From a virus: DNA of 64,000 bases. Where the stretch lies: positions 124,001 to 188,000 of the IMG/VR virus record IMGVR_UViG_3300032245_001860, one strand, 5' to 3'. The position numbers were made by a program, and so were the translations under genes. The notes beneath the pieces were generated by a model that ran no database searches, had not been told where the DNA came from, and was given only the letters and a program-made list of their open reading frames with translations. Positions 1 to 64,000 of the stretch are shown here, piece after piece (within the stretch, counting starts at the first letter, position 1; each line of letters begins with the position of its first letter).

Positions 1-2
1 TA

Positions 3-83
3 GGCAATTACAGGTACTACGATATGGATATGACAATAGGTAACGCATTAGCTACAGTAAAAAAAGAATTTGCAGGAAAATAA
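3..83 (+). CDS. C-terminal fragment of a UDP-galactopyranose mutase-like protein
   Basis: The frame is open from the window edge to TAA at 81-83, giving the last 26 residues of a gene that starts outside. The fragment reads YRYYDMDMTIGNAL followed by a short basic tail. This closely resembles the end of bacterial UDP-galactopyranose mutase (Glf), which finishes with a Y-[RK]-Y-x-[DN]-M-D-x-x-I-x-x-A-L element beside the flavin site. That enzyme interconverts UDP-galactopyranose and UDP-galactofuranose. The match is to a known C-terminal signature only; 26 residues cannot exclude another flavoprotein of the same fold. If correct, it is another nucleotide-sugar enzyme in a phage that carries a glycan cassette at 16.7-23.7 kb. 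Confidence 0.5.
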   Translation, partial: GNYRYYDMDMTIGNALATVKKEFAGK

Positions 84-169
84 TATAACGAATGCAAAAA
101 ACATATTATGTCTGTCTCTTCAATGAACCTAAAAATAAAAGAAGACAAATATTTTAATGGAACAATATA

Positions 170-622
170 ATGCCACAAAAAATATCTTCAGAAATTAACA
201 ATCTAATTAAAAAAGCAAAAATTTTAGATTCATTAGGAAAATTTAAAGAGTCAGATAATATTTTTGTAAAGTTATCCCAATATTACGTAGAGCAATCAGT
301 CACCAAAGTTCCATCTGTTCAATATTTTGAAATGGATGAAATTGCTGATGAGTACGAAGAAAATGAAAAAAACTATCGTACTAAAAAACCCAATCTTCGT
401 GTCCCTCAATATTTTGATTTAGGTGTTGGTGAAGATGAAGAAAACTTAGAGGGTAAACTCAACGGTCCTGATAGTGTTCCTGGTCCTGCTTATATAGACC
501 CAGGTAATCTTGCCTCAAGCCCATCAATGGCTGGAGATGTTGATTGCTTTACTTGGGAAGAAACTTACGAAAAGAATGTTGATGAAGGCAATGGATGGAA
601 AAATAGAATTCCATTGAGATAG
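170..622 (+). CDS. hypothetical protein, 150 aa
   Basis: Unrecognised. The N-terminal 45 residues are basic and predicted helical (KKAKILDSLGKFKESDNIF resembles a short TPR-like helix pair). They are followed by an acidic linker and a Pro/Gly-rich C-terminal half without obvious motifs. The start at 170 has a weak GGA about 8 nt upstream. It stops with TAG and is followed 8 nt later by the next gene, which has a good AGGAGA site, so the two are probably co-transcribed. Position just before the head genes suggests a late protein, but nothing in the sequence gives a function. Confidence 0.6.
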   Translation: MPQKISSEINNLIKKAKILDSLGKFKESDNIFVKLSQYYVEQSVTKVPSVQYFEMDEIADEYEENEKNYRTKKPNLRVPQYFDLGVGEDEENLEGKLNGPDSVPGPAYIDPGNLASSPSMAGDVDCFTWEETYEKNVDEGNGWKNRIPLR

Positions 623-630
623 GAGAAATT

Positions 631-1122
631 ATGCCAATTCCAATTAAACCAGTTCATTCATTAGATTTGCATGCTGAAATTTTTGATTCACCCTCAATGG
701 AAGGCTTAGGACTGTCAGACATCCAAATCCAACTTTTGGGTATGACCGCAGCACCTAAAAAAGAAGCATCTGTAAAATTAAGCGAAAGATACATTTCTAT
801 GCTTAAGGATATTGATAAAAACATTAACGAAGTTGTTACTGCTGCAAATGCTGCTGTTAATAACAAAGATGGAAAAGTTTGCACAGTTCCAGGTGAAATC
901 TCAGACAATGATCTTTTAGCACTTAAAACTGCAGGATTGATCAGTGGTTATGGCAGATCTGTTTCCTTGACAGATAAAGCAAAATTAGCTTTGAGAGATT
1001 TTTATCTTAGCACAGATACAACTAATGAATTCAGAAAATCAAGAACAAAAGAAAAATTTGATTTAAATGAAGCAAGAACAGTGAAGGTTTCAAACACAAA
1101 ATTTATACGTGTTGCAACTTGA
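631..1122 (+). CDS. hypothetical protein with winged-helix-like segment
   Basis: 163 aa, with AGGAGA 4-5 nt before the ATG. Residues about 92-125 (DNDLLALKTAGLISG, a short turn, then VSLTDKAKLALRDF) look like the recognition helix and wing of a small winged-helix domain. This is fold-level inference only. The N-terminal 90 residues contain a helical stretch and no recognised motif. The protein ends TKFIRVAT and then TGA. The same reading frame continues without another stop through a DUF192 domain to 1506, so this product may be the N-terminal part of a larger protein made by stop-codon readthrough, or the first half of a broken gene. Confidence 0.6.
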   Translation: MPIPIKPVHSLDLHAEIFDSPSMEGLGLSDIQIQLLGMTAAPKKEASVKLSERYISMLKDIDKNINEVVTAANAAVNNKDGKVCTVPGEISDNDLLALKTAGLISGYGRSVSLTDKAKLALRDFYLSTDTTNEFRKSRTKEKFDLNEARTVKVSNTKFIRVAT

Positions 1123-1191
1123 CTGAGCAAATCTGACGAACTGGATGTTCGCTTTATAGCAAAAGATGATCATTCAAGGGCAAAAGGCTTA
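1120..1191 (+). other. in-frame TGA and open extension joining two reading frames
   Basis: The TGA ending the upstream gene and the DUF192 frame are in the same register. The 23 codons between the TGA and the ATG at 1192 contain no stop and encode the conserved first part of the DUF192 domain (DVRFIAKDDHSRAKG). The nucleotide after TGA is C, a context known to be leaky in bacteria. Seen in the sequence: the continuity and the domain homology. Inferred: readthrough, non-canonical initiation, or a recent nonsense mutation or sequencing error. Confidence 0.55.
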
Positions 1192-1506
1192 ATGCATGCA
1201 AAGCCCTTAAATGAACTTGAAGTAGCATATTTTATATTTCCAACAGAAGATTGTCATTCATTTTGGAATAAAAATGTAGATTTTTCATTAACTTTAGCTT
1301 TTTTAGATAAAGATAATGAGATTGTTGATTTCAAAGACTTAGAAAAGCAAAGTCCTAAACTTGTTAGCCCAGATTCAAACAGAGTTAAATTTGTTGTAGA
1401 AGCTAATAAAGGATTATTCGAAAAACTTGGAATTAAAACTGGGGATAAGCTTATCCTTAAAAATAATAAACTTATAGTTGAAAAAAACCACAAAACAAAA
1501 CCTTAA
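1192..1506 (+). CDS. DUF192 domain protein (N-terminally incomplete as called)
   Basis: Strong resemblance to the DUF192 family (PF02643): the family pattern GLM-x-x-x-x-L, HSFW-x-KN, [IL]AFLD-x-x and the closing 'GLFEKLGIKTGD' are all present in order. The family is a small beta-barrel of uncertain biochemical role. The first ATG is at 1192 with a poor AAGG 4 nt upstream. The domain, however, needs the preceding codons 1141-1191, which encode the first strand and the RAKGLM motif. Those codons are in frame and open back to TGA at 1120-1122. Starting at 1192 would therefore produce a barrel missing a strand. Non-ATG initiation (CTG at 1123 or 1141) or readthrough from the upstream gene would restore it. 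Confidence 0.7.
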   Translation: MHAKPLNELEVAYFIFPTEDCHSFWNKNVDFSLTLAFLDKDNEIVDFKDLEKQSPKLVSPDSNRVKFVVEANKGLFEKLGIKTGDKLILKNNKLIVEKNHKTKP

Positions 1507-1596
1507 AGGAAATTGAGCCTTTTTTTTAGAAGGTTTTAATAAACCCCGACTATGTATTTAGGGTGCTGTTTGAAATCTTGAGGAGAAAAAATAATT

Positions 1597-2604
1597 ATGG
1601 CTGATAGAATTTTCCCAAACAGATATCAAGAGGAACCTCTTGATTCTGACTTGGTCTACCAAGCAATTAACTGGGATAACTTTAACACCAAACTCGCAGA
1701 AGTTCAAAATGGTGTCAACGTACCAGAACTTCCAGCTGAGTTCAAAGAAGTTCTTGCTAAAAAGAAATCTGAAGACATGCCAGAAGAAGTTGAAGAAATG
1801 TTCAAAAACAAGAACAAAAGAGATGATGCAGATGCTGATGATCTTTCTGATGTTCCTGAGCAACTTCGTGAATTTGTAAAGAAGAAGCAAGACAAATCTA
1901 AGGGCAAGAAGTCCGAAGTAAAAGATGAAGAAGTCAAACCAGTTGAAACTGAAGAAGCTGGTTGGAAAAATGGCAAAAATATGAAGAAAGCTAATACTTT
2001 AGTTTTCAATCATCCTTCACAATTGTCAGCAGAAGCAGTAGAAGCTGCTATTGCAGAAGGTAATCAAGAATTAGCAAATGCTATTCTTGCTGCAAGACAT
2101 GAAAGAAGAGTCAGATTAGCTGGCAAGATTGAAACAAGAATTGCAGAAGAAACTGATAGATCTGTCAAGCTTGCGCAAAGAAGAGCTTACAGAGAAAATT
2201 TAGTTAAGATGGCAGCACAAGAAACTAAGAGTGTCAAGACTGCTAATACTGCCAAGAAGACTGAAACAGCAACAGAAGATGGTTTTGTTAAGGTTTCTAA
2301 TCTTGACAATTCTGCTAAGAAAGCTTTCGCATCTAAGGCCATTGCACAAGGTTTCCCAAAAGAATATGTTGATGCTATTTTAGGTGAATCACAGCCAGTT
2401 GTTGACAATACATCAGAAATCAGAAATGTCATGGCATCTGAATTATCTGAGAATGTAAAGAAAGCAGCTGTTTCTTCAATGGTCAAAGTTGCAACCCTTA
2501 CAGACGCTGATTATTCCAGAATTATTGATTACTGGAAGAATGAGCTTGGTTATGGCGATCAAGAGTGGATCGACGCACTCTTTACCAAAAAGTACGATAA
2601 GTAA
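1597..2604 (+). CDS. charged helical late protein, possible internal head protein
   Basis: 335 aa with GAGGAG 12 nt before the ATG. Residues 40-125 are very rich in Lys, Glu and Asp. Residues 130-290 are Ala-rich and helical with repeated short elements such as VKLAQ, VKTAN and VKVAT. The last 30 residues contain DYWKNELGYG, nearly identical to a block at the end of the 1119-aa protein at 43172-46531 (DYWDKELGYG). The composition resembles phage internal head or scaffold-associated proteins, but no family is recognised. The gene is followed by a 12-bp perfect hairpin. Confidence 0.6.
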   Translation: MADRIFPNRYQEEPLDSDLVYQAINWDNFNTKLAEVQNGVNVPELPAEFKEVLAKKKSEDMPEEVEEMFKNKNKRDDADADDLSDVPEQLREFVKKKQDKSKGKKSEVKDEEVKPVETEEAGWKNGKNMKKANTLVFNHPSQLSAEAVEAAIAEGNQELANAILAARHERRVRLAGKIETRIAEETDRSVKLAQRRAYRENLVKMAAQETKSVKTANTAKKTETATEDGFVKVSNLDNSAKKAFASKAIAQGFPKEYVDAILGESQPVVDNTSEIRNVMASELSENVKKAAVSSMVKVATLTDADYSRIIDYWKNELGYGDQEWIDALFTKKYDK

Positions 2605-2618
2605 TTCCTCAAGATTAA

Positions 2619-2647
2619 TATCCCAGGAGGTTTATCCTCCTGGGATA
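2619..2647. terminator. 12-bp perfect hairpin, terminator or processing site
   Basis: A perfect 12-bp inverted repeat (2619-2630 with 2636-2647, loop TTTAT) lies in the 77-nt gap after the 335-aa gene. The left arm contains AGGAGG, which the stem would bury. It lacks a following T run, so it is not a textbook intrinsic terminator. It may be an mRNA end or an RNase processing site. Confidence 0.5.
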
Positions 2648-2681
2648 AAATTGTAGGAAATAAATATCCAGGGAAATAAAA

Positions 2682-3497
2682 ATGAGTAAATTCAGAAGAG
2701 TACAAGAAACCGAAAACATACCAAATTTTATCACTAATAAATTTGTTGGTGCTTCTGTTGATATCGAAGAAGATCCGTATGCTGAACTTAAGAAAAATTC
2801 AACAGAAAATAGAATTAAGATTTCTAAACAACAAATTGGTATGACTAAGGAAGCTGCAAGTGTAAACAAACCTTGGGAAAAGATCTCTGGTGCATCAATG
2901 TACGATGATCTTCGCCCACAATCATTTGAAGAAAGACTTGCAAATCTTGAAGTTGGAGCTATCAGAAGATCTGATTATGCTTATGACGATGGTGATAATA
3001 CCAGAACTACAACAAGTGGCCTTAAAGCATTTTCAAGTGAAGATTATATGAATGCTATGCTATCAAGATCAGCTTCTATTTTTAATCCAGATATGATTGC
3101 AATATCTGAAGAATTTCTCAGTAGTCAAGAAACAACATCATCTCAAGCAGTTTTAGAACAATCTACAAGAAGAGAAGCAAAAGCATCAAAACATCAAGCT
3201 TGGGAAGAAAAGAATTTAGGAACTCTTAGACAATCTAAAGTTGTCACATCAAGAGCAAATTCAATCTTAAGAACTTCTGCTGAATCAGAATACAATTCTC
3301 AATTTGGAATGATCGACCCAAGTCAATTAGATCAAAGAGAATCAATGAGAGTTGCTAATCAAGAAAAGATTAGAGAACAAAGATTAGCTATTAAGAAAAA
3401 CTTTGATGAAGAAATTTTAAGAAATTCTCAACAAAGACCAAAGACATTATCAGAAATTTACAACAGCATTAATTTGGATTTTGAAGATTTAGATTAA
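2682..3497 (+). CDS. hypothetical late protein, 271 aa
   Basis: Unrecognised. It is preceded by an AGGGAA site. The sequence is polar and largely helical, with long Glu/Arg/Gln-rich stretches in residues 150-260 (for example MRVANQEKIREQRLAIKKNF) that could form a coiled coil, and an acidic C-terminus (NLDFEDLD). The next gene starts 1 nt after the stop, which indicates translational coupling within a run of five genes leading to the portal. Placement suggests a head-associated role; no catalytic motif is visible. Confidence 0.6.
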   Translation: MSKFRRVQETENIPNFITNKFVGASVDIEEDPYAELKKNSTENRIKISKQQIGMTKEAASVNKPWEKISGASMYDDLRPQSFEERLANLEVGAIRRSDYAYDDGDNTRTTTSGLKAFSSEDYMNAMLSRSASIFNPDMIAISEEFLSSQETTSSQAVLEQSTRREAKASKHQAWEEKNLGTLRQSKVVTSRANSILRTSAESEYNSQFGMIDPSQLDQRESMRVANQEKIREQRLAIKKNFDEEILRNSQQRPKTLSEIYNSINLDFEDLD

Positions 3498-3498
3498 T

Positions 3499-4407
3499 AT
3501 GGAAAAGTTATCAAATATGCCAATTGGATCTAATCCAGCTACAGCACCTGAAGGAGCAATTAATAATCAATTGAATGCGCCAGCTGCTGGAATAACTCCT
3601 AAACAACTAAAAGATTTCTTGAACAAGCTTATCAGATACGGTAATAGGCCACCTAAAGAACTTTTAGAAGAATTAGGCAATTTGTCAACTTCAGATAAAA
3701 TTAAAAGCGACAAAATCAAAGATGAATTAAGAAAAATTGGCAATGCTTACACTCATGGTGGTATTGAAACAAAAGACCCATTAAGTGGAAAAAAAGATCC
3801 TACTGGCCACACATTAGCCAAAAGATTATTAGAAAAATTGCCAGGTTTAAGTCAAACCAATCAACATCAAAGATCTATAGAGGGAACAAACGTGTACAAC
3901 AACAGAATTGCACAAACTGTCAAAAAGAAGAAAAAGACAAGAGGAAATCCTTTCAGAGTTTTAATGGGTAAAGTTGGAAAATTGCTTGACCATGGTGTTG
4001 AAAAAAATGACATAGTTCGTTATCTTGCTAAATTGAAATATTGGAACAATGAAACTATAGAAAGAGCAGTAGATATTGTCAGAGATTATAATAAAAAGAA
4101 AAAGAAAGATACTGACAAATTCAAAGAAACAACCGAAAAAGAGGCTTCATCAAACACAAGAACTGTCGTAGCTGCCCTGGATTATGACAGAGAACCTGAT
4201 TTTCACAAAAAGTCAACAGGTGAACTTATTTACAGAGCTTGTTTCTTATTAGATGTTTTAGAAACTGACAAAGAAACTGTTCAACCATTAGATAAACCTA
4301 CTGTTGGCAAAAAAGAAGCCAAGGCAGAATTAGCACTTGTTAAAAAGGCACTTGTTGATAGAGGTTTAGATCAAGAAGAACTTTTACTTTTGGGTATAGG
4401 AAAATAA
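3499..4407 (+). CDS. hypothetical lysine-rich late protein, 302 aa
   Basis: Unrecognised. The protein is strongly basic in the middle (runs of KKKKK near residues 137 and 198), suggesting nucleic acid or acidic-protein contact. Residues 150-190 form a predicted helical segment with a spaced hydrophobic pattern. Its start follows the preceding stop by 1 nt and its stop is 1 nt before the next ATG, so it is translationally coupled on both sides. A 'KLPGLSQTNQ' segment is reminiscent of 'SLPGLSNAAGQ' in the gene at 6051, but this is too short to prove relationship. Confidence 0.6.
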   Translation: MEKLSNMPIGSNPATAPEGAINNQLNAPAAGITPKQLKDFLNKLIRYGNRPPKELLEELGNLSTSDKIKSDKIKDELRKIGNAYTHGGIETKDPLSGKKDPTGHTLAKRLLEKLPGLSQTNQHQRSIEGTNVYNNRIAQTVKKKKKTRGNPFRVLMGKVGKLLDHGVEKNDIVRYLAKLKYWNNETIERAVDIVRDYNKKKKKDTDKFKETTEKEASSNTRTVVAALDYDREPDFHKKSTGELIYRACFLLDVLETDKETVQPLDKPTVGKKEAKAELALVKKALVDRGLDQEELLLLGIGK

Positions 4408-4408
4408 A

Positions 4409-6049
4409 ATGAGCGATAAATACAAAGTAAAAATACATACTCATAATCCAGAAGTTGCAGAAAAATTAGTTAATGGAACTGGCTTATTTCACATGCTCCA
4501 TGACACCATTGCTGGTCTTGGAAAACAATTAAATGAAAAAAGATTTATGCCAGCAGATTCCCCATTTTTTGCACTTACAAAATCTGATTTTGATATAGAT
4601 GACCCAATAGTTTCAAAGTTTTTTGACAATGGTGGTTTAGATAATGCTGTCAAAATTATCAAACTTCAACCCTCAGAAGCACATGGAAAAATGGTTGAGT
4701 GTTACAATGATCTTTACTCTTTCAGAACCGCTTTTGTAGCTAACAATTTACGTAAAGCCTATAATGCTTTACAAAATGCTATTGATTCTACTAATGATGC
4801 AGTTAGATTGGAAAGAATAGCAAATAAAGTTCAACAAAAATCTTCAGGTTATTGGCAAATTGAATCCTTAAATGCAATTGATGAAAGTTTAAAATTAGCA
4901 AATAGTTCTGAAACTAAAACATTAACATATGCCAGAGATTTAGTTTTATCTGGTGACAAAGACTTTTTTACAACTGCTTCAAAATTAGTAAAAAGTATTT
5001 TTGCTGAAGCATATCCAAAGGCTAATACAAGAGTCGCTTACACAACCTTAAGCACACAAGATAATGAACCTTTCTTAATGTGTCCAAAGGGCATTTATCA
5101 AGGCAAACATACTGTACCTATGGAAATCAGCAAATGTAGAGAAAACTGCATTGATTCAAGGGTAAGTAAAGACGGTGTAGTAACTTGTGCTTATCAAGAT
5201 TGGTTGAAAGTTGCATTCGAACCACATGATAAAGTTATGGCAAGATTATACGTCCATAGACATCCTGACAATGATGAAAATCCAATGGAAATTGCTGAGG
5301 GCGAAAGAGGTCATAAACTCAAGGATACAGATTTTGGATATGAAGCAAGATTTGATCATTCTGACCGTGGAGCTAATAAGTTAAGAGGAAAACAAAATCT
5401 TACAGAATCAAGAGAAAAACAACTTGATGATCTCAAATCCACTTCTTATGGTCATACTCGTGAAGATGAACCAAGAAAGAGACCTAAGCAAGCTCAAACT
5501 AATTCTACAAAAGTTATTGAAGATCAATTGCCAAGAAAACAACAAAAAGGTGATCATTTCTTAGAAGCTTTGCTAAATAAACTTAATAGAACAGAATCTG
5601 TTACTGATGAAGTTAGAGAAACTCAATTAGATGATAAGGGTCTTTACAATCACAGAGGCGAGATGGAAGAATCTTACCCTGTTCAATTAGAAAACAGAAA
5701 ACAAGAAAATGTAGATTATAAGGCTGAATTGAACAAAGATTTTGACGAGCCTGAAGAATCTGTTGCTCATTTGTTGAACAAGACTGCAAATAAGAAAGAT
5801 ACCACTCTTAATGGTGAACTTGATGAATCAAGAAGATACATCAAGACAGATGACACAAAAGAAATGCAGTTGAAAGAAAGAAGAACTATCAAGAAAGATG
5901 CTGATATTGATAAAAATATTGAATCTCTTTTAGACGAAGATGATGATTACCATCAATTTTCTGATGAAGACCTAAAGCATTTTGCTCATGAATTAGGGTT
6001 GGACAGCTATCTTGAAGATTCAAGAACTGACAACGATATAGAGTCTTAA
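4409..6049 (+). CDS. hypothetical late protein with Cys-rich motif, 546 aa
   Basis: Not assigned to a named family. Residues 1-215 are a helical domain. Residues 225-270 contain a compact cysteine cluster (CPKGIYQGK, then KCRENCIDSR, then VTCAYQDWL): four Cys with spacing suggestive of a zinc or structural disulfide site. The remaining 270 residues are highly charged, probably flexible, and end in an acidic helix. It is coupled to its neighbours by 1-nt gaps. Position two genes before the portal, in a head-protein operon, suggests a minor head or packaging-associated component. Confidence 0.6.
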   Translation: MSDKYKVKIHTHNPEVAEKLVNGTGLFHMLHDTIAGLGKQLNEKRFMPADSPFFALTKSDFDIDDPIVSKFFDNGGLDNAVKIIKLQPSEAHGKMVECYNDLYSFRTAFVANNLRKAYNALQNAIDSTNDAVRLERIANKVQQKSSGYWQIESLNAIDESLKLANSSETKTLTYARDLVLSGDKDFFTTASKLVKSIFAEAYPKANTRVAYTTLSTQDNEPFLMCPKGIYQGKHTVPMEISKCRENCIDSRVSKDGVVTCAYQDWLKVAFEPHDKVMARLYVHRHPDNDENPMEIAEGERGHKLKDTDFGYEARFDHSDRGANKLRGKQNLTESREKQLDDLKSTSYGHTREDEPRKRPKQAQTNSTKVIEDQLPRKQQKGDHFLEALLNKLNRTESVTDEVRETQLDDKGLYNHRGEMEESYPVQLENRKQENVDYKAELNKDFDEPEESVAHLLNKTANKKDTTLNGELDESRRYIKTDDTKEMQLKERRTIKKDADIDKNIESLLDEDDDYHQFSDEDLKHFAHELGLDSYLEDSRTDNDIES

Positions 6050-6050
6050 T

Positions 6051-6566
6051 ATGTGGTACAGAAAAGTTTTAGCATCATTGCCTGGACTATCTAATGCAGC
6101 AGGGCAAAATAAATCAATTTTAGATCAAGAAATTCAAGGCTTAAATGTTAGTGCAGAGCAATTATATCCTGAGCTTGAAGAAATGCTCAAAGAAATGAAT
6201 TTTGAACCTAAAGAATATGAAAAACTTCCTGATCATGCCAGAAGAAATATTTGGGATATCATAGTTCATAAGTACGACACTAATCTATATAACAATTTTG
6301 AAGATTCTGATACTCCAGGATTTGATGCTACTGAAGCAAGAAGACATTCACCTTACCATAGCAATCCATCTGAAACACCTATTGAAGAGCAGTTGGAAGC
6401 TACAAGACATGAAACTGTTGACCGTGAGCCAAACAATATGCTTCAAGCAGAAAAAGGCAATGGCGGTATGACTATGTTCAACGGAAAAGGTGTTTCACAG
6501 TATGCTTCTGGTAAGGGTGCAAGAATGTTCTATGACAATCTCCCTTCTAATCAGACATTGGTATAA
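6051..6566 (+). CDS. hypothetical late protein beginning MWYRKVLAS
   Basis: 171 aa, unrecognised. The first residues MWYRKVLASLPGL resemble the N-terminus of the NlpC/P60 protein at 23687 (MWYKKAFIQ), suggesting a shared N-terminal sorting or processing peptide. The C-terminal third is Gly/Asn-rich. The stop codon lies within a TATAAT hexamer positioned 7 nt before the portal ATG. It begins 1 nt after the preceding stop. Confidence 0.6.
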   Translation: MWYRKVLASLPGLSNAAGQNKSILDQEIQGLNVSAEQLYPELEEMLKEMNFEPKEYEKLPDHARRNIWDIIVHKYDTNLYNNFEDSDTPGFDATEARRHSPYHSNPSETPIEEQLEATRHETVDREPNNMLQAEKGNGGMTMFNGKGVSQYASGKGARMFYDNLPSNQTLV

Positions 6567-6574
6567 TATATGTT

Positions 6575-8917
6575 ATGGCAACAAGAAACTCATTGGCATC
6601 AGCAATCAGAACATCAGCATATTCTGTCACTGGTGAATCTGCAAAAGGGTCTGGATTCAATCAAGATCGAAACTATGCAAACAGTAGAATAAATCCTGGT
6701 TTGGGACCGAGTGTCAGACAGGCTCAGTCTATGAACACTGTAACCACTTCTCCAAACTTTTATTCTCCGTTCCTTACCCCTTCATCATTTCAAATCCCAA
6801 ATGCACGAAGAGAAGTTTATCTTTGGGCTAACTGGTGGGTAAATAATGAGCCGAAAGTTGCTGCAGCCATTAACTTCTACACAAACTTTCCATTTTCAGG
6901 TTGGGAATTAGAATGTTCTTCTACATATGTAAAAGACTATTTTGAAAAACTTGTTGAAAAGTTAAACTTCCAAAAATGGCTTCCTCAAATTGCGCACACC
7001 TATTATCTTTTAGGTGATTCTTTTGTTCTTTTATCAATTGAATGCGAGCACTGTAATGGTAGCGGTTGGAATGAAAAGAAGAACGAAGACTGTACTCATG
7101 ATGGTGCGTCTTGGAAATCTATTTCTATCTTAAATCCTGACAGTGTGTTAAAAACCCCAGGAATGCTTGATCAAGAAGGCACTTATGTTTACAGACCAAG
7201 TGCAGAAGAAATTAGAGTTGTCAATGAAAGACAACCTAAAGAAATTTATGACTCAATTCCTGATAGTGTAAAAAGAATGATTTTGAAGGGTGATCCAATC
7301 AAGCTCAATCCTTTATCGATTCACCACTTTAAGCATGGATCAAATCCTTGGGAAGATTATGGAACGTCATTGATCAGACCATTATTTCCTATTCTCACAT
7401 ATAAGGATAAATTGCGTCAAGCTCAGTTTATGATTGCTGATAGATTAATTCTTCCTATCAAAGTTGTCAAAATTGGTTCTGATACTCGCCCAGCATCACA
7501 AGAAGATATTGATGGCGTACAAGATGAACTTGCTGCACTTGCTTCTGATCCTAACCTGACCCTCGTAACCCACCATAACTTTGACCTTGAATGGTATGGT
7601 GCAAATAGTAAGTTCTATGTTGTTACTCCAGAATTTGAAGAAATTAATTCAGAACTTTTAGATGGCTTGATGCTTTCTAAGGCTTTACTTAATGGTGAAG
7701 GACCAACTTATGGAAATGCACAAGTTGGCCTTATGGCAATGGCTCAAAGATTAGAGACATTCAGAAGAGAAGTAGCTCACTGGATTGAATTGAAAATATT
7801 TAGACCAGTTGCTGAGTGGAATGGATTTGTTGTTGAGGGAGAAAGAGGACAAGAAGAGATTATCTACCCAACAATAAAGTTTAATGATTTGCAACTAAGA
7901 GATGATTCGCAAAAACTTCAGATTATGGCTACTGCAAATCAACAAGGTGTTATTTCAAACACTTCGCTAATTGAAGCTTTTGGACTTGATGTTGACCAAG
8001 AAATTGAAAGACTAAGATTTGAACAAGGCGCAAGTTTTATGAAAGAAGGAAACTTTGGTGTTCCAAGTTTCTCTATGAACTTGCAATCAGGACCCGTCAC
8101 TGGGCAGGGTTTTGCAGGTCAACAAGCAGCTCCAGGCGCAGCTCCTCCTGGTGGAATGATGGGTGGAATGCCTGGGATGGAAGCTGGTGGAATGACACCC
8201 CCTATTGCATCATCAAAAGAAGAAAACTATCGTTTAGCATCTATTGTTATTAATCAACTTTACAATGACGCATTAGAAACAAAGAAAGAGCTTTATGGCA
8301 AAAGATATGCCTCAAAAACAATAAAGTCTGCTGCGCATGAAGGATTTATCCAATCAATTATGCCTGTCACTGGTAGAGGTATCCATGGTCCACTTCCTGA
8401 GAAATATGAAGGATTCAATAAAACATTAAGTCCTGAAATTCTTGGTGGTAGTCTTTGCTCTCCATTAAATATTGAAGCTAAATTCGAATATAGACTTGCA
8501 ATGAGTTCAAATGATGAAAATGTAAGAACAGCTTTCAAGCAAAAACAAGAAATGAATCAGCCAAGCTTATATACATCTATTGAAAAGAAACTTTATGGAT
8601 TGTTACTTTCATTAAACATGCCTTATTCTTTATTTGCTCAATACTCTGCAGGACCAACAGGTGATTACACTTTGGATGCAGCTATTCCACAATTGGGCAT
8701 TGGAATAGAAGCTGACGGAGAAATCTGGCATAATAATTTTGACAAGATTGCTAAAGATAAAAAAAGAGATAGTGAATTAGCAAACAATGGATGGATTATC
8801 TTAAGGTTCACAGACAAAGAATTAAATGATCATCCAAATGATGTCTTGAATGTAATTATGCAAGGTATTAGAAAAAGAACAGGACAATCTAATAGCCCAG
8901 AAGAACAAACATTATAA
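6575..8917 (+). CDS. portal protein with C-terminal PD-(D/E)XK nuclease domain
   Basis: 780 aa. Residues about 60-490 have portal character: an N-terminal wing, a long mixed region ending in 'GPTYGNAQVGLMAMAQRLE', and a clip/crown-like helical part; this is the pore through which DNA is packaged. An insertion at 155-176 holds C157, C160, C173 and H175, a likely zinc loop. A Gly/Pro/Met-rich linker follows (505-543). Residues about 545-665 are unassigned. Residues 666-768 match VSR/DUF559-type nucleases: E670, D701 in 'TLDAAIP', E712-A-D714-G, W718-H719, then D728...R731...GW-x-x-L-R. Portals do not normally carry this domain. M540 (ATG 8192) could act as an internal start for the nuclease alone. 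There is no Shine-Dalgarno, but TATAAT sits 7 nt before the ATG. Confidence 0.82.
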   Translation: MATRNSLASAIRTSAYSVTGESAKGSGFNQDRNYANSRINPGLGPSVRQAQSMNTVTTSPNFYSPFLTPSSFQIPNARREVYLWANWWVNNEPKVAAAINFYTNFPFSGWELECSSTYVKDYFEKLVEKLNFQKWLPQIAHTYYLLGDSFVLLSIECEHCNGSGWNEKKNEDCTHDGASWKSISILNPDSVLKTPGMLDQEGTYVYRPSAEEIRVVNERQPKEIYDSIPDSVKRMILKGDPIKLNPLSIHHFKHGSNPWEDYGTSLIRPLFPILTYKDKLRQAQFMIADRLILPIKVVKIGSDTRPASQEDIDGVQDELAALASDPNLTLVTHHNFDLEWYGANSKFYVVTPEFEEINSELLDGLMLSKALLNGEGPTYGNAQVGLMAMAQRLETFRREVAHWIELKIFRPVAEWNGFVVEGERGQEEIIYPTIKFNDLQLRDDSQKLQIMATANQQGVISNTSLIEAFGLDVDQEIERLRFEQGASFMKEGNFGVPSFSMNLQSGPVTGQGFAGQQAAPGAAPPGGMMGGMPGMEAGGMTPPIASSKEENYRLASIVINQLYNDALETKKELYGKRYASKTIKSAAHEGFIQSIMPVTGRGIHGPLPEKYEGFNKTLSPEILGGSLCSPLNIEAKFEYRLAMSSNDENVRTAFKQKQEMNQPSLYTSIEKKLYGLLLSLNMPYSLFAQYSAGPTGDYTLDAAIPQLGIGIEADGEIWHNNFDKIAKDKKRDSELANNGWIILRFTDKELNDHPNDVLNVIMQGIRKRTGQSNSPEEQTL

Positions 8918-8949
8918 GTAGAAATACTTTATAAATTTAGTATATTCGA

Positions 8950-8980
8950 AAAACCCGTCGAATCCGACGGGTTTTGTTTT
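8950..8980 (+). terminator. intrinsic terminator after the portal gene
   Basis: An 11-bp stem (8950-8960 with 8965-8975, loop AATC), GC-rich at its core (CCCGTCG), is followed by a T-rich tract TTTTGTTTT. It is a textbook rho-independent terminator 33 nt after the portal stop. Confidence 0.85.
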
Positions 8981-9071
8981 GTAGGTTTTTAAGGCTTTAA
9001 TGCAGAACTATTTTTATTAGCCTCCATCCATTTATAAGGTGGATATGGATTGAAAAGTAAGGAAAAGTGTA
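8981..9071 (+). promoter_or_regulatory. leader with repeated elements before the protease gene
   Basis: The 91-nt region between terminator and ATG contains TTTAATGCAG (8996-9005) and TTTATAAGG (9031-9039). The same two strings occur in the same order in the leader of the 13421 gene (13329-13338 and 13399-13407). This suggests a shared late promoter or leader element. AAGGA supplies a ribosome site shortly before ATG 9072. The promoter role is inferred. Confidence 0.35.
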
Positions 9072-12000
9072 ATGAAAAAGGTTGCAAAAGGTGGAGCAAT
9101 TACTATCAATAGTTTCTTAAATGAAGGTGATAGAAATGTAGCCAGAAATCACATGCTAAAGACAGCCTCCTCAAATATGAGAGAAGCTGCAAAAATTGGT
9201 TTGCAATCATTATATGCTGATCCGAAAGAAGTTTTAGAAAAATACAAAGATTTTGATATTGTTAAAGAAATGCAAGCTCGTAAAGGAGCTAAATTACTTT
9301 GGGTTAGAGCCAGAGCAATAGATGCAGATACTGTCAATGCAAATGGTGACTATTTTTCAAAAGAAGAACTTCTCAAGGAACATGAAATTAAGGGTGAAAA
9401 AATCCCTTCATATAAAACTTTTGAAGGCGTTCCAATTTACACTAACCACAAAAATGATGATATAGAACAAGCTAAAGGAATGGTTGTCTATGCAGAATGG
9501 GACGATAAAGAAAACTGTGTTTATTGTACCTTCTTTGTAGATGAAGAAGCTTATCCTGACATCGCAAGAAATATTAGAACTGGAGTAATTCATGATGTTT
9601 CTATGGGATGTTCTGTTGACTATGGTATTTGTTCAAAGTGTAAAAATAAAGCTTACACTGAAAAAGATTATTGTGAATGTTTGAAAAAATTTAAAGGCAA
9701 GACAGATCCTCAAAGTGGCAAAAAAGTTTATGAAGAAAACTACAAGTTGAAATTTATTGAACTTTCTTGTGTAGGTGATGGTGCTTTTGAAACTTGTGAA
9801 ATTCAAGAAATCTATGATGTAGATGATGTTTTAAGTGCTGCTGAAGATTTAGAAAAGAAAGCCAATGAAATATGTTCAAATATTGTTTTGGCTTTTGATG
9901 GTGCTCCTTCAAACCCAGCTGATAGATTGGCATATGAAAACTGTTTAAGAACCGCTCAATTTGCTTCTAAGACAGCAATAAAACTTGCTCAAAACGCTGG
10001 TACTTTAGTGGGTGGTCCTCTATTAGCCGGACCTGGTGCAAATCAAAATTCTACTGTATCAGCAGTTCTACAAGGTTTAGGTATTGATCCAAGATCAGCG
10101 CTTAATGTTTTAGACTTGATCAACTTATCACTTAACTTTCTTGAAGTTGGTGTTATGAATTTGTTTGCAAGAAAAGATAATGTTGACCTTACTCACGTTG
10201 GCAAGATTACTAAAGCAATGGCTGATTTACAGGGCACCATGCAAGATATGATTGATGATGGTGTTGATGTAGGATCTGGACAAAGACCACAACCAATCAA
10301 TGCAGGACAACAAACACAACAAGCTGTCGCACCTGCTCAAAATCCAACTAATGCTAATGTTGGATTAGCAAACTACACTAATACTGGAAATGTTGGGAGA
10401 ATTATGGATTTTTCAAATCCAATTGAGTCTAATCCAGTAGGTGGGGGTGTAGCCTTAGCAAGTTCAAATATTAATTTAGTTTGGGCTTCAAGAGATGGTA
10501 AAAGAGAAGTATTTGCCAGTACAAATAATAATGTTAGAGAACCATCAAGCAAAGTTTTAAGACTTACGGAAAATTTATTATCTTTAAAGAATGCACTTAA
10601 TGATAGTGAAATTCAAAAGAGAGTAGAAACAGTCATTAGAGTTTCTAATGAGAGAAATAAAAACATAAAAACTAATGCGCCTATTTTGGCGGAGGGCAGA
10701 AATCAAATGGATCATTTTGCAAAAATCGCATCAGAGCAAAGAAAAAAACTTGCTGCTGCTGTCACCATCGACTTTAAAGTTGAAGATGCTTCTGGCAATA
10801 GAGTTGTTTTATCTACTGATGGATCTATAACTGGATACACTGGTGGAAAAAGAACAGCTTGGGAACCTATTTTAACTGAAAATCAAATCAATATGATGGA
10901 AAGTGGTCAAGGTACAAGAGTTGCCGCTGAACTTTTAAATGAGTATGGTAAGTTTGTTAGAACTGCTTTGCTTGATGTTAAAGAAAGATTTGATGACAGA
11001 GAAAAGCAACTTGAAGAAGTAAGATCTGGAGAAGGCTACAATGGTAAATCCAGATACGATGCTATTTCTGAACAACATAAACCTGCTGCTAATGTTACAA
11101 GAGAAGAAGCTTTACAAGACAAGCAAACTGGCATGGGTGCTGATGATGTTAAAGAAAAATTGCTTGCTGACGCTGGACTTTATGGTAGAAAAGTTAAGGA
11201 TTTAGAAGTCAAGAAGTCTTTATTTACCTTAATTGATGAAGTAAATAAGGGTGTTCCAACTGAAGTTCTTGAAAAAAGATTGCAAGAATGTAGAGCGGAC
11301 GGCAAGGCTTCTGCTCATGAGATTATGACAGCAACAATAAATGCTTTGGGTAAAGCAGTTGTTGCTGCGATGGAAACTCCTAATACAATTATGAGAGTTG
11401 CACAAACTCTTGTAAATGAAGAAGCACTTCCTGAAATGGTTGGAACAGCTGCTGCTGCTGCACCAATGGATGAAGCAAATGCAGAAAAGGCAGAATTCTT
11501 TGGAACAGAAGAAGGCCCTATGGATTCTGTTACAGCAGTCCTTAAACAACTTGGAGCAGCTGTAAGTTCTGAAATCACTGCAAAAGATCTTTCTGATGCT
11601 TTGTCGGTTGCAGTTGAAGAAGGCGAAATCACAAAAGAAGGCGTTACAAGAATTGCTGAACTTTTGATGGCTGATGCTAATATTCCTGAAGAAGGGCTTG
11701 ATGTTGAAGCAACTCCATCAAAAAATGAAGAGCTTAAGCAAGCTTTGACAAGTGCAGTTGATTCTGATAAGAATTTAATTTCTAAAGAAGATCTTAAGTC
11801 CGCTATTTCTGCTATGGCAATGTCAACAGAAGAAGCTGGAGTTACACCAGACGAAGTTGTCGATACAGTTGACAGCATGCCTGAAAATCAACTTGTAGCT
11901 GCAATTAATAGAGCAAAAACTGCTTCAGCAACCGAAGCCAGATTGAGAGCAAGAGCAAGAAGAGAATTCTGGGGTGTCAAAATTGCCTCCACAAAAGATA

Positions 12001-13289
12001 TTAGCAATAATGTTATTGGCTGGCTTGCTGATTATTCTACAAACTTTGATATTTCTACCAAGAAAATTGCTTTAGCTGCTAAGAGACTTTGTGAAGATTA
12101 TGAAGTTGCTGAAAGATTGGTAGCGAAGGCCATTGAAACAAAAAATTCAATGGAAAAAACTGCTGGAATGAAGGTTACTCAAAACAAAACTGAATCTCTT
12201 ACTTTTGTTTGTACTGCAGAAGATTTAGATGGTATTTCTCCATCAGACGAAGGCTTTGAAGAATCATTCAAACAAAAGGCTATTTCTGTTCTCCAAGGTC
12301 ATGGATTTACTGTTGATCCAGGGACATTTACATTTACAGATTTGAATGTAAGTAGTACCGGAGATATTACAGCAAGAGTTTCAACAAATGTTACTAAATC
12401 TTTTGATGTTGATGAATCAACTGAAATGGATGCAGAATCACCTGTAGATGAATCTATTGAAGGGACTGTTGAAGGTCCTGTTCAAAATGGCGAAATTGTC
12501 ATGACAGATGCTGCAAGAGTTGCAAGAAGAGAAAGAAGAGCACAACTTTTAGCAAGATATGCTCAAGTTCCTGGTATGGGTGCTGCACCTACTGGACCAG
12601 CCCCTGGTCCAGTAGATCCTAATCTTGGAATCGGAGCTGCACCTGCAGCAACTGATCCTGGTATTTTAGGTATGACTGGTGGAACTCCTGAAGGAGAAGA
12701 TGAAGACCCTATGGCATCAGGAGACACAGAACCAGGCGAAAAGAAACCTTGGGGAAGCATTTGTCCAGTTTGTGGATCTGATGATGTAAACATTTCAGAA
12801 TCTAATGCAGACTGTCAATCATGTGGAACAACTTACAAGATTCTTCAATCTATTGAACTTATTTCACTTGGTGAAAAGGGTAAGGATGGAGCTGCACCTG
12901 AAGAAGGTGGAGAAGATCTTATGGGTGGTTTAGGTGAAATGACTGCACCTGCAGAAACTCCTATGCCAGGTGCTGAAGCTGGAATGGGTGCTCCTGCAGC
13001 TCCTGCAGCTCCAGGTATGGCTCCTGTAGCTAACCTTAAATCAATGTTTAGATTAGCTGCAACTGTAGATTCTGATGTATATCTAAGAACAGCAATGCCA
13101 GACTTTGATAGAGCAACAGAGAAGAGATTGCCAGTAGGTATGATCTGTCCAAGTTGTGGTTCAAGAGAAGCACACAAAGTTAGTAATAATACCTTCTGCT
13201 ATGACTGTGGAAACTATTCAAAAACAACAGTTGCATCCAATAAGAAGAATCCTTCAAAACTTGATGTAACTATCACATGGATTGATTAA
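9072..13289 (+). CDS. prohead serine protease fused to giant scaffold-like region
   Basis: 1405 aa. Residues about 73-247 match phage prohead maturation proteases: the catalytic His in 'IYTNHKND' (H126), the Ser in 'DVSMGCSVD' (S177), the cysteine cluster typical of one branch (C180, C187, C190, C201, C203) and the closing 'FIELSCVGDGAFE'. Such enzymes cleave scaffold and capsid precursors inside the prohead. The rest, over 1100 residues, is Ala/Glu-rich and helical with Pro/Gly linkers. It has two zinc ribbons near residues 1231-1257 and 1360-1385 and many short K/R-x-A-S/T/Q sites that could be self-cleavage points. Typical proteases are 200-350 aa, so this is an unusually large fusion, analogous to lambda C, which contains the scaffold Nu3. 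An in-frame ATG at 10707 preceded by GGAGGG could express the scaffold part separately. Confidence 0.8.
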   Translation: MKKVAKGGAITINSFLNEGDRNVARNHMLKTASSNMREAAKIGLQSLYADPKEVLEKYKDFDIVKEMQARKGAKLLWVRARAIDADTVNANGDYFSKEELLKEHEIKGEKIPSYKTFEGVPIYTNHKNDDIEQAKGMVVYAEWDDKENCVYCTFFVDEEAYPDIARNIRTGVIHDVSMGCSVDYGICSKCKNKAYTEKDYCECLKKFKGKTDPQSGKKVYEENYKLKFIELSCVGDGAFETCEIQEIYDVDDVLSAAEDLEKKANEICSNIVLAFDGAPSNPADRLAYENCLRTAQFASKTAIKLAQNAGTLVGGPLLAGPGANQNSTVSAVLQGLGIDPRSALNVLDLINLSLNFLEVGVMNLFARKDNVDLTHVGKITKAMADLQGTMQDMIDDGVDVGSGQRPQPINAGQQTQQAVAPAQNPTNANVGLANYTNTGNVGRIMDFSNPIESNPVGGGVALASSNINLVWASRDGKREVFASTNNNVREPSSKVLRLTENLLSLKNALNDSEIQKRVETVIRVSNERNKNIKTNAPILAEGRNQMDHFAKIASEQRKKLAAAVTIDFKVEDASGNRVVLSTDGSITGYTGGKRTAWEPILTENQINMMESGQGTRVAAELLNEYGKFVRTALLDVKERFDDREKQLEEVRSGEGYNGKSRYDAISEQHKPAANVTREEALQDKQTGMGADDVKEKLLADAGLYGRKVKDLEVKKSLFTLIDEVNKGVPTEVLEKRLQECRADGKASAHEIMTATINALGKAVVAAMETPNTIMRVAQTLVNEEALPEMVGTAAAAAPMDEANAEKAEFFGTEEGPMDSVTAVLKQLGAAVSSEITAKDLSDALSVAVEEGEITKEGVTRIAELLMADANIPEEGLDVEATPSKNEELKQALTSAVDSDKNLISKEDLKSAISAMAMSTEEAGVTPDEVVDTVDSMPENQLVAAINRAKTASATEARLRARARREFWGVKIASTKDISNNVIGWLADYSTNFDISTKKIALAAKRLCEDYEVAERLVAKAIETKNSMEKTAGMKVTQNKTESLTFVCTAEDLDGISPSDEGFEESFKQKAISVLQGHGFTVDPGTFTFTDLNVSSTGDITARVSTNVTKSFDVDESTEMDAESPVDESIEGTVEGPVQNGEIVMTDAARVARRERRAQLLARYAQVPGMGAAPTGPAPGPVDPNLGIGAAPAATDPGILGMTGGTPEGEDEDPMASGDTEPGEKKPWGSICPVCGSDDVNISESNADCQSCGTTYKILQSIELISLGEKGKDGAAPEEGGEDLMGGLGEMTAPAETPMPGAEAGMGAPAAPAAPGMAPVANLKSMFRLAATVDSDVYLRTAMPDFDRATEKRLPVGMICPSCGSREAHKVSNNTFCYDCGNYSKTTVASNKKNPSKLDVTITWID

Positions 13290-13293
13290 ATGC

Positions 13294-13330
13294 AATAAGA
13301 TTAGGGAGATTTGTTCTCCCTAATCTTATT
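13294..13330. terminator. 16-bp perfect hairpin after the protease gene
   Basis: A perfect 16-bp inverted repeat (13294-13309 with 13315-13330, loop TTTGT) starts 5 nt after the stop codon. Only a weak T-rich segment follows. It resembles the hairpin at 2619-2647 in its short T-rich pentaloop. Either terminator or mRNA stabiliser is possible. Confidence 0.55.
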
Positions 13331-13420
13331 TAATGCAGGTTTAAAAAATAAATTTGTAGAATAAAAAAGAAGTTTCTTGATATACAAGAATTTTGTATTT
13401 TATAAGGGAAGCAGCGAATA
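13331..13420 (+). promoter_or_regulatory. leader of the acidic scaffold gene
   Basis: This leader contains TTTAATGCAG (beginning 13329) and TTTATAAGG (13399-13407), as does the protease leader. It also has a 6-bp inverted repeat TTCTTG/CAAGAA at 13374-13390. AAGGGA about 11 nt before the ATG at 13421 serves as ribosome site. The promoter role is inferred from recurrence. Confidence 0.35.
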
Positions 13421-15022
13421 ATGGAAAAAATGAAGAAAGCCACTAATCAAGATAAATTCAAGGCACTTCGTCTTGCTGAAATTAAGCTCACTGACCAAGA
13501 AGATTACAAAAATTGCGTGAAAGATATGACCAGAACAGCTTCCCTTGATAAGGCTGAAGCAAAAGTTGTAGCTGATGCAATTAGATCTAAGTATCTTCCT
13601 AATGTTCTCAGAGAAGCTGGATTTGAGCCAGTAGATGTAAAACCTATGGTTAACACTGATTCAGAGGCAGAAGAGACTACAGACTTCGCAGATGATGAAA
13701 ACAACGATGATATGGAAGAAATGCATCATTTTGAAGATGATGAAGAAGATTTAGAAGAAGATTTTGAAGAAGATTCAGACGAAGTAGACGATGAAGAAAC
13801 AGCCAAATTTGAAATAGAAGTTCCCGCTGATATGGTTGACGCCGCACAAAAAGCTGTGCAAGAGGCGCTCGACAATCTTCTTGGCGGAGAAGATGACATG
13901 GACATGGATGAAGAAGATGACATGGACGATGAAGATGAAGATCTTGGTGAAGACATGGAAGATGAAGACATGGACATGGAAGATGAAGATATGGAAGAAG
14001 ATTCCGAGCCAAATATGCACACATCAAGTACTGGAGTTAATAAAATGACAAAGCAAGCATTGGCTGCTCGCCGTGCTCAAAGAGAAGCTATCTTAAAGAA
14101 GATTGCTTCCGAAGAAGAGAAATATCCGGCGTCCAGCTCATTTAAGTATAACGAAGATTTAGTAAATATGGAAGGCGAAGTTGATTATCCTTCTATGACA
14201 ATGGAAGGCAGTGAAGGAAACAGCCTTAAGGAACAAAACCCAACTTGGGCAGATCAAAAAGTTCCTACAAACAACGCTGATTCATTACAATTCCCAGATG
14301 TCACTAAGCCAATGAAATTTGAGGGATCTGGTGACGGATCTTTAGAATACACAGTAGATTGGGAATCATTAGAAAACCCTTCTGAGGGATTAGAAGATGT
14401 AAATCTTTTTGAAGTTCCTTCACAAATGCCATCAATGCCACATAAGACAACTGTTCCTAACTCAAGAGTTGCATCAACTGAGAAGGTTGCTGTTCAGTGT
14501 ACTACATGTGGACATAAAATGGAAATGTCAGAAGAAGAAATGGCTTCTGAAAATACCAAATGTCCAAATTGTGACAAAGATGATGACATGGAAGAAGATG
14601 AAGAAACAGATGTTGAATCTAATACAGCAGTAAAACCACTTCCTGGTGGCTATGTTGATATCAAGACTTCTGCTTCATTAGACACTGCAAGAATTAAGAC
14701 TGCTTATTCTTGCTCAAGCAAGTTAGCACTTGCTGGAATCATTGAAAGTTCAGACATTGACTCATATGCTGAGCAAATGCTTAACGATGATCTTAAAGCT
14801 GACGCAATGATTAGACAAACTAAACTTTTACTTTCTGCTGCTCAAGCATCAACTGAAAGAGTTGCTGCAGCTGCTGCTGAAAGAATGAGTGTTAGAACCG
14901 CTTCTGCAAACGGAATTTCAACATCCCCTGCATTCAATGGTAGCTCTGCTGCTAATAGTGCAGCTCTCGACATTCAAGGTGCCTTAAGAGGTACTTGGAC
15001 AATGCCACAAATCGAGGATTAA
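13421..15022 (+). CDS. acidic scaffold-like head assembly protein
   Basis: 533 aa. Residues about 75-205 are extremely Asp/Glu-rich (two long acidic blocks separated by a helical segment). A basic helix follows (KMTKQALAARRAQREAILKK), then a polar middle, a zinc ribbon (C-T-T-C near 361 and C-P-N-C near 381) and an Ala-rich helical C-terminus. An acidic, helical, low-complexity protein immediately before decoration and capsid genes fits a scaffold or core protein, though no family is recognised. An internal in-frame ATG at 14045 with GGAG 8 nt upstream could produce a 325-aa C-terminal form lacking the acidic blocks. Confidence 0.55.
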   Translation: MEKMKKATNQDKFKALRLAEIKLTDQEDYKNCVKDMTRTASLDKAEAKVVADAIRSKYLPNVLREAGFEPVDVKPMVNTDSEAEETTDFADDENNDDMEEMHHFEDDEEDLEEDFEEDSDEVDDEETAKFEIEVPADMVDAAQKAVQEALDNLLGGEDDMDMDEEDDMDDEDEDLGEDMEDEDMDMEDEDMEEDSEPNMHTSSTGVNKMTKQALAARRAQREAILKKIASEEEKYPASSSFKYNEDLVNMEGEVDYPSMTMEGSEGNSLKEQNPTWADQKVPTNNADSLQFPDVTKPMKFEGSGDGSLEYTVDWESLENPSEGLEDVNLFEVPSQMPSMPHKTTVPNSRVASTEKVAVQCTTCGHKMEMSEEEMASENTKCPNCDKDDDMEEDEETDVESNTAVKPLPGGYVDIKTSASLDTARIKTAYSCSSKLALAGIIESSDIDSYAEQMLNDDLKADAMIRQTKLLLSAAQASTERVAAAAAERMSVRTASANGISTSPAFNGSSAANSAALDIQGALRGTWTMPQIED

Positions 15023-15051
15023 TCCTCACAAAATTTTAGGAGAAATATAAA

Positions 15052-15723
15052 ATGGCTATTCGTGCTTTAAACTCAGTAGTTGTCGCTAACTACGATACAA
15101 CTTCAACCGCTACATGGTCAGCAGGTGTAGGTCTTCAAAGATCCGCAACAGCTGGACAAGTTGCTCTTGCTCAAAGAGCTTATGGTGCTGGTGGAGGTGT
15201 AGGATTTACTGGTGGATTTGCAGGATTCTCTGCAGATGATACTGCAAGATCTGGTAATACCATGATCCTTGCTGACCCAGTAGGTGCATCTTATGTCGAT
15301 GCTTCAGGCGTTCTTCAAGCTAACAACAACGGTTTCTATGTTGTTTCAAAGAGAGCTATTGGCGACTTCCAAGCTGAAAACGTCAATGGATTAACAAACC
15401 CAACTGCTGGTTCCTCAGGTTATGAAGGTCCAAGAAGAGGCGTTGGAGTTTTCAATACACCAGGTGGACAATTTATTACTGACCAATTCAAGGCAGGAGC
15501 TGGTTCATCAACTTCCTTAGGTAACGCAGACACTGGTACTGCAACTTATGTCCCTGGTGCATTACTTACAATTGCTGCTGATGGTTCAGGAAAGATTGTC
15601 GAACTTGCTGGTACAGCTGTTGGTGTTGCGAACGTCTCTGGTGCAGGTATTACAATGCCAGTTGTTGGTGTTGTTGACCGCTATGACTCAGCTGCTGGTC
15701 TTCTTTACTTTACACAAAAGTAA
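15052..15723 (+). CDS. probable capsid decoration/stabilisation protein
   Basis: 223 aa with AGGAGA before the ATG. The protein is Gly/Ala/Thr-rich and beta-prone, without charge clusters, and ends in a compact segment (GITMPVVGVVDRYDSAAGLLYF) typical of lambda gpD/HK97-like decoration proteins that carry a small beta barrel. It lies between the scaffold candidate and the major capsid gene, and its codon choice shifts to the same preferred codons as the capsid gene, indicating high expression. Identification rests on position, composition and size; no diagnostic motif is present. Confidence 0.6.
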   Translation: MAIRALNSVVVANYDTTSTATWSAGVGLQRSATAGQVALAQRAYGAGGGVGFTGGFAGFSADDTARSGNTMILADPVGASYVDASGVLQANNNGFYVVSKRAIGDFQAENVNGLTNPTAGSSGYEGPRRGVGVFNTPGGQFITDQFKAGAGSSTSLGNADTGTATYVPGALLTIAADGSGKIVELAGTAVGVANVSGAGITMPVVGVVDRYDSAAGLLYFTQK

Positions 15724-15756
15724 TAACTTAGGACTTATTTAAGGAGAAAAATTAAA

Positions 15757-16611
15757 ATGTCAATGATTAAAAGAAATACAAATGAGCAAAGAGAAGCCAT
15801 TATTGCAATGGCTCTCGAGACCCCAGAGGGTCGCACAGCTCTCGCACAAGCCATGGTTGAGCCAATCAAGACTTCCTTGATGTACCAAGCTATTGGTAGA
15901 AAGCTTCTCATGGTTGATGAGCTCCCACAAGGCGCTCTTGCAAGATATGAGAGAGACGTAGCAGTTAAGTCCTATGTCATTCCTAAGAGAGGTGCTGTTC
16001 CATCAGCTGAAGTTGAAGCAGAAGAGCTCATCGTTCCAACAATTGAACTTGCTGCTCATCCTCAAATTCGCTTGAATGAAATCAGACAAAGAAGATTCTA
16101 CATTGTCGATAGAGCTCAAGTCCGTGCTAAGGACTCCCTCCAAAGACAAGAAGATACTGAAGTCTTCAAGGTTATCAACGCAGGTGTTCCAACTGACCAA
16201 TCTATCTCTGTTTCCGGTACCCTCCAACCAGAGAACATTAACCTTGCTCTTACTCTTATTGAAGAGCACGAATTGATTGGTGCTAAGGTTGTTCTTCACC
16301 CACAAAGATACAAAGATATTAGAAACTGGGGCAAGGAATTCTTTGATGAGGCAACTCAAAGAGATATCCTCATGACTGGTCTTTATGGCCACATCTACTC
16401 AGCTGACATCCACGTTTCTACAATGGTTCCTAAGAACTCTGTTTACGTTCTTGCTCCAGCACAGTTCTGTGGTGCACTTCCAGTTCGCCAAGACATTACT
16501 GTTCTCCCAGCAGACGATCCAAAGAGACTTAGACTTGGATGGGTTGTTTATGAAGAGCTCGGATTTGCTCTCATTAACGACTATGCAGTTTCAAGAATCA
16601 CCGTTTCCTAA
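15757..16611 (+). CDS. major capsid protein
   Basis: 284 aa with a strong AAGGAG site. The layout fits a compact HK97-fold major capsid protein: N-terminal helix, an E-loop-like region around 'DVAVKSYVIPKRGAVP', a long spine-helix-like region (residues 135-190), the 'VVLHPQRYKDIRNWG' P-domain segment and a final beta-rich A-domain with 'GWVVYEELGFALIND'. Many CTC, GAG and CGC codons, which are rare in neighbouring genes, indicate codon optimisation for abundant product. It is followed by a very strong terminator and closes the head module. It is short compared with the 350-500 aa usual in large phages. No obvious propeptide is visible. Confidence 0.85.
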   Translation: MSMIKRNTNEQREAIIAMALETPEGRTALAQAMVEPIKTSLMYQAIGRKLLMVDELPQGALARYERDVAVKSYVIPKRGAVPSAEVEAEELIVPTIELAAHPQIRLNEIRQRRFYIVDRAQVRAKDSLQRQEDTEVFKVINAGVPTDQSISVSGTLQPENINLALTLIEEHELIGAKVVLHPQRYKDIRNWGKEFFDEATQRDILMTGLYGHIYSADIHVSTMVPKNSVYVLAPAQFCGALPVRQDITVLPADDPKRLRLGWVVYEELGFALINDYAVSRITVS

Positions 16612-16627
16612 TTTTATATTAGTCAAA

Positions 16628-16663
16628 CAAAAAAAGACCCTTCTTCGGAAGGGTCTTTTTTTT
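16628..16663 (+). terminator. strong intrinsic terminator with UUCG tetraloop
   Basis: An uninterrupted stem AGACCCTTC/GAAGGGTCT, closed by C(TTCG)G and extended by an A run paired with an eight-T run (T56-T63). It lies 17 nt after the capsid stop and would isolate capsid transcription from the following cassette. Confidence 0.95.
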
Positions 16664-16681
16664 GTCTATTTATTCTTATTG

Positions 16682-16710
16682 TTTACAAAAAGTAGTTTTA
16701 AATGTAAAAT
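16682..16710 (+). promoter_or_regulatory. sigma70-type promoter of the sugar/RuBisCO-like cassette
   Basis: TTTACA (16682-16687), a 17-nt spacer and TAAAAT (16705-16710): five of six consensus bases in each hexamer with ideal spacing. The -10 ends 7 nt before ATG 16718, and there is no Shine-Dalgarno, so the transcript may be leaderless. It lies directly after the capsid terminator, which supports an independent unit transcribed by host RNA polymerase. Confidence 0.6.
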
Positions 16711-16717
16711 AAAAAAA

Positions 16718-17434
16718 ATGAATATATTAATTCCTATGGCTGGATTAGGCTCAAGATTTCCAAATTCCAAACTTCCAAAGCCACTTATCAATGTCAATGG
16801 TAAACCTATGATACAAAGAGCAGTTGAATCAATGGGCATTGATGGTAAATTGATTTTCATAACTCGACTTGAACACAATTTTGAATTTCAATTAGATAAA
16901 AAACTTAAAGATTTATTTCCAGATTCCAAAGTCATATCAGTCGATTATTTGACTGAAGGTCCAGCATGTACAGCCATGCTTGCTAAAGATCTAATTGACA
17001 AAGATGAACCATTGATTATAGCAAATTGTGATCAAATAATGAATTGGGACCATGAGACTTTTAATTTATTTTGCAAAACATATCCTCATGATGGTTTTGT
17101 TGTAACTTATTTTGCTAACACTGAAAAAAACAGCTATGTAAATATTCGAAATAATGGATTTGCAAAAGAGTTAAAAGAAAAGCAAATAATTTCCAATATT
17201 TCGACCAATGGGATTCATTTTTGGAAAAAAGGTAGCGATTTTGTACAAAGTGTTATAAGGATGATTGAAAAAAACGACCGTGCACCAAACGGAGAATTTT
17301 ATATAGCTCCATCTTATAATTATCTTATTGAAGAAGATAAAAAAATTGGTATCTATCATATCCCTAACTGTCAACATTGGGCAGTTGGAACAGAAGAAGA
17401 TTTAGAGGAATATTTGAGGATTAATAATGACTAA
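16718..17434 (+). CDS. sugar-phosphate nucleotidyltransferase
   Basis: 238 aa. This is a Rossmann-type NTP transferase that joins a sugar phosphate to an NTP to give an NDP-sugar and pyrophosphate. Visible signatures are the nucleotide loop 'PMAGLGSRF' (residues 6-14), the Lys of 'LPKPL' (K21), 'LTEGPACTA' (78-86) and the metal-binding Asp of 'ANCDQ' (D105). It is the usual length for a single-domain member (about 230-250 aa). The ATG at 16718 is chosen because the protein family begins with the beta-strand 'MNILIPMAG'; the longer frame upstream only overlaps the capsid gene. It overlaps the next gene by 8 nt. It is paralogous to the second half of the 19576 product. Which sugar and which nucleotide cannot be told. 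Confidence 0.85.
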   Translation: MNILIPMAGLGSRFPNSKLPKPLINVNGKPMIQRAVESMGIDGKLIFITRLEHNFEFQLDKKLKDLFPDSKVISVDYLTEGPACTAMLAKDLIDKDEPLIIANCDQIMNWDHETFNLFCKTYPHDGFVVTYFANTEKNSYVNIRNNGFAKELKEKQIISNISTNGIHFWKKGSDFVQSVIRMIEKNDRAPNGEFYIAPSYNYLIEEDKKIGIYHIPNCQHWAVGTEEDLEEYLRINND

Positions 17435-18077
17435 CGATGAAATTATCAAAAACGACTTGGTTGCAGAAATTAGAATGTTTTCTGATGTAGATGACCATGA
17501 CTATAACGAAGATTTTTTTAGAATGAAACACCCTGGTATGCTTCCATGGCCAAAAGGTGGAGTCAAGACAGAATTTAGTGCTTGGAATAGATCTCAATTA
17601 ACTAAACATTTTTTGAAGGTTGCTCCACATGCTAAGGCTATTCTTGAAATTGGAGTTCACAGAAATGGTGAAGATTCTTCTACTTGGTGTTTTTTGAATT
17701 ATAAAAATAAAGACACATTTTATTTTGGTATTGATATTGTTGACAAATCTTTTTTAGATGATGAAGAAAATAATATTTATACTTTACAAGAAAATTCCTC
17801 ATACACAGAAAAGATTATGAAGGTTATTAGATCCAAAGGTATTGAAAAATTTGACTTCATTTTTATCGACGGTAAGCATAGTATCAATCAAGTATTAGAC
17901 GATTGGAAGTTTACTGAATACTTAGCAGATGGTGGTATTGTTGGCTTCCATGATACAAATTGTCATCCAGGGCCAATGTTATTTGTTGATCATCTTAATA
18001 CTGAAAAGTATAATGTTGAAAAGTGCTGTAAAACTTGGCTTGTTGATTATGGTATTTCATTTGTTTCAAGAAAATGA
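17427..18077 (+). CDS. class I SAM-dependent methyltransferase
   Basis: 216 aa. The Rossmann methyltransferase pattern is clear: motif I 'ILEIGVHRNG' (72-81), an acidic end of strand 2 'GIDIVD' (D103) and the Methyltransf_24-like block 'FIFIDGKHS' (D148, H151), then 'GGIVGFHDTN' (H175, D176). Relatives methylate sugar hydroxyls in glycan pathways (rhamnosyl/macrocin O-methyltransferase type); that specificity is inferred from family and from the neighbouring sugar enzymes. The start lies 8 nt inside the previous gene with GAGGA upstream, and its TGA overlaps the cupin start as ATGA. Confidence 0.75.
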   Translation: MTNDEIIKNDLVAEIRMFSDVDDHDYNEDFFRMKHPGMLPWPKGGVKTEFSAWNRSQLTKHFLKVAPHAKAILEIGVHRNGEDSSTWCFLNYKNKDTFYFGIDIVDKSFLDDEENNIYTLQENSSYTEKIMKVIRSKGIEKFDFIFIDGKHSINQVLDDWKFTEYLADGGIVGFHDTNCHPGPMLFVDHLNTEKYNVEKCCKTWLVDYGISFVSRK

Positions 18078-18400
18078 TTATAGATAATATTTCTAACATG
18101 TTCAGAGGCTGGTTCATTGGAAACTTTGAACCAGCTATTTTCAAATCTAAAGATTTTGAAGTTGGAATTCTTTTTCATCCTAAAGGCGAAAAATGGCCTA
18201 AACATTATCATAAAGAAGCAGTAGAAGTTAATGTTTTAATGTCTGGTAGAATGACAATTAATGGAAAACTATTATCATCTGGTAATATATTTCTTATTGA
18301 AAAAAATGAAATTGCTGATCCTGAGTTTTTAGAAGATTGTACAATTGTATGTGTAAAAACTCCATCTATTCCTGGAGATAAATATGAGGTCAAAGAATGA
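18074..18400 (+). CDS. small cupin-domain protein
   Basis: 108 aa, a single cupin barrel. Motif 1 is visible: H44-x-H46-x4-E51 followed by the Gly of 'LMSGRM', which normally forms a metal site. Motif 2 (about residues 76-92) lacks the usual His, so the metal site may be three-ligand. Cupins act as isomerases, epimerases, dioxygenases or lyases. Both ends overlap neighbours by ATGA, placing it in strict coupling with the methyltransferase and the RuBisCO-like gene. In Rhodospirillum rubrum a cupin acts directly after a RuBisCO-like isomerase in methylthioadenosine salvage, a suggestive but unproven parallel. Confidence 0.75.
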   Translation: MIIDNISNMFRGWFIGNFEPAIFKSKDFEVGILFHPKGEKWPKHYHKEAVEVNVLMSGRMTINGKLLSSGNIFLIEKNEIADPEFLEDCTIVCVKTPSIPGDKYEVKE

Positions 18401-19572
18401 TTTTTGTAGATGAAATTGATTCGAATAAATACATCAAAGGTTTTTATTATTTAGAGTCTTCAAAAGGTGTTAGAGATGCAGCATGGAATCTTGCTATTGG
18501 ACAGAGTGTTGGAAATCCATTAGTTAGATTGGAAAGAGAAACAGATGAACTTTTTGCAAATCATTCTTGCGTAGTAAAAAACTGCCCTGATTTAGATGCA
18601 AACTCTGGACGTGTAGAAATTGGTTTCCCAGTATCTAATATTGATTTCGCATCTGACGGTATTTCCCAGTTGCTTTGTTTTCTTATGGGTGGACAATTAG
18701 ATATTGATACCATTGAAACATGCTGGCTTGAAAAGCTAATTATTCCTGACTGGGTAATTGAAAAATATTTCAAAATGCCAAAATTTGGTATCACTGGGGC
18801 AAGAGAGTATACCAAGTCATATGACAAGCCTTTATTAGGCGGTATTTGCAAACCAAAAACTGGAATTAGCCCTGATATTCTTTTAGATATGGTCAAAGAA
18901 ATGGTTGATGGTGGAGTTAATTTTATCAAAGAAGATGAAATTATGGCCAATCCTGAATGCTGTTTGCTTGAAGAAAGAGTTTCTCTTATCTCAGATTACA
19001 TCAGAGATAAGAATGTGGTTTATTGTTTCTGTATTAATTCTGATCCAGCACATATTTTAGAGAGAGTCAAGTTTGTTCATCAAGAAGGTGGAAATGGCAT
19101 CCATATCAATTTCTGGTCTGGCATGGGTGTTTACAAGTCAGTAAGAGAATTGGACTTGCCATTGTTTATGCACTTTCAAAAAAGTGGTGACAAGATTCTT
19201 ACAAATAAAAAGCATGCGTTCCATATTGATTGGAGTGTAATTTGTTATCTTGCTGGACTTATGGGTGTTGACTTCATTCATACTGGAATGTGGGGTGGAT
19301 ATGCAAGTGATGATGAAAATGACCTGAGAAATACTATGAGTATTTTGAATGCAAGAAATGTAGTGCCAGCATTGTCATGTGGCATGCATCCTGGAATCGT
19401 AAACACCATTACTGAAAAGTTTGGCATCAACTATCTTGCAAATTGTGGGGGAGCATTACATGGACACCCAAAAGGAACTGTTGCAGGAGCCAAAGCAATG
19501 AGGCAAGCTATCGACAAAACTTACGGTGAAGAATATTTTCAAGCTATAAATAAATGGGGCCTTGTTCAATAA
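18397..19572 (+). CDS. RuBisCO-like protein (form IV type)
   Basis: 391 aa, close to the normal 400-430 of the family, with N-terminal alpha/beta domain and TIM barrel. Catalytic positions aligned by motif (spinach numbering): K175=K152 and K177=K154 in 'CKPKTG'; carbamylated K201=K178, D203=D180 and E204=E181 in 'GGVNFIKEDE'; H294=H259; H327=H295 in 'FIHTG'; S379=S327, G381=G329; G403-G404=G351-G352 and 'GHP-x-G' (356-360). Lost are R295 (F260), loop-6 K334 (Y302), E60 (G35) and T65 (N40). The metal and enolization apparatus therefore persists without the CO2-handling lysine, so an enolase, isomerase or decarboxylase-type reaction on a sugar phosphate is likely rather than carboxylation. It is coupled to the cupin by ATGA and followed 3 nt later by the HAD-nucleotidyltransferase. 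Confidence 0.9.
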   Translation: MIFVDEIDSNKYIKGFYYLESSKGVRDAAWNLAIGQSVGNPLVRLERETDELFANHSCVVKNCPDLDANSGRVEIGFPVSNIDFASDGISQLLCFLMGGQLDIDTIETCWLEKLIIPDWVIEKYFKMPKFGITGAREYTKSYDKPLLGGICKPKTGISPDILLDMVKEMVDGGVNFIKEDEIMANPECCLLEERVSLISDYIRDKNVVYCFCINSDPAHILERVKFVHQEGGNGIHINFWSGMGVYKSVRELDLPLFMHFQKSGDKILTNKKHAFHIDWSVICYLAGLMGVDFIHTGMWGGYASDDENDLRNTMSILNARNVVPALSCGMHPGIVNTITEKFGINYLANCGGALHGHPKGTVAGAKAMRQAIDKTYGEEYFQAINKWGLVQ

Positions 19573-19575
19573 AGC

Positions 19576-20940
19576 ATGCTAAAGCTTGTTGTTTTTGATT
19601 TAGATGGAGTTTTAGTTGAAGCAAAAGAAATTCATTTTGATGCTTTAAATTCTGCATTGAAAAATGTTGATGAAAAATATGTCATATCTTGGGAAGAACA
19701 TCTCAGAACATATGATGGCTTGAAAACATATGACAAACTAAAACTCTTATCTGAATATAAGGGTTTACCACTTGATAAGAGCATTCAAGAAAAAATATTT
19801 AATGATAAACAAATTTTCACAACAAGAGCACTTAATGATCTTCAAAAAAATCAAAAACTAATCGATATTTTTACCAAGTTAAAAGAAGAAAATTTCAAAA
19901 TAGCTTGTTGTTCAAATTCTGTAAAAAATACAGTGGATTTAGTTCTTGATAAGCTTGGCATTGATAAGTTTTTTGACTTAAAATTATCAAATGCAAATGT
20001 AAAATTTGCTAAACCTCATCCAGAAATCTATTGGAAAGCAATGTCTTATTTTGGAGCATTACCTGAAGAAACATTGATTATTGAAGATTCTCCTACTGGG
20101 TTAACTTCAGCATATAAATCTGGAGCTAAAGTATTAAGAGTAAAAGATCCTAATGATTATGATTTTGATAAAATACTTTCATCTTGCAATTCTGTAAAAC
20201 AAAATATTGAAAAATGGGCTGATCAAAAAATGAATGTAATTATTCCAATGGCTGGTCATGGCAGTAGATTTTCTCAAGCTGGATATACATTTCCCAAACC
20301 CTTAATAGAAGTACATGGTAAACCTATGATTCAAGTTGTTATAGATAACTTGAAAGTAGATGCTCATTTTATTTTCATTGTTCAAAAAGAACATAGAGAA
20401 AAATATAATCTTGATTCTATGCTTTCTTTATTAGCTCCAGGTTGCGATATTGTAGATGTAGATAAAGTAACAGAAGGAGCTGCTTGCACTGTATTATTAG
20501 GTAAAGAATTTATCAATAATGACAATCCTCTGGTAATAGCTAATTCAGATCAATTTGTAGAATGGAGTAGTTTAGATTTCTTTTACAAAATGAACGAACA
20601 AAACTTAGATGGTGGTATTGTTTCTTTTAAATCAACACATCCCAAATGGTCTTATGCAAAGGTAGATAGTCAGGGGTTTATTTTAGAAGTAGCTGAAAAG
20701 AAAACTATTTCTGATATTGCTACAGTAGGAATTTATTACTGGAAAAAAGGATCTGATTTTGTCAAGTATGCAGAACAAATGATTGATAAAAATATCAGAG
20801 TAAATAATGAGTTTTATGTATGTCCTGTTTATAATGAAGCTATTTTAGATGGACTTAAGTTTAAAACATTTGATGTGCCAAAAATGTGGGGGCTTGGCAC
20901 ACCTGAAGATTTAGATTATTACTTGGAAATGAATAAATGA
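19576..20940 (+). CDS. HAD phosphatase / sugar nucleotidyltransferase fusion
   Basis: 454 aa, two domains. Residues 1-210 form a HAD hydrolase of the beta-phosphoglucomutase/phosphatase type: motif I 'FDLDGVLV' (D8, D10), motif II S113 in 'CCSNS', motif III K146 in 'FAKPHPEIY', motif IV 'IEDSPTG' (E170, D171). Residues 219-454 are a nucleotidyltransferase: 'PMAGHGSRF' (224-232), 'FPKPL' (K241), 'VTEGAACT' and 'ANSDQ'. The second half is plainly paralogous to the stand-alone enzyme at 16718. The fusion suggests that dephosphorylation or mutase action and nucleotidyl transfer act on the same intermediate. It overlaps the next gene as ATGA. Confidence 0.85.
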   Translation: MLKLVVFDLDGVLVEAKEIHFDALNSALKNVDEKYVISWEEHLRTYDGLKTYDKLKLLSEYKGLPLDKSIQEKIFNDKQIFTTRALNDLQKNQKLIDIFTKLKEENFKIACCSNSVKNTVDLVLDKLGIDKFFDLKLSNANVKFAKPHPEIYWKAMSYFGALPEETLIIEDSPTGLTSAYKSGAKVLRVKDPNDYDFDKILSSCNSVKQNIEKWADQKMNVIIPMAGHGSRFSQAGYTFPKPLIEVHGKPMIQVVIDNLKVDAHFIFIVQKEHREKYNLDSMLSLLAPGCDIVDVDKVTEGAACTVLLGKEFINNDNPLVIANSDQFVEWSSLDFFYKMNEQNLDGGIVSFKSTHPKWSYAKVDSQGFILEVAEKKTISDIATVGIYYWKKGSDFVKYAEQMIDKNIRVNNEFYVCPVYNEAILDGLKFKTFDVPKMWGLGTPEDLDYYLEMNK

Positions 20941-21809
20941 AAAGACTAACTGCTATTTACTGGGTCAAGAATGAAGCAAGATATATTCCTGAGTGGATAG
21001 AATTTCACTTGATGCAAGGATTTGAACATTTTATACTTTATGATAACAATTCTACTGATGGAAGTCAAGAAATACTACGACCATATATTGATGCTGAAAT
21101 TTTGGAATTAAGATCATATCCAGCAGAAATGAAACAGAGATGTCTAAATAGGCCTTTAGGGGCAAAAAACTATTGGGTGGCTGAAACATGTATGCTTGAA
21201 CAAAGAAAGAAGTCAGACTGGCTTCATTTTCATGCTGTAGATGAATTTACATACTGCCCAGATGGTACAGACTTGAAAGATTTTCTTACAGAGTTTGATA
21301 AGTATGGTGGGCTTTCAGTTTGTTGGCAATGTTATAACTCAAATGGACATATAAATAGACCTGAAGGACTTGTAATTGAAAACTACAATGTGAGAGTCCC
21401 AGATCCAATGTGTCATGTTAAAACATTCCTTAAGGTTGGTCGTGCTAAGCAAACTTGTGGATCTTTGCACAATTGGGAATATATTGGAAACTATCAATCA
21501 GTCAATGAAAATCATAAACCTGTAGTGGGATCATTTTGTCCAGATGATTTTTCCTTCAATAGAATAAGAAATCATCACTATGTAACTATGTCTCGTGAAG
21601 AATTTGATATCAAGACAAATAAAGGTATTTTAGATTCAGCTTGGGCAGAAAACAGAAGAAGGCATAATTATGATTATCAATTTGATGATTACAATAATAG
21701 AGAACATATCTTCGATGATATTCTAAAACCTTGGGTACCTAAAGTAAAAGAAGCTATTATGAAAAGGTATCACACTAATAAAGATTTTTTACCTTTAATA
21801 AATCATTAA
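20937..21809 (+). CDS. glycosyltransferase (GT92/DUF23-like)
   Basis: 290 aa. The first 45 residues carry the signature of the GT92/Glyco_tranf_2_4 group: 'WVKNEARYIPEWIEFH' (10-24), then 'FILYDNNSTDGS' (32-43). An acidic site follows at 'AVDEF' (D102, E103), where relatives have D-x-D-E-F. It would transfer a sugar from a nucleotide-sugar donor to an unknown acceptor. It is the last gene of the plus-strand cassette, linked by ATGA to the HAD-nucleotidyltransferase, and ends at a bidirectional terminator. No signal peptide or membrane segment is seen, so it should act in the cytoplasm. Confidence 0.75.
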   Translation: MKRLTAIYWVKNEARYIPEWIEFHLMQGFEHFILYDNNSTDGSQEILRPYIDAEILELRSYPAEMKQRCLNRPLGAKNYWVAETCMLEQRKKSDWLHFHAVDEFTYCPDGTDLKDFLTEFDKYGGLSVCWQCYNSNGHINRPEGLVIENYNVRVPDPMCHVKTFLKVGRAKQTCGSLHNWEYIGNYQSVNENHKPVVGSFCPDDFSFNRIRNHHYVTMSREEFDIKTNKGILDSAWAENRRRHNYDYQFDDYNNREHIFDDILKPWVPKVKEAIMKRYHTNKDFLPLINH

Positions 21810-21845
21810 ATATAAACCCATCGAAATCGATGGGTTTATATTTTT
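21808..21845. terminator. bidirectional intrinsic terminator
   Basis: A 17-bp near-continuous inverted repeat (core CCCATCGA/TCGATGGG) is flanked by T-rich tracts on both strands. It lies between convergent genes ending at 21809 (plus) and 21836 (minus), and the stem includes the last codons of the minus gene. It closes the cassette. Confidence 0.9.
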
Positions 21846-22816
21846 GCGACAGAAGCTCCATCAAAATCAAATTTAAAATTGAAAGGCTTGTTATTGTAAA
21901 ACTTTTGTTTGATTTTATTCTGAGCATATGAATCAGCAAAAAGCATCATAAAGCCCCCACCACCAGCTCCTAATATTTTTCCTCCCTTAGCTCCACAAAG
22001 CTTAGCTTCTTCATACATTTCATTGATTTCTAAATTAGAAATATCATCTGACACTTCTTTTTTAAGTTGCCAAGAATAATCAAGCATTTCACCAAAGTGT
22101 GTTAGATCTTTTTTAATTAAGTTAATTTTAAATTGTTGAGCTAATTCAACCATGGTTTTTATATTCTGAAAACTTTTATCATTATCAATCATTCTTTTGC
22201 TTTGATTTTTAAGAATGTCGTCAGCAGATCTACCTTTACTTGTATGCAGCAATATGAGGTTATTTTCAAGATATTCTATAGTATCTTCATCTAAAGTTAT
22301 TGTATTAGTTGAGACACCTCTATCAGCAAATTCATGAACATTGAATCCACCATAAGAACAAGCGTATTGGTCTTGTTTTCCAATAGGCTTTTTACATAAA
22401 TTAATTTCTATGATACAGGCTAACTCTGCCAATGAACCTTTACTTAGTATCTCTTCTGAATATTTATAATTTTCTATTGCTTTGATTAATCCAACAGCGA
22501 AAGCACTTGAAGCACCCATTCCTGTTCCATTGGAGGGTAAGTCGGAAATAGAGGCTATTTCGATACCATTTGTAATATCAAAATACTTCAAGGTATGTTT
22601 TACGATGTCATGCTTTAAGTCATCTAAATTATTGACATTTTCTGTAATAGAATAGCTCAATCTAATGGAATCATCAAACTTTTTATTCAATGATATATAT
22701 AAATACTTATTTATAGAAGCAGAAACGACCATTCCAGGGCTTTGGTTGTAAAAAGAAGATAAATCAGAACCGCCCCCAAAAAAACTTATTCTAAATGGAG
22801 TTTTACTTACTATCAT
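21836..22816 (-). CDS. GHMP-family sugar kinase (HddA-like)
   Basis: 326 aa. The N-terminus 'MIVSKTPFRISFFGGGSDL' is characteristic of heptose/fucose-type GHMP kinases such as D-glycero-D-manno-heptose 7-phosphate kinase. The ATP loop 'PSNGTGMGASSAF' lies at 94-106 and the C-terminal 'GAKGGKILGAGGGGFM' motif is present. It would phosphorylate a sugar or sugar phosphate at the anomeric position, supplying a nucleotidyltransferase. The ATG at 22816 is preferred over an upstream TTG because family members begin exactly here. It is the only minus-strand gene of the sugar region and is divergent from the glycosyltransferase at 22839 across a palindrome. Confidence 0.85.
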   Translation of the reverse strand: MIVSKTPFRISFFGGGSDLSSFYNQSPGMVVSASINKYLYISLNKKFDDSIRLSYSITENVNNLDDLKHDIVKHTLKYFDITNGIEIASISDLPSNGTGMGASSAFAVGLIKAIENYKYSEEILSKGSLAELACIIEINLCKKPIGKQDQYACSYGGFNVHEFADRGVSTNTITLDEDTIEYLENNLILLHTSKGRSADDILKNQSKRMIDNDKSFQNIKTMVELAQQFKINLIKKDLTHFGEMLDYSWQLKKEVSDDISNLEINEMYEEAKLCGAKGGKILGAGGGGFMMLFADSYAQNKIKQKFYNNKPFNFKFDFDGASVAKI

Positions 22817-22841
22817 ATGACTATTGTACAATTAGCATATG
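22814..22841. promoter_or_regulatory. palindromic divergent start region
   Basis: The two divergent ATGs are separated by only 22 nt. CATATG occurs at both ends (22814-22819 and 22836-22841) exactly symmetric about a perfect 10-bp palindrome ATTGTACAAT (22823-22832). The palindrome yields TACAAT, a good -10, on both strands, each 6 nt before its ATG. This implies two overlapping, probably leaderless promoters and perhaps a dimeric regulator site. Symmetry is seen; function is inferred. Confidence 0.45.
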
Positions 22842-23651
22842 AGAAACGCAATTATTACATACGCTCAAGGTAATGACTTTGTAGAAACATTAGATTCTGA
22901 AATTTTCTTAAAAAATCTTAACAAACATAAAACATTTAGGAAATATTGTTTTACAAAAGACCTCAATCAAAAGAACTTAGATATGTTGAGTAAATATTTT
23001 GATGAAGTTTTTGTTTGCTCAAATCCTATTTACAATAGTGCAAGAGATAGATTTATGTCTTATTACTTATGGATGATTGATAATTATAAAAATTTTGACA
23101 AAATTATGCATTTGGATTTTCGAGATATAGTTATTCAAAAAGATCCATTTGAGTTTATGAATAATCATTGGGACAAAGATATTTTTGTAGTGTCTGAAGG
23201 TATGAAAATTAAAGACAACTATTGGAATAAAATGGATATGACTTATTTCAATAACACTCAAATCCAATTTCATAAAGATGATTTTTCAGATTATTATGTT
23301 ATTAACGGTGGGACTATTGGCGGTAATATTTTTCCTCTTTCGCAATTATTTTTGATGCTTTGGGTCAACAGCAATAGAAACAGTCAATCAAATACTGACC
23401 AAGCTACATTAAATTACTTATATCCTTACCTCAAAGCTAACCCAAAAGTTATGGTATGCCATCCTCTTGAAGACAATTTTTGTGCTACTGGAGAGGGAAT
23501 TAAGTATGGTAATGTGCCAGTAAAATACAATGACACTCAAGTTGCAGATCAAAATTATGAAAACTATTATATTTTTCATCAGTGGGATAGAACAGAAGTT
23601 GCAGATAAAATTAGACAAAAACAAAAGGAATCTTTGTCTTTTGTGATTTAG
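22839..23651 (+). CDS. probable glycosyltransferase
   Basis: 270 aa. The arrangement resembles nucleotide-diphospho-sugar transferases of GT-A fold (GT8/DUF616-like): a first strand 'AIITYAQGND', a conserved middle 'DKIMHLDFRDIVIQKDPF' in which D93 and D96 take the place of the metal-binding D-x-D, and a later 'YVINGGTIGG' acceptor-side motif. The family is recognised at fold level only. There is no Shine-Dalgarno; a TACAAT -10 lies 6 nt before the ATG. It follows the sugar kinase divergently and precedes the NlpC/P60 gene, so it belongs to the glycan region. Confidence 0.65.
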   Translation: MRNAIITYAQGNDFVETLDSEIFLKNLNKHKTFRKYCFTKDLNQKNLDMLSKYFDEVFVCSNPIYNSARDRFMSYYLWMIDNYKNFDKIMHLDFRDIVIQKDPFEFMNNHWDKDIFVVSEGMKIKDNYWNKMDMTYFNNTQIQFHKDDFSDYYVINGGTIGGNIFPLSQLFLMLWVNSNRNSQSNTDQATLNYLYPYLKANPKVMVCHPLEDNFCATGEGIKYGNVPVKYNDTQVADQNYENYYIFHQWDRTEVADKIRQKQKESLSFVI

Positions 23652-23665
23652 AAGGTTACATGACT

Positions 23666-23671
23666 TATAAT
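23666..23671 (+). promoter_or_regulatory. -10 hexamer of the NlpC/P60 gene
   Basis: A perfect TATAAT lies 15 nt before ATG 23687 in the 35-nt gap after the glycosyltransferase. The -35 is weak (TTGTGA with a 19-nt spacer). It suggests separate expression of the endopeptidase; inferred from hexamer match only. Confidence 0.35.
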
Positions 23672-23686
23672 GTCTAAATTCTAAGT

Positions 23687-24322
23687 ATGTGGTACAAAAA
23701 AGCATTTATTCAATCAGAATTTTGGAACGAAGAGAAAACTAACGACCCAAAATCTTTGAAGGATGCTTTTTTTGGCGTCATAACAGATTCTAAAACAAGA
23801 ACCAATGATCCATATAAGATTTTTGGCAATCTAAAAACTTACAAAAACAAAGTACTTAATGAATCTCCAGAAATGACACAAGAAATAGAACAATCTTTCA
23901 ATGATGCTGTAGATTCATTAAAATCAGAATTTCCAGACTTTAATGAAAGCTCTAATAATGCTTCTGGTAATTGGCTTGAAATAGCTGAAAGTTATCTTGG
24001 CACTCCATATAAATTTGGTGGAGATGATGAAAGAGGTATTGATTGCTCAGCTTTCATTCAAAAAGTATTTCCAGATTTACCAAGAACTGCGAACGAACAA
24101 ATGAAAGTTGGTTCTGATGTCCCTATTGATGATATTTCTCAATGGCAGCCGGGAGATAGAATTTATTTTGATATGAATGCAAGATTAAGATCTGGAGACG
24201 CAGACCATACTGGTATTTATTTGGGAAATAATGAATTTATTCAAGCTTCATCAAGCAAAGGTGTAGTAAAGACACCTATCAATAATTTCTATGAACAAAA
24301 AATCATTGCTGTAAAGAGATAA
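23687..24322 (+). CDS. NlpC/P60 cell-wall endopeptidase
   Basis: 211 aa. The C-terminal domain (residues 95-211) is NlpC/P60: catalytic Cys in 'GIDCSAF' (C120), His in 'DADHTGIYLG' (H174) and a third polar residue near 'EFIQAS'. The preceding 'GTPYKFGG' is typical. These enzymes cut peptide crosslinks such as gamma-D-Glu-diaminopimelate. Residues 1-90 are a helical extension starting MWYKKAFIQ, resembling the start of the protein at 6051, and could be a virion-targeting or cleavable peptide. No signal peptide is seen, so it is either a virion-associated lysin delivered at entry or part of the lysis set. It ends 1 nt before the convergent tail genes. Confidence 0.85.
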   Translation: MWYKKAFIQSEFWNEEKTNDPKSLKDAFFGVITDSKTRTNDPYKIFGNLKTYKNKVLNESPEMTQEIEQSFNDAVDSLKSEFPDFNESSNNASGNWLEIAESYLGTPYKFGGDDERGIDCSAFIQKVFPDLPRTANEQMKVGSDVPIDDISQWQPGDRIYFDMNARLRSGDADHTGIYLGNNEFIQASSSKGVVKTPINNFYEQKIIAVKR

Positions 24323-24889
24323 TTACCCACCATTTTTTACTGCTAAAATTAATTGAATAGCTTCAAACTCTCTTATAGACAATTCTTCAAATTCTTTTTT
24401 AGATAGGCTTACTATCCCTTTAGTCATATAATCAACTTCAATTATCATGGGGTGAAGTGGGAAAACTTCAGAATTGTTTGGATCAAAATATTTTTTTGAA
24501 TTAGTGTATATTTCATTTACCTCAGAACTTGATAAATGTAAATATTTTTGATAAATAATCCAAAAATCTTCGACAAAAGAAAATGATAAATCTTCAAATT
24601 TAAAATCTATTTTGATATCTTGGTCATTGCAAATTTCAAGTAAAGATTTTTGGATTATTTCTCTTTTTTCTTTTTCGGAATTTAAGTAATAATTTTTATT
24701 TTGTTGCTTAAGAGAAATAGCATCTATCTCAAGCCCTTCTTTCCAGGACAATTCTTTAAAAACAATTTTATGATTTTGAATAATTTCTGAATGAACTTTT
24801 TCAAAATTTAATGTTTTATTGTCAGTATGTATTTGATTATTTTTTTCAATGTAACTGACAATTTTATTCAATGCATCTTCAATTTGCAT
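24323..24889 (-). CDS. hypothetical tail-region protein, 188 aa
   Basis: Unrecognised. It is acidic and helical; residues about 40-60 (IVFKELSWKEGLEIDAIS) resemble the start of small tail assembly chaperones or gp26-type baseplate proteins, but this is weak. It is the last gene of the minus-strand tail operon and overlaps its upstream neighbour by TAATG, so it is translationally coupled to the 456-aa protein. Confidence 0.55.
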   Translation of the reverse strand: MQIEDALNKIVSYIEKNNQIHTDNKTLNFEKVHSEIIQNHKIVFKELSWKEGLEIDAISLKQQNKNYYLNSEKEKREIIQKSLLEICNDQDIKIDFKFEDLSFSFVEDFWIIYQKYLHLSSSEVNEIYTNSKKYFDPNNSEVFPLHPMIIEVDYMTKGIVSLSKKEFEELSIREFEAIQLILAVKNGG

Positions 24890-26259
24890 TATCCGTTTAT
24901 CCCAAAAATCCCACTTGTAATTTCATTAATTAAGTTTTGAATACTAACTGTTTGTGAGCTGCTAAATTCTGCTTTATTTTGATTAAGATTATTACTTGGT
25001 AAATAAGTTCCTGATGGTACTCTTGCTCTCCACTTGTAAGTATGAGTGTATCCACCGCCAGGAGTTATAGAGACAGTCGGATTAGACCAATCTACATTTT
25101 TCATTGCATAAAAGAAAGGACCGCCAAAATACACAGAAAGCTCAGAAGTATTAGGCTGTTGTAAAGTTTTATTAAAGCAGAAATAAGTTATAGAGCCAGT
25201 AACTTCTCTGCTTTGTAATGAAGCAAATTTTGGACCAATATCATCTCTTTTATAATCAGTGGTGTAAGGATTTGTAAACTCCAAATTAACATTTTGTGTT
25301 ATATTCATAGAAAAATCAATTATCTTATATGTTGGAGGTAGATTTTTATAGGTATCTACTTTTGCTTTCAAAGACAAGTAGTTATCATAAAATTTGAAAT
25401 CAATTACAAAATCTAACAAAGATGCTGAACGATATCTGTGATAATCATAATTGATACCTGCTAAGTCAGCAGCATTTTCAACAATAGGACTTCCTTGTAA
25501 ATCATTCATTTCATTGTAGATGATTGGCTCTATTCCAGGTTTTCTTTTTACTGCTCCTGTTGGATTAGCAGCACTGTATAGTGAAATTTCTGGTGATATA
25601 AGAATTTTTCCACCAATAAAATTACAACTCACTGAAACTGCACTTAATGATTCTCCGCCTTTAGCTGAAAAATTAATACTACTTAGAAAAATTGGACCAA
25701 AACTATAGTGTGCATTTACTGTGCTGCATACCATAAGAGGAAACATTGGTATTTTTGAAGCTAAATATACAAGCATTTCTGCAGCGTTTTGATCATTGAG
25801 ATAATTGATGTAACTTGGAGCAACACTAAGTAAAGTGTCGTAATTTGAAATTCCAATATTTATCAATGGGCTAAATTCAAATGATCCTGAATAAATTTGT
25901 GATGAATAACTTGGAGTATTTTCTAAAGTAAGCGGTAAAAAAGAAGATAACCTTTTATAAACTTCAGATCCAGAATCATCATTAAAACTTCTTGCAAAAA
26001 TCTGTTTCCATGGAGCGTCAGTGCTTACTGTTTTTCTATCAACTTTTGAGTGAATAAAACCTGGAATTTTGTCAGCTAAACTATACAAATCCCACACATA
26101 TGCTGGATTCAAACCTCCTCTTTTATTGCTCAAAGAAGAACCATATGACATTTGCATCAAATTAAATATAGTTTGATCTAAGTCATACAAAGATAAAAGA
26201 AATATATTATGTGTTTTTGAGGGACTATAAGGGAGAACTGTATTATTATAGTTTGGCAT
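24889..26259 (-). CDS. tail-tube-like virion protein
   Basis: 456 aa, beta-rich. Residues 175-220 (SINFSAKGGESLSAVSVSCNF) and 310-380 (IDFSMNITQNVNLEF ... REVTGSITYF) look like two copies of the strand-loop pattern seen in phage tail tube and tail-tube-like baseplate proteins, in which an antiparallel beta sandwich forms the ring wall. A long insertion separates them. This is a fold-level call with no diagnostic motif. It is followed by the short 188-aa gene and preceded by a 128-aa gene with 2-nt spacing. Confidence 0.45.
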   Translation of the reverse strand: MPNYNNTVLPYSPSKTHNIFLLSLYDLDQTIFNLMQMSYGSSLSNKRGGLNPAYVWDLYSLADKIPGFIHSKVDRKTVSTDAPWKQIFARSFNDDSGSEVYKRLSSFLPLTLENTPSYSSQIYSGSFEFSPLINIGISNYDTLLSVAPSYINYLNDQNAAEMLVYLASKIPMFPLMVCSTVNAHYSFGPIFLSSINFSAKGGESLSAVSVSCNFIGGKILISPEISLYSAANPTGAVKRKPGIEPIIYNEMNDLQGSPIVENAADLAGINYDYHRYRSASLLDFVIDFKFYDNYLSLKAKVDTYKNLPPTYKIIDFSMNITQNVNLEFTNPYTTDYKRDDIGPKFASLQSREVTGSITYFCFNKTLQQPNTSELSVYFGGPFFYAMKNVDWSNPTVSITPGGGYTHTYKWRARVPSGTYLPSNNLNQNKAEFSSSQTVSIQNLINEITSGIFGING

Positions 26260-26261
26260 TT

Positions 26262-26648
26262 TTATCTCCCATCAGTAATTTCAAGCCATCGTGAAGCTAA
26301 ATTTTTCACGATGTCGTATTGCATTTTATTTATTAAATCTAAATTTACTGGATACACTGCATTTTCGTTTTCAGATTTAATTCTTATTTCTCTGAAAAAA
26401 GATAATAAAATTGATTTACAAAATACTGAAGATCTCAATAAGGGTTTTCCGTTTACAGCATTTATGATACTTGCATCTTCTATTATCTTTGACATTGATT
26501 CAAAGTCTCTTCCTGCAGCAAGAGCAGTGAGATTAATATCGCCACTTTCTTTGATTTTAAAGCCAATATTGTTTCCAATACTGTCAAATATATAATGACC
26601 TTTAATTTCAACTAAAAATAGCTTGTTTTTATCTATAAAAATACTCAT
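26262..26648 (-). CDS. hypothetical tail-region protein, 128 aa
   Basis: Unrecognised small protein. The N-terminal half is beta-prone and the C-terminal half helical (DLINKMQYDIVKNLASRWLEI). Its start overlaps the 966-aa gene stop as TAATG and its stop is 2 nt before the 456-aa gene. The position, between two tube-like proteins, fits a small baseplate or chaperone component, but the sequence does not identify one. Confidence 0.5.
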   Translation of the reverse strand: MSIFIDKNKLFLVEIKGHYIFDSIGNNIGFKIKESGDINLTALAAGRDFESMSKIIEDASIINAVNGKPLLRSSVFCKSILLSFFREIRIKSENENAVYPVNLDLINKMQYDIVKNLASRWLEITDGR

Positions 26649-29548
26649 TACAATTCGCCTGTAGGTCTTGGATATGGATCATAAGATAAACTGTCTACAA
26701 CCACAGACCAAGATATTGATTTGCTTTGAACACTTTCCACTGTAGAATTAGTACTGTCAGGTGTCCATGTAATTTGAGGCAATTCTAATGTAAATGGTCC
26801 AAAGTTGAACAATATACCACTCTTATTTATGTTACTTGGTCCTGATAATCTTTCAGCTAATAACCAAGGTTTCATAGGGCTGTTATACTTGATAGTTCCA
26901 CTTATATTTCTGCCATTAGAATAGTAAGCATATGGCTGTAAGTTTTTATTGAAATTTTCAGTATTGTCACTTGATTTTGAGTTTAGTGAATAAACTGGCT
27001 CTAAATTATTCTTGATGTCAATTGTCATTTCAGTAATTTCAAAATCTCTCAAGTCATATTCTTGGTACCCATGGAACAATTTGGATGTTTTAGCATCTCC
27101 CATATTGAATGTAAAATTAGAAGTAGATGATTGAGAATTAGATACAGTTACTAAAGAAGAGTTCAATAAATAATTGGGTTTTCTATTATTGATGTTTGAC
27201 ATAATAGTATCAAAATTATTGAAGAAATTCTTCTGATATTTTCTATCTAAATCAGTAAATTTTACATTTATATTAGCTACTATATTTTCTCCTGGCACAA
27301 TTCTCAAAGTAATAGAATCAACTAAACATCCACTGAATAATCCTTCTTTAGCAGAGAATAGCGAAAATGAAGGCTCTCTGTTTGTTGCAGGATTTGTTGC
27401 GCTTGCCCAAATGTAAGATTTATATGGTGTGTGAGAATATGATGTTGAAGGTGAAAATACAATAGTTTTGGTTTCTTTATCTATATTTAGCACAGTGATA
27501 GTTTCAGTAGTTTCAGTATTGTCATCTGACCTAATAAATGCTTCATATCCAGTTCCCAAACTAATAAAATCAGAAACATTATCAATAGTAAATCTATCTG
27601 TAGCACCTATTGCGGAATTCATGTCTGATGCTAAGATTCTACCAACAAAATTATTCGTTGATCCTTTGTAACCTTGTATACAATAGTCATATAAAGCTGC
27701 AAATGAAGGATCAACATCTCCCCATGATTCAATTTTAACAGGCATCGTAAAATCAAAAGAAAATTCTCTTTTATCAATCTTAAATGTTGTTGGGCTTGCG
27801 CCTTCTCCAGCTAATCTTTTTTCAAAATTTGAATTTTGCTTATAAGACAAATTCATGTTGTTTATTGAGAACATGTAATCTGTATTCAAGCTTGCAAATG
27901 ACATATCGTAATAAGGATCATTATTTACATCTTTTGAAATTGCTACACAATCATAATAACCCATTTCATATGTTGGATAATGTAGTTCATTCAAGAAAGA
28001 TAAAGTTTTAATTTCTCTCAAAAGTTCATGAAGACCATCTTGCTCAGTTGAAATTATTGAATATGGATAAATAAAAGAATCATAGAGCAGTTTGTGTAAA
28101 CCTAAAATATCAGAAGTTGTTCCTGAAAATGGTCTTATGTACGCTTGAGTCCTTAATGTGTGTAGTCCAGTTATTTCTACTGTCTTAATTGGATAAGGAA
28201 TTATAAATGCTTGGCTATATAATGTGTGTAATCCTGTTTGTTCATCATTATTTGCACCATGAGGGCGAATAAAGGCTTGTGCGTATAATCTGTGGAAACC
28301 TGTTTTTTCAGTTGAAATTTGAGGATTAGGATAAATATATGCTTGTGTATATAAAGTATGTAATCCTAACTTTTCAATTGATTGTATTGGTCTTGGAGTG
28401 ATATTTGCATTAGTTCTTATTGATGGTATCGGGTAACCAGAATCATCAGGCAAAATTACAGGAGCATAATTAAGTGTATTTTCAGTAGTTCTTACAGAAA
28501 ATGGAGTTATGAATGCCTGAGTGCTTAATCTATGCAATCCTGATCTTTCTACAGAAATTATAGATCTGTCTCTAAGATTTACTAAAGCAGTAAGTCGATT
28601 ATTTCCAATAACTTCAAGTGAACTTATTGGGTAATTTCTTATATTTACATTTCCTGGATTTAGTCTATGTCTTCCAATAATTTCTTGAGTTGTTTGTCCA
28701 AAAGGTCTAATATTGCTAATAGTTGCAATTTTAGTTCCTGGAGCTGGTATTTGCAAATTAACAGTTTCTAACGACTTTACAGCATATGGACCTATTGTAA
28801 CTGGTCTTACTGTTAATCTGTGAATAAAATTGCTCATCAAAACACCAGCTATTGGATATGGTGCAATACTTGGTAGAGTATATGTGAATGTTATAAGTAC
28901 ACTGTCTAATCCCCAACCTGGAATATTTTTAGCAACACTTGCTAAACTAAACCCTGCAGCAAAAGAAAACCCAGGCGTTGTATTTGTAGTTTGCCAAGTT
29001 AATGGGTTTAACAAAATAGCTCTTTGTACTGCAGTTAAACCTTGAGAAAGATCATAGTTGTATGTTGTATATGTCTGAGGCCACAAACCAGCTTGCTCTA
29101 TTCTTGGAAGAGCTGTTTGCCTTATTAAAGGCAGTGATACTTGAACTCTTGCATCAAAAACTTGAGCAAAAGTTCCTGAACCATCATTACTGGCAACTTT
29201 TCTTACAGAAACAGTAACATTACTAATTGTCCAAGATGTATTTGGCTTTACTGCAATATTAGAAAGAAAAAGAGTATCAGTCCACTGATTGTTTAAAACC
29301 CAATTGCTGACATTTGCATTAAAAGCTCCACTGTCTTGATCAAATGTCATAAAGCTTGTGTCATTAGCTTGTATAGTTGTTACATCAGGAATATTAGGCG
29401 ATGGATTTGCTCCTATTGGTCTTGAACCATTTGGACAACCTACCCAGCTCCATAGAGCATTTGGTGATACATTATTAATACCTGCAGGATATGTAAATGT
29501 TTGATTGGAACTTGCTGCATTTAAAAAATACGTTGTATGCGTTGGCAT
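26648..29548 (-). CDS. large tail protein with 22-residue repeats and tube-like C-terminus
   Basis: 966 aa in three parts. Residues 1-240 are a beta-rich domain. Residues about 241-512 are a series of roughly eleven 22-residue repeats with consensus G-[LFR]-H-x-L-x-x-Q-A-[FY]-I-x-P-x(5)-T-x-E-x-x; the last five copies are regular. Residues 513-966 are again beta-rich and contain two blocks ('FSFDFTMPVKIES' and 'NISGTIKYNS ... SISWSVVVDSLSYDPYPRP') with tail-tube-like character. The repeat region probably forms a regular beta or stalk structure. It is unrecognised as a named family. The start has AGAGG about 8 nt upstream. Confidence 0.55.
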   Translation of the reverse strand: MPTHTTYFLNAASSNQTFTYPAGINNVSPNALWSWVGCPNGSRPIGANPSPNIPDVTTIQANDTSFMTFDQDSGAFNANVSNWVLNNQWTDTLFLSNIAVKPNTSWTISNVTVSVRKVASNDGSGTFAQVFDARVQVSLPLIRQTALPRIEQAGLWPQTYTTYNYDLSQGLTAVQRAILLNPLTWQTTNTTPGFSFAAGFSLASVAKNIPGWGLDSVLITFTYTLPSIAPYPIAGVLMSNFIHRLTVRPVTIGPYAVKSLETVNLQIPAPGTKIATISNIRPFGQTTQEIIGRHRLNPGNVNIRNYPISSLEVIGNNRLTALVNLRDRSIISVERSGLHRLSTQAFITPFSVRTTENTLNYAPVILPDDSGYPIPSIRTNANITPRPIQSIEKLGLHTLYTQAYIYPNPQISTEKTGFHRLYAQAFIRPHGANNDEQTGLHTLYSQAFIIPYPIKTVEITGLHTLRTQAYIRPFSGTTSDILGLHKLLYDSFIYPYSIISTEQDGLHELLREIKTLSFLNELHYPTYEMGYYDCVAISKDVNNDPYYDMSFASLNTDYMFSINNMNLSYKQNSNFEKRLAGEGASPTTFKIDKREFSFDFTMPVKIESWGDVDPSFAALYDYCIQGYKGSTNNFVGRILASDMNSAIGATDRFTIDNVSDFISLGTGYEAFIRSDDNTETTETITVLNIDKETKTIVFSPSTSYSHTPYKSYIWASATNPATNREPSFSLFSAKEGLFSGCLVDSITLRIVPGENIVANINVKFTDLDRKYQKNFFNNFDTIMSNINNRKPNYLLNSSLVTVSNSQSSTSNFTFNMGDAKTSKLFHGYQEYDLRDFEITEMTIDIKNNLEPVYSLNSKSSDNTENFNKNLQPYAYYSNGRNISGTIKYNSPMKPWLLAERLSGPSNINKSGILFNFGPFTLELPQITWTPDSTNSTVESVQSKSISWSVVVDSLSYDPYPRPTGEL
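28012..28830 (-). repeat. tandem 66-bp (22-codon) repeats
   Basis: Within the 966-aa protein, successive units begin G-L-H or variants (GRH, GNN, GLH, GFH) every 22 codons. The five units next to the C-terminal end are exactly 22 residues each; units toward the N-terminus are degenerate, and one has lost the GLH start. Nucleotide identity is only moderate, so these are old duplications. Confidence 0.8.
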
Positions 29549-29563
29549 ATTTTATACCTCTGC

Positions 29564-32026
29564 TTACGGAACAGTTTCAACTGTTATTAAATCATAAATG
29601 TCCCATAGAATTGGTCCATTTCCTACTCTTGTTACATTGGCTCCTGGGCTTACTACTACATTTGTCACTCTGTCATATAAATCAGATTCAGTTCCGATTA
29701 AAAATCTTGTATCTCTTGCAGTTCCTTTTGGCACAGTTGTAGTCATAGTAACTTCTGTACCACCTATTCCATATTTAGCAGTCACAGAGACAAACAACTC
29801 ATTTTTAATTGTTTTATCTGTTGTACTTGCTATTGCCACGGAAGATCCATTAAATATCAACCCTGTGTCATCAACAATATCATCTACTGGAGGAACATAT
29901 ACAGATAATCTTCTTGCAGTGTTTGCTATCCTGTTAGTAAATTTTATTCCTCTTCTAAAAGATTCTCCAACAGTATTTCCATTATCAAGGTATCCTCTAA
30001 CTTGGAAATAAGCACTTCCGCCAGTGCTTGACCAAGTGCTTGAACCAGTGAAATCTGAATTCAAAGTCTTTATCTGACCAGAACCTGAACTCAAGATTCT
30101 GGCCCTTAAAGAAGTGGTACCAAGCCCAGTAGTAAAATCAGTAGGTTTATTTATTACTAACCAATAATTAGTGTTAGCATCTAAATTAACACCAGGTGTG
30201 AATTTTACAGTGTAACTTGCACTACCTTCTGTAATATCAGTATATAGAAGGATAGGTTGATCTGAAAGTGGAGCACTATAATTAGGAGATCCACCAGAAT
30301 TTCCATAAATAGTAAAATTCAATCCTGTAGACCCAGTTGATGCAACTTGATTAGGTGCATTGAATCCTAATTTCAATGTTACTCCACCAATAAAACAGTC
30401 TTCGTTAGTGGTTATTTTAAAAGCTGTATTTTTATTATCTAAATTTAAAAAACTATTATCAGTTACCGGAACTATTGTAGAATATGGTGGATTTTGAATA
30501 TCATCAACTAATGTTATTCTTTTTTCTGTAGATTCAGTGGATAAGCTTGGTCTTTTGTAAATATGATAAAATAATGCATTGGTTGTACCTAAACCTTGCC
30601 ATTTTAATTCAACCATATAATTTGAATTAGTTACATTTGTAGAAACTTTACTAACATATGTAGGAACTGTTTCAACATAGGATGTTCCTGCAATAGAAGA
30701 TACTGCACTTACTCCATAAATTTGGGTTCCTGGAGAAAGAGAAGATAGACTTGCAGATGAAGTTATGATGGTACCTGTAAGTTCAGAAGTTCCTATTCCA
30801 GAAGTGCCTAATACTGCTGAATTGTACGATACCAAGTCGCCTCTAAAAACAGCAAATGTATGTTGTAAATCTTGAGCTGTTCTATTGAAATAAGCTTTTG
30901 TAAAGTTTAAAGGAAATTCGAATCTCTCTAAGCCACTAAATGACACTCCCTTTGAATAGTACTGAGTTGGTCTAAAAGGTTGTAATGACCAAAACTGATT
31001 TGCATTTAGATTAGTGCCTTGAATTAATTCATTAGAATAAGATCTTATAGCATCAACAAAATTATTTATAACAATATCGTTTCTGTAAGAATTTAAGTTA
31101 GATATCGCAGCATTACAAGAGTTTACTACATCTTGAACATCATCTGTATTTCCAAGTATCAAATTACTTGAGGTTGACGTTGGGATATCATTTGCAGTTC
31201 TAACGAAGGTATCCTGTAAATTTCCAGCCACTCTTGGATTTTCTGGATTCTTGACTAATATTTTTCCAACTGGTATCCAAGATGAAGGCAATGGTGGGAA
31301 ATAATTAAAAACATAAGGATCTTCGTTTGCAGTTTCTACAGGAAAACCAGTCAAATACTTAAGTTTTGGTTGAAAAACAAACTTTACTGGAGTATCAACA
31401 GGAACTGTGGATGGGAGAATACCATAACTTGATCCATTATAGAAAGTAGAATCTAAGATTAAACCATTACCACTAACACCACTAAACTTCAGATATAAAG
31501 ATCCAACATGTGCTTCTAATGGAAAACCTAAGCTTAAGGCTGTATCAACACTTGTTACATAAAGTATATTTAATCCAGATGTAGATGCAGTACTTACAGT
31601 TGTATTGAAAGTTTGAATGGCTTTTTGAGCTTCTGATATAGGTATACCTACTGTGATTCCATATTTATGCGCAGTTGATCCTGATCCTACCAAGTTATAA
31701 TCTTTGACAAATTCTTTTTTTATCGGAATCTTTTGTTGAACAAGTTGAATGAGAGATCCATTATAAGATATTGTTCCAGATCCATAAACAACATTATATT
31801 GATCAGATGAAAAGCTATAGCTTGGTATAAAACCTAAAGGATTTGTTTCAACAATTCCAAAATATGGATATCCAGTTTGTGCAGTTGTGAGCAGATTATT
31901 TATTTCAAAAATAGCTGAAGATGGAGTATCAACATCTCCTACACCAAGTGTCATAGCATCAGAAATATTGCCAGCATTTTTAGCTATTTCTAAAATTATT
32001 TCTTCTATTTTTGATGATATTGCCAT
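29564..32026 (-). CDS. baseplate/tail structural protein, 820 aa
   Basis: Large beta-rich virion protein. Residues 1-20 are helical, then mixed beta domains. Residues about 545-640 form a jelly-roll-like domain ending 'LDANTNYWLVIN', seen also in the 1482-aa neighbour (KNKNYWLVLY); it resembles the choice-of-anchor/carbohydrate-binding type sandwich. The C-terminal 130 residues are rich in Thr and Val. It lies in the tail operon, 15 nt after the 966-aa gene start and 2 nt before the 304-aa gene. A baseplate wedge or fibre-attachment role is plausible; no catalytic signature is present. Confidence 0.5.
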   Translation of the reverse strand: MAISSKIEEIILEIAKNAGNISDAMTLGVGDVDTPSSAIFEINNLLTTAQTGYPYFGIVETNPLGFIPSYSFSSDQYNVVYGSGTISYNGSLIQLVQQKIPIKKEFVKDYNLVGSGSTAHKYGITVGIPISEAQKAIQTFNTTVSTASTSGLNILYVTSVDTALSLGFPLEAHVGSLYLKFSGVSGNGLILDSTFYNGSSYGILPSTVPVDTPVKFVFQPKLKYLTGFPVETANEDPYVFNYFPPLPSSWIPVGKILVKNPENPRVAGNLQDTFVRTANDIPTSTSSNLILGNTDDVQDVVNSCNAAISNLNSYRNDIVINNFVDAIRSYSNELIQGTNLNANQFWSLQPFRPTQYYSKGVSFSGLERFEFPLNFTKAYFNRTAQDLQHTFAVFRGDLVSYNSAVLGTSGIGTSELTGTIITSSASLSSLSPGTQIYGVSAVSSIAGTSYVETVPTYVSKVSTNVTNSNYMVELKWQGLGTTNALFYHIYKRPSLSTESTEKRITLVDDIQNPPYSTIVPVTDNSFLNLDNKNTAFKITTNEDCFIGGVTLKLGFNAPNQVASTGSTGLNFTIYGNSGGSPNYSAPLSDQPILLYTDITEGSASYTVKFTPGVNLDANTNYWLVINKPTDFTTGLGTTSLRARILSSGSGQIKTLNSDFTGSSTWSSTGGSAYFQVRGYLDNGNTVGESFRRGIKFTNRIANTARRLSVYVPPVDDIVDDTGLIFNGSSVAIASTTDKTIKNELFVSVTAKYGIGGTEVTMTTTVPKGTARDTRFLIGTESDLYDRVTNVVVSPGANVTRVGNGPILWDIYDLITVETVP

Positions 32027-32028
32027 TT

Positions 32029-32943
32029 TTAATTTACCAGTCTATGTCTGCCTAATGTTTGCTGTGATACAACGCTCTTTAGTTGAAATTGATGTATGAC
32101 ATTGATACCAATTTCATTACTTATAAAGTCTCTTAGCTCTTTTGGCAGTTGAGGATTAGCTGTTTCCCAATAGGTTTGGAAATTTGGACTCCAACCATCT
32201 AAATCAATCCATTTTTGAACTAACTTTGTTATATTTTCAAGCAAATCAGAATCAAAATTAATTATATCTTGATTAGCTTGAAGTACCCTTGGAGCAATTT
32301 TAGTATATAAAGTTTCCTCAGGTAATCCAAAATAGCCTCTTGGTTTTCTCTCATCTCGCACAAAAATAAAAACTCTATCTTTTTTATACTCGTTAGAATA
32401 CTTTTCAACATCTAAGATAAACTTAAAAAGCATTACACTTGTCGTTGAATTGTTTGTAGGATATGGAAAATAAATGTCAGTGCTATACTTGAGAATGTCT
32501 TCTATCTCTGAAAAAGAAATATCTTTGGAAAAAATACAAGTATCTCCATTAGGTTGATTTATAGATTTACATAAAGAAAAAACAACTTCTTCGTCCGATG
32601 TAATCCAAGCTGTGCCCAAAACATAACAATTAGAAATTTCTGTAAGATTATCTAAAATATCAGAAGCAGAAAAACCAAATTGATTTCTTGAAGTGTCTGG
32701 CAACTCAACTCTTACATCTGAATTGTATATAATTCCCTTTCCTAATACAAAAATGTTTTTCATCATTTCTGTATTAGATGGGTCAACATACGACAACCCA
32801 TAATTAAGTTTCAATGAATCATTATTGTTTATTGCCAAACTATATTCAATTGTTGACTGAGATATATCATTTACAGAAATTGCTATATTGTAGGATTTTA
32901 CAAGATTGTTCAAGATCAATGCTGAAGCATAATTAGGTGTCAT
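32029..32943 (-). CDS. tail-region protein, 304 aa
   Basis: Unrecognised mixed alpha/beta protein. The last residues, 'TLGRHRLVN', resemble the G-[LR]-H-x-L start of the 22-residue repeats in the 966-aa tail protein, suggesting a common interface element. The start overlaps the stop of the 1482-aa gene as TAATG and the stop is 2 nt from the 820-aa gene, so it is part of the same tail/baseplate block. Confidence 0.5.
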   Translation of the reverse strand: MTPNYASALILNNLVKSYNIAISVNDISQSTIEYSLAINNNDSLKLNYGLSYVDPSNTEMMKNIFVLGKGIIYNSDVRVELPDTSRNQFGFSASDILDNLTEISNCYVLGTAWITSDEEVVFSLCKSINQPNGDTCIFSKDISFSEIEDILKYSTDIYFPYPTNNSTTSVMLFKFILDVEKYSNEYKKDRVFIFVRDERKPRGYFGLPEETLYTKIAPRVLQANQDIINFDSDLLENITKLVQKWIDLDGWSPNFQTYWETANPQLPKELRDFISNEIGINVIHQFQLKSVVSQQTLGRHRLVN

Positions 32944-35900
32944 TATTTGCTCCTCAAAACAATTCTGTCACCAGGAGATGATCCAAAATTTGCATCGTTT
33001 ATTTCACTTAATGTTTTTCCTACGTAAACTAATGATAATCTTTCAATATTAGTGTCAATTAATATAGGTTCATTGGATGGAACTTGATAGAAGCTTTCAT
33101 CAATATTTTGCCAAGTAGTAGTTCCTCTAATTTTCCAAAGACCTATCAATGTTTGCCCAGTGCCAGCTAAATTTTTGAAGTTATTAAATTGCACTTCAAG
33201 AGACACTCTTTCACCAGGAGAAGAAAGATTGTGATAAAAAGTTACACCAGTTGCAGAACTTGATTTCCAATTATCAATGGTTGGAGTTGAAGCATTATTT
33301 ACAAAAACCCTAACTCCATAAGAAGAAATAAATTTGAAATCAATGGATGTTCCTATACTGGATTTAGCAAAGAAATCTCCCATAGCATATCCATTGAGAT
33401 AGCTATATTGAGAATCTATATTGTAGTTATTGAAATCTAAATTATAAGTGGCTGTAATAGAATCTGAACTTATATTTTTATCTAAAAAATTATAGTTGTA
33501 TTTTGCTCTTTTGTACCAATTCGTAATCCAAGTTGGAGATTCCTCAAGTAAAAAAGTTGTTGTAGCCAATCCGCCATTTTTATAATAATTTATATTGACA
33601 TAAATATCATTTGCTCTTCCAATATAAGAAGAATAGTTAGTGCCAAAACCTACAATAGAATTATTGAAAGAACCCAAAAGATTTGATGAAAGATGAACAT
33701 TATATTTATCATCAGATGTACTGTAAACAATATTTGTTATACTTGTTCCAGCAGAAATATTTGAATCAGCAGAAACACCTAATCCTATTAACAATTTATT
33801 GCTATAGTTTGTTGCTCCTATAGAAATGATATTTGAACTTCCAACTCCAGTAGATATAATATTTTCTTTTTTAAAAAATAAAGATCTTGGATATATATAC
33901 AAATCATCATTTACAGTATTGCAATTAAAATTCCAATAACCATCAACTTTGTAATTTGATTGTTCTCTATATTTATTTGGTGGAGGTAAAGTCAAATTGC
34001 TTGAACTAAAATCTCTGTTAAAAGATCCATACAATTCAATATCTGGCTGAAAGAATTCAACAAATGCTGTTCCTTCATAAGATGTCCAACCAGTAGAAGT
34101 CTTGATTGCTAAATTTGTTGAAGCACCGATAGCAGAATATTCTTTGATTCCAAGTTCGTATTTATATCTTACAGAGTAATTTTGCTTATTAGCTGTAACT
34201 CCAGACCCCGAAACAACCATTGTTGTTGAAGATCCAATTGCAACTATTGGATACCAAGTATTTATGTTAGATCCATTTGTAGAGCCAATGCCAAATTCTG
34301 CATTTATTTTATATCTTGAAAAATCTGCATATGTATTTGTATTTTTATCATAAATGCCTGATACATTATTGCTTGAAATATTTGCAAGCCCATTTGTATG
34401 CGGGTCATATTCTGGCGGCAATGTATCGGTGTAAAGAACTAACCAATAGTTTTTATTTTTGAAAAACTTATAATATAAATCAAAATAGTAGTCATCTGTT
34501 AAGTTTGTAATGTTTTTAGTGAAGACTGAAGATCCAGTGCATAAAACTTCATCTGGTAAATTATTTTTATCAGAATAAAGATATGCTTTTATTTTTGCAT
34601 TTTGATTAATATAATCGGATGTATTTCTAAGCTTAACTCTGAATGATTTTATTTCTTGATTTTGTTCACAATGAATTCTAACAGCAATATAATTATCTGA
34701 TATCAATTGTAAACTATTGAATGAACTTTGATTTATTGAACTTCCTGTACTTGCAAATATTCCTTGATCTCTAATATTTTCAATATAATTTACAGAATTA
34801 TCGGTTAAGTAAAAACCAGACTTACCAATTATAAATGAATCAGATCTTGTGCTACGTATATCTGTAACAGGATTTATTTTATCTAATAAATTGTTGCCAT
34901 ATAAATGTTCTGTATTATTTATCCAATAATAATTTTGATTTAGAGAATAATTTGCAACTGAAAAACCTAATTCTGCAATAGTTTCAAATAAATTATTAGG
35001 TTTTGATGTGTCTACAGCATAAAAAGAATCTGTTATAGCAAATCCTGATTTGGCACTTATAATTTCATCTTTAGTGATAGATGGATTTTGTGACAACAAA
35101 TTGCTTTCAAATTCATCTTCAGTTATTCTTAGAGAATTCATAGGCATATTTTGTTTAAAATCTATATCAGAGAATCTTTCAGGCTTCAAATCAGGGATAA
35201 CTGCTGAATACCCATATATTGCAAAATCAGATATATCATTCAATGTTGAGCTTTTATAATAGCCGACTGTAGATAAATTGTTGTCAACTCTATATTGATA
35301 ATCTGAATCTGTTAAAAAATATGATGAAGCATTTAGGAACAAATCCTTGAAAAAGTATTCATTTTTAGAATTCTTAAACTTAATTCTAAAAGTATAATCT
35401 TTGTCCAGACCATTCAATGATTCTGTTAGTGTATCTAAATCAGTTGAGTTTACTTTTTCCAAATAAACTTCAAAGTTAGAATCAGAAGACAATAATGTTT
35501 TATTATTATATAAACTTGTTCCATTAAAGCCAGCAATTACAGTAGATGGTATGTCCCCTGCAAATGAATTTATGACTTCAGATGCATCATTATTGAACTG
35601 TATGGCAAATGGTTCGGAGTCAGATATCAATAAGTTATCTTTTGGACTTTTTAAAAGATTATGCAAAGATATTTTTTCTAATGATCCAAAGCTGTTAAAA
35701 TGTCCTTCGTTTTTGATTTTAGAAATATCATATCTTGAAAATCTTGAAATAATTCTTCTTGCAAGATTGTTAAATAGTCTATTGTATTCATTTTGTCTTA
35801 ATTTAGTGGATAGCCTAATAAATGTATCAATAAAATATTTTGTAATATTTTCATCAGATTGTGGAGATATTAAAGAATTATCTGAAAGAAGTTCGATATA

Positions 35901-37391
35901 AATTATTGATCTGTCATCTTCCAATCCATCATATAAAATGTAGTCTTTTGAAAAACTATTTCCATTTCCAGGATATTGTGCTATGACGTTTGCTATCAAG
36001 TTATATCCTTCTGGAACTTCAGGATAATATGTGAAATTTTCCCAAGAATCTGGTACTTCATTGTAAGGAAATGGTTCACCAACAATAACTTCAAAATCTA
36101 TATTTGGTTCATCAAAGTAAACACCTGAATTTTTAGAAATAATTCTGATTCCAATGTAGTCTTCAAATGATAATAATTTTGTACCTAATATAGTACCTGT
36201 TGATCCTGTTGATCCTACTATATTGTCATTTACTTTATATCTAAAAGGATTTTTGACTTCATTGTAAATACTTTCTCTGTAAATATGATTTGTATGATTG
36301 GTGTTATATAGATAGACATTTGTATCATTAACACCAGTTTTGGAAAATCCTATACCGCTTGTAATATTTTTGTTGAAAAATGATTTAGTAGCAAAAATAT
36401 ACCAATTGGTGTTTAAACTATTTGGATAAAAGCTTAAACTTGTTCCGGGTATGTAAACAGGGTAAGAGTTTAAATAAAAAGTATCCCTTGTGCCCCAATA
36501 AATTACAAAATGAAAAAACAAGTTTGGATCCCATGTAATTCCTGACGGTAAAATAATTTTTATTAGGTAGTGATCTCTTGTTCTGGATATATTTCCATTG
36601 ATATCAGATTCTGAAATTTCAAAAGCCAGCTTTACAAGTGTGTCTGATACCCCTACTACACCCATAGAAGAATTAATTGTGCTATCAGATAAACTGCTTG
36701 TAATCAATCTACGGTGAGAATATATTGCTAAATCAATAGGTGTATTAGTGTATGGATTTATATTTTCTGAGCCATCAAGGTATTTTTTAGGTATTACTAT
36801 TCTGCATTCTGTTGGATAAGAGCCAGAGACATTTAACACAGATATCCATCTTGCAAAATTAAACAAAGGTACTCTTGAATATGTAGTTCCTGTATATCTT
36901 ATTGGAAAAGAATAATTAATTCTTGAAACTCCGGTGCCAGGCTCACCAAGAGTGTTGTAAATTATGTAATTAGTATTTGCAAGTCCTGATGAATTATATT
37001 TTGGTATATAATTTGAAAATGCATTGTAATCATAAATATTCCATCCTTCTAATGATGGAGGAGAAACAATATCAGGATTCCATATCGAAGACACACCAAA
37101 ACCTGATAGTCTTTTATTAACTGCTACAGATCCACCTTGCATTACAAAATCAGAAATGTCAAGTGTATTGAAAGTATTAAAATCTGAGTTAGTGTTACCA
37201 AAAGCAGATTTCTTATTTAAGTCATAATCGTGAAAAATACTTGAACCACGAACTTTAATAAAATTATTTTCAAAAACTAATCTTATTGTTTTTCCAGAAA
37301 AGGTATTACCCATCAAATTTCTTAATGCTTTTTTAGCATTTCCAATTTGATTTGCAGCAAATATTATTCCTTTTCGTTTTGCAGTGCTCAT
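32943..37391 (-). CDS. giant tail/baseplate structural protein, 1482 aa
   Basis: Second largest protein of the window (4.4 kb). The first 50 residues are basic and helical; the rest is Ser/Asn/Tyr-rich beta structure, typical of baseplate or fibre proteins. Residues about 905-985 hold a sandwich ending 'FFKNKNYWLVLYTD', shared with the 820-aa protein. The C-terminus (residues 1340-1482) contains another sandwich-like segment, 'GERVSLEVQFNN'. No enzyme motif is visible. Both ends overlap neighbours as TAATG, so expression is coupled to the 268-aa tail completion protein upstream. Confidence 0.5.
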   Translation of the reverse strand: MSTAKRKGIIFAANQIGNAKKALRNLMGNTFSGKTIRLVFENNFIKVRGSSIFHDYDLNKKSAFGNTNSDFNTFNTLDISDFVMQGGSVAVNKRLSGFGVSSIWNPDIVSPPSLEGWNIYDYNAFSNYIPKYNSSGLANTNYIIYNTLGEPGTGVSRINYSFPIRYTGTTYSRVPLFNFARWISVLNVSGSYPTECRIVIPKKYLDGSENINPYTNTPIDLAIYSHRRLITSSLSDSTINSSMGVVGVSDTLVKLAFEISESDINGNISRTRDHYLIKIILPSGITWDPNLFFHFVIYWGTRDTFYLNSYPVYIPGTSLSFYPNSLNTNWYIFATKSFFNKNITSGIGFSKTGVNDTNVYLYNTNHTNHIYRESIYNEVKNPFRYKVNDNIVGSTGSTGTILGTKLLSFEDYIGIRIISKNSGVYFDEPNIDFEVIVGEPFPYNEVPDSWENFTYYPEVPEGYNLIANVIAQYPGNGNSFSKDYILYDGLEDDRSIIYIELLSDNSLISPQSDENITKYFIDTFIRLSTKLRQNEYNRLFNNLARRIISRFSRYDISKIKNEGHFNSFGSLEKISLHNLLKSPKDNLLISDSEPFAIQFNNDASEVINSFAGDIPSTVIAGFNGTSLYNNKTLLSSDSNFEVYLEKVNSTDLDTLTESLNGLDKDYTFRIKFKNSKNEYFFKDLFLNASSYFLTDSDYQYRVDNNLSTVGYYKSSTLNDISDFAIYGYSAVIPDLKPERFSDIDFKQNMPMNSLRITEDEFESNLLSQNPSITKDEIISAKSGFAITDSFYAVDTSKPNNLFETIAELGFSVANYSLNQNYYWINNTEHLYGNNLLDKINPVTDIRSTRSDSFIIGKSGFYLTDNSVNYIENIRDQGIFASTGSSINQSSFNSLQLISDNYIAVRIHCEQNQEIKSFRVKLRNTSDYINQNAKIKAYLYSDKNNLPDEVLCTGSSVFTKNITNLTDDYYFDLYYKFFKNKNYWLVLYTDTLPPEYDPHTNGLANISSNNVSGIYDKNTNTYADFSRYKINAEFGIGSTNGSNINTWYPIVAIGSSTTMVVSGSGVTANKQNYSVRYKYELGIKEYSAIGASTNLAIKTSTGWTSYEGTAFVEFFQPDIELYGSFNRDFSSSNLTLPPPNKYREQSNYKVDGYWNFNCNTVNDDLYIYPRSLFFKKENIISTGVGSSNIISIGATNYSNKLLIGLGVSADSNISAGTSITNIVYSTSDDKYNVHLSSNLLGSFNNSIVGFGTNYSSYIGRANDIYVNINYYKNGGLATTTFLLEESPTWITNWYKRAKYNYNFLDKNISSDSITATYNLDFNNYNIDSQYSYLNGYAMGDFFAKSSIGTSIDFKFISSYGVRVFVNNASTPTIDNWKSSSATGVTFYHNLSSPGERVSLEVQFNNFKNLAGTGQTLIGLWKIRGTTTWQNIDESFYQVPSNEPILIDTNIERLSLVYVGKTLSEINDANFGSSPGDRIVLRSK

Positions 37392-38197
37392 TATCTATAA
37401 TTTATTGCATTTGTTGGTACATTGTCTGGACCGAATTGAGTTTGTTTTACAAGTTCTTTAGCGGTTATTGTAATGTTTCCGCCTTTCATCAAAGCTCTTC
37501 CAGTAGCATCGTCAGAAAATGTCCCTTCATTACAACTTACATCATACAAAATTCTTATAGGTTCTACTAAGTCAGTTTGCATACGTAAAATATTTTTTCT
37601 TGCTGTAGCAGACAAATTTGTCACTGTTTCTGCATTTCGCACATCTTCAAACATTCTTAAAAAAGATTCTGTAGCTAAAGAAGAATTGGGCAATGTTGGG
37701 GGTGGAATAGAAAGGGGGTGTGTTTCAGCCCAAAGAGCATTATAATCTGATTGAACTATAGCTGCATAAGGAGAAAGAATGTCATCTCCTGGATTTGCTG
37801 GATTACCGTGAGTTATTAGAAAATGTTCAGGAGATAAAGTAAACTTTTGACAAATTGGACAAATATCTATTACCCACATTCTTCTATGTTTTCTTAATAT
37901 TGCAAGCATTAATCTTGTAGCCTCTTGGACTAATCTCTCTGAGAGATCAATATTATCAGCTCCTGCATCAATCTCTACACTTATACTATGTGTAAATTCT
38001 TGCATTCCAAGAGCTATATCTTTGATGTTGCTTTTACCGCCCTTGAAAGTTACAGAGAGATTAGTGTTCTTGATGTCTCTTTCACCTACATACCAAGCAG
38101 TTATAGGACGATCATAAATAATCACTTTCCCGTTAATGTCTTGTGGCATTTCATAAAATAAAATGCCTCTCAAGGTATCGTAAATTCTATCTAACAT
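37391..38197 (-). CDS. probable tail completion/neck protein, 268 aa
   Basis: Residues 40-105 (NLSVTFKGGKSNIKDIALGMQEFTHSISVEI and following) look like the beta sheet of tail terminator/tail completion proteins, which cap the tail at its junction with the head. A short zinc-like motif C-P-I-C with a later His pair (residues about 112-129) is inserted. AAGGT precedes the ATG. It is next to a DUF1320-like connector, matching the conserved neck gene order. The assignment is inferred from position and fold pattern. Confidence 0.55.
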   Translation of the reverse strand: MLDRIYDTLRGILFYEMPQDINGKVIIYDRPITAWYVGERDIKNTNLSVTFKGGKSNIKDIALGMQEFTHSISVEIDAGADNIDLSERLVQEATRLMLAILRKHRRMWVIDICPICQKFTLSPEHFLITHGNPANPGDDILSPYAAIVQSDYNALWAETHPLSIPPPTLPNSSLATESFLRMFEDVRNAETVTNLSATARKNILRMQTDLVEPIRILYDVSCNEGTFSDDATGRALMKGGNITITAKELVKQTQFGPDNVPTNAINYR

Positions 38198-38206
38198 TTA
38201 CCTTAC

Positions 38207-38701
38207 CTACTGATTTTTACCTTTTGAGCTACCATCTTTTTTTGGATTATTTGGGATACCACGCAAGGTAGATCTAACAAATCTATCTCCTCTTGTGTTT
38301 CTCTGACCAAACAGTCTTATTTCACCATTTTGAATTCTAACAAGCTCATTCATAGCAAAATCGAATCTATCTTTTTGTGCTTCAGAAAATTGTTTGTCTG
38401 CGCCTTGAAGTGCTTGTGAATAGTACATTTGAGCAGCTAAAATGGCACAAATAACAGGGATTGGGTGAGGATAAGTAACTTCTCCACCCATATTCATTTG
38501 TTTCAAAGGAACATCGTAAATTATAGCTAAATTAGCATCAATCTGTGCTGAAGCTTGTCCGATAAAAAAATCCAGATTTACATTTGAAGCTGTCTCTGGA
38601 GCTGGGTTTCTGAAATTAGGATTTGGGTTTGATCCTTCAGTCACCACATTTGGTGGCAAATACTGTTTAACTTGGTCAGTATTACAATATGCTCTGGCCA
38701 T
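38207..38701 (-). CDS. head-tail connector (DUF1320-like)
   Basis: 164 aa. The pattern 'YCNTDQVKQYLP' at the N-terminus, a helix with 'LDFFIGQASAQIDANLAIIYDVPL' and a final helical bundle with 'PVICAILAAQMYY' matches the DUF1320/gp6-like head-tail adaptors, helical rings that extend the portal. The length is normal (130-170 aa). It starts with GGAGG 8 nt upstream and overlaps the preceding gene by 20 nt. It is the best recognised neck protein in the minus operon. Confidence 0.65.
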   Translation of the reverse strand: MARAYCNTDQVKQYLPPNVVTEGSNPNPNFRNPAPETASNVNLDFFIGQASAQIDANLAIIYDVPLKQMNMGGEVTYPHPIPVICAILAAQMYYSQALQGADKQFSEAQKDRFDFAMNELVRIQNGEIRLFGQRNTRGDRFVRSTLRGIPNNPKKDGSSKGKNQ

Positions 38702-39383
38702 TATTCAATCCTCCAGACTTAGGTTTAAGATATTTAGGAACAAAATCTACGCCTTCTTCAGGACGCAATAAATTCATTTTTTCTGCTGTTTTTCTGTCTA
38801 ACAATGTAAAAACATCTGTATTTTCAAGGTCTGTAGCAGATGTGGCTCCAGAAGAAACAAATTTTGGAAAATCAATATTCAAGTCTCTGTAACCACCGAT
38901 TTTGGAATTGAAAATTTCTACTGCATCTGGAGCGCTGTCGCTTCCTTGAAGTTTATCTAACAATAAGGCTTGCCTTTTTGTTATATTAGAAGCAACAACA
39001 AAACCATTGTAGGAGTGAGCAGTTCTACAAGCTTCGGCAAATGTAAGGTTGGGTTTTAAAGGTTGCTGCATATTATAAATATACAGTTCAATGCCTTCTT
39101 GACAAATGTAAGTTTGCCCAGGAACTACAACTATGTCCATTTGCTGTACTTTCGCCATTTGGACGGCTTTCCAACCAATTGATGAATTTTTTGGTGTCAA
39201 GATACCAATAATATCAAGGCCCTTAATAATGGCAGCTGTAAGAATTGATTTTATAGTTGAATTCAAGTAGTTTTCATCAGTAAAAGCTTTTTCTTCATCA
39301 ATGAAAACACAAAGATCAACCCTCAATACGTGCTTTCTAAGGGCTGTACATTGTTTTGAAGTTTGATACCAGGAGCGTCTCAT
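38682..39383 (-). CDS. PHP-domain-like protein lacking the catalytic histidines
   Basis: 233 aa. The order of elements follows a PHP phosphoesterase: strand 'VDLCVFID' where active members have D-x-H-x-H, helix 'NSTIKSILTAAIIKGLDIIGILTPKN' (active: TDH), 'AVQMAKVQQMDIVVVPGQTY' (active: PG-x-E) and 'CRTAHSYNGFVVAS' (active: AHP). All metal-binding His and acidic residues at these points are changed except an isolated His, so the fold is probably kept without catalysis. It overlaps the DUF1320-like gene by 20 nt, suggesting a virion or assembly role. The fold call is by pattern only. Confidence 0.5.
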   Translation of the reverse strand: MRRSWYQTSKQCTALRKHVLRVDLCVFIDEEKAFTDENYLNSTIKSILTAAIIKGLDIIGILTPKNSSIGWKAVQMAKVQQMDIVVVPGQTYICQEGIELYIYNMQQPLKPNLTFAEACRTAHSYNGFVVASNITKRQALLLDKLQGSDSAPDAVEIFNSKIGGYRDLNIDFPKFVSSGATSATDLENTDVFTLLDRKTAEKMNLLRPEEGVDFVPKYLKPKSGGLNNGQSIL

Positions 39384-39421
39384 ATTTAGTTTTTTCTAAA
39401 TATTCAGCCTGTAATCCTTGA

Positions 39422-40048
39422 TTATCTTTTCTTTCCGCAGTCAGGACAGAACTTTTCCGTTCCAGGAAAACTATATCCACACTCTGAACAAAATTTTGGC
39501 ATTTGAGCACTGCCACATTTTAAACAATATTGAGCATCTTTAGGAAGAGCATACATACATTCTTTGTTGGAACAATATTTTGAATTATTAAGTGCTGTAG
39601 ATGATTTTATCGAATTGCTAATGTTAGAAGCTATTTGTGCACCAGAACCTGAAAGAACTTCTTGTTTTGAAATTCCAGCATTAGAATTGGCTAAATCATC
39701 AAGTTCTGAGATCAATTCGGAATATAAGCTTCTACCCTCAATATGTGGCTGAATTGTGGATTTTTGTGTTTCTATAAGACTTTGAACTGTAAGGGGAGTT
39801 TCATTTTCTATTTTCAATGAATCTGATAATTTTGAAATAAGCTCATCATTTTCAAGCCATCCTTCAGAATTAGCTTCAACCTCCCCATTTTCGTTTAAAG
39901 CAAGTTTGATATGAGAGACGTCAAGCAAATTATCTTCACCCAAAATGGTATGCCCAAATTGGTTTTTAGAAACTTTGCCTGCTTCTTCTTTTTTTGAAGT
40001 CGTAAAGCTATGTCGTAGATTTTTTATTTCTTGATCGTCCATAGCCAT
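39422..40048 (-). CDS. double zinc ribbon protein, 208 aa
   Basis: The C-terminal 60 residues contain C-S-N-x-E-C, C-L-K-C, C-S-E-C and C-P-D-C pairs, i.e. two adjacent zinc ribbons of the DZR/zinc-ribbon_3 kind. The rest is acidic and helical. The ATG at 40048 (MAMDDQ) is chosen because the upstream extension of the frame lies entirely within the previous gene, in which an independent protein is encoded. Zinc ribbons mediate protein or nucleic acid contacts; the specific role is unknown. Confidence 0.65.
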   Translation of the reverse strand: MAMDDQEIKNLRHSFTTSKKEEAGKVSKNQFGHTILGEDNLLDVSHIKLALNENGEVEANSEGWLENDELISKLSDSLKIENETPLTVQSLIETQKSTIQPHIEGRSLYSELISELDDLANSNAGISKQEVLSGSGAQIASNISNSIKSSTALNNSKYCSNKECMYALPKDAQYCLKCGSAQMPKFCSECGYSFPGTEKFCPDCGKKR

Positions 40049-40055
40049 ATTATAC

Positions 40056-40460
40056 TTATTGTTGTTTCTTTTTGTCGTCTCTTCTCTCGTACTTAAAACT
40101 GACAACCTCAAACTTTGGCATTTCGTTACCTGCTGCATATTCAGATGTCATGTCTTCACTTGCATTACTTTGGTTTTCAATCGCTTGAAGAATTTTTGAC
40201 ATCAATTGAGTGTCAGGAATTGGACCATCTTTGCTTGCTTTAATTTCAACTGCAAATGAATGGATTGTCCCACTATCATTCACAACATTGACATTAGCTC
40301 TTTGTTTTGCAAAAGACTCAATCTTTGGATTACCTACTGTATTTATCATAGGATTGGTATCCATATCAGTTATCATATTGTCAATGTTACCAGCAAGTTC
40401 AGGATTGGCTTGTGCAATCTTCTTGTGTATTGAAACCAACTTATCTCTTAAGCTACTCAT
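40056..40460 (-). CDS. hypothetical protein, 134 aa
   Basis: Unrecognised. A helical N-terminus (SLRDKLVSIHKKIAQANPEL), a beta segment in the middle and a Lys/Arg-rich end (KYERRDDKKKQQ). GGAG lies 7 nt before the ATG. It is the first gene downstream of the AT-rich repeat array and is followed 7 nt later by the zinc ribbon gene. Confidence 0.55.
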   Translation of the reverse strand: MSSLRDKLVSIHKKIAQANPELAGNIDNMITDMDTNPMINTVGNPKIESFAKQRANVNVVNDSGTIHSFAVEIKASKDGPIPDTQLMSKILQAIENQSNASEDMTSEYAAGNEMPKFEVVSFKYERRDDKKKQQ

Positions 40461-40526
40461 TTTTTACTCCCAAAAACATTTCGTTTTTTTTACACCCGAT
40501 AAAAGGGATAACTATAATTACTAATT

Positions 40527-40609
40527 AAATTGTTAATTTAAATTGTTAAATTTTAAATTGTTAAATTAAATTAGTAAATTTAAATAATCTAATTTAAATT
40601 GCAAAATTT
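40527..40609. repeat. six tandem 13-15 bp AT repeats
   Basis: Six imperfect copies of AAATTGTTAAATTT in direct succession (starts 40527, 40540, 40555, 40568, 40582, 40596), each itself nearly palindromic. They fill most of the 161-nt gap between the minus genes 40622 and 40460. This is a candidate protein-binding array, promoter region or replication-related iteron. Confidence 0.85.
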
Positions 40610-40621
40610 AGAAATACTCTT

Positions 40622-41731
40622 TTAGTTTGCTCCTCCAATATTCCAGATATATCTAAAGAATCTTGATCTTCCACCTGGCATATTGAACTCTGGAACAACT
40701 ATTCCTCTTATACCTGGATATCTTGATATAGGTAGTTTTTCTAAAAGCTTGTCAAAATCTTCTTTGTACATACCTGCTGTTTCTTTTATGTTTGAAAATA
40801 TAGAAGCATCAGGATCTTCTAACAATAGTCTTCTCTGTCTTTGAGTAAGCTGGACTAATAAACTTCTAAGAAGATAATATGCAGCTCCGAAAACTAATGC
40901 TGGATCATAGTAATAAGGTACTGATGCAATCGATGGGTACTTTGAAGCACCAGGTTGAGCATTAATCACTTGTAATGCCATATTTAGGCTTGAATTCATA
41001 TGTTGTGATGTGAACGCCTTAACGTTATATGAAACAAAGACTGTGTCATAAGATTGTATTGCTTGAGGAGTACCATCACTTTTAACAAAATAAATATTCC
41101 CCATATAATCACATTTGTATTTTAATCCATCTGAGTAATTGTTTCCGTTAGTGTAGTTATTTATTGCACCATCTCGGTTATATTCTATAGGGTTGTAGTC
41201 AGGATTAATTGTTTTGTAAATTGGATCATATTCTGATAAAGTGAACATTGCATCTTGATCACCTTCGTTTGAAGATCCTGTAATTCTTACTTCTGGTCTT
41301 GGGTAAAAATTCCAAAAAGGAAATGCTACTGTAGCTTGTGTTCTACCTTTTCTAAAAAGCACTTCTTCATCATAAATAGGAATATTCAAGAGATGTTCAA
41401 GCTCATATCTTAAGCTTGATTTAATTAGTAATTCATCACCATTTATTGGAGCTGATGTTGATAAAACTGTAGTGAGGTCATTCCCTATTTCTTGAATTTT
41501 ATAAAAGCTTGATGGTGACCCTCCCCCATCTACATATTCATTTATTGGAAATAACACTTCATCAATTTCTGTATATGTTCCATCAAAATAATCACTTCTA
41601 AAAATTTTATATGAATAAACGCCTGACAGAGTATATCTTTCCCATTCTATGAAAATTCCTGGGTTTGCTGCATTTGTATTATAATAAACTAAGTTGCTTT
41701 GCGAGAAAGATAATTGTGTGAATTCTGACAT
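40622..41731 (-). CDS. neck/virion structural protein with FN3-like N-terminus
   Basis: 369 aa. Residues 20-95 (NPGIFIEWERY, YSYKIFRSDYFDGTYTEI, SSFYKIQEI) have the strand pattern of a fibronectin type III domain. Residues 100-260 are beta-rich, and the C-terminal 100 are helical with 'LTQRQRRLLLEDPD'. GGAGAAA precedes the ATG. It sits between a terminator and the AT-repeat gap, so it may be its own transcription unit within the neck region. A head-closure or collar role is plausible. Confidence 0.45.
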   Translation of the reverse strand: MSEFTQLSFSQSNLVYYNTNAANPGIFIEWERYTLSGVYSYKIFRSDYFDGTYTEIDEVLFPINEYVDGGGSPSSFYKIQEIGNDLTTVLSTSAPINGDELLIKSSLRYELEHLLNIPIYDEEVLFRKGRTQATVAFPFWNFYPRPEVRITGSSNEGDQDAMFTLSEYDPIYKTINPDYNPIEYNRDGAINNYTNGNNYSDGLKYKCDYMGNIYFVKSDGTPQAIQSYDTVFVSYNVKAFTSQHMNSSLNMALQVINAQPGASKYPSIASVPYYYDPALVFGAAYYLLRSLLVQLTQRQRRLLLEDPDASIFSNIKETAGMYKEDFDKLLEKLPISRYPGIRGIVVPEFNMPGGRSRFFRYIWNIGGAN

Positions 41732-41742
41732 TTATTTCTCCA

Positions 41743-41770
41743 TAAAAAAAAGCTACCCAAACGGGTAGCT
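41743..41770 (-). terminator. intrinsic terminator, minus strand
   Basis: An 8-bp stem AGCTACCC/GGGTAGCT (41751-41758 with 41763-41770, loop AAAC) is followed on the minus strand by eight T residues. It terminates the two-gene unit 42920-41798. Confidence 0.85.
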
Positions 41771-41797
41771 TCTATTTTCCGTTCTTCTTGTTCTTTT

Positions 41798-42571
41798 CTA
41801 AACTCTACGGAATGAGCCCTTTTCTCCATCGGAATCCATTGCTTCCAAATCGATAGCTTCTGCAATAGGAGCTTCATCTATTCCAGCATAATCAAAATCA
41901 CCACCAGCAATATATCCATCTCTATTTATATTTGTCATTTGCATTTTTTGTACTGCTGTACCATTAGCATTTTCACTTGATGTTGCTACATATGCCTGTG
42001 CTTTTCTTGTAGTTCCTGACACTGATGAATTTGCATCCATATTTTTTTGCATATTGATCATTCTTCCAACTAAATTTGGATCTTTCTGAACTTGATCTGC
42101 AAAATCTTCTACTGACAAATCATCTCCTCTTAGTTGAGCTTGTTGCTGAGCAATATCTAAAGCCATTGCATATGACAATGAATCATTTGCATACCCTGCA
42201 GTGCTTATAGTCCCATCTGGGTTATAAGCCTTTTCAGCATCGATTGTCTCTGCTTGAAGTTGCTTTCCATCTACTTCAACATCTTGAAGCCTTAGATTAT
42301 TTTGTTGTTTAAGTAGCTCTTTCTTTTCTCGTATAGCTTGCCTTTCTTCAATTTGATCAAACTGATCTAATGTAATTTTTTTAAGCAAACCCATACGCAA
42401 AGATTGTCTAAGATCTTTGGAGTTTTTCACATGAGCTGGATCCATCCATGTAAGATCAATTGCTTGCAGTGGAGCAAAATTTAGCTTAATATCACTTACA
42501 TAGTGAGGACCAAGAGTTACATTTTGCACTACGAAGGATTCTGGTTCGTTAGATTCTGGAGTATTACTCAT
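41798..42571 (-). CDS. hypothetical virion protein, 257 aa
   Basis: Unrecognised. N-terminal beta segment 'VVQNVTLGPHYVSDIKLNFAPLQAIDL', then a long helical region with Gln/Lys repeats (residues 55-175), and an acidic C-terminus (DLEAMDSDGEKGSF). The start overlaps the FmdB-like gene by 8 nt, implying coupling. The N-terminal segment resembles a capsid or collar-contacting strand; this is weak. Confidence 0.5.
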   Translation of the reverse strand: MSNTPESNEPESFVVQNVTLGPHYVSDIKLNFAPLQAIDLTWMDPAHVKNSKDLRQSLRMGLLKKITLDQFDQIEERQAIREKKELLKQQNNLRLQDVEVDGKQLQAETIDAEKAYNPDGTISTAGYANDSLSYAMALDIAQQQAQLRGDDLSVEDFADQVQKDPNLVGRMINMQKNMDANSSVSGTTRKAQAYVATSSENANGTAVQKMQMTNINRDGYIAGGDFDYAGIDEAPIAEAIDLEAMDSDGEKGSFRRV

Positions 42572-42920
42572 ATTTTTTTACCTTTTTGTCTACTGGTAAA
42601 GATGTGATACCATCAAGTCCTTCTTTACCTGTCCATAACTCATTAGTATTAGCTTCTCTACTATCTGGATCATAAGATTTTTTTCTTACATCTCTCTGAT
42701 CTTTCACATAATCAGCCATATCTTTTCTATTTTTATTAGAACCGAATTTCTTTTCATTTGCAGTTAATCCGTGAAGAACACTAACATCTGAGAATTTTCT
42801 AATCGCAAATCCATTTCCACATGGGCAAGGGATTTCTGATTTATATTCACTAAAAGAAAGTCTGACTGTGTAAGTTTTTTCAACTTCATCACAGTTGCAA
42901 ATGTATTCATAGCGTGGCAT
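42564..42920 (-). CDS. FmdB-like zinc ribbon protein
   Basis: 118 aa. The N-terminus 'MPRYEYICN' with a Cys, then 'CPCGNG', matches the FmdB/CxxC_CxxC_SSSS zinc ribbon family (MP-x-Y-x-Y-x-C ... C-P-x-C). The remaining 75 residues are highly charged and unassigned. Phages often carry such ribbons near structural genes; function is unknown. It is the first gene of the minus-strand operon and is divergent from another small zinc ribbon gene at 42986. Confidence 0.7.
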   Translation of the reverse strand: MPRYEYICNCDEVEKTYTVRLSFSEYKSEIPCPCGNGFAIRKFSDVSVLHGLTANEKKFGSNKNRKDMADYVKDQRDVRKKSYDPDSREANTNELWTGKEGLDGITSLPVDKKVKKYE

Positions 42921-42985
42921 TTTGAAGCTAACCTTAAAGGTATTTGTACAATAATTTATGAAATTGTTTTCATAAGGAGATTATT
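42921..42985. promoter_or_regulatory. divergent intergenic region between the two late operons
   Basis: 65 nt separate the minus-strand neck/tail operon from the plus-strand tail operon. The region contains AAGG before the minus start, AAGGAG before the plus start, TACAAT (42947-42952) and the inverted segment TATGAAA/TTTTCATA. Promoters for both directions must lie here or in the flanking genes. No clear -35 is seen. Confidence 0.35.
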
Positions 42986-43168
42986 ATGTCATCAGAAAAT
43001 TTGTCAGATGCAGCCACAACTCACCAAATGTATTGCGTAAAATGCAGAACAATGGTAACTATCACTGCTCCTAAAAAAGTTGTCATGAAGTCAAGCAGAC
43101 ATGCATTGCAAGGTAAATGTCCTCATTGTTCCATTTCAACCTACAAAATCATTGCCAAAACAGAGTAA
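42986..43168 (+). CDS. small zinc ribbon protein (DUF5679-like)
   Basis: 60 aa with AAGGAG upstream. The sequence 'YCVKCRTMV', a basic Met/Ser/Arg segment and 'QGKCPHCSIS' fit the DUF5679 pattern (YCVKC ... G-x-C-P-x-C-G-T), a treble-clef-like zinc ribbon. It is translationally close (3 nt) to the 1119-aa gene. Function is unknown. Confidence 0.75.
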   Translation: MSSENLSDAATTHQMYCVKCRTMVTITAPKKVVMKSSRHALQGKCPHCSISTYKIIAKTE

Positions 43169-43171
43169 ATC

Positions 43172-46100
43172 ATGTTTCAAAAAATTTCAGCACCTAAAAA
43201 ATTTAAAGATTTTTTCAAGAGAAATCCGTCACCTCCTGCACCTGGTGATGTAGATACTCCTCCAACAAAGACTCCTAAAGAAAAAGATCCAGTTGCTTCA
43301 GGAGCTGCTGGAGCTGCAACGGGGGCAGCTGTAAGTGCTGTTTCAGATTTAGCCAATAAACTAATGAGTTCTAAAAACCCTGCTGATGTTTTTATTGGAA
43401 AGGTTATGGACAATGCTAAAAGACAAGGAGAAAATGCTGAACAACTACAGATAGAACTTGGAGAAAGAGAAGTTCTAATTTCTCAACTTTTAATAAGCAT
43501 TCCAGAACCTTTATTGGCTAAATATTTTGATGAGTTTCTTTTTCAAAAAGATATACCTTGGACTGCTACAAGAGAGTTTATGCAGAAAGCAATTAATGCA
43601 GAAAAACAAGGTTCTTCTGCCCGTGATGTTTTAGATTTTGCTTTGGTATTTTATGATAAAAGAAGAAATTATGGCAATACCCTATATATCATAGACACAG
43701 CATTAGATCTTCAGCCCAGTATGAGAAATGTAAACATTTTTCAGTATTTAAAAGAAAGTTTACAAGGGATTAGAAAGACTGGATTAAATTTCTTATTATT
43801 AGGCCCTGAAAATCTTGATAATGCTATTGTTCTTAATAAACTTATGGGAATGGTTTTAGCAAGAGGTTCTGAAGACATAGAAGCTTTACGAAGAGAATAT
43901 CAAAAAAGCAAAGATCAACTTCAAAGAAAAAGAGAAGTTGCAGACAGATTTAGAGGCATTTATGACATTATGATGTCAATGGAATTCCAAAGTGCATTAA
44001 AAAGAAATGTCCAATTTGTTACTGAGCAATTTGCACTTTCTGCTAATGATCCTGAAGTACAATCTTTTGCAAGAATTCTTTATGATATAAAATTGGGACA
44101 ACAATTTAGAAGTGAAATTTTTGCATCTTTAGAAGGTAGACAAACAGCTGAAAAATCTCCAGGATTGGCTGAACAAAATGCAAGACCTTCGACAAGAACC
44201 ACTTCTACAAATCTTAAATTTGTCAAAGCTCAAGTAGCACAAACAAAACTAAATCCTGAGTTTGTTAAGAATTTTACTAACTATATTATAAGACTTCAAC
44301 AGGGTGCATCCGGTTTGCTAATGAAGTGTGAAAACCCGAAACCAAATGAAAAACAGTTAGCCGATGAAGTTAAAGGTCTTATTAGTAGTGCAAATATTAA
44401 TTTTACAGATGCAATCAGATTGTTAAAAAGTCAAAACATTAATTTCAAAGATGTTTATGATTTATATTATGCTGCTATGAAAAAGTTTAGTACTGTTGAC
44501 TCAATTCAAAAGCAATATGCAAGTACTACTACTGCCAAAACTGACGCTACTAACTTTAGATTTGCACAAAATCCTGTAAATACACCTCCAGGTGTAGCTG
44601 TAAATGTTACAGGAGATAGCTCAGGAGCAGGAGGCGGAAACGGAAAATTTCTTTCTGATGAAGCTGCAAAAGTAGCTAATACAATTTTCAAAGGTACAGC
44701 AGCAGGAGTAGGAGTTATTGCTTTTACTGCTTTTGGAGATCTTAAGACTGCATTAGCTGCTGGAACTGCTCTTTATTTGCAACAAAAAAATGAAAATGCT
44801 CTTAAAATTGCTAAAGAAGCTGGTATTGAACCACCTGTAGATGAAACTCCACAATATGTTTTAGAAGATGCCGCAGAAGCACTTAAAGCTTTGGGTGCCA
44901 ATGATCTGCAGCAAAAAGAATTTCTTGCTAATGATCAATTTATATCACAAGTTGAAGCTACTGTCAATGCTATGGAAAGACGATTAGTATTAGTTATAGA
45001 TGCTCAGGTCAAGACTGCAGACAGTAATGTTGAAACTCCTTTAGAAAGTCCAGAAAAAGTCGATAAACTTTACAGAGATTTTATGGCTTACCTAAGACAA
45101 GCTAATCAGTACTGTTCAAGACAAATAGACTTAGTAAACTTTATTACTAAAAATTCAAAAAATCCAACAGTAAAAATGAAGCTTGGTTCAATTAATCAAT
45201 ATCAAGCTAAGGTTGGAGAAAAAGTAGAAACAGTTAGATCTAAAATATCTGAATATGCTTCTTTGACCGAAATTATATCTAATGTTCAAAGCCAAAAGTT
45301 TTTATTGGTGAAAATCAAAGAACTTATGCCTCAGTTAGAAAAATATCTTTCAACTGGTTTATCTGTAGCAGATGTACTTGGTTCAGAAGGTGGAGTGCTT
45401 GATAAAATTAAGCAATATATAGATTTAGAAAAAGACAGCTATTTTAAACTTTTCAAAAAATGGCAAGATTTAGTAGCTAAATTTCCAAATCTTAATTTTA
45501 ACGCAGCAAATGCTCCTGAAACATTAGAAGGACAATCTCAAGTAAATGTGCCTACTTCTGTTGCTCCAACAACAACAGTTTCAGAAGGAGTATCTGTTCA
45601 AGGAACAAATACGAGTGAAGGTGGAGATTTAGTAGGTTACCAAAGATCTGCAAGTCTTCAGTTTTCTAATTTGATGTTTGAAAAAAATGTAAAGGTTGCA
45701 GCAGTCGATCCACAACAACAAGCAAAATATAATTATTATATTAACAGAATGAAAGATCCAAATATAAACTTGCAATCTTTAGTAAGAGCTTTAGACAGTG
45801 ACGCAACATTCACAGATGCTGGTTTGAAATTGTTAGCAAGAAATGCTATATTGCAAAAATCAGTAAGTCAATTTGGTGCTTCTTTAACTCAAAGACCAGC
45901 ATATGAAGGAAGTTACACAAATGATCAAGGGCAGCCTGTAGCACCTCCAAATCAGCAAACAACCCAGCCTGTTGGACAAACTGTCAATCAACCAGCTACT
46001 CCACCTCAAGGAGCAGCAGGAGTGGGTTCAACCACACCTGGAAGAGAACTTTCTACTCCTGCAGAACTAAGCTTATACACAGATGTGAAAAATGCTTATA

Positions 46101-46531
46101 AAGATATTGAAATAGAAACAAAGAACTACGGAATTTTACCAAGTGCTGACACTCTTGATTATGATCCAAAAAGAATGATTGCAAGCATGAGAGCACAGTT
46201 GCAAAAAGTATTTGAGAAAATTCAGGGCATGCAAACTATATATTATAAATTATTACAAAATCCTCAAGATTTTGGAGGCATCATACCAGCATTGAGAACT
46301 AATTCTGCAAATAAATTTTTAAAATTAGCAAAGTTTGAAAAAGTTGAAAACTTAAATCAAGAATCTAAAGAAGTAGAATCTGACCAAAGATTTAGAGACT
46401 ATTGGGATAAAGAATTAGGTTATGGTCCATGGGGTACTACTGTGGATGAAAAACCTGAACATTCTGATAAAACTTATGAAGAAGAAAAAAAACTTCATCC
46501 TCAAAGAACTTCTAAATTTAAGAAAATCTAA
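43172..46531 (+). CDS. long helical virion protein, tape-measure or ejection candidate
   Basis: 1119 aa, largely helical with long Gln/Lys/Glu stretches. A hydrophobic Ala/Gly segment (about residues 508-540, 'GTAAGVGVIAFTAFGDLKTALAAGTALY') could cross or perturb a membrane. N-terminal residues 20-60 are Pro/Ala-rich. Short K/R-x-A sites (VKVAA near 850, LKLAK near 1051) and a C-terminal DYWDKELGYG block, shared with the 335-aa protein at 1597, are notable. Size and composition fit a tape-measure or internal ejected protein, but no tape-measure repeat is evident. Confidence 0.5.
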   Translation: MFQKISAPKKFKDFFKRNPSPPAPGDVDTPPTKTPKEKDPVASGAAGAATGAAVSAVSDLANKLMSSKNPADVFIGKVMDNAKRQGENAEQLQIELGEREVLISQLLISIPEPLLAKYFDEFLFQKDIPWTATREFMQKAINAEKQGSSARDVLDFALVFYDKRRNYGNTLYIIDTALDLQPSMRNVNIFQYLKESLQGIRKTGLNFLLLGPENLDNAIVLNKLMGMVLARGSEDIEALRREYQKSKDQLQRKREVADRFRGIYDIMMSMEFQSALKRNVQFVTEQFALSANDPEVQSFARILYDIKLGQQFRSEIFASLEGRQTAEKSPGLAEQNARPSTRTTSTNLKFVKAQVAQTKLNPEFVKNFTNYIIRLQQGASGLLMKCENPKPNEKQLADEVKGLISSANINFTDAIRLLKSQNINFKDVYDLYYAAMKKFSTVDSIQKQYASTTTAKTDATNFRFAQNPVNTPPGVAVNVTGDSSGAGGGNGKFLSDEAAKVANTIFKGTAAGVGVIAFTAFGDLKTALAAGTALYLQQKNENALKIAKEAGIEPPVDETPQYVLEDAAEALKALGANDLQQKEFLANDQFISQVEATVNAMERRLVLVIDAQVKTADSNVETPLESPEKVDKLYRDFMAYLRQANQYCSRQIDLVNFITKNSKNPTVKMKLGSINQYQAKVGEKVETVRSKISEYASLTEIISNVQSQKFLLVKIKELMPQLEKYLSTGLSVADVLGSEGGVLDKIKQYIDLEKDSYFKLFKKWQDLVAKFPNLNFNAANAPETLEGQSQVNVPTSVAPTTTVSEGVSVQGTNTSEGGDLVGYQRSASLQFSNLMFEKNVKVAAVDPQQQAKYNYYINRMKDPNINLQSLVRALDSDATFTDAGLKLLARNAILQKSVSQFGASLTQRPAYEGSYTNDQGQPVAPPNQQTTQPVGQTVNQPATPPQGAAGVGSTTPGRELSTPAELSLYTDVKNAYKDIEIETKNYGILPSADTLDYDPKRMIASMRAQLQKVFEKIQGMQTIYYKLLQNPQDFGGIIPALRTNSANKFLKLAKFEKVENLNQESKEVESDQRFRDYWDKELGYGPWGTTVDEKPEHSDKTYEEEKKLHPQRTSKFKKI

Positions 46532-46552
46532 TGATTTAGTATAATTATTTAC

Positions 46553-47509
46553 ATGGAAGATAAAAGCATCAGTTTTTTGAGATATGTAAAAGTAGCTCAA
46601 GAATCAGATGCTTTTTTTGAGTCTGAGCAATTTTGTCCATTTATTCAAGTTCAACTATCTACTTCTCACTCAACTATTCCATTAGAAGCAAATTTCTATA
46701 CTGCTGGAAATACAAATAATCCTGAAGACTATACTTTGCCAGATATTAGTGATACAGTTTCTCCTAAAAAACTTATCAGATTGAATGCTTTCAATTCTAA
46801 TTTGAATGACAAGATTACAACTTATGAATTTGAAAATGATAAAGAAGTTGTTCAAGAAGAAATATTTGAACCTTTTGTAAATGAAGAAGCCAAGAGACTT
46901 TTAGCTTTTATGAGAAATAGACCAAAGCAAAAGTCTAAAAACATTAACACACATTTATCATTGGGCTCTTCAAATTATAGTGAACATATTTTTGAAATTA
47001 GGTCCAGGAATTTTGAAGAGAAAAAAAGTGAATTTTCTTATGAAGAAAATGAAACTGTTACATTAAGCAATGGCACAAAAGTTACTTCAAGATCTAAAAA
47101 ACCAACAGTAAATAAAGTCGATAATGTTACTAATGTAAATAACACTCAAGAAATAAATAATAAAATTGAAAATCAAAGGATAGAATATAAGTCTAACAAT
47201 ATTAGCTATGACTTATATAATCAAAGTTTTCCAACAAATATAGATTTTACTAACAATTTTAATACAACTAATATAGTTCAAGATATAAAAACAGAAATTA
47301 TTCAAGAAGTGAATTCAAGTATAACAAAGCTTGAGAATACTTTTGTTAATCAATCAGTCACAAGAAATGAAATAACACAAGTTGAGAATAATATAATCAA
47401 AGTTATTGAAGAAAAAATAGTTGAAAGAGATTCAAGATTATTAGAAAAAATTGAAGAAAAAACAAAGAAGGATTTGAAATCTTTTAGTAGAGATTTTCTA
47501 AACAGCTAA
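46553..47509 (+). CDS. coiled-coil late protein, 318 aa
   Basis: Begins with an element 'LRYVKVAQESDAF' similar to the short K-x-A-[QS] sites elsewhere. Residues 180-320 are Asn-rich and then predicted coiled coil (IKTEIIQEVNSSITKLE ... VIEEKIVERDSRLLEKIEEK). The family is unrecognised. There is no Shine-Dalgarno; TATAAT (46540-46545) sits 7 nt before the ATG, like the arrangements at 6562 and 16705. The stop is 1 nt before the 1388-aa gene. Trimeric coiled coils are common in fibre chaperones and fibres. Confidence 0.55.
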   Translation: MEDKSISFLRYVKVAQESDAFFESEQFCPFIQVQLSTSHSTIPLEANFYTAGNTNNPEDYTLPDISDTVSPKKLIRLNAFNSNLNDKITTYEFENDKEVVQEEIFEPFVNEEAKRLLAFMRNRPKQKSKNINTHLSLGSSNYSEHIFEIRSRNFEEKKSEFSYEENETVTLSNGTKVTSRSKKPTVNKVDNVTNVNNTQEINNKIENQRIEYKSNNISYDLYNQSFPTNIDFTNNFNTTNIVQDIKTEIIQEVNSSITKLENTFVNQSVTRNEITQVENNIIKVIEEKIVERDSRLLEKIEEKTKKDLKSFSRDFLNS

Positions 47510-47510
47510 A

Positions 47511-50500
47511 ATGCCAAAGAACTTACTTAATGATAGAGATATTGATGAATTTTATGTCAATATACAACCTTCACAACTTCAATTTCATTATGTTGATTAT
47601 CACTATACAACAAGAATAGGTGCAGCATATACAAGACCAGCTTATATCCCTGCAGGTTTGGCTCCAAGTTATGTTTTGCCTACTACAATTGATTGTATTG
47701 GACACTGGAATAATGCTGGATTCCAAAGTAGTGTTTATGTTGTAAAAACTGAACTTACATCTACAGCTCTATTGACACAATATTTGGGATATGTACCTTT
47801 CAATAATCACACAGTAGCCATGTATGATTATTTCATGACTGTTCAACTTAATACAGGATTTGGCGCTGCAACAAATAGAGTTTACACTTTACCGCTTCAT
47901 AGAGGATTTTCAGCTCACCAAAGAACAGTTGGAGCAGCTCAGGTATGGGTTGGTGATTATTTAACTACAGTAGCTGCTCCAGCTCCAGGTGTATATGAAA
48001 AAGTTATATCTTTAGGGATTGAATTTATATATAGAGCAGTTAGAACAGACAATATTTATTCTGATACAAAATATGTAACAGTTGATAATACTCAAATTCC
48101 TCCGAAAAAATATTTAGATATTTATGAATCAATAAATCCTCCTGTTTTATTGTCTTTCACAGTAAATGTTGTAAGTGGTAATGCCACTAATACATTTGGA
48201 ACTATCAATTTCATAGGATCAATTGCACAGTTACCTCCAAATTTTGTTGTTCAAGGTCTTATAAACTTTAGCAGAGTGACAGGGAGACACTCTATAGGAT
48301 TTACATATACAGGGCCAGCTACACAAATAGATAGAGCTACATACACTCTTGGATTCAGATTCAGATTTACTGGTGAAGATTTTAGAGCATACAACACTGC
48401 TTTAGCTCTTTGGAACTATGATACAAGAACAACAGGATGGGATTATTCGAATGGAGGTAGGTCTTTAAGAGGCTTACTCAATCTTAATAATGCTGGGTTT
48501 GACAACTTCTTACTTCAAAATAAAAGCACTTTAAGAAGTGCATTTGTTTCTGCAAATACAGCTACAACAATAAGTTTTGCGAGAACATCAGTATCAGCAA
48601 CAGATAATAGATCTTTGCCTTTTATAGACTTCAATATAACAGGAAGATTTTCAAGAGGATACGCTGAATTAACAGATGCAACTGGTCTTGCTGGAATGAA
48701 TTTAACATTTCCAAAAATAGTTAGAGTAATTCCGCAACTCAAAATTTTTGACAAAGATCATATTTACACAAATGATAATATTTATTATGCAATAAAGTCT
48801 CCACAAGGAAATACAAATCTTGATCAAGTGCCTTCTTTGTGGAATGCGTCTCAAACATTATCTTTTACTAATTTTGACTCAAGAGCTTTTGTAACTCAAG
48901 CTACAAGATCTTTAGCAAACTATCTTGCAGCTGGTACTTCTGTTCAAGTATTTAATAAAGCCACTCAAAATAATTACTTAGGTAAACAGCTTTTAACAAT
49001 AGATCTTGACGCTCGTGTGGGTGGAGCAAAGTTAGGAGCAGCATTAAACACAAGAGATTCTAATACTGATGCAGCAGTATACATGAGGGGACAGATGATC
49101 CCAGCAATGACTTACAATAGAAGAACAGCTCTTGACTTGACATCAATTTTCAATGTTGTAAATTTACTTAACAAGCCAACTAATAGCATAACAGGCATTT
49201 ACTTAAATGCATATCGTTATCTTAGATTTACTGTAAATGCAGCTCCAGGGCTTGTAAATCTTACTCATCCATACAGACTGACAATTTGGGAATCTGCAGC
49301 AGATAAAATTATTGAAAAATATTGGAATGGAACAATCACTTTTCCAGGTAGAACTTCTGTCACAGTTACCATTGATTTACTGTTTCCAAATTATCCAGGT
49401 TTAGAGATAGATACTCAAGATGATCCATATCCAAGATCCAGAAATATTATTGACGCAAATGAAAAAGTCAATAATGTTTATTATGGGTGCAATAGAGTAC
49501 TAAGAATAGACTTAAATTCTAATGGTAATGTTTTTGATCCTAATGCTTTTAGTTGTCAGGCTTTGATAATACCTACAGCAACAAATGCAGATATTTTAAA
49601 TTTCATTCCTTCATCTGGTACAGACATAAATCTCAAAGAAATAGAAGTTCCGACTATTTTAAATAATGTAACAACTTCAACTTATGGAAGAAGATTTTTA
49701 TTGATGAGGCATGACAATAAACCTGAAGAAGAGACTGACATTGTTTACAATTCTGTTGGTGGTGTTTTAACAAAGAATAACCTTACAGTTTTAGATTTTG
49801 TAAATAGACTCAACTCATTGCATAATGGACTGAATTGCACTTCACTCAATAACACGTTACCAGCTGTGAATTTACAAGGTTTTCATTGGAATATTAGCTC
49901 TACTGCAATAAAAGACAATACTTCAATAACAGTAGGTTATAACACCACTGCGACCATAAATGCTTCTGAAATTTATCAAGGTGTATATTTAGATTTTCCA
50001 CCTTTTATTCAAGATTTTAACAATCATGCAATAGCTGACACTTGGTTAAACCAAGTCAATCCTTTGAGAAGATTAGAAACTGATACTGTCCATATGGAAA
50101 TTAGAGCTTATTGCAATCTAAGAGGCTATGCTTATGGTTCCGAAAGTGATGCAAATAACCTTCCTTTGACTGGTGCAAATAAATTGTCTAATGGAGAAGT
50201 TGTTGTTTCTGGAGGAGGAGTTGATAAATCTTCTACTTCTATAACTGCAAGTTCTGGAACTATACTAAATGGATTTTATACTACAGGCAGACCTCATGTT
50301 TATCCACCCTACGATTATTTGACTGCTCAAAATAATTCAGTTTCAATTAGAATAGGAGCTGCACAAGTTGGCAATTTTTCTACTTTCGCTAAATTTTTGC
50401 CAGCAAAAGCTACAAGAGTTTCATTTGGTTTTGTTCAACCATATATAACAAATCCTTATATATCTTTGGCATCAGGATATAATTATGTTTCAGCTAATGA

Positions 50501-51677
50501 AATATTAACAAAAAATCAAATAGCTGTATGTCTTGGTCAAACTTACAATTCTTTATCGCCATATATTGCTCCAAGCTCTGCCACTGCTGCAAGATTAAAT
50601 GCTGATGGTCTTTTAAGAATATTATTAATAAATTCTTATGATAATCAATCTTATGATTTAGTTCCCATTTCGAATTCTGCTTCTTTAATAAAAAATGGAT
50701 TCAACCCTAACTTAATAATAAAAAATACAAGCAATGATTTGACAAGCAATTTATTTACTGAGTCTTACTACAATGGAAATGTTTCAAACTCTATAGCTTT
50801 CAATAATCCATCTTTACTTGACGAAAACTCTTGGTATTATTATGATGACCCTCAGTATATTATGTCAAAATGCTTTGCTTTTACTGACAACAATAGTTAT
50901 TCATCATCTCCTTATCACAATGATTTATATTGTTTAGGTACATTAAGAAATACACTATTTTTGCAAAAAACATCATTTGATAGAATATTACAAATTAGTT
51001 CAGCAGCACAATATAATCAAACCCCTAATGTTCCTGAACAAGTTTATTTAATAGATGGTGCTAACTATACTGGGACCGAATTTACTGGAGTAATAACTTC
51101 TAATACTAATTCTGGAATTGTAAACAAGCCTGGATCTCTTGTTCAAATTGATGACAACATATTGTTAGCATTTTATAATCTATCAGCTGACTTAACAAAT
51201 ATTTATTGTAGGTTGATTGAATATGGAGTTACTTCAGCAAGAATAACTTTAGTAAATTCTGCAACTGTTTCTTCAAATATCTTGACTGCACTTTCAAATG
51301 TATCGGCTATTTTTGATCCAGTTTTCAATGTTGTAAGGTTTGTGTTTATGACATCTTTGACAGTGGCTGGAACAAATTATAATAATATAGTTTATTCTGA
51401 AGCTCCCTATGTTGAAGGAACAATTTCTGCACCAACTACATTCCATCATATAGCTGGAAATTTTACAAATGGTCAATTTATAGCAAATAATGTTTTTTAT
51501 ACGGCTACAAACAATGATAATCAAGTTTTGCCTTATCAAAAACCTGGCATAGTTGTTTACAATAATTCTGACCAAAAAGGGCAAGTTGGAATATTTTATG
51601 TAAATAACAGTGGGGCTTTATGCTCAACAAGTATTATTCCCTTTGTAAGCACTGATCCAAAAATAGAGTACAAATAA
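47511..51677 (+). CDS. giant beta-rich tail structural protein, 1388 aa
   Basis: No named family recognised. Asn/Thr/Tyr-rich beta domains span the length. The last 250 residues (LVQIDDNILLAFYNLSADLTNIYCRLIEYG, VFNVVRFVFMTS, PGIVVYNNSDQKGQVGIFYVNNSG) resemble blades of a beta-propeller or sialidase-like domain, suggesting a ligand-binding tip. The first residues are acidic. Its stop overlaps the next start as TAATG. Confidence 0.5.
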   Translation: MPKNLLNDRDIDEFYVNIQPSQLQFHYVDYHYTTRIGAAYTRPAYIPAGLAPSYVLPTTIDCIGHWNNAGFQSSVYVVKTELTSTALLTQYLGYVPFNNHTVAMYDYFMTVQLNTGFGAATNRVYTLPLHRGFSAHQRTVGAAQVWVGDYLTTVAAPAPGVYEKVISLGIEFIYRAVRTDNIYSDTKYVTVDNTQIPPKKYLDIYESINPPVLLSFTVNVVSGNATNTFGTINFIGSIAQLPPNFVVQGLINFSRVTGRHSIGFTYTGPATQIDRATYTLGFRFRFTGEDFRAYNTALALWNYDTRTTGWDYSNGGRSLRGLLNLNNAGFDNFLLQNKSTLRSAFVSANTATTISFARTSVSATDNRSLPFIDFNITGRFSRGYAELTDATGLAGMNLTFPKIVRVIPQLKIFDKDHIYTNDNIYYAIKSPQGNTNLDQVPSLWNASQTLSFTNFDSRAFVTQATRSLANYLAAGTSVQVFNKATQNNYLGKQLLTIDLDARVGGAKLGAALNTRDSNTDAAVYMRGQMIPAMTYNRRTALDLTSIFNVVNLLNKPTNSITGIYLNAYRYLRFTVNAAPGLVNLTHPYRLTIWESAADKIIEKYWNGTITFPGRTSVTVTIDLLFPNYPGLEIDTQDDPYPRSRNIIDANEKVNNVYYGCNRVLRIDLNSNGNVFDPNAFSCQALIIPTATNADILNFIPSSGTDINLKEIEVPTILNNVTTSTYGRRFLLMRHDNKPEEETDIVYNSVGGVLTKNNLTVLDFVNRLNSLHNGLNCTSLNNTLPAVNLQGFHWNISSTAIKDNTSITVGYNTTATINASEIYQGVYLDFPPFIQDFNNHAIADTWLNQVNPLRRLETDTVHMEIRAYCNLRGYAYGSESDANNLPLTGANKLSNGEVVVSGGGVDKSSTSITASSGTILNGFYTTGRPHVYPPYDYLTAQNNSVSIRIGAAQVGNFSTFAKFLPAKATRVSFGFVQPYITNPYISLASGYNYVSANEILTKNQIAVCLGQTYNSLSPYIAPSSATAARLNADGLLRILLINSYDNQSYDLVPISNSASLIKNGFNPNLIIKNTSNDLTSNLFTESYYNGNVSNSIAFNNPSLLDENSWYYYDDPQYIMSKCFAFTDNNSYSSSPYHNDLYCLGTLRNTLFLQKTSFDRILQISSAAQYNQTPNVPEQVYLIDGANYTGTEFTGVITSNTNSGIVNKPGSLVQIDDNILLAFYNLSADLTNIYCRLIEYGVTSARITLVNSATVSSNILTALSNVSAIFDPVFNVVRFVFMTSLTVAGTNYNNIVYSEAPYVEGTISAPTTFHHIAGNFTNGQFIANNVFYTATNNDNQVLPYQKPGIVVYNNSDQKGQVGIFYVNNSGALCSTSIIPFVSTDPKIEYK

Positions 51678-54600
51678 TGTCAATTTCCATTCCTGACGAT
51701 AGAGAACTAAAAGTTAGTGTCAAACTTTCTGCAATATATATGCCAGAAGTTGGTCAAGCTAATGGATATTACTCAGTGTTTAATTTTGCTCCAGATCCAC
51801 AAAATCTAAGGCCTATAAATTACGATAATAAAAATAACAACCCTAAAATAGTTTTCAATTCAGGTGGAACTCAAGGTACTCCAACAACTGAATATGAAGT
51901 TTCTAAACTTGGTTCAAGAGTAAGGTCAGTACCCTCATTGCAAAATGCTCATATTGTAGAACCAATGACTCATCCAACTTCTTCATCTTGTACCTTTGCT
52001 TTTGGTGGAATTATTCCGGCTACAGATCACCCAATTTTCAATATGCTGAAGGGCCCAACAGCAGCGGAGTTTACAGCTTTTCCAGGCTACAACCCTACAA
52101 GAGTTTCCACTGTTGCAAATTTATCAATTCCTAATTTGTCATATAATTTTAGTGATTTAGATAATTTTAATCCATTGATACCATTCGTTAAAGAGTATGG
52201 TTCTACAGCTTTTGGCAGGGTAGTAATACCTCCTGGTGGTTTAACATTATCAATTCCGGCTCCAGGAGGAGGAGTAAACTTTTCTCACCAATTGATGGCA
52301 AAAAATCTCAATGCCACAGGATCATTTACAACTTATAATATTTGGAATTTAGTCAATACTGCTGAAGTGCCATTATCCACTCAAGTAAATGAATATGAAG
52401 GTCCTGTAGGCGCTTCTGTATCTGGTAAAAACAATGCTTCAATAAAAACAATTAGAGATGGAATAAACGGCTCAAGACTTTTTATTGACTCTAAGGGCAA
52501 AGGAAAATCTTGTATTGTAAAAAGAATTTTTCCAACTTCTAAAGATGTTGTTTTTCAGAATCCATATATATTTTTTCCAACCAAAATAGCAGTAACATCA
52601 ACGCGTGGAAATTACGAAGAGAATGTTTTAAATGGAGAACAAATCACTGCAGTTTCTGGAATAAATAATGGCTTTCATATTCAGCTATCCAATCTAAATG
52701 CATCAGCTTCAGATTCCAATATTAGTGTCATTTATGATGACAGAAATCCAAAAGACAATACTGCATACAGCTTAACAATAAATTTAGCTCCAAATACTAT
52801 TCCTCAAATAATTTTAAAATATAAAAAGAATGGCGTGGACTTGTTTTACCAGTACACACAAATTAAGGCTCCATTATTTGACGGAAAAGCAACTTTGGGT
52901 TATGACATATTTGTGCATTTTGTTGGTACTGTCATTTTAGTTGGTTTTTCTCCTGACCAATCAACTTGGAACTCTATATACCCAGAAGAACTTACATTTC
53001 AGACTGCAAATCCAGCTAACACTGTTATAGACAGTAAAGCTCATATTGAACCATATTTCGGAAAAGATACTTCTTATGTAAAAATACTTGCAAAAAATGC
53101 AAGTTTTGAAATGAGATATTCTTCAATTTTGTTCAATAATTATTCAAAGCCATCTTTGACTGATATTATAAACTATGAATCACCAAGCACTGGTTTTATA
53201 ACAAATACTCTTATTTCAACAGATCCTAATTTATTTCCAACTAATACTACTAATAAATTATTAAATACTAAAAATCATATCTTGATGACATTTACATCTC
53301 CATCAGATAAAAACACATTAATTTCACCAGGAAACATTGAAGATACCTTTCATAATGCAAAATATTACGGATTGTATGGTTCAAGATATTCTACAATTCC
53401 TGATAAAACAATTTCTGCAATGCCTGACTGGAGAACTTTTCTTCCATCTCTTTCCACAACAAATCCTACTGATTTTATTTTTAAGAAAATAGCTTCTTCT
53501 TTCGACAATCAAGGCAGAGAAACAAACAAGCCATTTATAGACAGAAAACAATCTCAATTATGGGGAAATTTGTTTTTTAATGGCACTATAGAGGGTCCAG
53601 CATTTTTAAGTTTGGAATCACCAGCTCAAAATACTTTTCAGCAAGTTGATTTTCTTACAGACATAGTAAAAGGTGAACTTACTCCTTGGGTTTCATCTAT
53701 AAGTGTTTCTTGTTCTTGTGATGAACCTAATTTTTCTTTAGTCAAGAAAACAGCATCTATAAGTTTGACTAATTTAGATACAACACCTGAAGGTCTTAGA
53801 ATATTAGAACTTATTGAGAAAAATGTTTTAGTTGTGACTGTTACTGCTGGTTACGGAAAACTTGGATCAGAACATACTTATTTTCAAGGTGCTATCACAA
53901 ATGTCAATACCACAAGAACTGGAAGTAATAGCAGTATGTCTTTGGATTGTCTTGATTTAGGCAATTACATTATTGACAATTTGTATTTTGATTATATTGT
54001 TCCTTTTGGTAACAGATCTATAAAAACATGTATTCAAGCAATAATGAATTTTTCTGGTTTTTCAAAATACTATTCGCTTAGAAATGATCAACCGACAACC
54101 ATAGGTGGTGTTCAAGTTGGTGGTATAGGAGGTTTGAATCTAAGAATAGTAAACAATCCAGCTGCAGCTCCTGATGCAATAAGAGCTACAAACCTTGATA
54201 AAATTGGAGATAAGCTAAAAGTATTTTTGACTAAATTATTTGAACTTGAAAAACTTCCTACATTTAGATGGGATGAAAGATCTGGTTTTGTTCTTGATGC
54301 AAGATATGCAGTAACAAACTTAGACACTGACTTAAAGTTTTTTGGTTATGATTTAGATACAAAACAAACTTACAACTTAAGAACTACAGGTCCGAATAGT
54401 AATAATGTAAATATCAGTATTCCAGATTGGCATGGATTATTGAGTGGTTCTTTTAATGTAAATACTAATGTCAATCCATTGTCATATCATGTATCAACTT
54501 ACGGTTTTACATTATTTGGTCTGGAAGAATATCATACTCAAGATAAAGAGCATGACATAAAAATGTCACAAGTTGCATTTAATAATATTGTAAATTCCAT

Positions 54601-54967
54601 TGTCAACACTGGTCTTCCAGTTCCTGGCAAGTATGTTGGTTTCAGAAAAAAAGTTATTGATAGTCTTGATAAAAATGAATTGCCGACAAAAGACCTTGTA
54701 GCACTAAAACATCAACAAAATGAGTTCATAACAAGTAACCCAATACATAGTTTGTCGTTCAACTGTTATGTCACGAGACCATTAACTTTCCATGGATGCT
54801 TTACTATCACGGCAATCGATGGAAATGATGTTACCGATGTTACAAGTAAATATATCTATCAGTCAGTAAATTACACTATTGATAAATCTCAAAACTTAAT
54901 TACTGCTCAAGTACAAGGTTATGCTCATCCTTGGTCTATTAGAGATTTACAAGTTAATGGAGAGTAA
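51677..54967 (+). CDS. baseplate hub-like tail protein
   Basis: 1096 aa. Residues about 660-790 have the pattern of phage hub proteins of the gpD/gp44/gp27 class: 'WVSSISVSCSCDEPNFSLVKKTASISLTN', then 'LVVTVTAGYG', 'YFQGAITNV' and 'SLDCLDLGNYI', i.e. the first hub barrel with its GY motif. The C-terminal part (residues 950-1090) holds a further hub-like segment, 'VTRPLTFHGCFTITAIDG'. The N-terminal 600 residues are beta-rich and probably add peripheral domains. The hub is a ring beneath the tube that binds the spike. Confidence 0.6.
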   Translation: MSISIPDDRELKVSVKLSAIYMPEVGQANGYYSVFNFAPDPQNLRPINYDNKNNNPKIVFNSGGTQGTPTTEYEVSKLGSRVRSVPSLQNAHIVEPMTHPTSSSCTFAFGGIIPATDHPIFNMLKGPTAAEFTAFPGYNPTRVSTVANLSIPNLSYNFSDLDNFNPLIPFVKEYGSTAFGRVVIPPGGLTLSIPAPGGGVNFSHQLMAKNLNATGSFTTYNIWNLVNTAEVPLSTQVNEYEGPVGASVSGKNNASIKTIRDGINGSRLFIDSKGKGKSCIVKRIFPTSKDVVFQNPYIFFPTKIAVTSTRGNYEENVLNGEQITAVSGINNGFHIQLSNLNASASDSNISVIYDDRNPKDNTAYSLTINLAPNTIPQIILKYKKNGVDLFYQYTQIKAPLFDGKATLGYDIFVHFVGTVILVGFSPDQSTWNSIYPEELTFQTANPANTVIDSKAHIEPYFGKDTSYVKILAKNASFEMRYSSILFNNYSKPSLTDIINYESPSTGFITNTLISTDPNLFPTNTTNKLLNTKNHILMTFTSPSDKNTLISPGNIEDTFHNAKYYGLYGSRYSTIPDKTISAMPDWRTFLPSLSTTNPTDFIFKKIASSFDNQGRETNKPFIDRKQSQLWGNLFFNGTIEGPAFLSLESPAQNTFQQVDFLTDIVKGELTPWVSSISVSCSCDEPNFSLVKKTASISLTNLDTTPEGLRILELIEKNVLVVTVTAGYGKLGSEHTYFQGAITNVNTTRTGSNSSMSLDCLDLGNYIIDNLYFDYIVPFGNRSIKTCIQAIMNFSGFSKYYSLRNDQPTTIGGVQVGGIGGLNLRIVNNPAAAPDAIRATNLDKIGDKLKVFLTKLFELEKLPTFRWDERSGFVLDARYAVTNLDTDLKFFGYDLDTKQTYNLRTTGPNSNNVNISIPDWHGLLSGSFNVNTNVNPLSYHVSTYGFTLFGLEEYHTQDKEHDIKMSQVAFNNIVNSIVNTGLPVPGKYVGFRKKVIDSLDKNELPTKDLVALKHQQNEFITSNPIHSLSFNCYVTRPLTFHGCFTITAIDGNDVTDVTSKYIYQSVNYTIDKSQNLITAQVQGYAHPWSIRDLQVNGE

Positions 54968-54971
54968 CTAA

Positions 54972-55190
54972 ATGGCATTCAAAAGTCTTTCAGCAGCGAT
55001 TAATTCTCGTATAGTTCAAGCTCAGAGCAATATGATGGCATCTGTCAAATTAAGTTCAGCAACAATGAACAACATGGGTGTTGTCAAAGCTAATGAAGGC
55101 ATACTTTCTGAGGATCAAAATGTTTTAACCTGGGGAAATTCAACCTGGGGAGTGGAAAAAGTTACATCTTTTTATAAGCCGAAAAGTTAG
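54972..55190 (+). CDS. small hypothetical protein, 72 aa
   Basis: Unrecognised. Helical N-terminus (SLSAAINSRIVQAQSNMM) and a short C-terminal 'TWGNSTWGVEKV' motif. GGAGAG is 8 nt upstream. It lies between the hub-like and fibre-like genes with gaps of 4-5 nt. Such small proteins are often baseplate plugs or chaperones; there is no direct evidence. Confidence 0.55.
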   Translation: MAFKSLSAAINSRIVQAQSNMMASVKLSSATMNNMGVVKANEGILSEDQNVLTWGNSTWGVEKVTSFYKPKS

Positions 55191-55195
55191 AATTA

Positions 55196-58100
55196 ATGGG
55201 AAATACACCTTTTTATAATTTAGGATATCTGGAACCAAGCCAAGATTTATCAAAAAATTTAGATCTCGATGAAAAAAGATTTAAGACAATTGATACTCAA
55301 CTTTATGCTGTCTATCAAATTTTCAGAAATGGCATCATAGAAGATTCCAATAATAATGTTTCTTGGCAAGTTGAAACATATGCAGATACAAATAAATTTT
55401 TAAAGGTTTCTGTTACATCTGGAAAAGGACATGTTGCTTATAAAGCTGCCGAAACAACAGCTTCAAAAGATGTAACTTTGCCTGTTATTCCTCTTGATGC
55501 AACAGAGGTCAAAATTTGGATTTATGCAGTTGAAAATCTAAATACTCCAGTTACAAAAGATGTTGATTTTATTGCATCTTTGCTTAGAATAGATGACATA
55601 GACAATTATGTCAACGTTGGTGGTGTTGTTGTAAATGTATCAGCAAACACAATATCTGTATTTACTGACGAAAGACAAATTATCACAATATTCAGTTCAT
55701 TGTCTTCTTCTTTGACAAATCATAAGCATATTGGTGGTTCTGTAAACCCAGCGCCTATTAATTTACAAGACCATGTGATTAATAAATTATCTGGTGAATA
55801 TATAGATAATTTGAATCTTGATAAAGTTACCACTGGAAAACTTGACGCTGCAAGATTACCTCAAATTGATCACAATACTTTGACAAATAAAGGAACTCTT
55901 ACACATACTCAGATTGATTCATTACTCACTCAGTATTTAGAACAAGATAGTACTTACAAGCTTGCTGATTTATCAATAGCTAATAGATTGCAAACATTGG
56001 TAGCCTTGAAAAAACAATCAGGATTTGAGTATATTGATAAAACTCAAATAAATACTATTGTATATGTGCCTGGAATTTGGCCCAATACTCTTGCAAATAC
56101 ATCTACAGGGACAACATCTAACTTTAGTGATAGAAATGTGCCAGGAGCCTTAATTGGAGCCACAATTTTAGATTCTGCTCCATGGTCAAGTGGTTTAGGG
56201 ATAAGTGGTTCTACTTCTGATTCAGTTTTTTCAGATGTAAGAACTTATGCAACAAGAAGAGATTTTGAGACAGCTAAAACTTATAACCAAGATCAAAGCA
56301 TTGGATTTTTTGAAAACATTACAATTGTTGGTGATAATCTTGATGATTCAGCTGGTTATTTCACCATATCTAATCCATTAAACTTTAGTGCAATAGAACA
56401 ACCAGTTACAAATATTTTCAACGAAGCAAGTGGTTGGAATAGGGCAATCAACACTACATCTAATTATTCTGGTGGAACAGTTAGCGTTGATACAAGATTG
56501 TATTCTTACAAGCTATTTGACAACCCAATTCCAATGAATGAAGTAAGTAAAGTTGGTATTGGTTTTTCTGTTGGTTTAGGCACAACTTCATCAAAAATTG
56601 GACAGATATATATGTATCTTGTTCTTGGTTCTGATGATAATGATCCACAATTTGCTAATGACATTGCTGTAACTTTTGATAGTGGCCAATATTTTCCAAC
56701 AACAGGTCCTTCAAAACTTTATCTTTCTTCTACAGATGGATCAGAAATTGGATATAAAATATTTGATGACTCCACAGATTCTGCAAGCATTGGTTCAAGT
56801 GTATACAAAATTGTATCTCTTGAAAATTTATGGCCAGCTCAAAATAGAACTTCCGTTAAGGGACTTGGTTTTTATTGGTCTTCCTTAAAAGGTTGGAATC
56901 CAGAAAAGTCTATTAATTTTTACTTGAACACTCCAAGTGACGATCAAGTAAATCCCTACCCTTACAATTATGATACTTTGCAAACAGCGAGAAAATCATC
57001 AGCTACAAACAGCACAGCATCTATGTTCTTATGGAATGATTCTTTGTATGCTGGGACAGGAAAGTTTTTATTTAGATTTGATTCTGGATTAAACAATACA
57101 ATTTATAACTTAGTACAATGGACATCCTCAAAGCCATCTGGAACTACTTATTCTTTGACAACCAGAACAGATATCAATAATACTGTTTTTGATGATCTTG
57201 CAAATATAGATGATTCAACAGAACTTGCTTATGGATACTTGGCATCTACTTCCAGCCAAGGTAGATATTTAGATGTTTTAGTGACATTAAATTCCGATTC
57301 TACTAAAGCTTATGCCCCAGAGTTTGATTTATTAAAGATTTATTATTCAACTGTAGGAACTGGCAATACTAAAACATATAATGCAAGATTCTCTAATTTC
57401 TCAACAGCTCAAACTGGCTGGGAAACTGAACAATATTATGCTAAAAATATTGGATTTGGAAGTACATATTTTGAAGACAATAGATTGAAAAACACAATGA
57501 AAATCTCTTCTACCAATTCTATTGGTAACTGGATTTTCTTGCGTAACAATTCGGCTATATCTGCATACACCTCACAAACTGAAGTAATTTATGAGGACGG
57601 TATAGACATTGCAAATTTGTCAACTTATCTTTCTCCAGTTCAAATTTACAATAAATCATTAGACAGAGGGTTTAGTAGTCCTAAAGATTTCCAAGCTTTA
57701 GCTAACGGTTCAAATTTATATAGTGACACTCTTAATGACAGAGTTGTAATGTTTGATCTTGATGGAAATATCACAAGAATTATTCAAGGCAATTTGAGAC
57801 TAAAGCAATCTAATAGAGATTTTGTCGTTTTAGGTGCTTATTTTAATCCAACCATAAGAAAAATATGGGTTGCATTTTCTCAAAATATTTCAACTACAAC
57901 TCCATTTGACCCAACCAAAATTTACATTGACTATGACAGTATTTCAGTAAGGTTAGATGATACAAGAATAGATCAAAACAATACAGGTTTATTTGATTTA
58001 GTTTCTAATACATCATCTACATTAGAAATCACATTTAAGAATAATGATTTAGGCATAGCTTTGTCTGCAGCAATCAGTTCAGCAAGAATTAAAAGAATTA

Positions 58101-58897
58101 GATTTGATAAAGGTGCTGTTACAAATGGTGGGTTTGCTCAAAATACAGTCGGAGTAGGAACAGCAACAACAAACACAACCTCTCAAAAAACTGCAAATTC
58201 ATTATCTTACTTAAGTTCCTACAGTTCTGTATATTCAGGAACTGCTTCTACATCTTATGGATTACCTGTTACAACCTTAATTTCATCTTCAACAAATGAT
58301 TTCAACGCAGATAATATAGTTCCAACTCCTGATGTTTTAGATCCAGTAGGTGATGTTGGAAATGTTTCTGTAGATTTATTTGAGGGTCCAATACATTTTG
58401 CAAATATTTACAATCCAATTTCTGTCCATTATTCGAACAGTAAAATTATAATTGCTCAGCCTTTTAGTGATTCTGTTTTAGCTTTTAATGATGATTCTTC
58501 TTTATCATTGGCATGGAAGATATCAAGTGATGTAGCAGAGTTTATAGACACTAAGCTTGGATCTGTTTATGAATTATCCGACGGTGTTGTCATATTAGGT
58601 TGTCCAATCACAGATAACAATGCGACAGGTAGATTGATAAAATACAGAGTCTCTGGTGGAATTATTGAAACAAAACTATTATTCAATAATCTTGATGTAA
58701 TAAAAGCTTTACCTGGGCCTGATCAAGATAATTTTTATGTTCTTTTAGATGATTCTGTCAATAATGGCACAAACACAAGATTGAAGTTAGTTGATATTTC
58801 TGGAAATATTATTTCTGTTTGGGGTGAAAATTATGAAATTATCCACCCTAAAGGATTGAGATTACTTTCTAATAATGACATTTTGGTATCTGAATAA
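55196..58897 (+). CDS. tail fibre/baseplate protein with NHL-like propeller
   Basis: 1233 aa. Residues 1-260 contain the phage baseplate-fibre attachment pattern 'NHKHIGGS', 'YIDNLNLDKVTTGKLDAARLP' and 'TLTNKGTLTHTQIDSLL'. Middle residues are beta sandwiches. The C-terminal 400 residues contain NHL/beta-propeller-like blades ('LNDRVVMFDLDGNITRII', 'SDSVLAFNDDSS', 'HPKGLRLLSNNDILVSE'). The fibre end could bind host glycan. The product ends right at a propeller strand, and the next gene follows 1 nt later. Confidence 0.6.
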   Translation: MGNTPFYNLGYLEPSQDLSKNLDLDEKRFKTIDTQLYAVYQIFRNGIIEDSNNNVSWQVETYADTNKFLKVSVTSGKGHVAYKAAETTASKDVTLPVIPLDATEVKIWIYAVENLNTPVTKDVDFIASLLRIDDIDNYVNVGGVVVNVSANTISVFTDERQIITIFSSLSSSLTNHKHIGGSVNPAPINLQDHVINKLSGEYIDNLNLDKVTTGKLDAARLPQIDHNTLTNKGTLTHTQIDSLLTQYLEQDSTYKLADLSIANRLQTLVALKKQSGFEYIDKTQINTIVYVPGIWPNTLANTSTGTTSNFSDRNVPGALIGATILDSAPWSSGLGISGSTSDSVFSDVRTYATRRDFETAKTYNQDQSIGFFENITIVGDNLDDSAGYFTISNPLNFSAIEQPVTNIFNEASGWNRAINTTSNYSGGTVSVDTRLYSYKLFDNPIPMNEVSKVGIGFSVGLGTTSSKIGQIYMYLVLGSDDNDPQFANDIAVTFDSGQYFPTTGPSKLYLSSTDGSEIGYKIFDDSTDSASIGSSVYKIVSLENLWPAQNRTSVKGLGFYWSSLKGWNPEKSINFYLNTPSDDQVNPYPYNYDTLQTARKSSATNSTASMFLWNDSLYAGTGKFLFRFDSGLNNTIYNLVQWTSSKPSGTTYSLTTRTDINNTVFDDLANIDDSTELAYGYLASTSSQGRYLDVLVTLNSDSTKAYAPEFDLLKIYYSTVGTGNTKTYNARFSNFSTAQTGWETEQYYAKNIGFGSTYFEDNRLKNTMKISSTNSIGNWIFLRNNSAISAYTSQTEVIYEDGIDIANLSTYLSPVQIYNKSLDRGFSSPKDFQALANGSNLYSDTLNDRVVMFDLDGNITRIIQGNLRLKQSNRDFVVLGAYFNPTIRKIWVAFSQNISTTTPFDPTKIYIDYDSISVRLDDTRIDQNNTGLFDLVSNTSSTLEITFKNNDLGIALSAAISSARIKRIRFDKGAVTNGGFAQNTVGVGTATTNTTSQKTANSLSYLSSYSSVYSGTASTSYGLPVTTLISSSTNDFNADNIVPTPDVLDPVGDVGNVSVDLFEGPIHFANIYNPISVHYSNSKIIIAQPFSDSVLAFNDDSSLSLAWKISSDVAEFIDTKLGSVYELSDGVVILGCPITDNNATGRLIKYRVSGGIIETKLLFNNLDVIKALPGPDQDNFYVLLDDSVNNGTNTRLKLVDISGNIISVWGENYEIIHPKGLRLLSNNDILVSE

Positions 58898-58898
58898 A

Positions 58899-59822
58899 AT
58901 GATAACACTTATAAATGAAAAGAGTAAAACAATACATGTAAACAAAACTTTAGATATAAGTTTTGTTTCTAAAAATATTTCTTTTGAAGAATCCAAAATA
59001 ACAATAGATGATGTTTTTCAAATAAATCTTTTACCCGAAGATGACACTTTATTTTTTAATTTTGATAATACTAACAATTTAAAAAATTCATTTTTGTTGA
59101 ATTTTAATTATGATATTTTGGTAGAAGTAAAGTTTAATAGTGTTTTGTTTGCAAAAGATGATTACAATTATTATGTCACTTCAGATAATTGCCTTTTTGA
59201 AGTAGATAATGAAGGAATTGTTATAGTAAGAATAAATGATAAAAGTTCATCAATAAAATTGTCTTATTATAATCATCATAAAAAACAAGATAGTTTCAAA
59301 ACATTAAGTTATGCTGCAAATGCCACGTTTATAACTGAAAATGATTATGTTCCAGAGTTTTCCATAGCAACATTTGATGATAGTAACTTTGCAATATCAA
59401 GACCTATAAGACAAGGTGTTCCAATTATTTCAACTGTTCCATCTTTTATTGACGGCAACTCTTCTGCAGCCGATGTTTCATTTTTCAATACTGGTAAAGG
59501 CAATTATTACAAAACTATTTATTTTAGAATCATTTGCAACAAAATAATGGAAAATATTTCTCCAAATGATTTGTCTGAATTGAAGTTGAAAATATATATG
59601 CCAAATGGATTAGATACTGTAAAAACTGCCATTTACAATGATATGTATTTAGTGTCTAATGATTCGACAAATAACTATTCAATATACAGATCAAGTTTTA
59701 ATTTCTATATCCAAGGCAATTATGACGGAATTGACTATGTTGATGGGTACATGTATACAGATGTCCATGTTCCCTTAACTGTACAAACAATTATGCCTAT
59801 TGAGATTGATTTCAGTCTCTAA
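58899..59822 (+). CDS. hypothetical tail protein, 307 aa
   Basis: Unrecognised, Asn/Asp-rich beta protein. ATG 58899 is preferred to an earlier ATG at 58875 because it lies 1 nt after the preceding stop; the extension would only duplicate the end of that gene in another frame. It fits the set of accessory fibre proteins. The gap to the next gene is 62 nt without clear signals apart from a Shine-Dalgarno. Confidence 0.55.
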   Translation: MITLINEKSKTIHVNKTLDISFVSKNISFEESKITIDDVFQINLLPEDDTLFFNFDNTNNLKNSFLLNFNYDILVEVKFNSVLFAKDDYNYYVTSDNCLFEVDNEGIVIVRINDKSSSIKLSYYNHHKKQDSFKTLSYAANATFITENDYVPEFSIATFDDSNFAISRPIRQGVPIISTVPSFIDGNSSAADVSFFNTGKGNYYKTIYFRIICNKIMENISPNDLSELKLKIYMPNGLDTVKTAIYNDMYLVSNDSTNNYSIYRSSFNFYIQGNYDGIDYVDGYMYTDVHVPLTVQTIMPIEIDFSL

Positions 59823-59884
59823 TAGGTCTATTTTCTGTCAAATAAGAATATTAAAAACAAAATAAACAAGCCTTGGTGGATCAT

Positions 59885-62800
59885 ATGGCCTTTGATGTCA
59901 CAATAATTTTACCCAATAATCTAAGAAGTGGATATTTACAATCAGAGTTTGTAGCTTCTGGTTTAGCATATACCACTAATAAATTTTCATTTGATCCATC
60001 TCTTGACACCAATAGAAATCAAATTAGTTTAGGATTTCAATTAAGAAATAAAACAACTCGCGATCTTACTACTTTAGCAAGAATCAAAACTCTTTCTTTG
60101 TCAAATGATCCCTACTTTGAGCCAACATCTACTATTACTATTAGTAATTGGCCACCTAACCCAGAATTATTCAATTCAACTTATGATTATACTTACGATA
60201 TAAATACAAACTATTTTTTCGATAACACATTGAATCAAGGTTCGTTTGGAGGAACATCTTCAGGATCTGGTTTATTCAAGGTAAATAACTGGGCTTTATC
60301 TGCAAATGGTGGACTTTCAAGAGTTTATCTAAAAGCAATTATTGAAGCCCCTAATGGTCAGCTTGTTGAATACCCTAATGGATACGGAATTTATGACACA
60401 ATCATTTGGGAAGGCACTTTACCAACAAATCCTGACAAACTTGAATACTCTTCTTTGAAGACAGGGTACACAGGTAAAAGTTCTATCTTCAACTTCAAAT
60501 CATCAACATCAAAAGCTCAAACAAATGATGATGGCATAGGTGCTTATCTTTTTAGTTCATATGAAGTTACAAGTACTGGCAATACAGTTGATTTGTATTC
60601 CCATGTTGGAAACACAGTTTATAGATCATTATGCCCATCATCAAGCATAGCATCTACGGGATCAAATGCTTATAATTTCTATACAGACTCTGGAATCACT
60701 ACCTACAGTTCAAGATCTTACACAATAAACTCTGGAGCAGCAGTTTCATCATATGGATTCAATAGTGGTGTAATATTATATAGTAACTCAAAAGTTTTAC
60801 CAACTACAGATAAGCCAGATATCATGGTTCAAGGTTATCTTAATTATTACACTGGAAGTATTAGAGACACTTCTCACGCTTATCTAAAACTTTATAGACT
60901 TCCAGAATATCAAGCCACTAATCACGAATTAGCCTTAAGAGTTGATATTCCTGAAAATGACAACCCAACCTCATATCTTTACACTATCACTAATGGAACA
61001 GCTTCTACAAGTCAGCAAGTGACCACATTGCCAAATAGCTTATTACCATTACTAAAGAGTGGTGGACTATATGAAATGTATTATTCACAACTTGATAATA
61101 CATATGCATATGTAGAAGGATATTTCACTCCTACATCTGACCAAGATCAATCTTCAAGAAAAAGTTACCTTATTGCAAATTCCTTAATAACAAGTTTTGG
61201 ATCAACTACTTTAGGCGCTGCACTTGGTTATCAAAGATCTGCAGCTTTAGGATCCTCTTCAAATGTAAATATTGGAGAACTTTGTATTGCTCGAGGTAAA
61301 AATATTCTTTCTGCAGATATTGGCGATTGCTTAAATGATAATCTTACAAGCTCTAATTCTCCTGTTGTATCTATCACATCAGATTGGACTGGTGCTCAAA
61401 ATGTTGATTATATTTACTTGAATGACATCAACCCAGACATTTCATTTGAATATAGCGCTAATTCTTCTTATTTTGAAATTCAAAAAATTGATGTAAACAA
61501 TACTTTATTGAACAAAAATGTTTCTGAAATTCAATTGTATAAACCATCGATGTCTACAAGATGCTCATTAGAAGTAAAAGTTAGACATAGAACTGATGAT
61601 TTCTATATTGCACTAAGTCAAAAATCTTCTTATAGACCACACACTGAAAATAATCTTCAGGTTGAATGGGATAGCCCTATGGGTTCAAGATGCTTAGACT
61701 CTTTTGTTTATGCTGAAAATCCTGTAAACGCTCCAACTATTTCAGTAGTATTTAGTAAAGTTAAAAATCAAATAATTATTCTTCAAAGAAATGAAGATAA
61801 TACAATATCTAAAACACTTCTTAAGACTTACAAACCAAGTGATACATATGATCGATATCTGATTGAAATTACAGACAAAGTTCCTAATTATCTTGAAAGC
61901 AAATCGGTAAATAGCACTTGGATATTTGTCAAAGCTATAACAGGTTCTAATTTAGATGTTCTGGGGTATGCAAGATTAAATAACAAAATGCCAAGCTCTT
62001 CTTCAGGATTAGGTTATTATGCAGCTTGTGGATTTATAAATTCTTCTTACAATAATTCCAGTAGCACAACATATAATAGAATTTATGAAATGATTTTTAG
62101 AGGTATGCCAAGTTTAAATAACTTGGAAACTGAAAATTATGCTTCAATCAGAACAGTTTCACTTGCACCTGAAGCAATTTCTAATAACAAGTTTTATTTA
62201 GGTCAAAAGTTATTATCTGGTCTTACTGACTTTCAAGACTTTATTTATTCTAATCCAGAATCAAGTGCAATAGGTGTAACAGTAGTTGTAGCTTCCAATG
62301 GAACAAATGTAAACACTGCTACTATAGCTTCATCTACTGTTGATGGAGTTTCCTTAGCTTCTTTGCCTGTAAATTCTTACGTTTTACTTAAGGATCAAAC
62401 AAATCTTTCTCAGAATGGTTTATATCTTAAGAGTGGTACATCAACATACACTTTAGATACTTCCAATTACAATGTTCCATATAATATTACAAATGGAGAT
62501 GTAAATGGTGGAGCTACTTTTTATAAAATAAAAACTCAGAAAGATAATGAAGTTGCAGATTTATTTTTATCAACAAGTTATTTTGCTCAAATAAATATAG
62601 GACAAATTTCAAATTTTGTTTCTTCTTTGAGAGCACAACTTTTTGAATTTAAATTGAACTTTACAAATTATGAAGTTCCAGTTGATCTGACCAAAATAAA
62701 AACAAGATTTTACAGTGACGTAAGTGATTCACCTGATTTCGACAACCCACTTACTGATTGGCTTACTATAGCAACAACACCACTAATAGACACTTATACT

Positions 62801-63856
62801 GTCGCACCTCATCATAATTTAGTTCAAGTTATAATGTCTGACACAGCAAACTCAGCTCCTTCTGTATCTTCTTTAGATAAAATTTGGGTTCAGATTGTAC
62901 TTCCTTTCAACACAGCTTTAGCATCAGCATTTGGACCATCAACTACTTCATCTTATATAACAAAAGGAAAGTTTACTTATTATAAAATTGCTAATAATCT
63001 TTGGCATAAACTTTTTGCAAGATATACAAGTAAATCTTTCAATGCTACACACAAAAATATACAGCATGCAAGAATGAGAGCTAAGTCTCATGCTCAATTA
63101 GAATCTAATTCGACAAATATAACTGGGCCTGTTACAGTTGATATTTTAGGACCTCAATACAATGGTGGTATTCCAAAAATTGACAATCTTACAAATGATA
63201 ACTTGAGATCTATTGAACTTTCAATATTAGCTGAAGACAATGAGTCTGGAATATTAGCTTTCAGAGTTGGCAGATATATTGATAACTTTAGAACTCAATA
63301 CACTCCTTGGATGTCTTGGAATCAGTTTACTGTAGATAATGGTGGTAAATATTTTATTTATCTTTATGGAAATTTGAATTATTACACTTCTGGAACAGCA
63401 AACTCAACTTTTGATTATCAGAATATGGGTTTTTCTGGACCAAGAAAAATTTGGATTCAGTTGATGGACTATTCTGGTAATGTAAGTCAATCTTATCCAA
63501 TAACTTTTGTAGCTCAATCTTGGGGTTTAGTAGACACACAACCTCCAATTGGTAGTGCTTCTTTCTATAATCCAAAAACATATTCAAATGTTGAGGTTAC
63601 TAACTTAATATCTTCAGTTGTAAAGTTAGAAGCCAGCGATACTGTATCAGGTGTCAAAGATTTCAAAATGAGAAGAATTTATGACTCTGGAGCTGATGAT
63701 TGGAGTAACTGGCAATACTACAGTCCATATACAAATGTTAGCCTCAGTGGAGAAAAAGACGGAGTTAAAAAAGTAGAATTTTTATTTAGAGATTTTGGAA
63801 ACAACGCAATGCAACCAGAAATAATTTGGGAAAAAGTAAAGAGGCCAAGCAAATAA
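59885..63856 (+). CDS. large tail fibre-like protein, 1323 aa
   Basis: ATG at 59885 is chosen because GGTGGA lies 4 nt upstream; the longer TTG start has none. Residues about 820-850 carry the fibre motif 'VDGVSLASLPVNSYVLLKDQ ... NGLYL' seen in many phage tail fibres. The last 280 residues contain two Ig-like domains of the 'W-x-x-W ... D-x-x-GN' type ('WMSWNQFTV', 'MDYSGNVSQ' and 'WSNWQYYSP', 'RDFGNNAMQ'). The middle region is concanavalin-like beta structure. Likely receptor-binding or fibre shaft; family-level evidence only. Stop and next start overlap as TAATG. Confidence 0.6.
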   Translation: MAFDVTIILPNNLRSGYLQSEFVASGLAYTTNKFSFDPSLDTNRNQISLGFQLRNKTTRDLTTLARIKTLSLSNDPYFEPTSTITISNWPPNPELFNSTYDYTYDINTNYFFDNTLNQGSFGGTSSGSGLFKVNNWALSANGGLSRVYLKAIIEAPNGQLVEYPNGYGIYDTIIWEGTLPTNPDKLEYSSLKTGYTGKSSIFNFKSSTSKAQTNDDGIGAYLFSSYEVTSTGNTVDLYSHVGNTVYRSLCPSSSIASTGSNAYNFYTDSGITTYSSRSYTINSGAAVSSYGFNSGVILYSNSKVLPTTDKPDIMVQGYLNYYTGSIRDTSHAYLKLYRLPEYQATNHELALRVDIPENDNPTSYLYTITNGTASTSQQVTTLPNSLLPLLKSGGLYEMYYSQLDNTYAYVEGYFTPTSDQDQSSRKSYLIANSLITSFGSTTLGAALGYQRSAALGSSSNVNIGELCIARGKNILSADIGDCLNDNLTSSNSPVVSITSDWTGAQNVDYIYLNDINPDISFEYSANSSYFEIQKIDVNNTLLNKNVSEIQLYKPSMSTRCSLEVKVRHRTDDFYIALSQKSSYRPHTENNLQVEWDSPMGSRCLDSFVYAENPVNAPTISVVFSKVKNQIIILQRNEDNTISKTLLKTYKPSDTYDRYLIEITDKVPNYLESKSVNSTWIFVKAITGSNLDVLGYARLNNKMPSSSSGLGYYAACGFINSSYNNSSSTTYNRIYEMIFRGMPSLNNLETENYASIRTVSLAPEAISNNKFYLGQKLLSGLTDFQDFIYSNPESSAIGVTVVVASNGTNVNTATIASSTVDGVSLASLPVNSYVLLKDQTNLSQNGLYLKSGTSTYTLDTSNYNVPYNITNGDVNGGATFYKIKTQKDNEVADLFLSTSYFAQINIGQISNFVSSLRAQLFEFKLNFTNYEVPVDLTKIKTRFYSDVSDSPDFDNPLTDWLTIATTPLIDTYTVAPHHNLVQVIMSDTANSAPSVSSLDKIWVQIVLPFNTALASAFGPSTTSSYITKGKFTYYKIANNLWHKLFARYTSKSFNATHKNIQHARMRAKSHAQLESNSTNITGPVTVDILGPQYNGGIPKIDNLTNDNLRSIELSILAEDNESGILAFRVGRYIDNFRTQYTPWMSWNQFTVDNGGKYFIYLYGNLNYYTSGTANSTFDYQNMGFSGPRKIWIQLMDYSGNVSQSYPITFVAQSWGLVDTQPPIGSASFYNPKTYSNVEVTNLISSVVKLEASDTVSGVKDFKMRRIYDSGADDWSNWQYYSPYTNVSLSGEKDGVKKVEFLFRDFGNNAMQPEIIWEKVKRPSK

Positions 63857-64000
63857 TGAATAAAACATTATATACTGCCATGACTACTTGGCAAGGACCA
63901 TATGATTCAGAAAGTGTTGTTTATTTAGCTGGCATTACCCAAAAAATATACAAAAATCTCAAATTAGTTAACAGTTTTGACCCAGATTATCCCGACAACA
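63856..64000 (+). CDS. N-terminal fragment of a further tail-region protein
   Basis: ATG at 63856 overlaps the preceding TAA. The 48 visible residues begin MNKTLYTAMTTWQGPYDSES and show no recognised motif; the frame is open to the window edge. Because it is coupled to the fibre gene it is probably another tail component. Confidence 0.5.
   Translation, partial: MNKTLYTAMTTWQGPYDSESVVYLAGITQKIYKNLKLVNSFDPDYPDN

Follow-up and report, generated by a model that had tools for sequence, protein, structure and literature searches.

What does a homologue of the RuBisCO large subunit do among the sugar genes of a giant phage? The window analyzed here, a stretch of 64,000 nucleotides, comes from a 316-kb record of a giant bacterial virus, in which a sugar cassette is located 3' of the major head protein gene. 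The cassette comprises six genes on the same strand encoding a sugar-phosphate nucleotidyltransferase (NT), a methyltransferase (MT), a cupin, a RuBisCO-like protein (RLP), a fusion of a HAD phosphatase with a second nucleotidyltransferase (HAD-NT), and a GT92-type glycosyltransferase (Table 1). Matches to Pfam and PHROG models agree with the six gene identities given by a first-pass annotation of the same DNA, and the open reading frame boundaries reproduce the junctions it listed: an 8-nt overlap between NT and MT, 4-nt overlaps between MT and cupin and between cupin and RLP, a 3-nt gap between RLP and HAD-NT, and a 4-nt overlap between HAD-NT and the glycosyltransferase gene. The location after the capsid gene is likewise confirmed by the match of the upstream gene to phrog_2522 (5e-67).

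Table 1. Features of the sugar cassette and its flanks, with positions counted in the window.
Feature	Position	Strand	Evidence and remarks
Major head protein gene	15757..16611	+	phrog_2522 5.4e-67; context, 5' of the unit
UUCG-loop terminator-like hairpin, 3' of head protein gene	16629..16662	+	TTCG loop, 15 pairs
Sigma70-like promoter TTTACA-17-TAAAAT	16682..16710	+	10/12, joint best; weak evidence
NT, sugar-phosphate nucleotidyltransferase, conserved core	16718..17434	+	phrog_3980 4e-59
MT, class I methyltransferase, variable companion	17427..18077	+	Methyltransf_24 4.2e-7
Cupin, small, one domain, conserved core	18074..18400	+	Phage cupin family phrog_24762 4e-35; cupin fold
RLP, cassette core	18397..19572	+	RuBisCO_large PF00016 6e-33, 114.8 bits vs cut-off 30.1
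HAD-NT, HAD phosphatase (beta-phosphoglucomutase-like) fused to second nucleotidyltransferase	19576..20940	+	HAD_2 1.5e-25, NTP_transferase 1.1e-11, phrog_3980 4e-81
Glycosyltransferase, GT92 / GT2-like	20937..21809	+	Glyco_transf_92 3.1e-19; also Glyco_tranf_2_4
Bidirectional terminator-like hairpin	21808..21843		16 pairs
GHMP kinase, HddA-like, convergent neighbour	21836..22831	-	GHMP domains; HddA model 157 bits vs cut-off 600
Putative glycosyltransferase-like gene	22839..23651	+	Sequence inspection alone; retained in L002 (60%)

The six genes had also been described as a self-contained, moron-like unit bounded by its own transcription signals. Both terminator-like hairpins named there are present and convincing: of the 6 hairpins detected (2.9 ± 1.7 expected), none scored higher than these two. 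The proposed sigma70 promoter exists as well, but it is weak evidence, because this AT-rich stretch contains 47 such sites against 34 ± 6.7 expected. Its -10 box ends 7 nt 5' of the NT start codon, and an mRNA starting there would therefore be almost leaderless. The terminators and the position lend the moron reading partial support. However, the same core was found at other positions in other phages, and the unit is therefore better described as a cassette that recurs inside the sugar clusters of phages. No relative with an empty insertion site was found. In L002, the closest relative, whose head protein is 97% and whose RLP is 92% identical, a related variable gene set occupies the same place, in the order NT-MT-MT-cupin-RLP-methyltransferase-GDPD.

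The idea of a six-gene unit had to be abandoned, since the HAD-NT and GT92 genes are missing from L002 and only NT-cupin-RLP is widespread. This RLP occurs in at least 297 viral loci, and neighbourhoods were counted in the 55 distinct ones whose flanks are long. Genes for NT (54/55), cupin (46/55), a small GDPD-like protein (43/55) and MT (20/55) were found near RLP; the cupin was not detectable in 9 of the 55 loci. In 40 of them, the cupin and then the NT gene lie directly 5' of RLP, and gene density within 3 kb of RLP exceeds that farther away about 40-fold for NT and about 150-fold for the cupin. Thus, the conserved unit is NT-cupin-RLP, with its order kept across many phages. A kinase adjoining RLP is not a general feature of the loci, and a search of the window phage with the L002 copy as query, run without a positive control, found no GDPD-like gene. 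None of 50,697 isolate phage records contained this RLP.

The RLP has the large-subunit homology and the fold that characterize form IV proteins: its AlphaFold model (pLDDT 92.6) best matches the type III RuBisCO 3a12 with a TM score of 0.89. Active-site residues were mapped by aligning a sequence profile with type III RuBisCO, not by superposing structures, and their conservation was read from alignments A1 and A4, with uniformity referring to 43 sequences. The RLP retains K175, K201, D203, E204, H327, S379, G381, G403 and G404, among which the metal/carbamate triad K201-D203-E204 corresponds to the invariant K178, D180 and E181 of the phage protein. In 43/43 sequences, H294 is replaced by Gln261, R295 by Lys262, K334 by Tyr302, E60 by Gly35, T65 by Asn40 and W66 by Pro41, and in at least 90% N123 is replaced by Gln100. 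With H294, R295, K334 and others replaced, carboxylation is therefore very unlikely. The RLP is a form IV RuBisCO homologue in which the metal/carbamate site is intact and residues required for carboxylation are absent. Its dN/dS relative to L002 is ~0.04, and the residue pattern indicates a site that is specialised, not decayed.

The protein does belong to PF00016, and viral 'rbcL' genes have previously been listed under CO2 fixation: an AMG of landfill megaphages groups with 'RbcL-like' proteins, and random IMG/VR viruses also showed this function (PMC12607003). Nevertheless, it is extremely improbable that the RLP gene serves carbon fixation as a genuine auxiliary gene: K334 and H294 are lost clade-wide, the type III model scores 155.5 bits against a cut-off of 497.45, which places the protein outside bona fide RuBisCOs, and no Calvin-cycle neighbours occur in the loci examined. 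Carbon fixation was rejected on the active-site losses, and a viral 'rbcL' gene that belongs to this clade is no sign of carbon fixation. In a quick tree, the phage RLPs formed one clade, which a long stem (2.85 changes per site) separates from all sampled cellular RuBisCOs and RLPs. The Global Ocean Sampling study reports 65 environmental sequences in new groups of RuBisCO homologues clustering with no known RuBisCO; the passages describing them give neither gene context nor viral origin (PMC1821046).

Cyanophage NT-cupin cassettes without RLP usually contain an RpiB isomerase domain (PF02502, 3.9e-32) fused to the NT, and related Synechococcus phages have a form with NT-RpiB, PfkB and a KdsC-like HAD protein in place of RLP. 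In Synechococcus phage Bellamy, this domain is part of gp206. The RpiB domain is present in 39 of 48 Bellamy-type NT-cupin loci and RLP in none, whereas 54 of 58 window-type loci contain RLP and none RpiB; no locus in either set has both. This exclusivity tracks two lineages of the cupin, and common descent could account for the split. An isomerase or epimerase role is favoured for RLP: RpiB stands in its slot in Bellamy-type loci, and the RLP of R. rubrum, a sugar-phosphate isomerase paired with a cupin enzyme, is a precedent (PMC4958253). The enzyme would use the first step common to RuBisCOs, proton abstraction leading to a metal-bound enediolate, and would thereby convert a phosphorylated sugar into an isomer or epimer. 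Among other RLPs there are enolases and decarboxylases, and isomerisation is therefore not the sole option.

As a decarboxylase, the RLP would act on a keto sugar acid phosphate in the manner of OiaX, shortening the sugar acid before nucleotide activation. OiaX and the acid-sugar RLPs share the RuBisCO superfamily with the phage protein and act on phosphorylated sugar acids; the OiaX model is among the better-scoring specific models (131.4 bits), and of the named plasmid-borne relatives tblastn places OiaX-type and archaeal RLPs closest (~28-31% identity). We regard this reaction as unlikely, with the OiaX score far below its cut-off of 700, a separate phage clade on its own stem, and the RpiB replacement pointing to isomerisation. 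In addition, the sampled acid-sugar RLPs adjoin aldo/keto reductases or four-carbon acid sugar kinases, which are not neighbours in the window.

A methionine-salvage module (MtnW-MtnD or the MTA-isoprenoid shunt), with an RLP enolase or isomerase, a cupin and merely incidental sugar genes, would account for the pairing of RLP with an adjoining cupin. This is the exact pair of the MTA shunt of R. rubrum, where the RLP is a sugar-phosphate isomerase acting in sequence with a cupin enzyme, a methylsulfurylase (Rru_A1998/A2000; PMC4958253). There, however, the context is salvage, whereas the most constant partner of the phage RLP is the NT (54/55), not a salvage gene, the remaining neighbours are glycosyltransferases and epimerases, and no salvage genes were recognised among the neighbours examined. 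The MtnW models gave 123.6 bits for a cut-off of 409 and 93.4 bits for one of 513.6. A salvage module is a very doubtful explanation. Membership in the MtnW and OiaX families was rejected, as the scores are under the cut-offs.

Returning to sugar isomerisation, we think that the product of the cassette is probably an unusual sugar or polyol, activated with a nucleotide and then transferred. The surroundings of RLP homologues, rich in nucleotidyltransferases, epimerases, glycosyltransferases and methyltransferases, agree with the earlier proposal of a RuBisCO-like core in a sugar-activation and transfer set, although its six genes are not a fixed unit. Downstream of RLP in the proposed pathway, the cupin (H44, H46 and E51 invariant in alignment A2) would perform a second isomerisation or epimerisation or bind the product. 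The NT, whose nearest solved structures are 4evw (a nucleoside-diphosphate-sugar pyrophosphorylase) and enzymes of the 6-deoxy-mannoheptose pathway, would add a nucleotide to the resulting sugar, the methyltransferase and HAD-NT fusion may vary or complete the product, and the glycosyltransferase would move the sugar onto a protein of the virion or a glycan on the host surface. In gene content the unit matches phage surface-polysaccharide modification clusters, which combine sugar-activating enzymes with glycosyltransferases: NT, HAD-NT and GT92 in the window, epimerases and glycosyltransferases in relatives.

RuBisCO homologues with known reactions function in carbon fixation, nucleotide or methionine salvage, and acid-sugar breakdown. 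The chances are about even that the virus-specific branch catalyses a reaction new for any homologue, in which a sugar phosphate bound for nucleotide activation is isomerised, epimerised or altered in its carbon skeleton, and that phages thereby gain a sugar absent from their hosts' own repertoire. A large RLP branch that is linked to sugar activation and has so far been seen in phages would extend the roles of RuBisCO homologues to surface-sugar biosynthesis and would offer a clear enzyme for assay. If this reading is true, the cassette is a widespread phage route to altered virion or host surface sugars.

Similar gene sets are known from jumbo cyanophages, and a role in changing the surface of the host has been proposed for their capsular-polysaccharide modification clusters (Iyer et al. 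2021, PMC7824862). In these clusters, as in the window, the phage encodes NDP-sugar synthesis, with genes for cupins, nucleotidyltransferases, kinases, methyltransferases and glycosyltransferases, but RuBisCO is unmentioned in the text of that paper. Polysaccharide loci of Rhodobacterales (Ruegeria and Roseinatronobacter plasmids) contain a HAD-NT-cupin-NT arrangement with GDPD-like, WavE and glycan genes; their cupin, flanked by two NT genes, is homologous to the phage cupin (42-45% identity), but in contrast to the phage cassette these loci are without RLP. An end product other than a surface glycan, namely a small molecule or a DNA modification, is suggested by one phage clade, in which a kinase, a DHQ-synthase-like cyclase, an SDR and a radical-SAM gene 3' of RLP resemble cyclitol or secondary-metabolite chemistry. 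We consider such a product improbable, given that most loci are dominated by glycosyltransferases and sugar epimerases and that the related Rhodobacterales loci hold WavE, flippase and O-antigen ligase genes.

Searches of 84,980 species genomes and of 395 Bacteroidota genomes gave no convincing copy of the cassette in a cell. The larger set was searched with exact peptide patterns, which miss diverged relatives, and gave a sole match, the 3.3-kb contig L055; it alone among the 395 Bacteroidota genomes matched the phage profile at E ≤ 1e-40. The listed proteins of L055 match the viral contig L041 over the stretches shown, and L055 is therefore probably viral DNA that was placed in a bin. RuBisCO-family genes occur in 125 of the 395 genomes, and none of the 20 loci inspected (9-17 kb around) had NT, cupin or GDPD-like neighbours. 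Within the reach of the exact-pattern search and the Bacteroidota sample, a bacterial origin was rejected on this absence and on the probably viral nature of the lone match.

The GDP-D-glycero-D-manno-heptose pathway (GmhA, HddA, GmhB, HddC) was rejected, as the 316-kb record, which may be incomplete, has no match to the GmhA isomerase (SIS_2) and the HddA and HddC models score low (157.2 against 600 and 20.7 against 300, respectively). On the 3' side of the cassette, the putative glycosyltransferase-like gene matched no Pfam family. The convergent GHMP kinase is possibly the kinase of the pathway, and a homologue with 54% identity is retained in L002.

The unit in the window consists of a sugar-phosphate nucleotidyltransferase (NT), a methyltransferase, a cupin, a RuBisCO-like protein (RLP), a HAD-NT fusion and a GT92-type glycosyltransferase, and the window spans positions 124001-188000 of a virus record of 315,852 bases. 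ORF boundaries bear out the gene overlaps and gap listed in the first-pass annotation, and family searches upheld its family assignments and confirmed the preceding capsid gene as a major head protein (phrog_2522). The terminators proposed at both borders correspond to two strong terminator-like hairpins enclosing the unit. The proposed sigma70 promoter exists as a site, but such sites are often expected by chance in the window; if it is used, the NT mRNA would be leaderless or nearly so. The peptidase encoded after the unit is possibly a cell-wall or tail-associated enzyme.

Coordinates of the features discussed, in the window or in the retrieved locus (L) named
Feature	Sequence	Position	Remark
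Six-gene unit	window	16718-21809	
NT mRNA start, if the predicted promoter is used	window	16705-16718	
HddA-like GHMP kinase and adjacent glycosyltransferase-like gene	window	21836-23651	kinase on minus strand
NlpC/P60 peptidase gene	window	23687-24319	directly after sugar genes
383-residue gene	L002	1311-2462	between head protein and NT
Gene set following RLP	L034	11217-13902	
gp206	L135 (Bellamy)	7847-9001	annotated phosphatase
Genes flanking cupin	L139	7258-9070	annotated glycosyltransferase family 2
Genes flanking cupin	L140	7256-9085	annotated glycosyltransferase family 2

A single-sequence search with the RLP returned 52 viral loci, and a profile search 297, from which 80 were kept. After collapsing RLPs at least 95% identical and requiring at least 4 kb of flank on each side, 55 distinct loci were compared. 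NT was found near the RLP in 54/55, cupin in 46/55, a small GDPD-like gene in 43/55 and methyltransferase in 20/55, with the order NT-cupin-RLP in 40 of the 55. NT homologues occur at 0.168/kb near the RLP versus 0.004/kb elsewhere in the same contigs, and cupin homologues at 0.147 versus 0.001/kb. In the window, this set is extended locally by the HAD-NT fusion and the GT92 gene. DNA polymerase, UvsX-like recombinase, DnaB-like helicase, PhoH, baseplate wedge and virion structural proteins are encoded near the cassettes, in records of up to 518 kb; since phage replication and virion genes adjoin them, these contigs represent phages. The phage cassette is real, conserved and unusual. One clade (L029-L039 and L112-L122) carries, after the RLP, genes for a fructosamine-kinase/APH-like kinase, a DHQ-synthase-like cyclase, an SDR and a radical-SAM protein, which may constitute a phage cyclitol pathway.

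The nearest relative of the window, L002, shares the cassette position and the flanking GHMP kinase, with identities of 97% for the head protein, 92% for RLP, 76% for cupin and 64% for NT. The RLP comparison (dN 0.058 versus dS 1.41) indicates strong purifying selection. The L002 cassette differs in having two methyltransferases, another methyltransferase-like gene and a GDPD-like gene. The HddA-like kinase and its glycosyltransferase-like neighbour also border the unit in L002 (54% and 60% identity), although the intervening genes differ. The 383-residue gene of L002, where the window has only a terminator, perhaps encodes a homing-endonuclease-like protein, judged by inspection only.

The predicted RLP model (pLDDT 92.6) best matches a type III RuBisCO (TM 0.89), and the protein scores far under the cut-offs of known RLP models. 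Active-site residues were mapped by profile alignment, and their conservation was assessed in sets of 16 and 43 sequences. The RLP retains catalytic Lys175, the metal/carbamate site Lys201-Asp203-Glu204, and H327, S379, G381, G403 and G404. In 43/43 sequences E60 is replaced by Gly, T65 by Asn, W66 by Pro, H294 by Gln, R295 by Lys and K334 by Tyr, and at least 90% carry Gln at the N123 equivalent. These assignments derive from sequence profiles and our reading of spinach numbering, and are least certain for loop 6 (K334). In a quick maximum-likelihood tree, 42 phage RLPs form a single group (support 100, stem 2.85 changes per site), although the long branches leave deeper joins unsure.

Isolate relatives of the cupin and NT are present in Synechococcus phages. 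In phage Bellamy, a single gene, gp206, encodes NT together with a fused RpiB-type sugar isomerase domain (PF02502), despite its annotation as a phosphatase. The locus further holds a PfkB-like kinase, a HAD phosphatase, which we read as KdsC-like, a cupin and a GDPD-like gene. When distinct viral loci with flanks were compared, those with a Bellamy-type cupin contained RpiB in 39/48 and RLP in 0/48, whereas those with a window-type cupin contained RLP in 54/58 and RpiB in 0/58. This suggests that the RLP occupies the slot of an isomerase; shared descent may contribute to the split, since the loci were collected by way of two different cupin lineages.

Gene content, gene order, active-site pattern and phage setting form the demonstrated part of our working model. 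The chemistry common to RuBisCO homologues begins with removal of a proton, which yields a metal-bound enediolate; when the carboxylation residues are missing, isomerisation, tautomerisation or decarboxylation follows. A pairing of RLP and cupin is known from R. rubrum, where an isomerase step precedes that of the cupin enzyme (PMC4958253). Based on this chemistry and precedent, we propose that the phage RLP isomerises or epimerises a sugar phosphate. Phosphomannose isomerases are among the cupins that match the fold of the phage cupin, which may therefore perform a second isomerase/epimerase-type step, while NT would be the activating enzyme. In the window's phage, the HAD domain and the neighbouring GHMP kinase could form a kinase/phosphatase pair, but RLP cassettes do not generally come with a kinase.

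The RLP was carried by no isolate phage in the records searched, and no convincing cellular genome with it was found among the genomes searched. The sole genome match, L055 (DORI01000002.1), was binned in a Crocinitomicaceae MAG, but is probably a viral contig, as the protein stretches shown for it match viral contig L041. RuBisCO-family genes occur in 125/395 Bacteroidota genomes and are distant from the phage RLP, and the cassette partners were absent from 20/20 such loci inspected. As Bacteroidota was the one phylum sampled by this route, 'found only in phages' holds for what was searched. Other RuBisCO-family groups, with proteins of about 375 and 436 residues (L153-L172), are common in Bacteroidota and likewise lie far from the phage RLPs.

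Phage sugar clusters that combine cupins, kinases, nucleotidyltransferases and glycosyltransferases have been described, with a proposed role in altering the host surface and no mention of RuBisCO (PMC7824862). Viral RbcL-like genes were noticed earlier and placed under CO2 fixation (PMC12607003), and ocean data had revealed unplaced RuBisCO groups (PMC1821046). No paper linking RLPs to phage sugar cassettes was found in the open-access literature; subscription journals lay mostly outside the search, leaving priority uncertain. The cassette belongs among the known phage sugar clusters, and the RuBisCO superfamily is likewise known; the superfamily branch at the centre of the cassette is new. 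Rhodobacterales plasmid polysaccharide loci have GDPD-like, HAD, NT, cupin and NT genes, but lack the RLP. In L139 and L140, the genes flanking the cupin look like nucleotidyltransferases, which Pfam confirmed for one of them, and a hypothetical protein beside them resembles GDPD.

Follow-up and report, generated by a model that had tools for sequence, protein, structure and literature searches.

We find that the 391-aa open reading frame at 18397-19572 (+ strand) of a 64,000-nucleotide stretch of viral DNA (hereafter, the window) encodes a RuBisCO-superfamily protein from a distinct clade whose members, in the collections searched, are found mainly in phages. We consider it probable, if far from settled, that this RuBisCO-like protein (RLP) is a non-carboxylating enzyme in a phage-borne pathway to a nucleotide-activated surface-glycan building block, most likely a Mg2+-dependent enolising sugar-phosphate isomerase or epimerase that feeds the neighbouring nucleotidyltransferase (NTase). 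The reaction (enolisation), the sugar-phosphate substrate and the surface-glycan role are inferred, and activity has not been demonstrated; what is documented below is the fold, the residues of the active site, the clade, the conserved gene linkage and the purifying selection.

The RuBisCO-like protein and its fold

The window comes from a 315,852-bp virus record with genes for a portal (6575) and a major head protein (15757-16611, + strand; PHROG 2522, 5e-67), which confirms the phage origin given in the preliminary description, and the RLP gene lies close downstream of the head gene. Its ATG start forms an ATGA overlap with the stop codon of the gene before, and a GAGG Shine-Dalgarno-like sequence is found 7 nt 5' of the start. 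The protein matches Pfam PF00016 (RuBisCO_large) at 6e-33 over residues 131-375 and the NCBIfam RuBisCO and RLP models at 1e-21 to 2e-45, each far under its equivalog cut-off, and given these values the superfamily match cannot be put down to chance. An AlphaFold model (mean pLDDT 94.8, pTM 0.92) finds its best PDB fold matches in form III RuBisCOs (~24% identity, TM 0.90 over the query), with other RuBisCOs and RLPs ranking next. The RuBisCO_large domain and the two-domain TIM-barrel fold together meet the definition of a superfamily member. A best profile match outside the superfamily, or a predicted fold without the barrel and its K/D/E cluster, would have refuted the preliminary description; the best matches lie inside the superfamily, and the confident model has both barrel and cluster.

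With archaeal form III RuBisCO the protein shares the fold, the order of motifs, the carbamylatable-Lys/Asp/Glu site, K175/K177, H327 and S379 (spinach numbering), but it differs in the replacement of K334, H294, R295, E60, T65, N123 and G404 and in its viral glycan-gene setting. No solved structure of the clade was found, and BFVD structures include no full-length match (best TM 0.42). Comparison with a 92%-identical relative (L001) gives a dN of 0.056 and a dS of 1.42; with a ratio of ~0.04, the RLP is under strong purifying selection and the enzyme is maintained.

Just 5' of the head genes, the window also encodes a 533-aa protein (13421-15022) with long acidic Asp/Glu/Met runs that is nearly unmatched in PHROGs (0.0004 to a 53-position family).

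Active-site residues

Active-site positions were read from a family-wide alignment of phage and cellular clade members with other RuBisCO and RLP groups; one-letter residues follow spinach numbering, and three-letter residues are those of the window protein. Lys152/Lys154, Lys178-Glu179-Asp180-Glu181, His295, Ser327, Gly351-Gly352 and the GHP motif are nearly invariant in 54 aligned copies, as the preliminary description had proposed in recognising a RuBisCO relative from these motifs and their order; Gly329 is a further residue of note. Phage and cellular members retain K175, K177, K201, D203, E204, H327 (with one viral exception), S379 and G381. The metal site K201/D203/E204 corresponds to Lys178, Asp180 and Glu181 in all aligned members, carbamylation being only predicted.

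The clade is further marked by the substitutions E60->G, T65->N, N123->G, H294->Q, R295->K and K334->Y, those at K334, H294, T65, E60 and N123 being present in every member, and by Ala or Ser at G404 with rare exceptions; the long-branch member L075 has Arg at 295. In the window protein these positions are Gly35 (E60), Asn40 (T65), Gly (N123), Gln261 (H294), Lys262 (R295), Tyr302 (K334) and Ala353 (G404). The assignments of K334, E60 and T65 in the preliminary description thus stand, whereas its reading of R295 as Phe was a misalignment: PDB alignments and the family-wide table put Lys262 there, positioned by the HFQKSG stretch, and Phe260 aligns with residue 293. The His259 it listed is indeed present and aligns with H292, but the catalytic position H294 is occupied by Gln261. 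Clade signatures are IGQSxGNP, GGQxDI, FIKEDEI, QKSGD and GMxGGY.

In RuBisCO, CO2 addition needs K334 and H294, and enolisation relies on K175 together with the metal site. The P2 phosphate pocket is made up of R295, H327 and S379, the P1 pocket of T65, W66, K334 and G404. In the RLP clade the P2 pocket is kept, with Lys for Arg, and the P1 pocket is degraded. Two residues expected of a true RuBisCO, the loop-6 lysine K334 and H294, are Tyr and Gln in all clade members, and the protein instead fits form IV, a RuBisCO fold with carboxylase-essential residues substituted, activity being undemonstrated. Judged from the alignment, carboxylation is very unlikely because H294, R295, K334, E60, T65, N123 and G404 are all replaced. 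The kept P2 pocket, the degraded P1 pocket and the metal site together predict enolisation of a P2-held phosphorylated ketose without carboxylation.

The residue combination is the clade's own, because the other form IV groups compared show other losses: K177, R295 and H327 in the MtnW (2,3-diketo-5-methylthiopentyl-1-phosphate enolase) example, and K177 in OiaX and the kinase-paired RLPs, which retain H294, R295 and K334. None of the characterised RLP groups in the alignment has Gln at the position of the general base H294, and for this reason the chemistry could differ from plain enolisation.

We also considered a catalytically dead RuBisCO fold serving as a binding or structural protein, for which the loss of K334 and H294 could be cited. 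We regard this as very unlikely: hardly any variation is seen across the whole metal site or at the two lysines, and the substituted residues (Q, K, S, G, D, Y) are fixed too, as those of an active site would be.

Phylogeny and distribution

A maximum-likelihood tree of 74 proteins, including forms I, II and III, MtnW and relatives, OiaX and kinase-paired RLPs and a YjbQ-linked RLP, separates 46 phage and cellular members from the rest by a 100/100 branch, which is recovered in 100% of 200 bootstrap trees; all of these other groups fall outside. The tree that the preliminary description had called for therefore yields a separate clade, with no grouping with forms I, II or III as a true RuBisCO would show. 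Inside it, a 100/100 subclade unites 30 phage and 5 cellular proteins; the proteins related to it come from SAR11, DPANN, Verrucomicrobia, Azospirillum, Legionella and Elusimicrobia. The plasmid-borne L200, which has a YjbQ neighbour and was taken as the IV-Photo representative, lies outside the clade, which is thus not IV-Photo.

The RLP might be a branched-sugar or sugar-acid phosphate decarboxylase or hydrolase comparable to OiaX and the four-carbon acid sugar kinase-paired RLPs, with which it shares fold and metal site. NCBIfam OiaX is among its best models (3.7e-38), and the P2-site His and Ser are retained as in the kinase-paired RLPs. We nevertheless think this improbable: the OiaX match reaches 131 bits against an equivalog cut-off of 700, the clades are separate (100/100), and H294 and K334 are lost in the one and kept in the other, with K177 the reverse. 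Moreover, OiaX and kinase-associated RLPs have catabolic neighbours, whereas the RLP loci, where an NTase is the rule, showed no adjacent four-carbon acid sugar kinase.

A single profile scan of IMG/VR yielded 297 viral loci with the RLP, and a single scan of 84,980 cellular genomes yielded 24 cellular loci; the ratio is only indicative, as the two scans used different peptide patterns on collections of unequal size. No match was found in 50,697 GenBank phage records or in PHROGs, and among 299 Pseudomonadota genomes a close clade member occurs only in the Legionella anchor. These results support a clade that is distinct from the RLP groups tested and mostly phage-borne in the collections searched. 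T4-type Gp23 capsid genes occur in 14 of 43 large carrier records and terminase in 22 of the 43 (15 over the cut-off). We note that the contig L054, assigned to a 'Crocinitomicaceae' MAG, is probably a phage contig that ended up in a bacterial bin: in the first tree its RLP is identical to that of the viral L040.

Six of 34 carriers are probably cyanophages, since they bear psbA/psbD-type genes; such genes are absent from the window's phage record. Together with the retained K175, K177, K201, D203 and E204, and with reports of viral rbcL as carbon-fixation auxiliary metabolic genes (PMC8506154, PMC12615777; the clade of those genes is unestablished), these carriers could suggest a CO2-fixing RuBisCO with which the phage raises carbon fixation in its host. 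This is the explanation we find hardest to credit: K334, H294, T65, E60 and N123 are substituted in all clade members, most carriers have no psbA match, and the neighbours are glycan genes rather than Calvin-cycle genes.

The cassette in the window

Six genes that overlap or nearly overlap run 3' of the head gene on the + strand, beginning with a sugar-phosphate NTase (16718-17434, ATG at 16718; PHROG 3980, 1.4e-59), whose profile matches the nucleoside-diphosphate-sugar pyrophosphorylase of PDB 4evw (4e-34). It is followed by a 216-aa Methyltransf_24-type methyltransferase (17427-18077; Pfam PF13578, 4e-7), a small cupin of 108 aa (18074-18400; PHROG 24762, 4e-35), the RLP, a HAD phosphatase/phosphomutase-like domain fused to a second NTase domain (19576-20940; Pfam HAD_2 1.5e-25, NTP_transferase 1e-11; 6e-27 to the NCBIfam beta-phosphoglucomutase family) and a GT92/GT2-type glycosyltransferase (20937-21809; Pfam PF01697, 3e-19). 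A strong intrinsic terminator (16629-16662, + strand; 15-bp stem and T run) separates the head gene from the cassette, and a terminator-like 16-bp inverted repeat (21808-21843) follows the glycosyltransferase, so that the cassette looks like a single transcription unit inserted 3' of the head gene. A sigma-70-like promoter match (16682-16710, + strand; 10/12) lies just 5' of the NTase, and the scan alone cannot separate it from chance.

The cupin's profile matches solved cupins, and in its alignment the H-x-H...E metal motif is conserved and the second cupin motif is without His. RLP, HAD domain and cupin superficially resemble MtnW, MtnX and MtnD, and a methionine-salvage-type enolase, with the cupin as acireductone-dioxygenase analogue, would account for the fold, the metal site, S379/G381/G403 and the missing carboxylase lysine, all common to MtnW and the RLP. 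The case for it is nonetheless very weak. MtnW has no P2 pocket (R295->P, H327->L) or K177 and keeps H294, the opposite of the RLP clade, which has H327, S379 and K177; the missing second-motif His speaks against the cupin's part; the conserved partner is an NTase; and the RLP lies in a separate clade with other neighbours, scoring only 93 bits where the TIGR03332 cut-off is 514, and 124 where that of NF007095 is 409.

Across the inverted repeat, a GHMP sugar kinase gene (21836-22831, - strand; NCBIfam NF049969 at 5e-46, under the equivalog cut-off) faces the cassette. It is closest to D-glycero-D-manno-heptose 7-phosphate kinase (HddA), and the L001 cassette adjoins one too. The RLP could thus be a heptose-pathway isomerase that replaces GmhA (SIS fold) and feeds the HddA-like kinase and the NTase. 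In fact, a SIS_2 isomerase is absent from 36 RLP-bearing records (positive controls included), and an RLP-less cyanophage has the kinase and a weak SIS match. However, the RLP is not consistently accompanied by the kinase, many records are fragmentary, and GmhA could come from the host; we consider this reading unlikely.

Conserved gene linkage

The conserved NTase/cupin/GDPD-like neighbourhood is the most informative feature of the RLP, and one that the preliminary description overlooked. In loci dereplicated at 90% RLP identity, with partners counted within 3 genes, an NTase accompanies the RLP in 35 of 37 viral and 10 of 11 cellular loci. A cupin and a GDPD-like protein are equally frequent in the viral set, at 27/37 each, and are present in 3/11 and 7/11 of the cellular loci, respectively. 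The further neighbours are WavE, glycosyltransferases, methyltransferases and sugar epimerases. The window departs from the usual set in that a methyltransferase sits between NTase and cupin and its virus record has no GDPD-like match; consequently, not every partner is essential.

The linkage to NTase, GDPD and LicD genes extends to the deepest cellular members: a gene for a LicD transferase (Pfam, 6e-44) lies next to the RLP-NTase pair of Legionella, and full-length GDPD genes lie close by in Verrucomicrobia and DPANN RLP loci. LicD enzymes transfer phospho-groups from CDP-activated donors, so that phosphodiester-linked glycan decoration is an appealing form of the model, though one still without proof.

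The GDPD-like partner, a compact protein of ~150 aa, retains HRG, EN, E-x-D, GHD, H and K; its best PDB profile matches are GDPDs (0.003), and GDPDs are also the first, if weak, fold matches of its model (pLDDT 95.9). Identification as a HAD phosphatase was ruled out in favour of GDPD by the HRGN/E-x-D/GHD motifs, the PDB profile matches and the predicted fold. The family (cluster c0, PHROG 34507; for example L003:11217-11708) comprises 88 proteins with these catalytic motifs in RLP loci and is also found in 16 Synechococcus phage records; its function is unknown and it deserves separate study.

Annotated glycosylation islands of cultured cyanophages (the Synechococcus phages S-SM2, Bellamy, SynMITS9220M01, DSL-LC03 and B23) hold homologous NTase, cupin and/or GDPD-like genes among glycosyltransferases and have no RLP, as judged from the GenBank search above. 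The RLP is therefore one interchangeable step of a broader toolkit. A 103-aa 'phosphoheptose isomerase' of S-SM2 was rejected as a cupin homologue, with no alignment and a weak HAD_PNKP match.

Two variant loci are of interest. In one phage group (L028:8903-16124 and relatives L029, L030, L032, L033 and L036-L038), the RLP neighbours are an APH-type kinase, a dehydroquinate-synthase-like sugar-phosphate cyclase, an SDR and a radical SAM gene, which suggests a cyclitol-like product. In L044 (4306-5676), a HAD-NTase fusion replaces the NTase directly before cupin and RLP; this fusion and that of the window tie a phosphatase/phosphomutase step to the RLP pathway.

Proposed reaction and pathway

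In the mechanism we propose, Lys178 (probably carbamylated), Asp180 and Glu181 would bind Mg2+, which would hold the carbonyl and a hydroxyl of a phosphorylated ketose with its phosphate in the P2 pocket of Lys262, His295 and Ser327. A metal-site base and Lys152/Lys154 may then shift a proton via an enediolate to give an isomer or epimer. The neighbouring NTase, sometimes HAD-fused, would activate this product, and glycosyltransferases or phospho-transferases would attach it to a virion or host-surface glycan. Because phage glycosylation islands are gene-rich and mobile, some of the linkage may stem from shared location and not from a common pathway.

A more specific version holds that this mostly phage-borne clade, with Gln/Lys/Tyr for H294/R295/K334, catalyses a reaction undescribed for the superfamily and supplies an unusual nucleotide-activated surface-glycan sugar; we advance it tentatively, with less conviction than the general role.

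Discussion

The RuBisCO superfamily itself is already known; what is new here is that the RLP gene sits in a conserved NTase/cupin/GDPD-like cassette. Novel marine RuBisCO homologues, unplaced and without known function, were described in the 2007 GOS work, which reported neither phage assignment nor genomic context (PMC1821046). The phage RLP clade is probably the same as, or may overlap, those homologues, no direct sequence comparison having been made. They presumably correspond to the group later named IV-GOS. The functional RLP in a possibly new clade envisaged by the preliminary description gains support from the distinct branch and the purifying selection, while its activity remains to be shown and its clade may be that of 2007.

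We found no report of the clade's active site, phage distribution or neighbourhood in the literature searched. Papers on Lac Pavin, landfill, Great Salt Lake and contaminated soil, considered without their supplements, do not describe its context or activity, and some mention viral 'rbcL' or 'RbcL-like' genes, names that recur in recent work (PMC12607003, PMC8506154, PMC12615777). A soil-virus rbcL is credited with RuBP carboxylase activity (PMC12615777), and its relation to the RLP clade is unestablished; the clade behind that claim needs checking, as phage RLPs lack K334 and H294. The same check should be applied to published viral rbcL claims. As some carriers are cyanophages, routine pipelines could call the RLP gene viral 'rbcL'; the active site contradicts this, and a carbon-fixation annotation would be wrong.

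RLPs are a model for the origin of new enzyme activities, and several of their clades are without function. The present clade is widespread in phages, and its neighbours offer a testable role, sugar-nucleotide synthesis. If true, glycan biosynthesis would gain its first RuBisCO relative and phages the first one to which a role is assigned, along with new sugar chemistry and a previously unrecognised phage route to altering virion or host surfaces.
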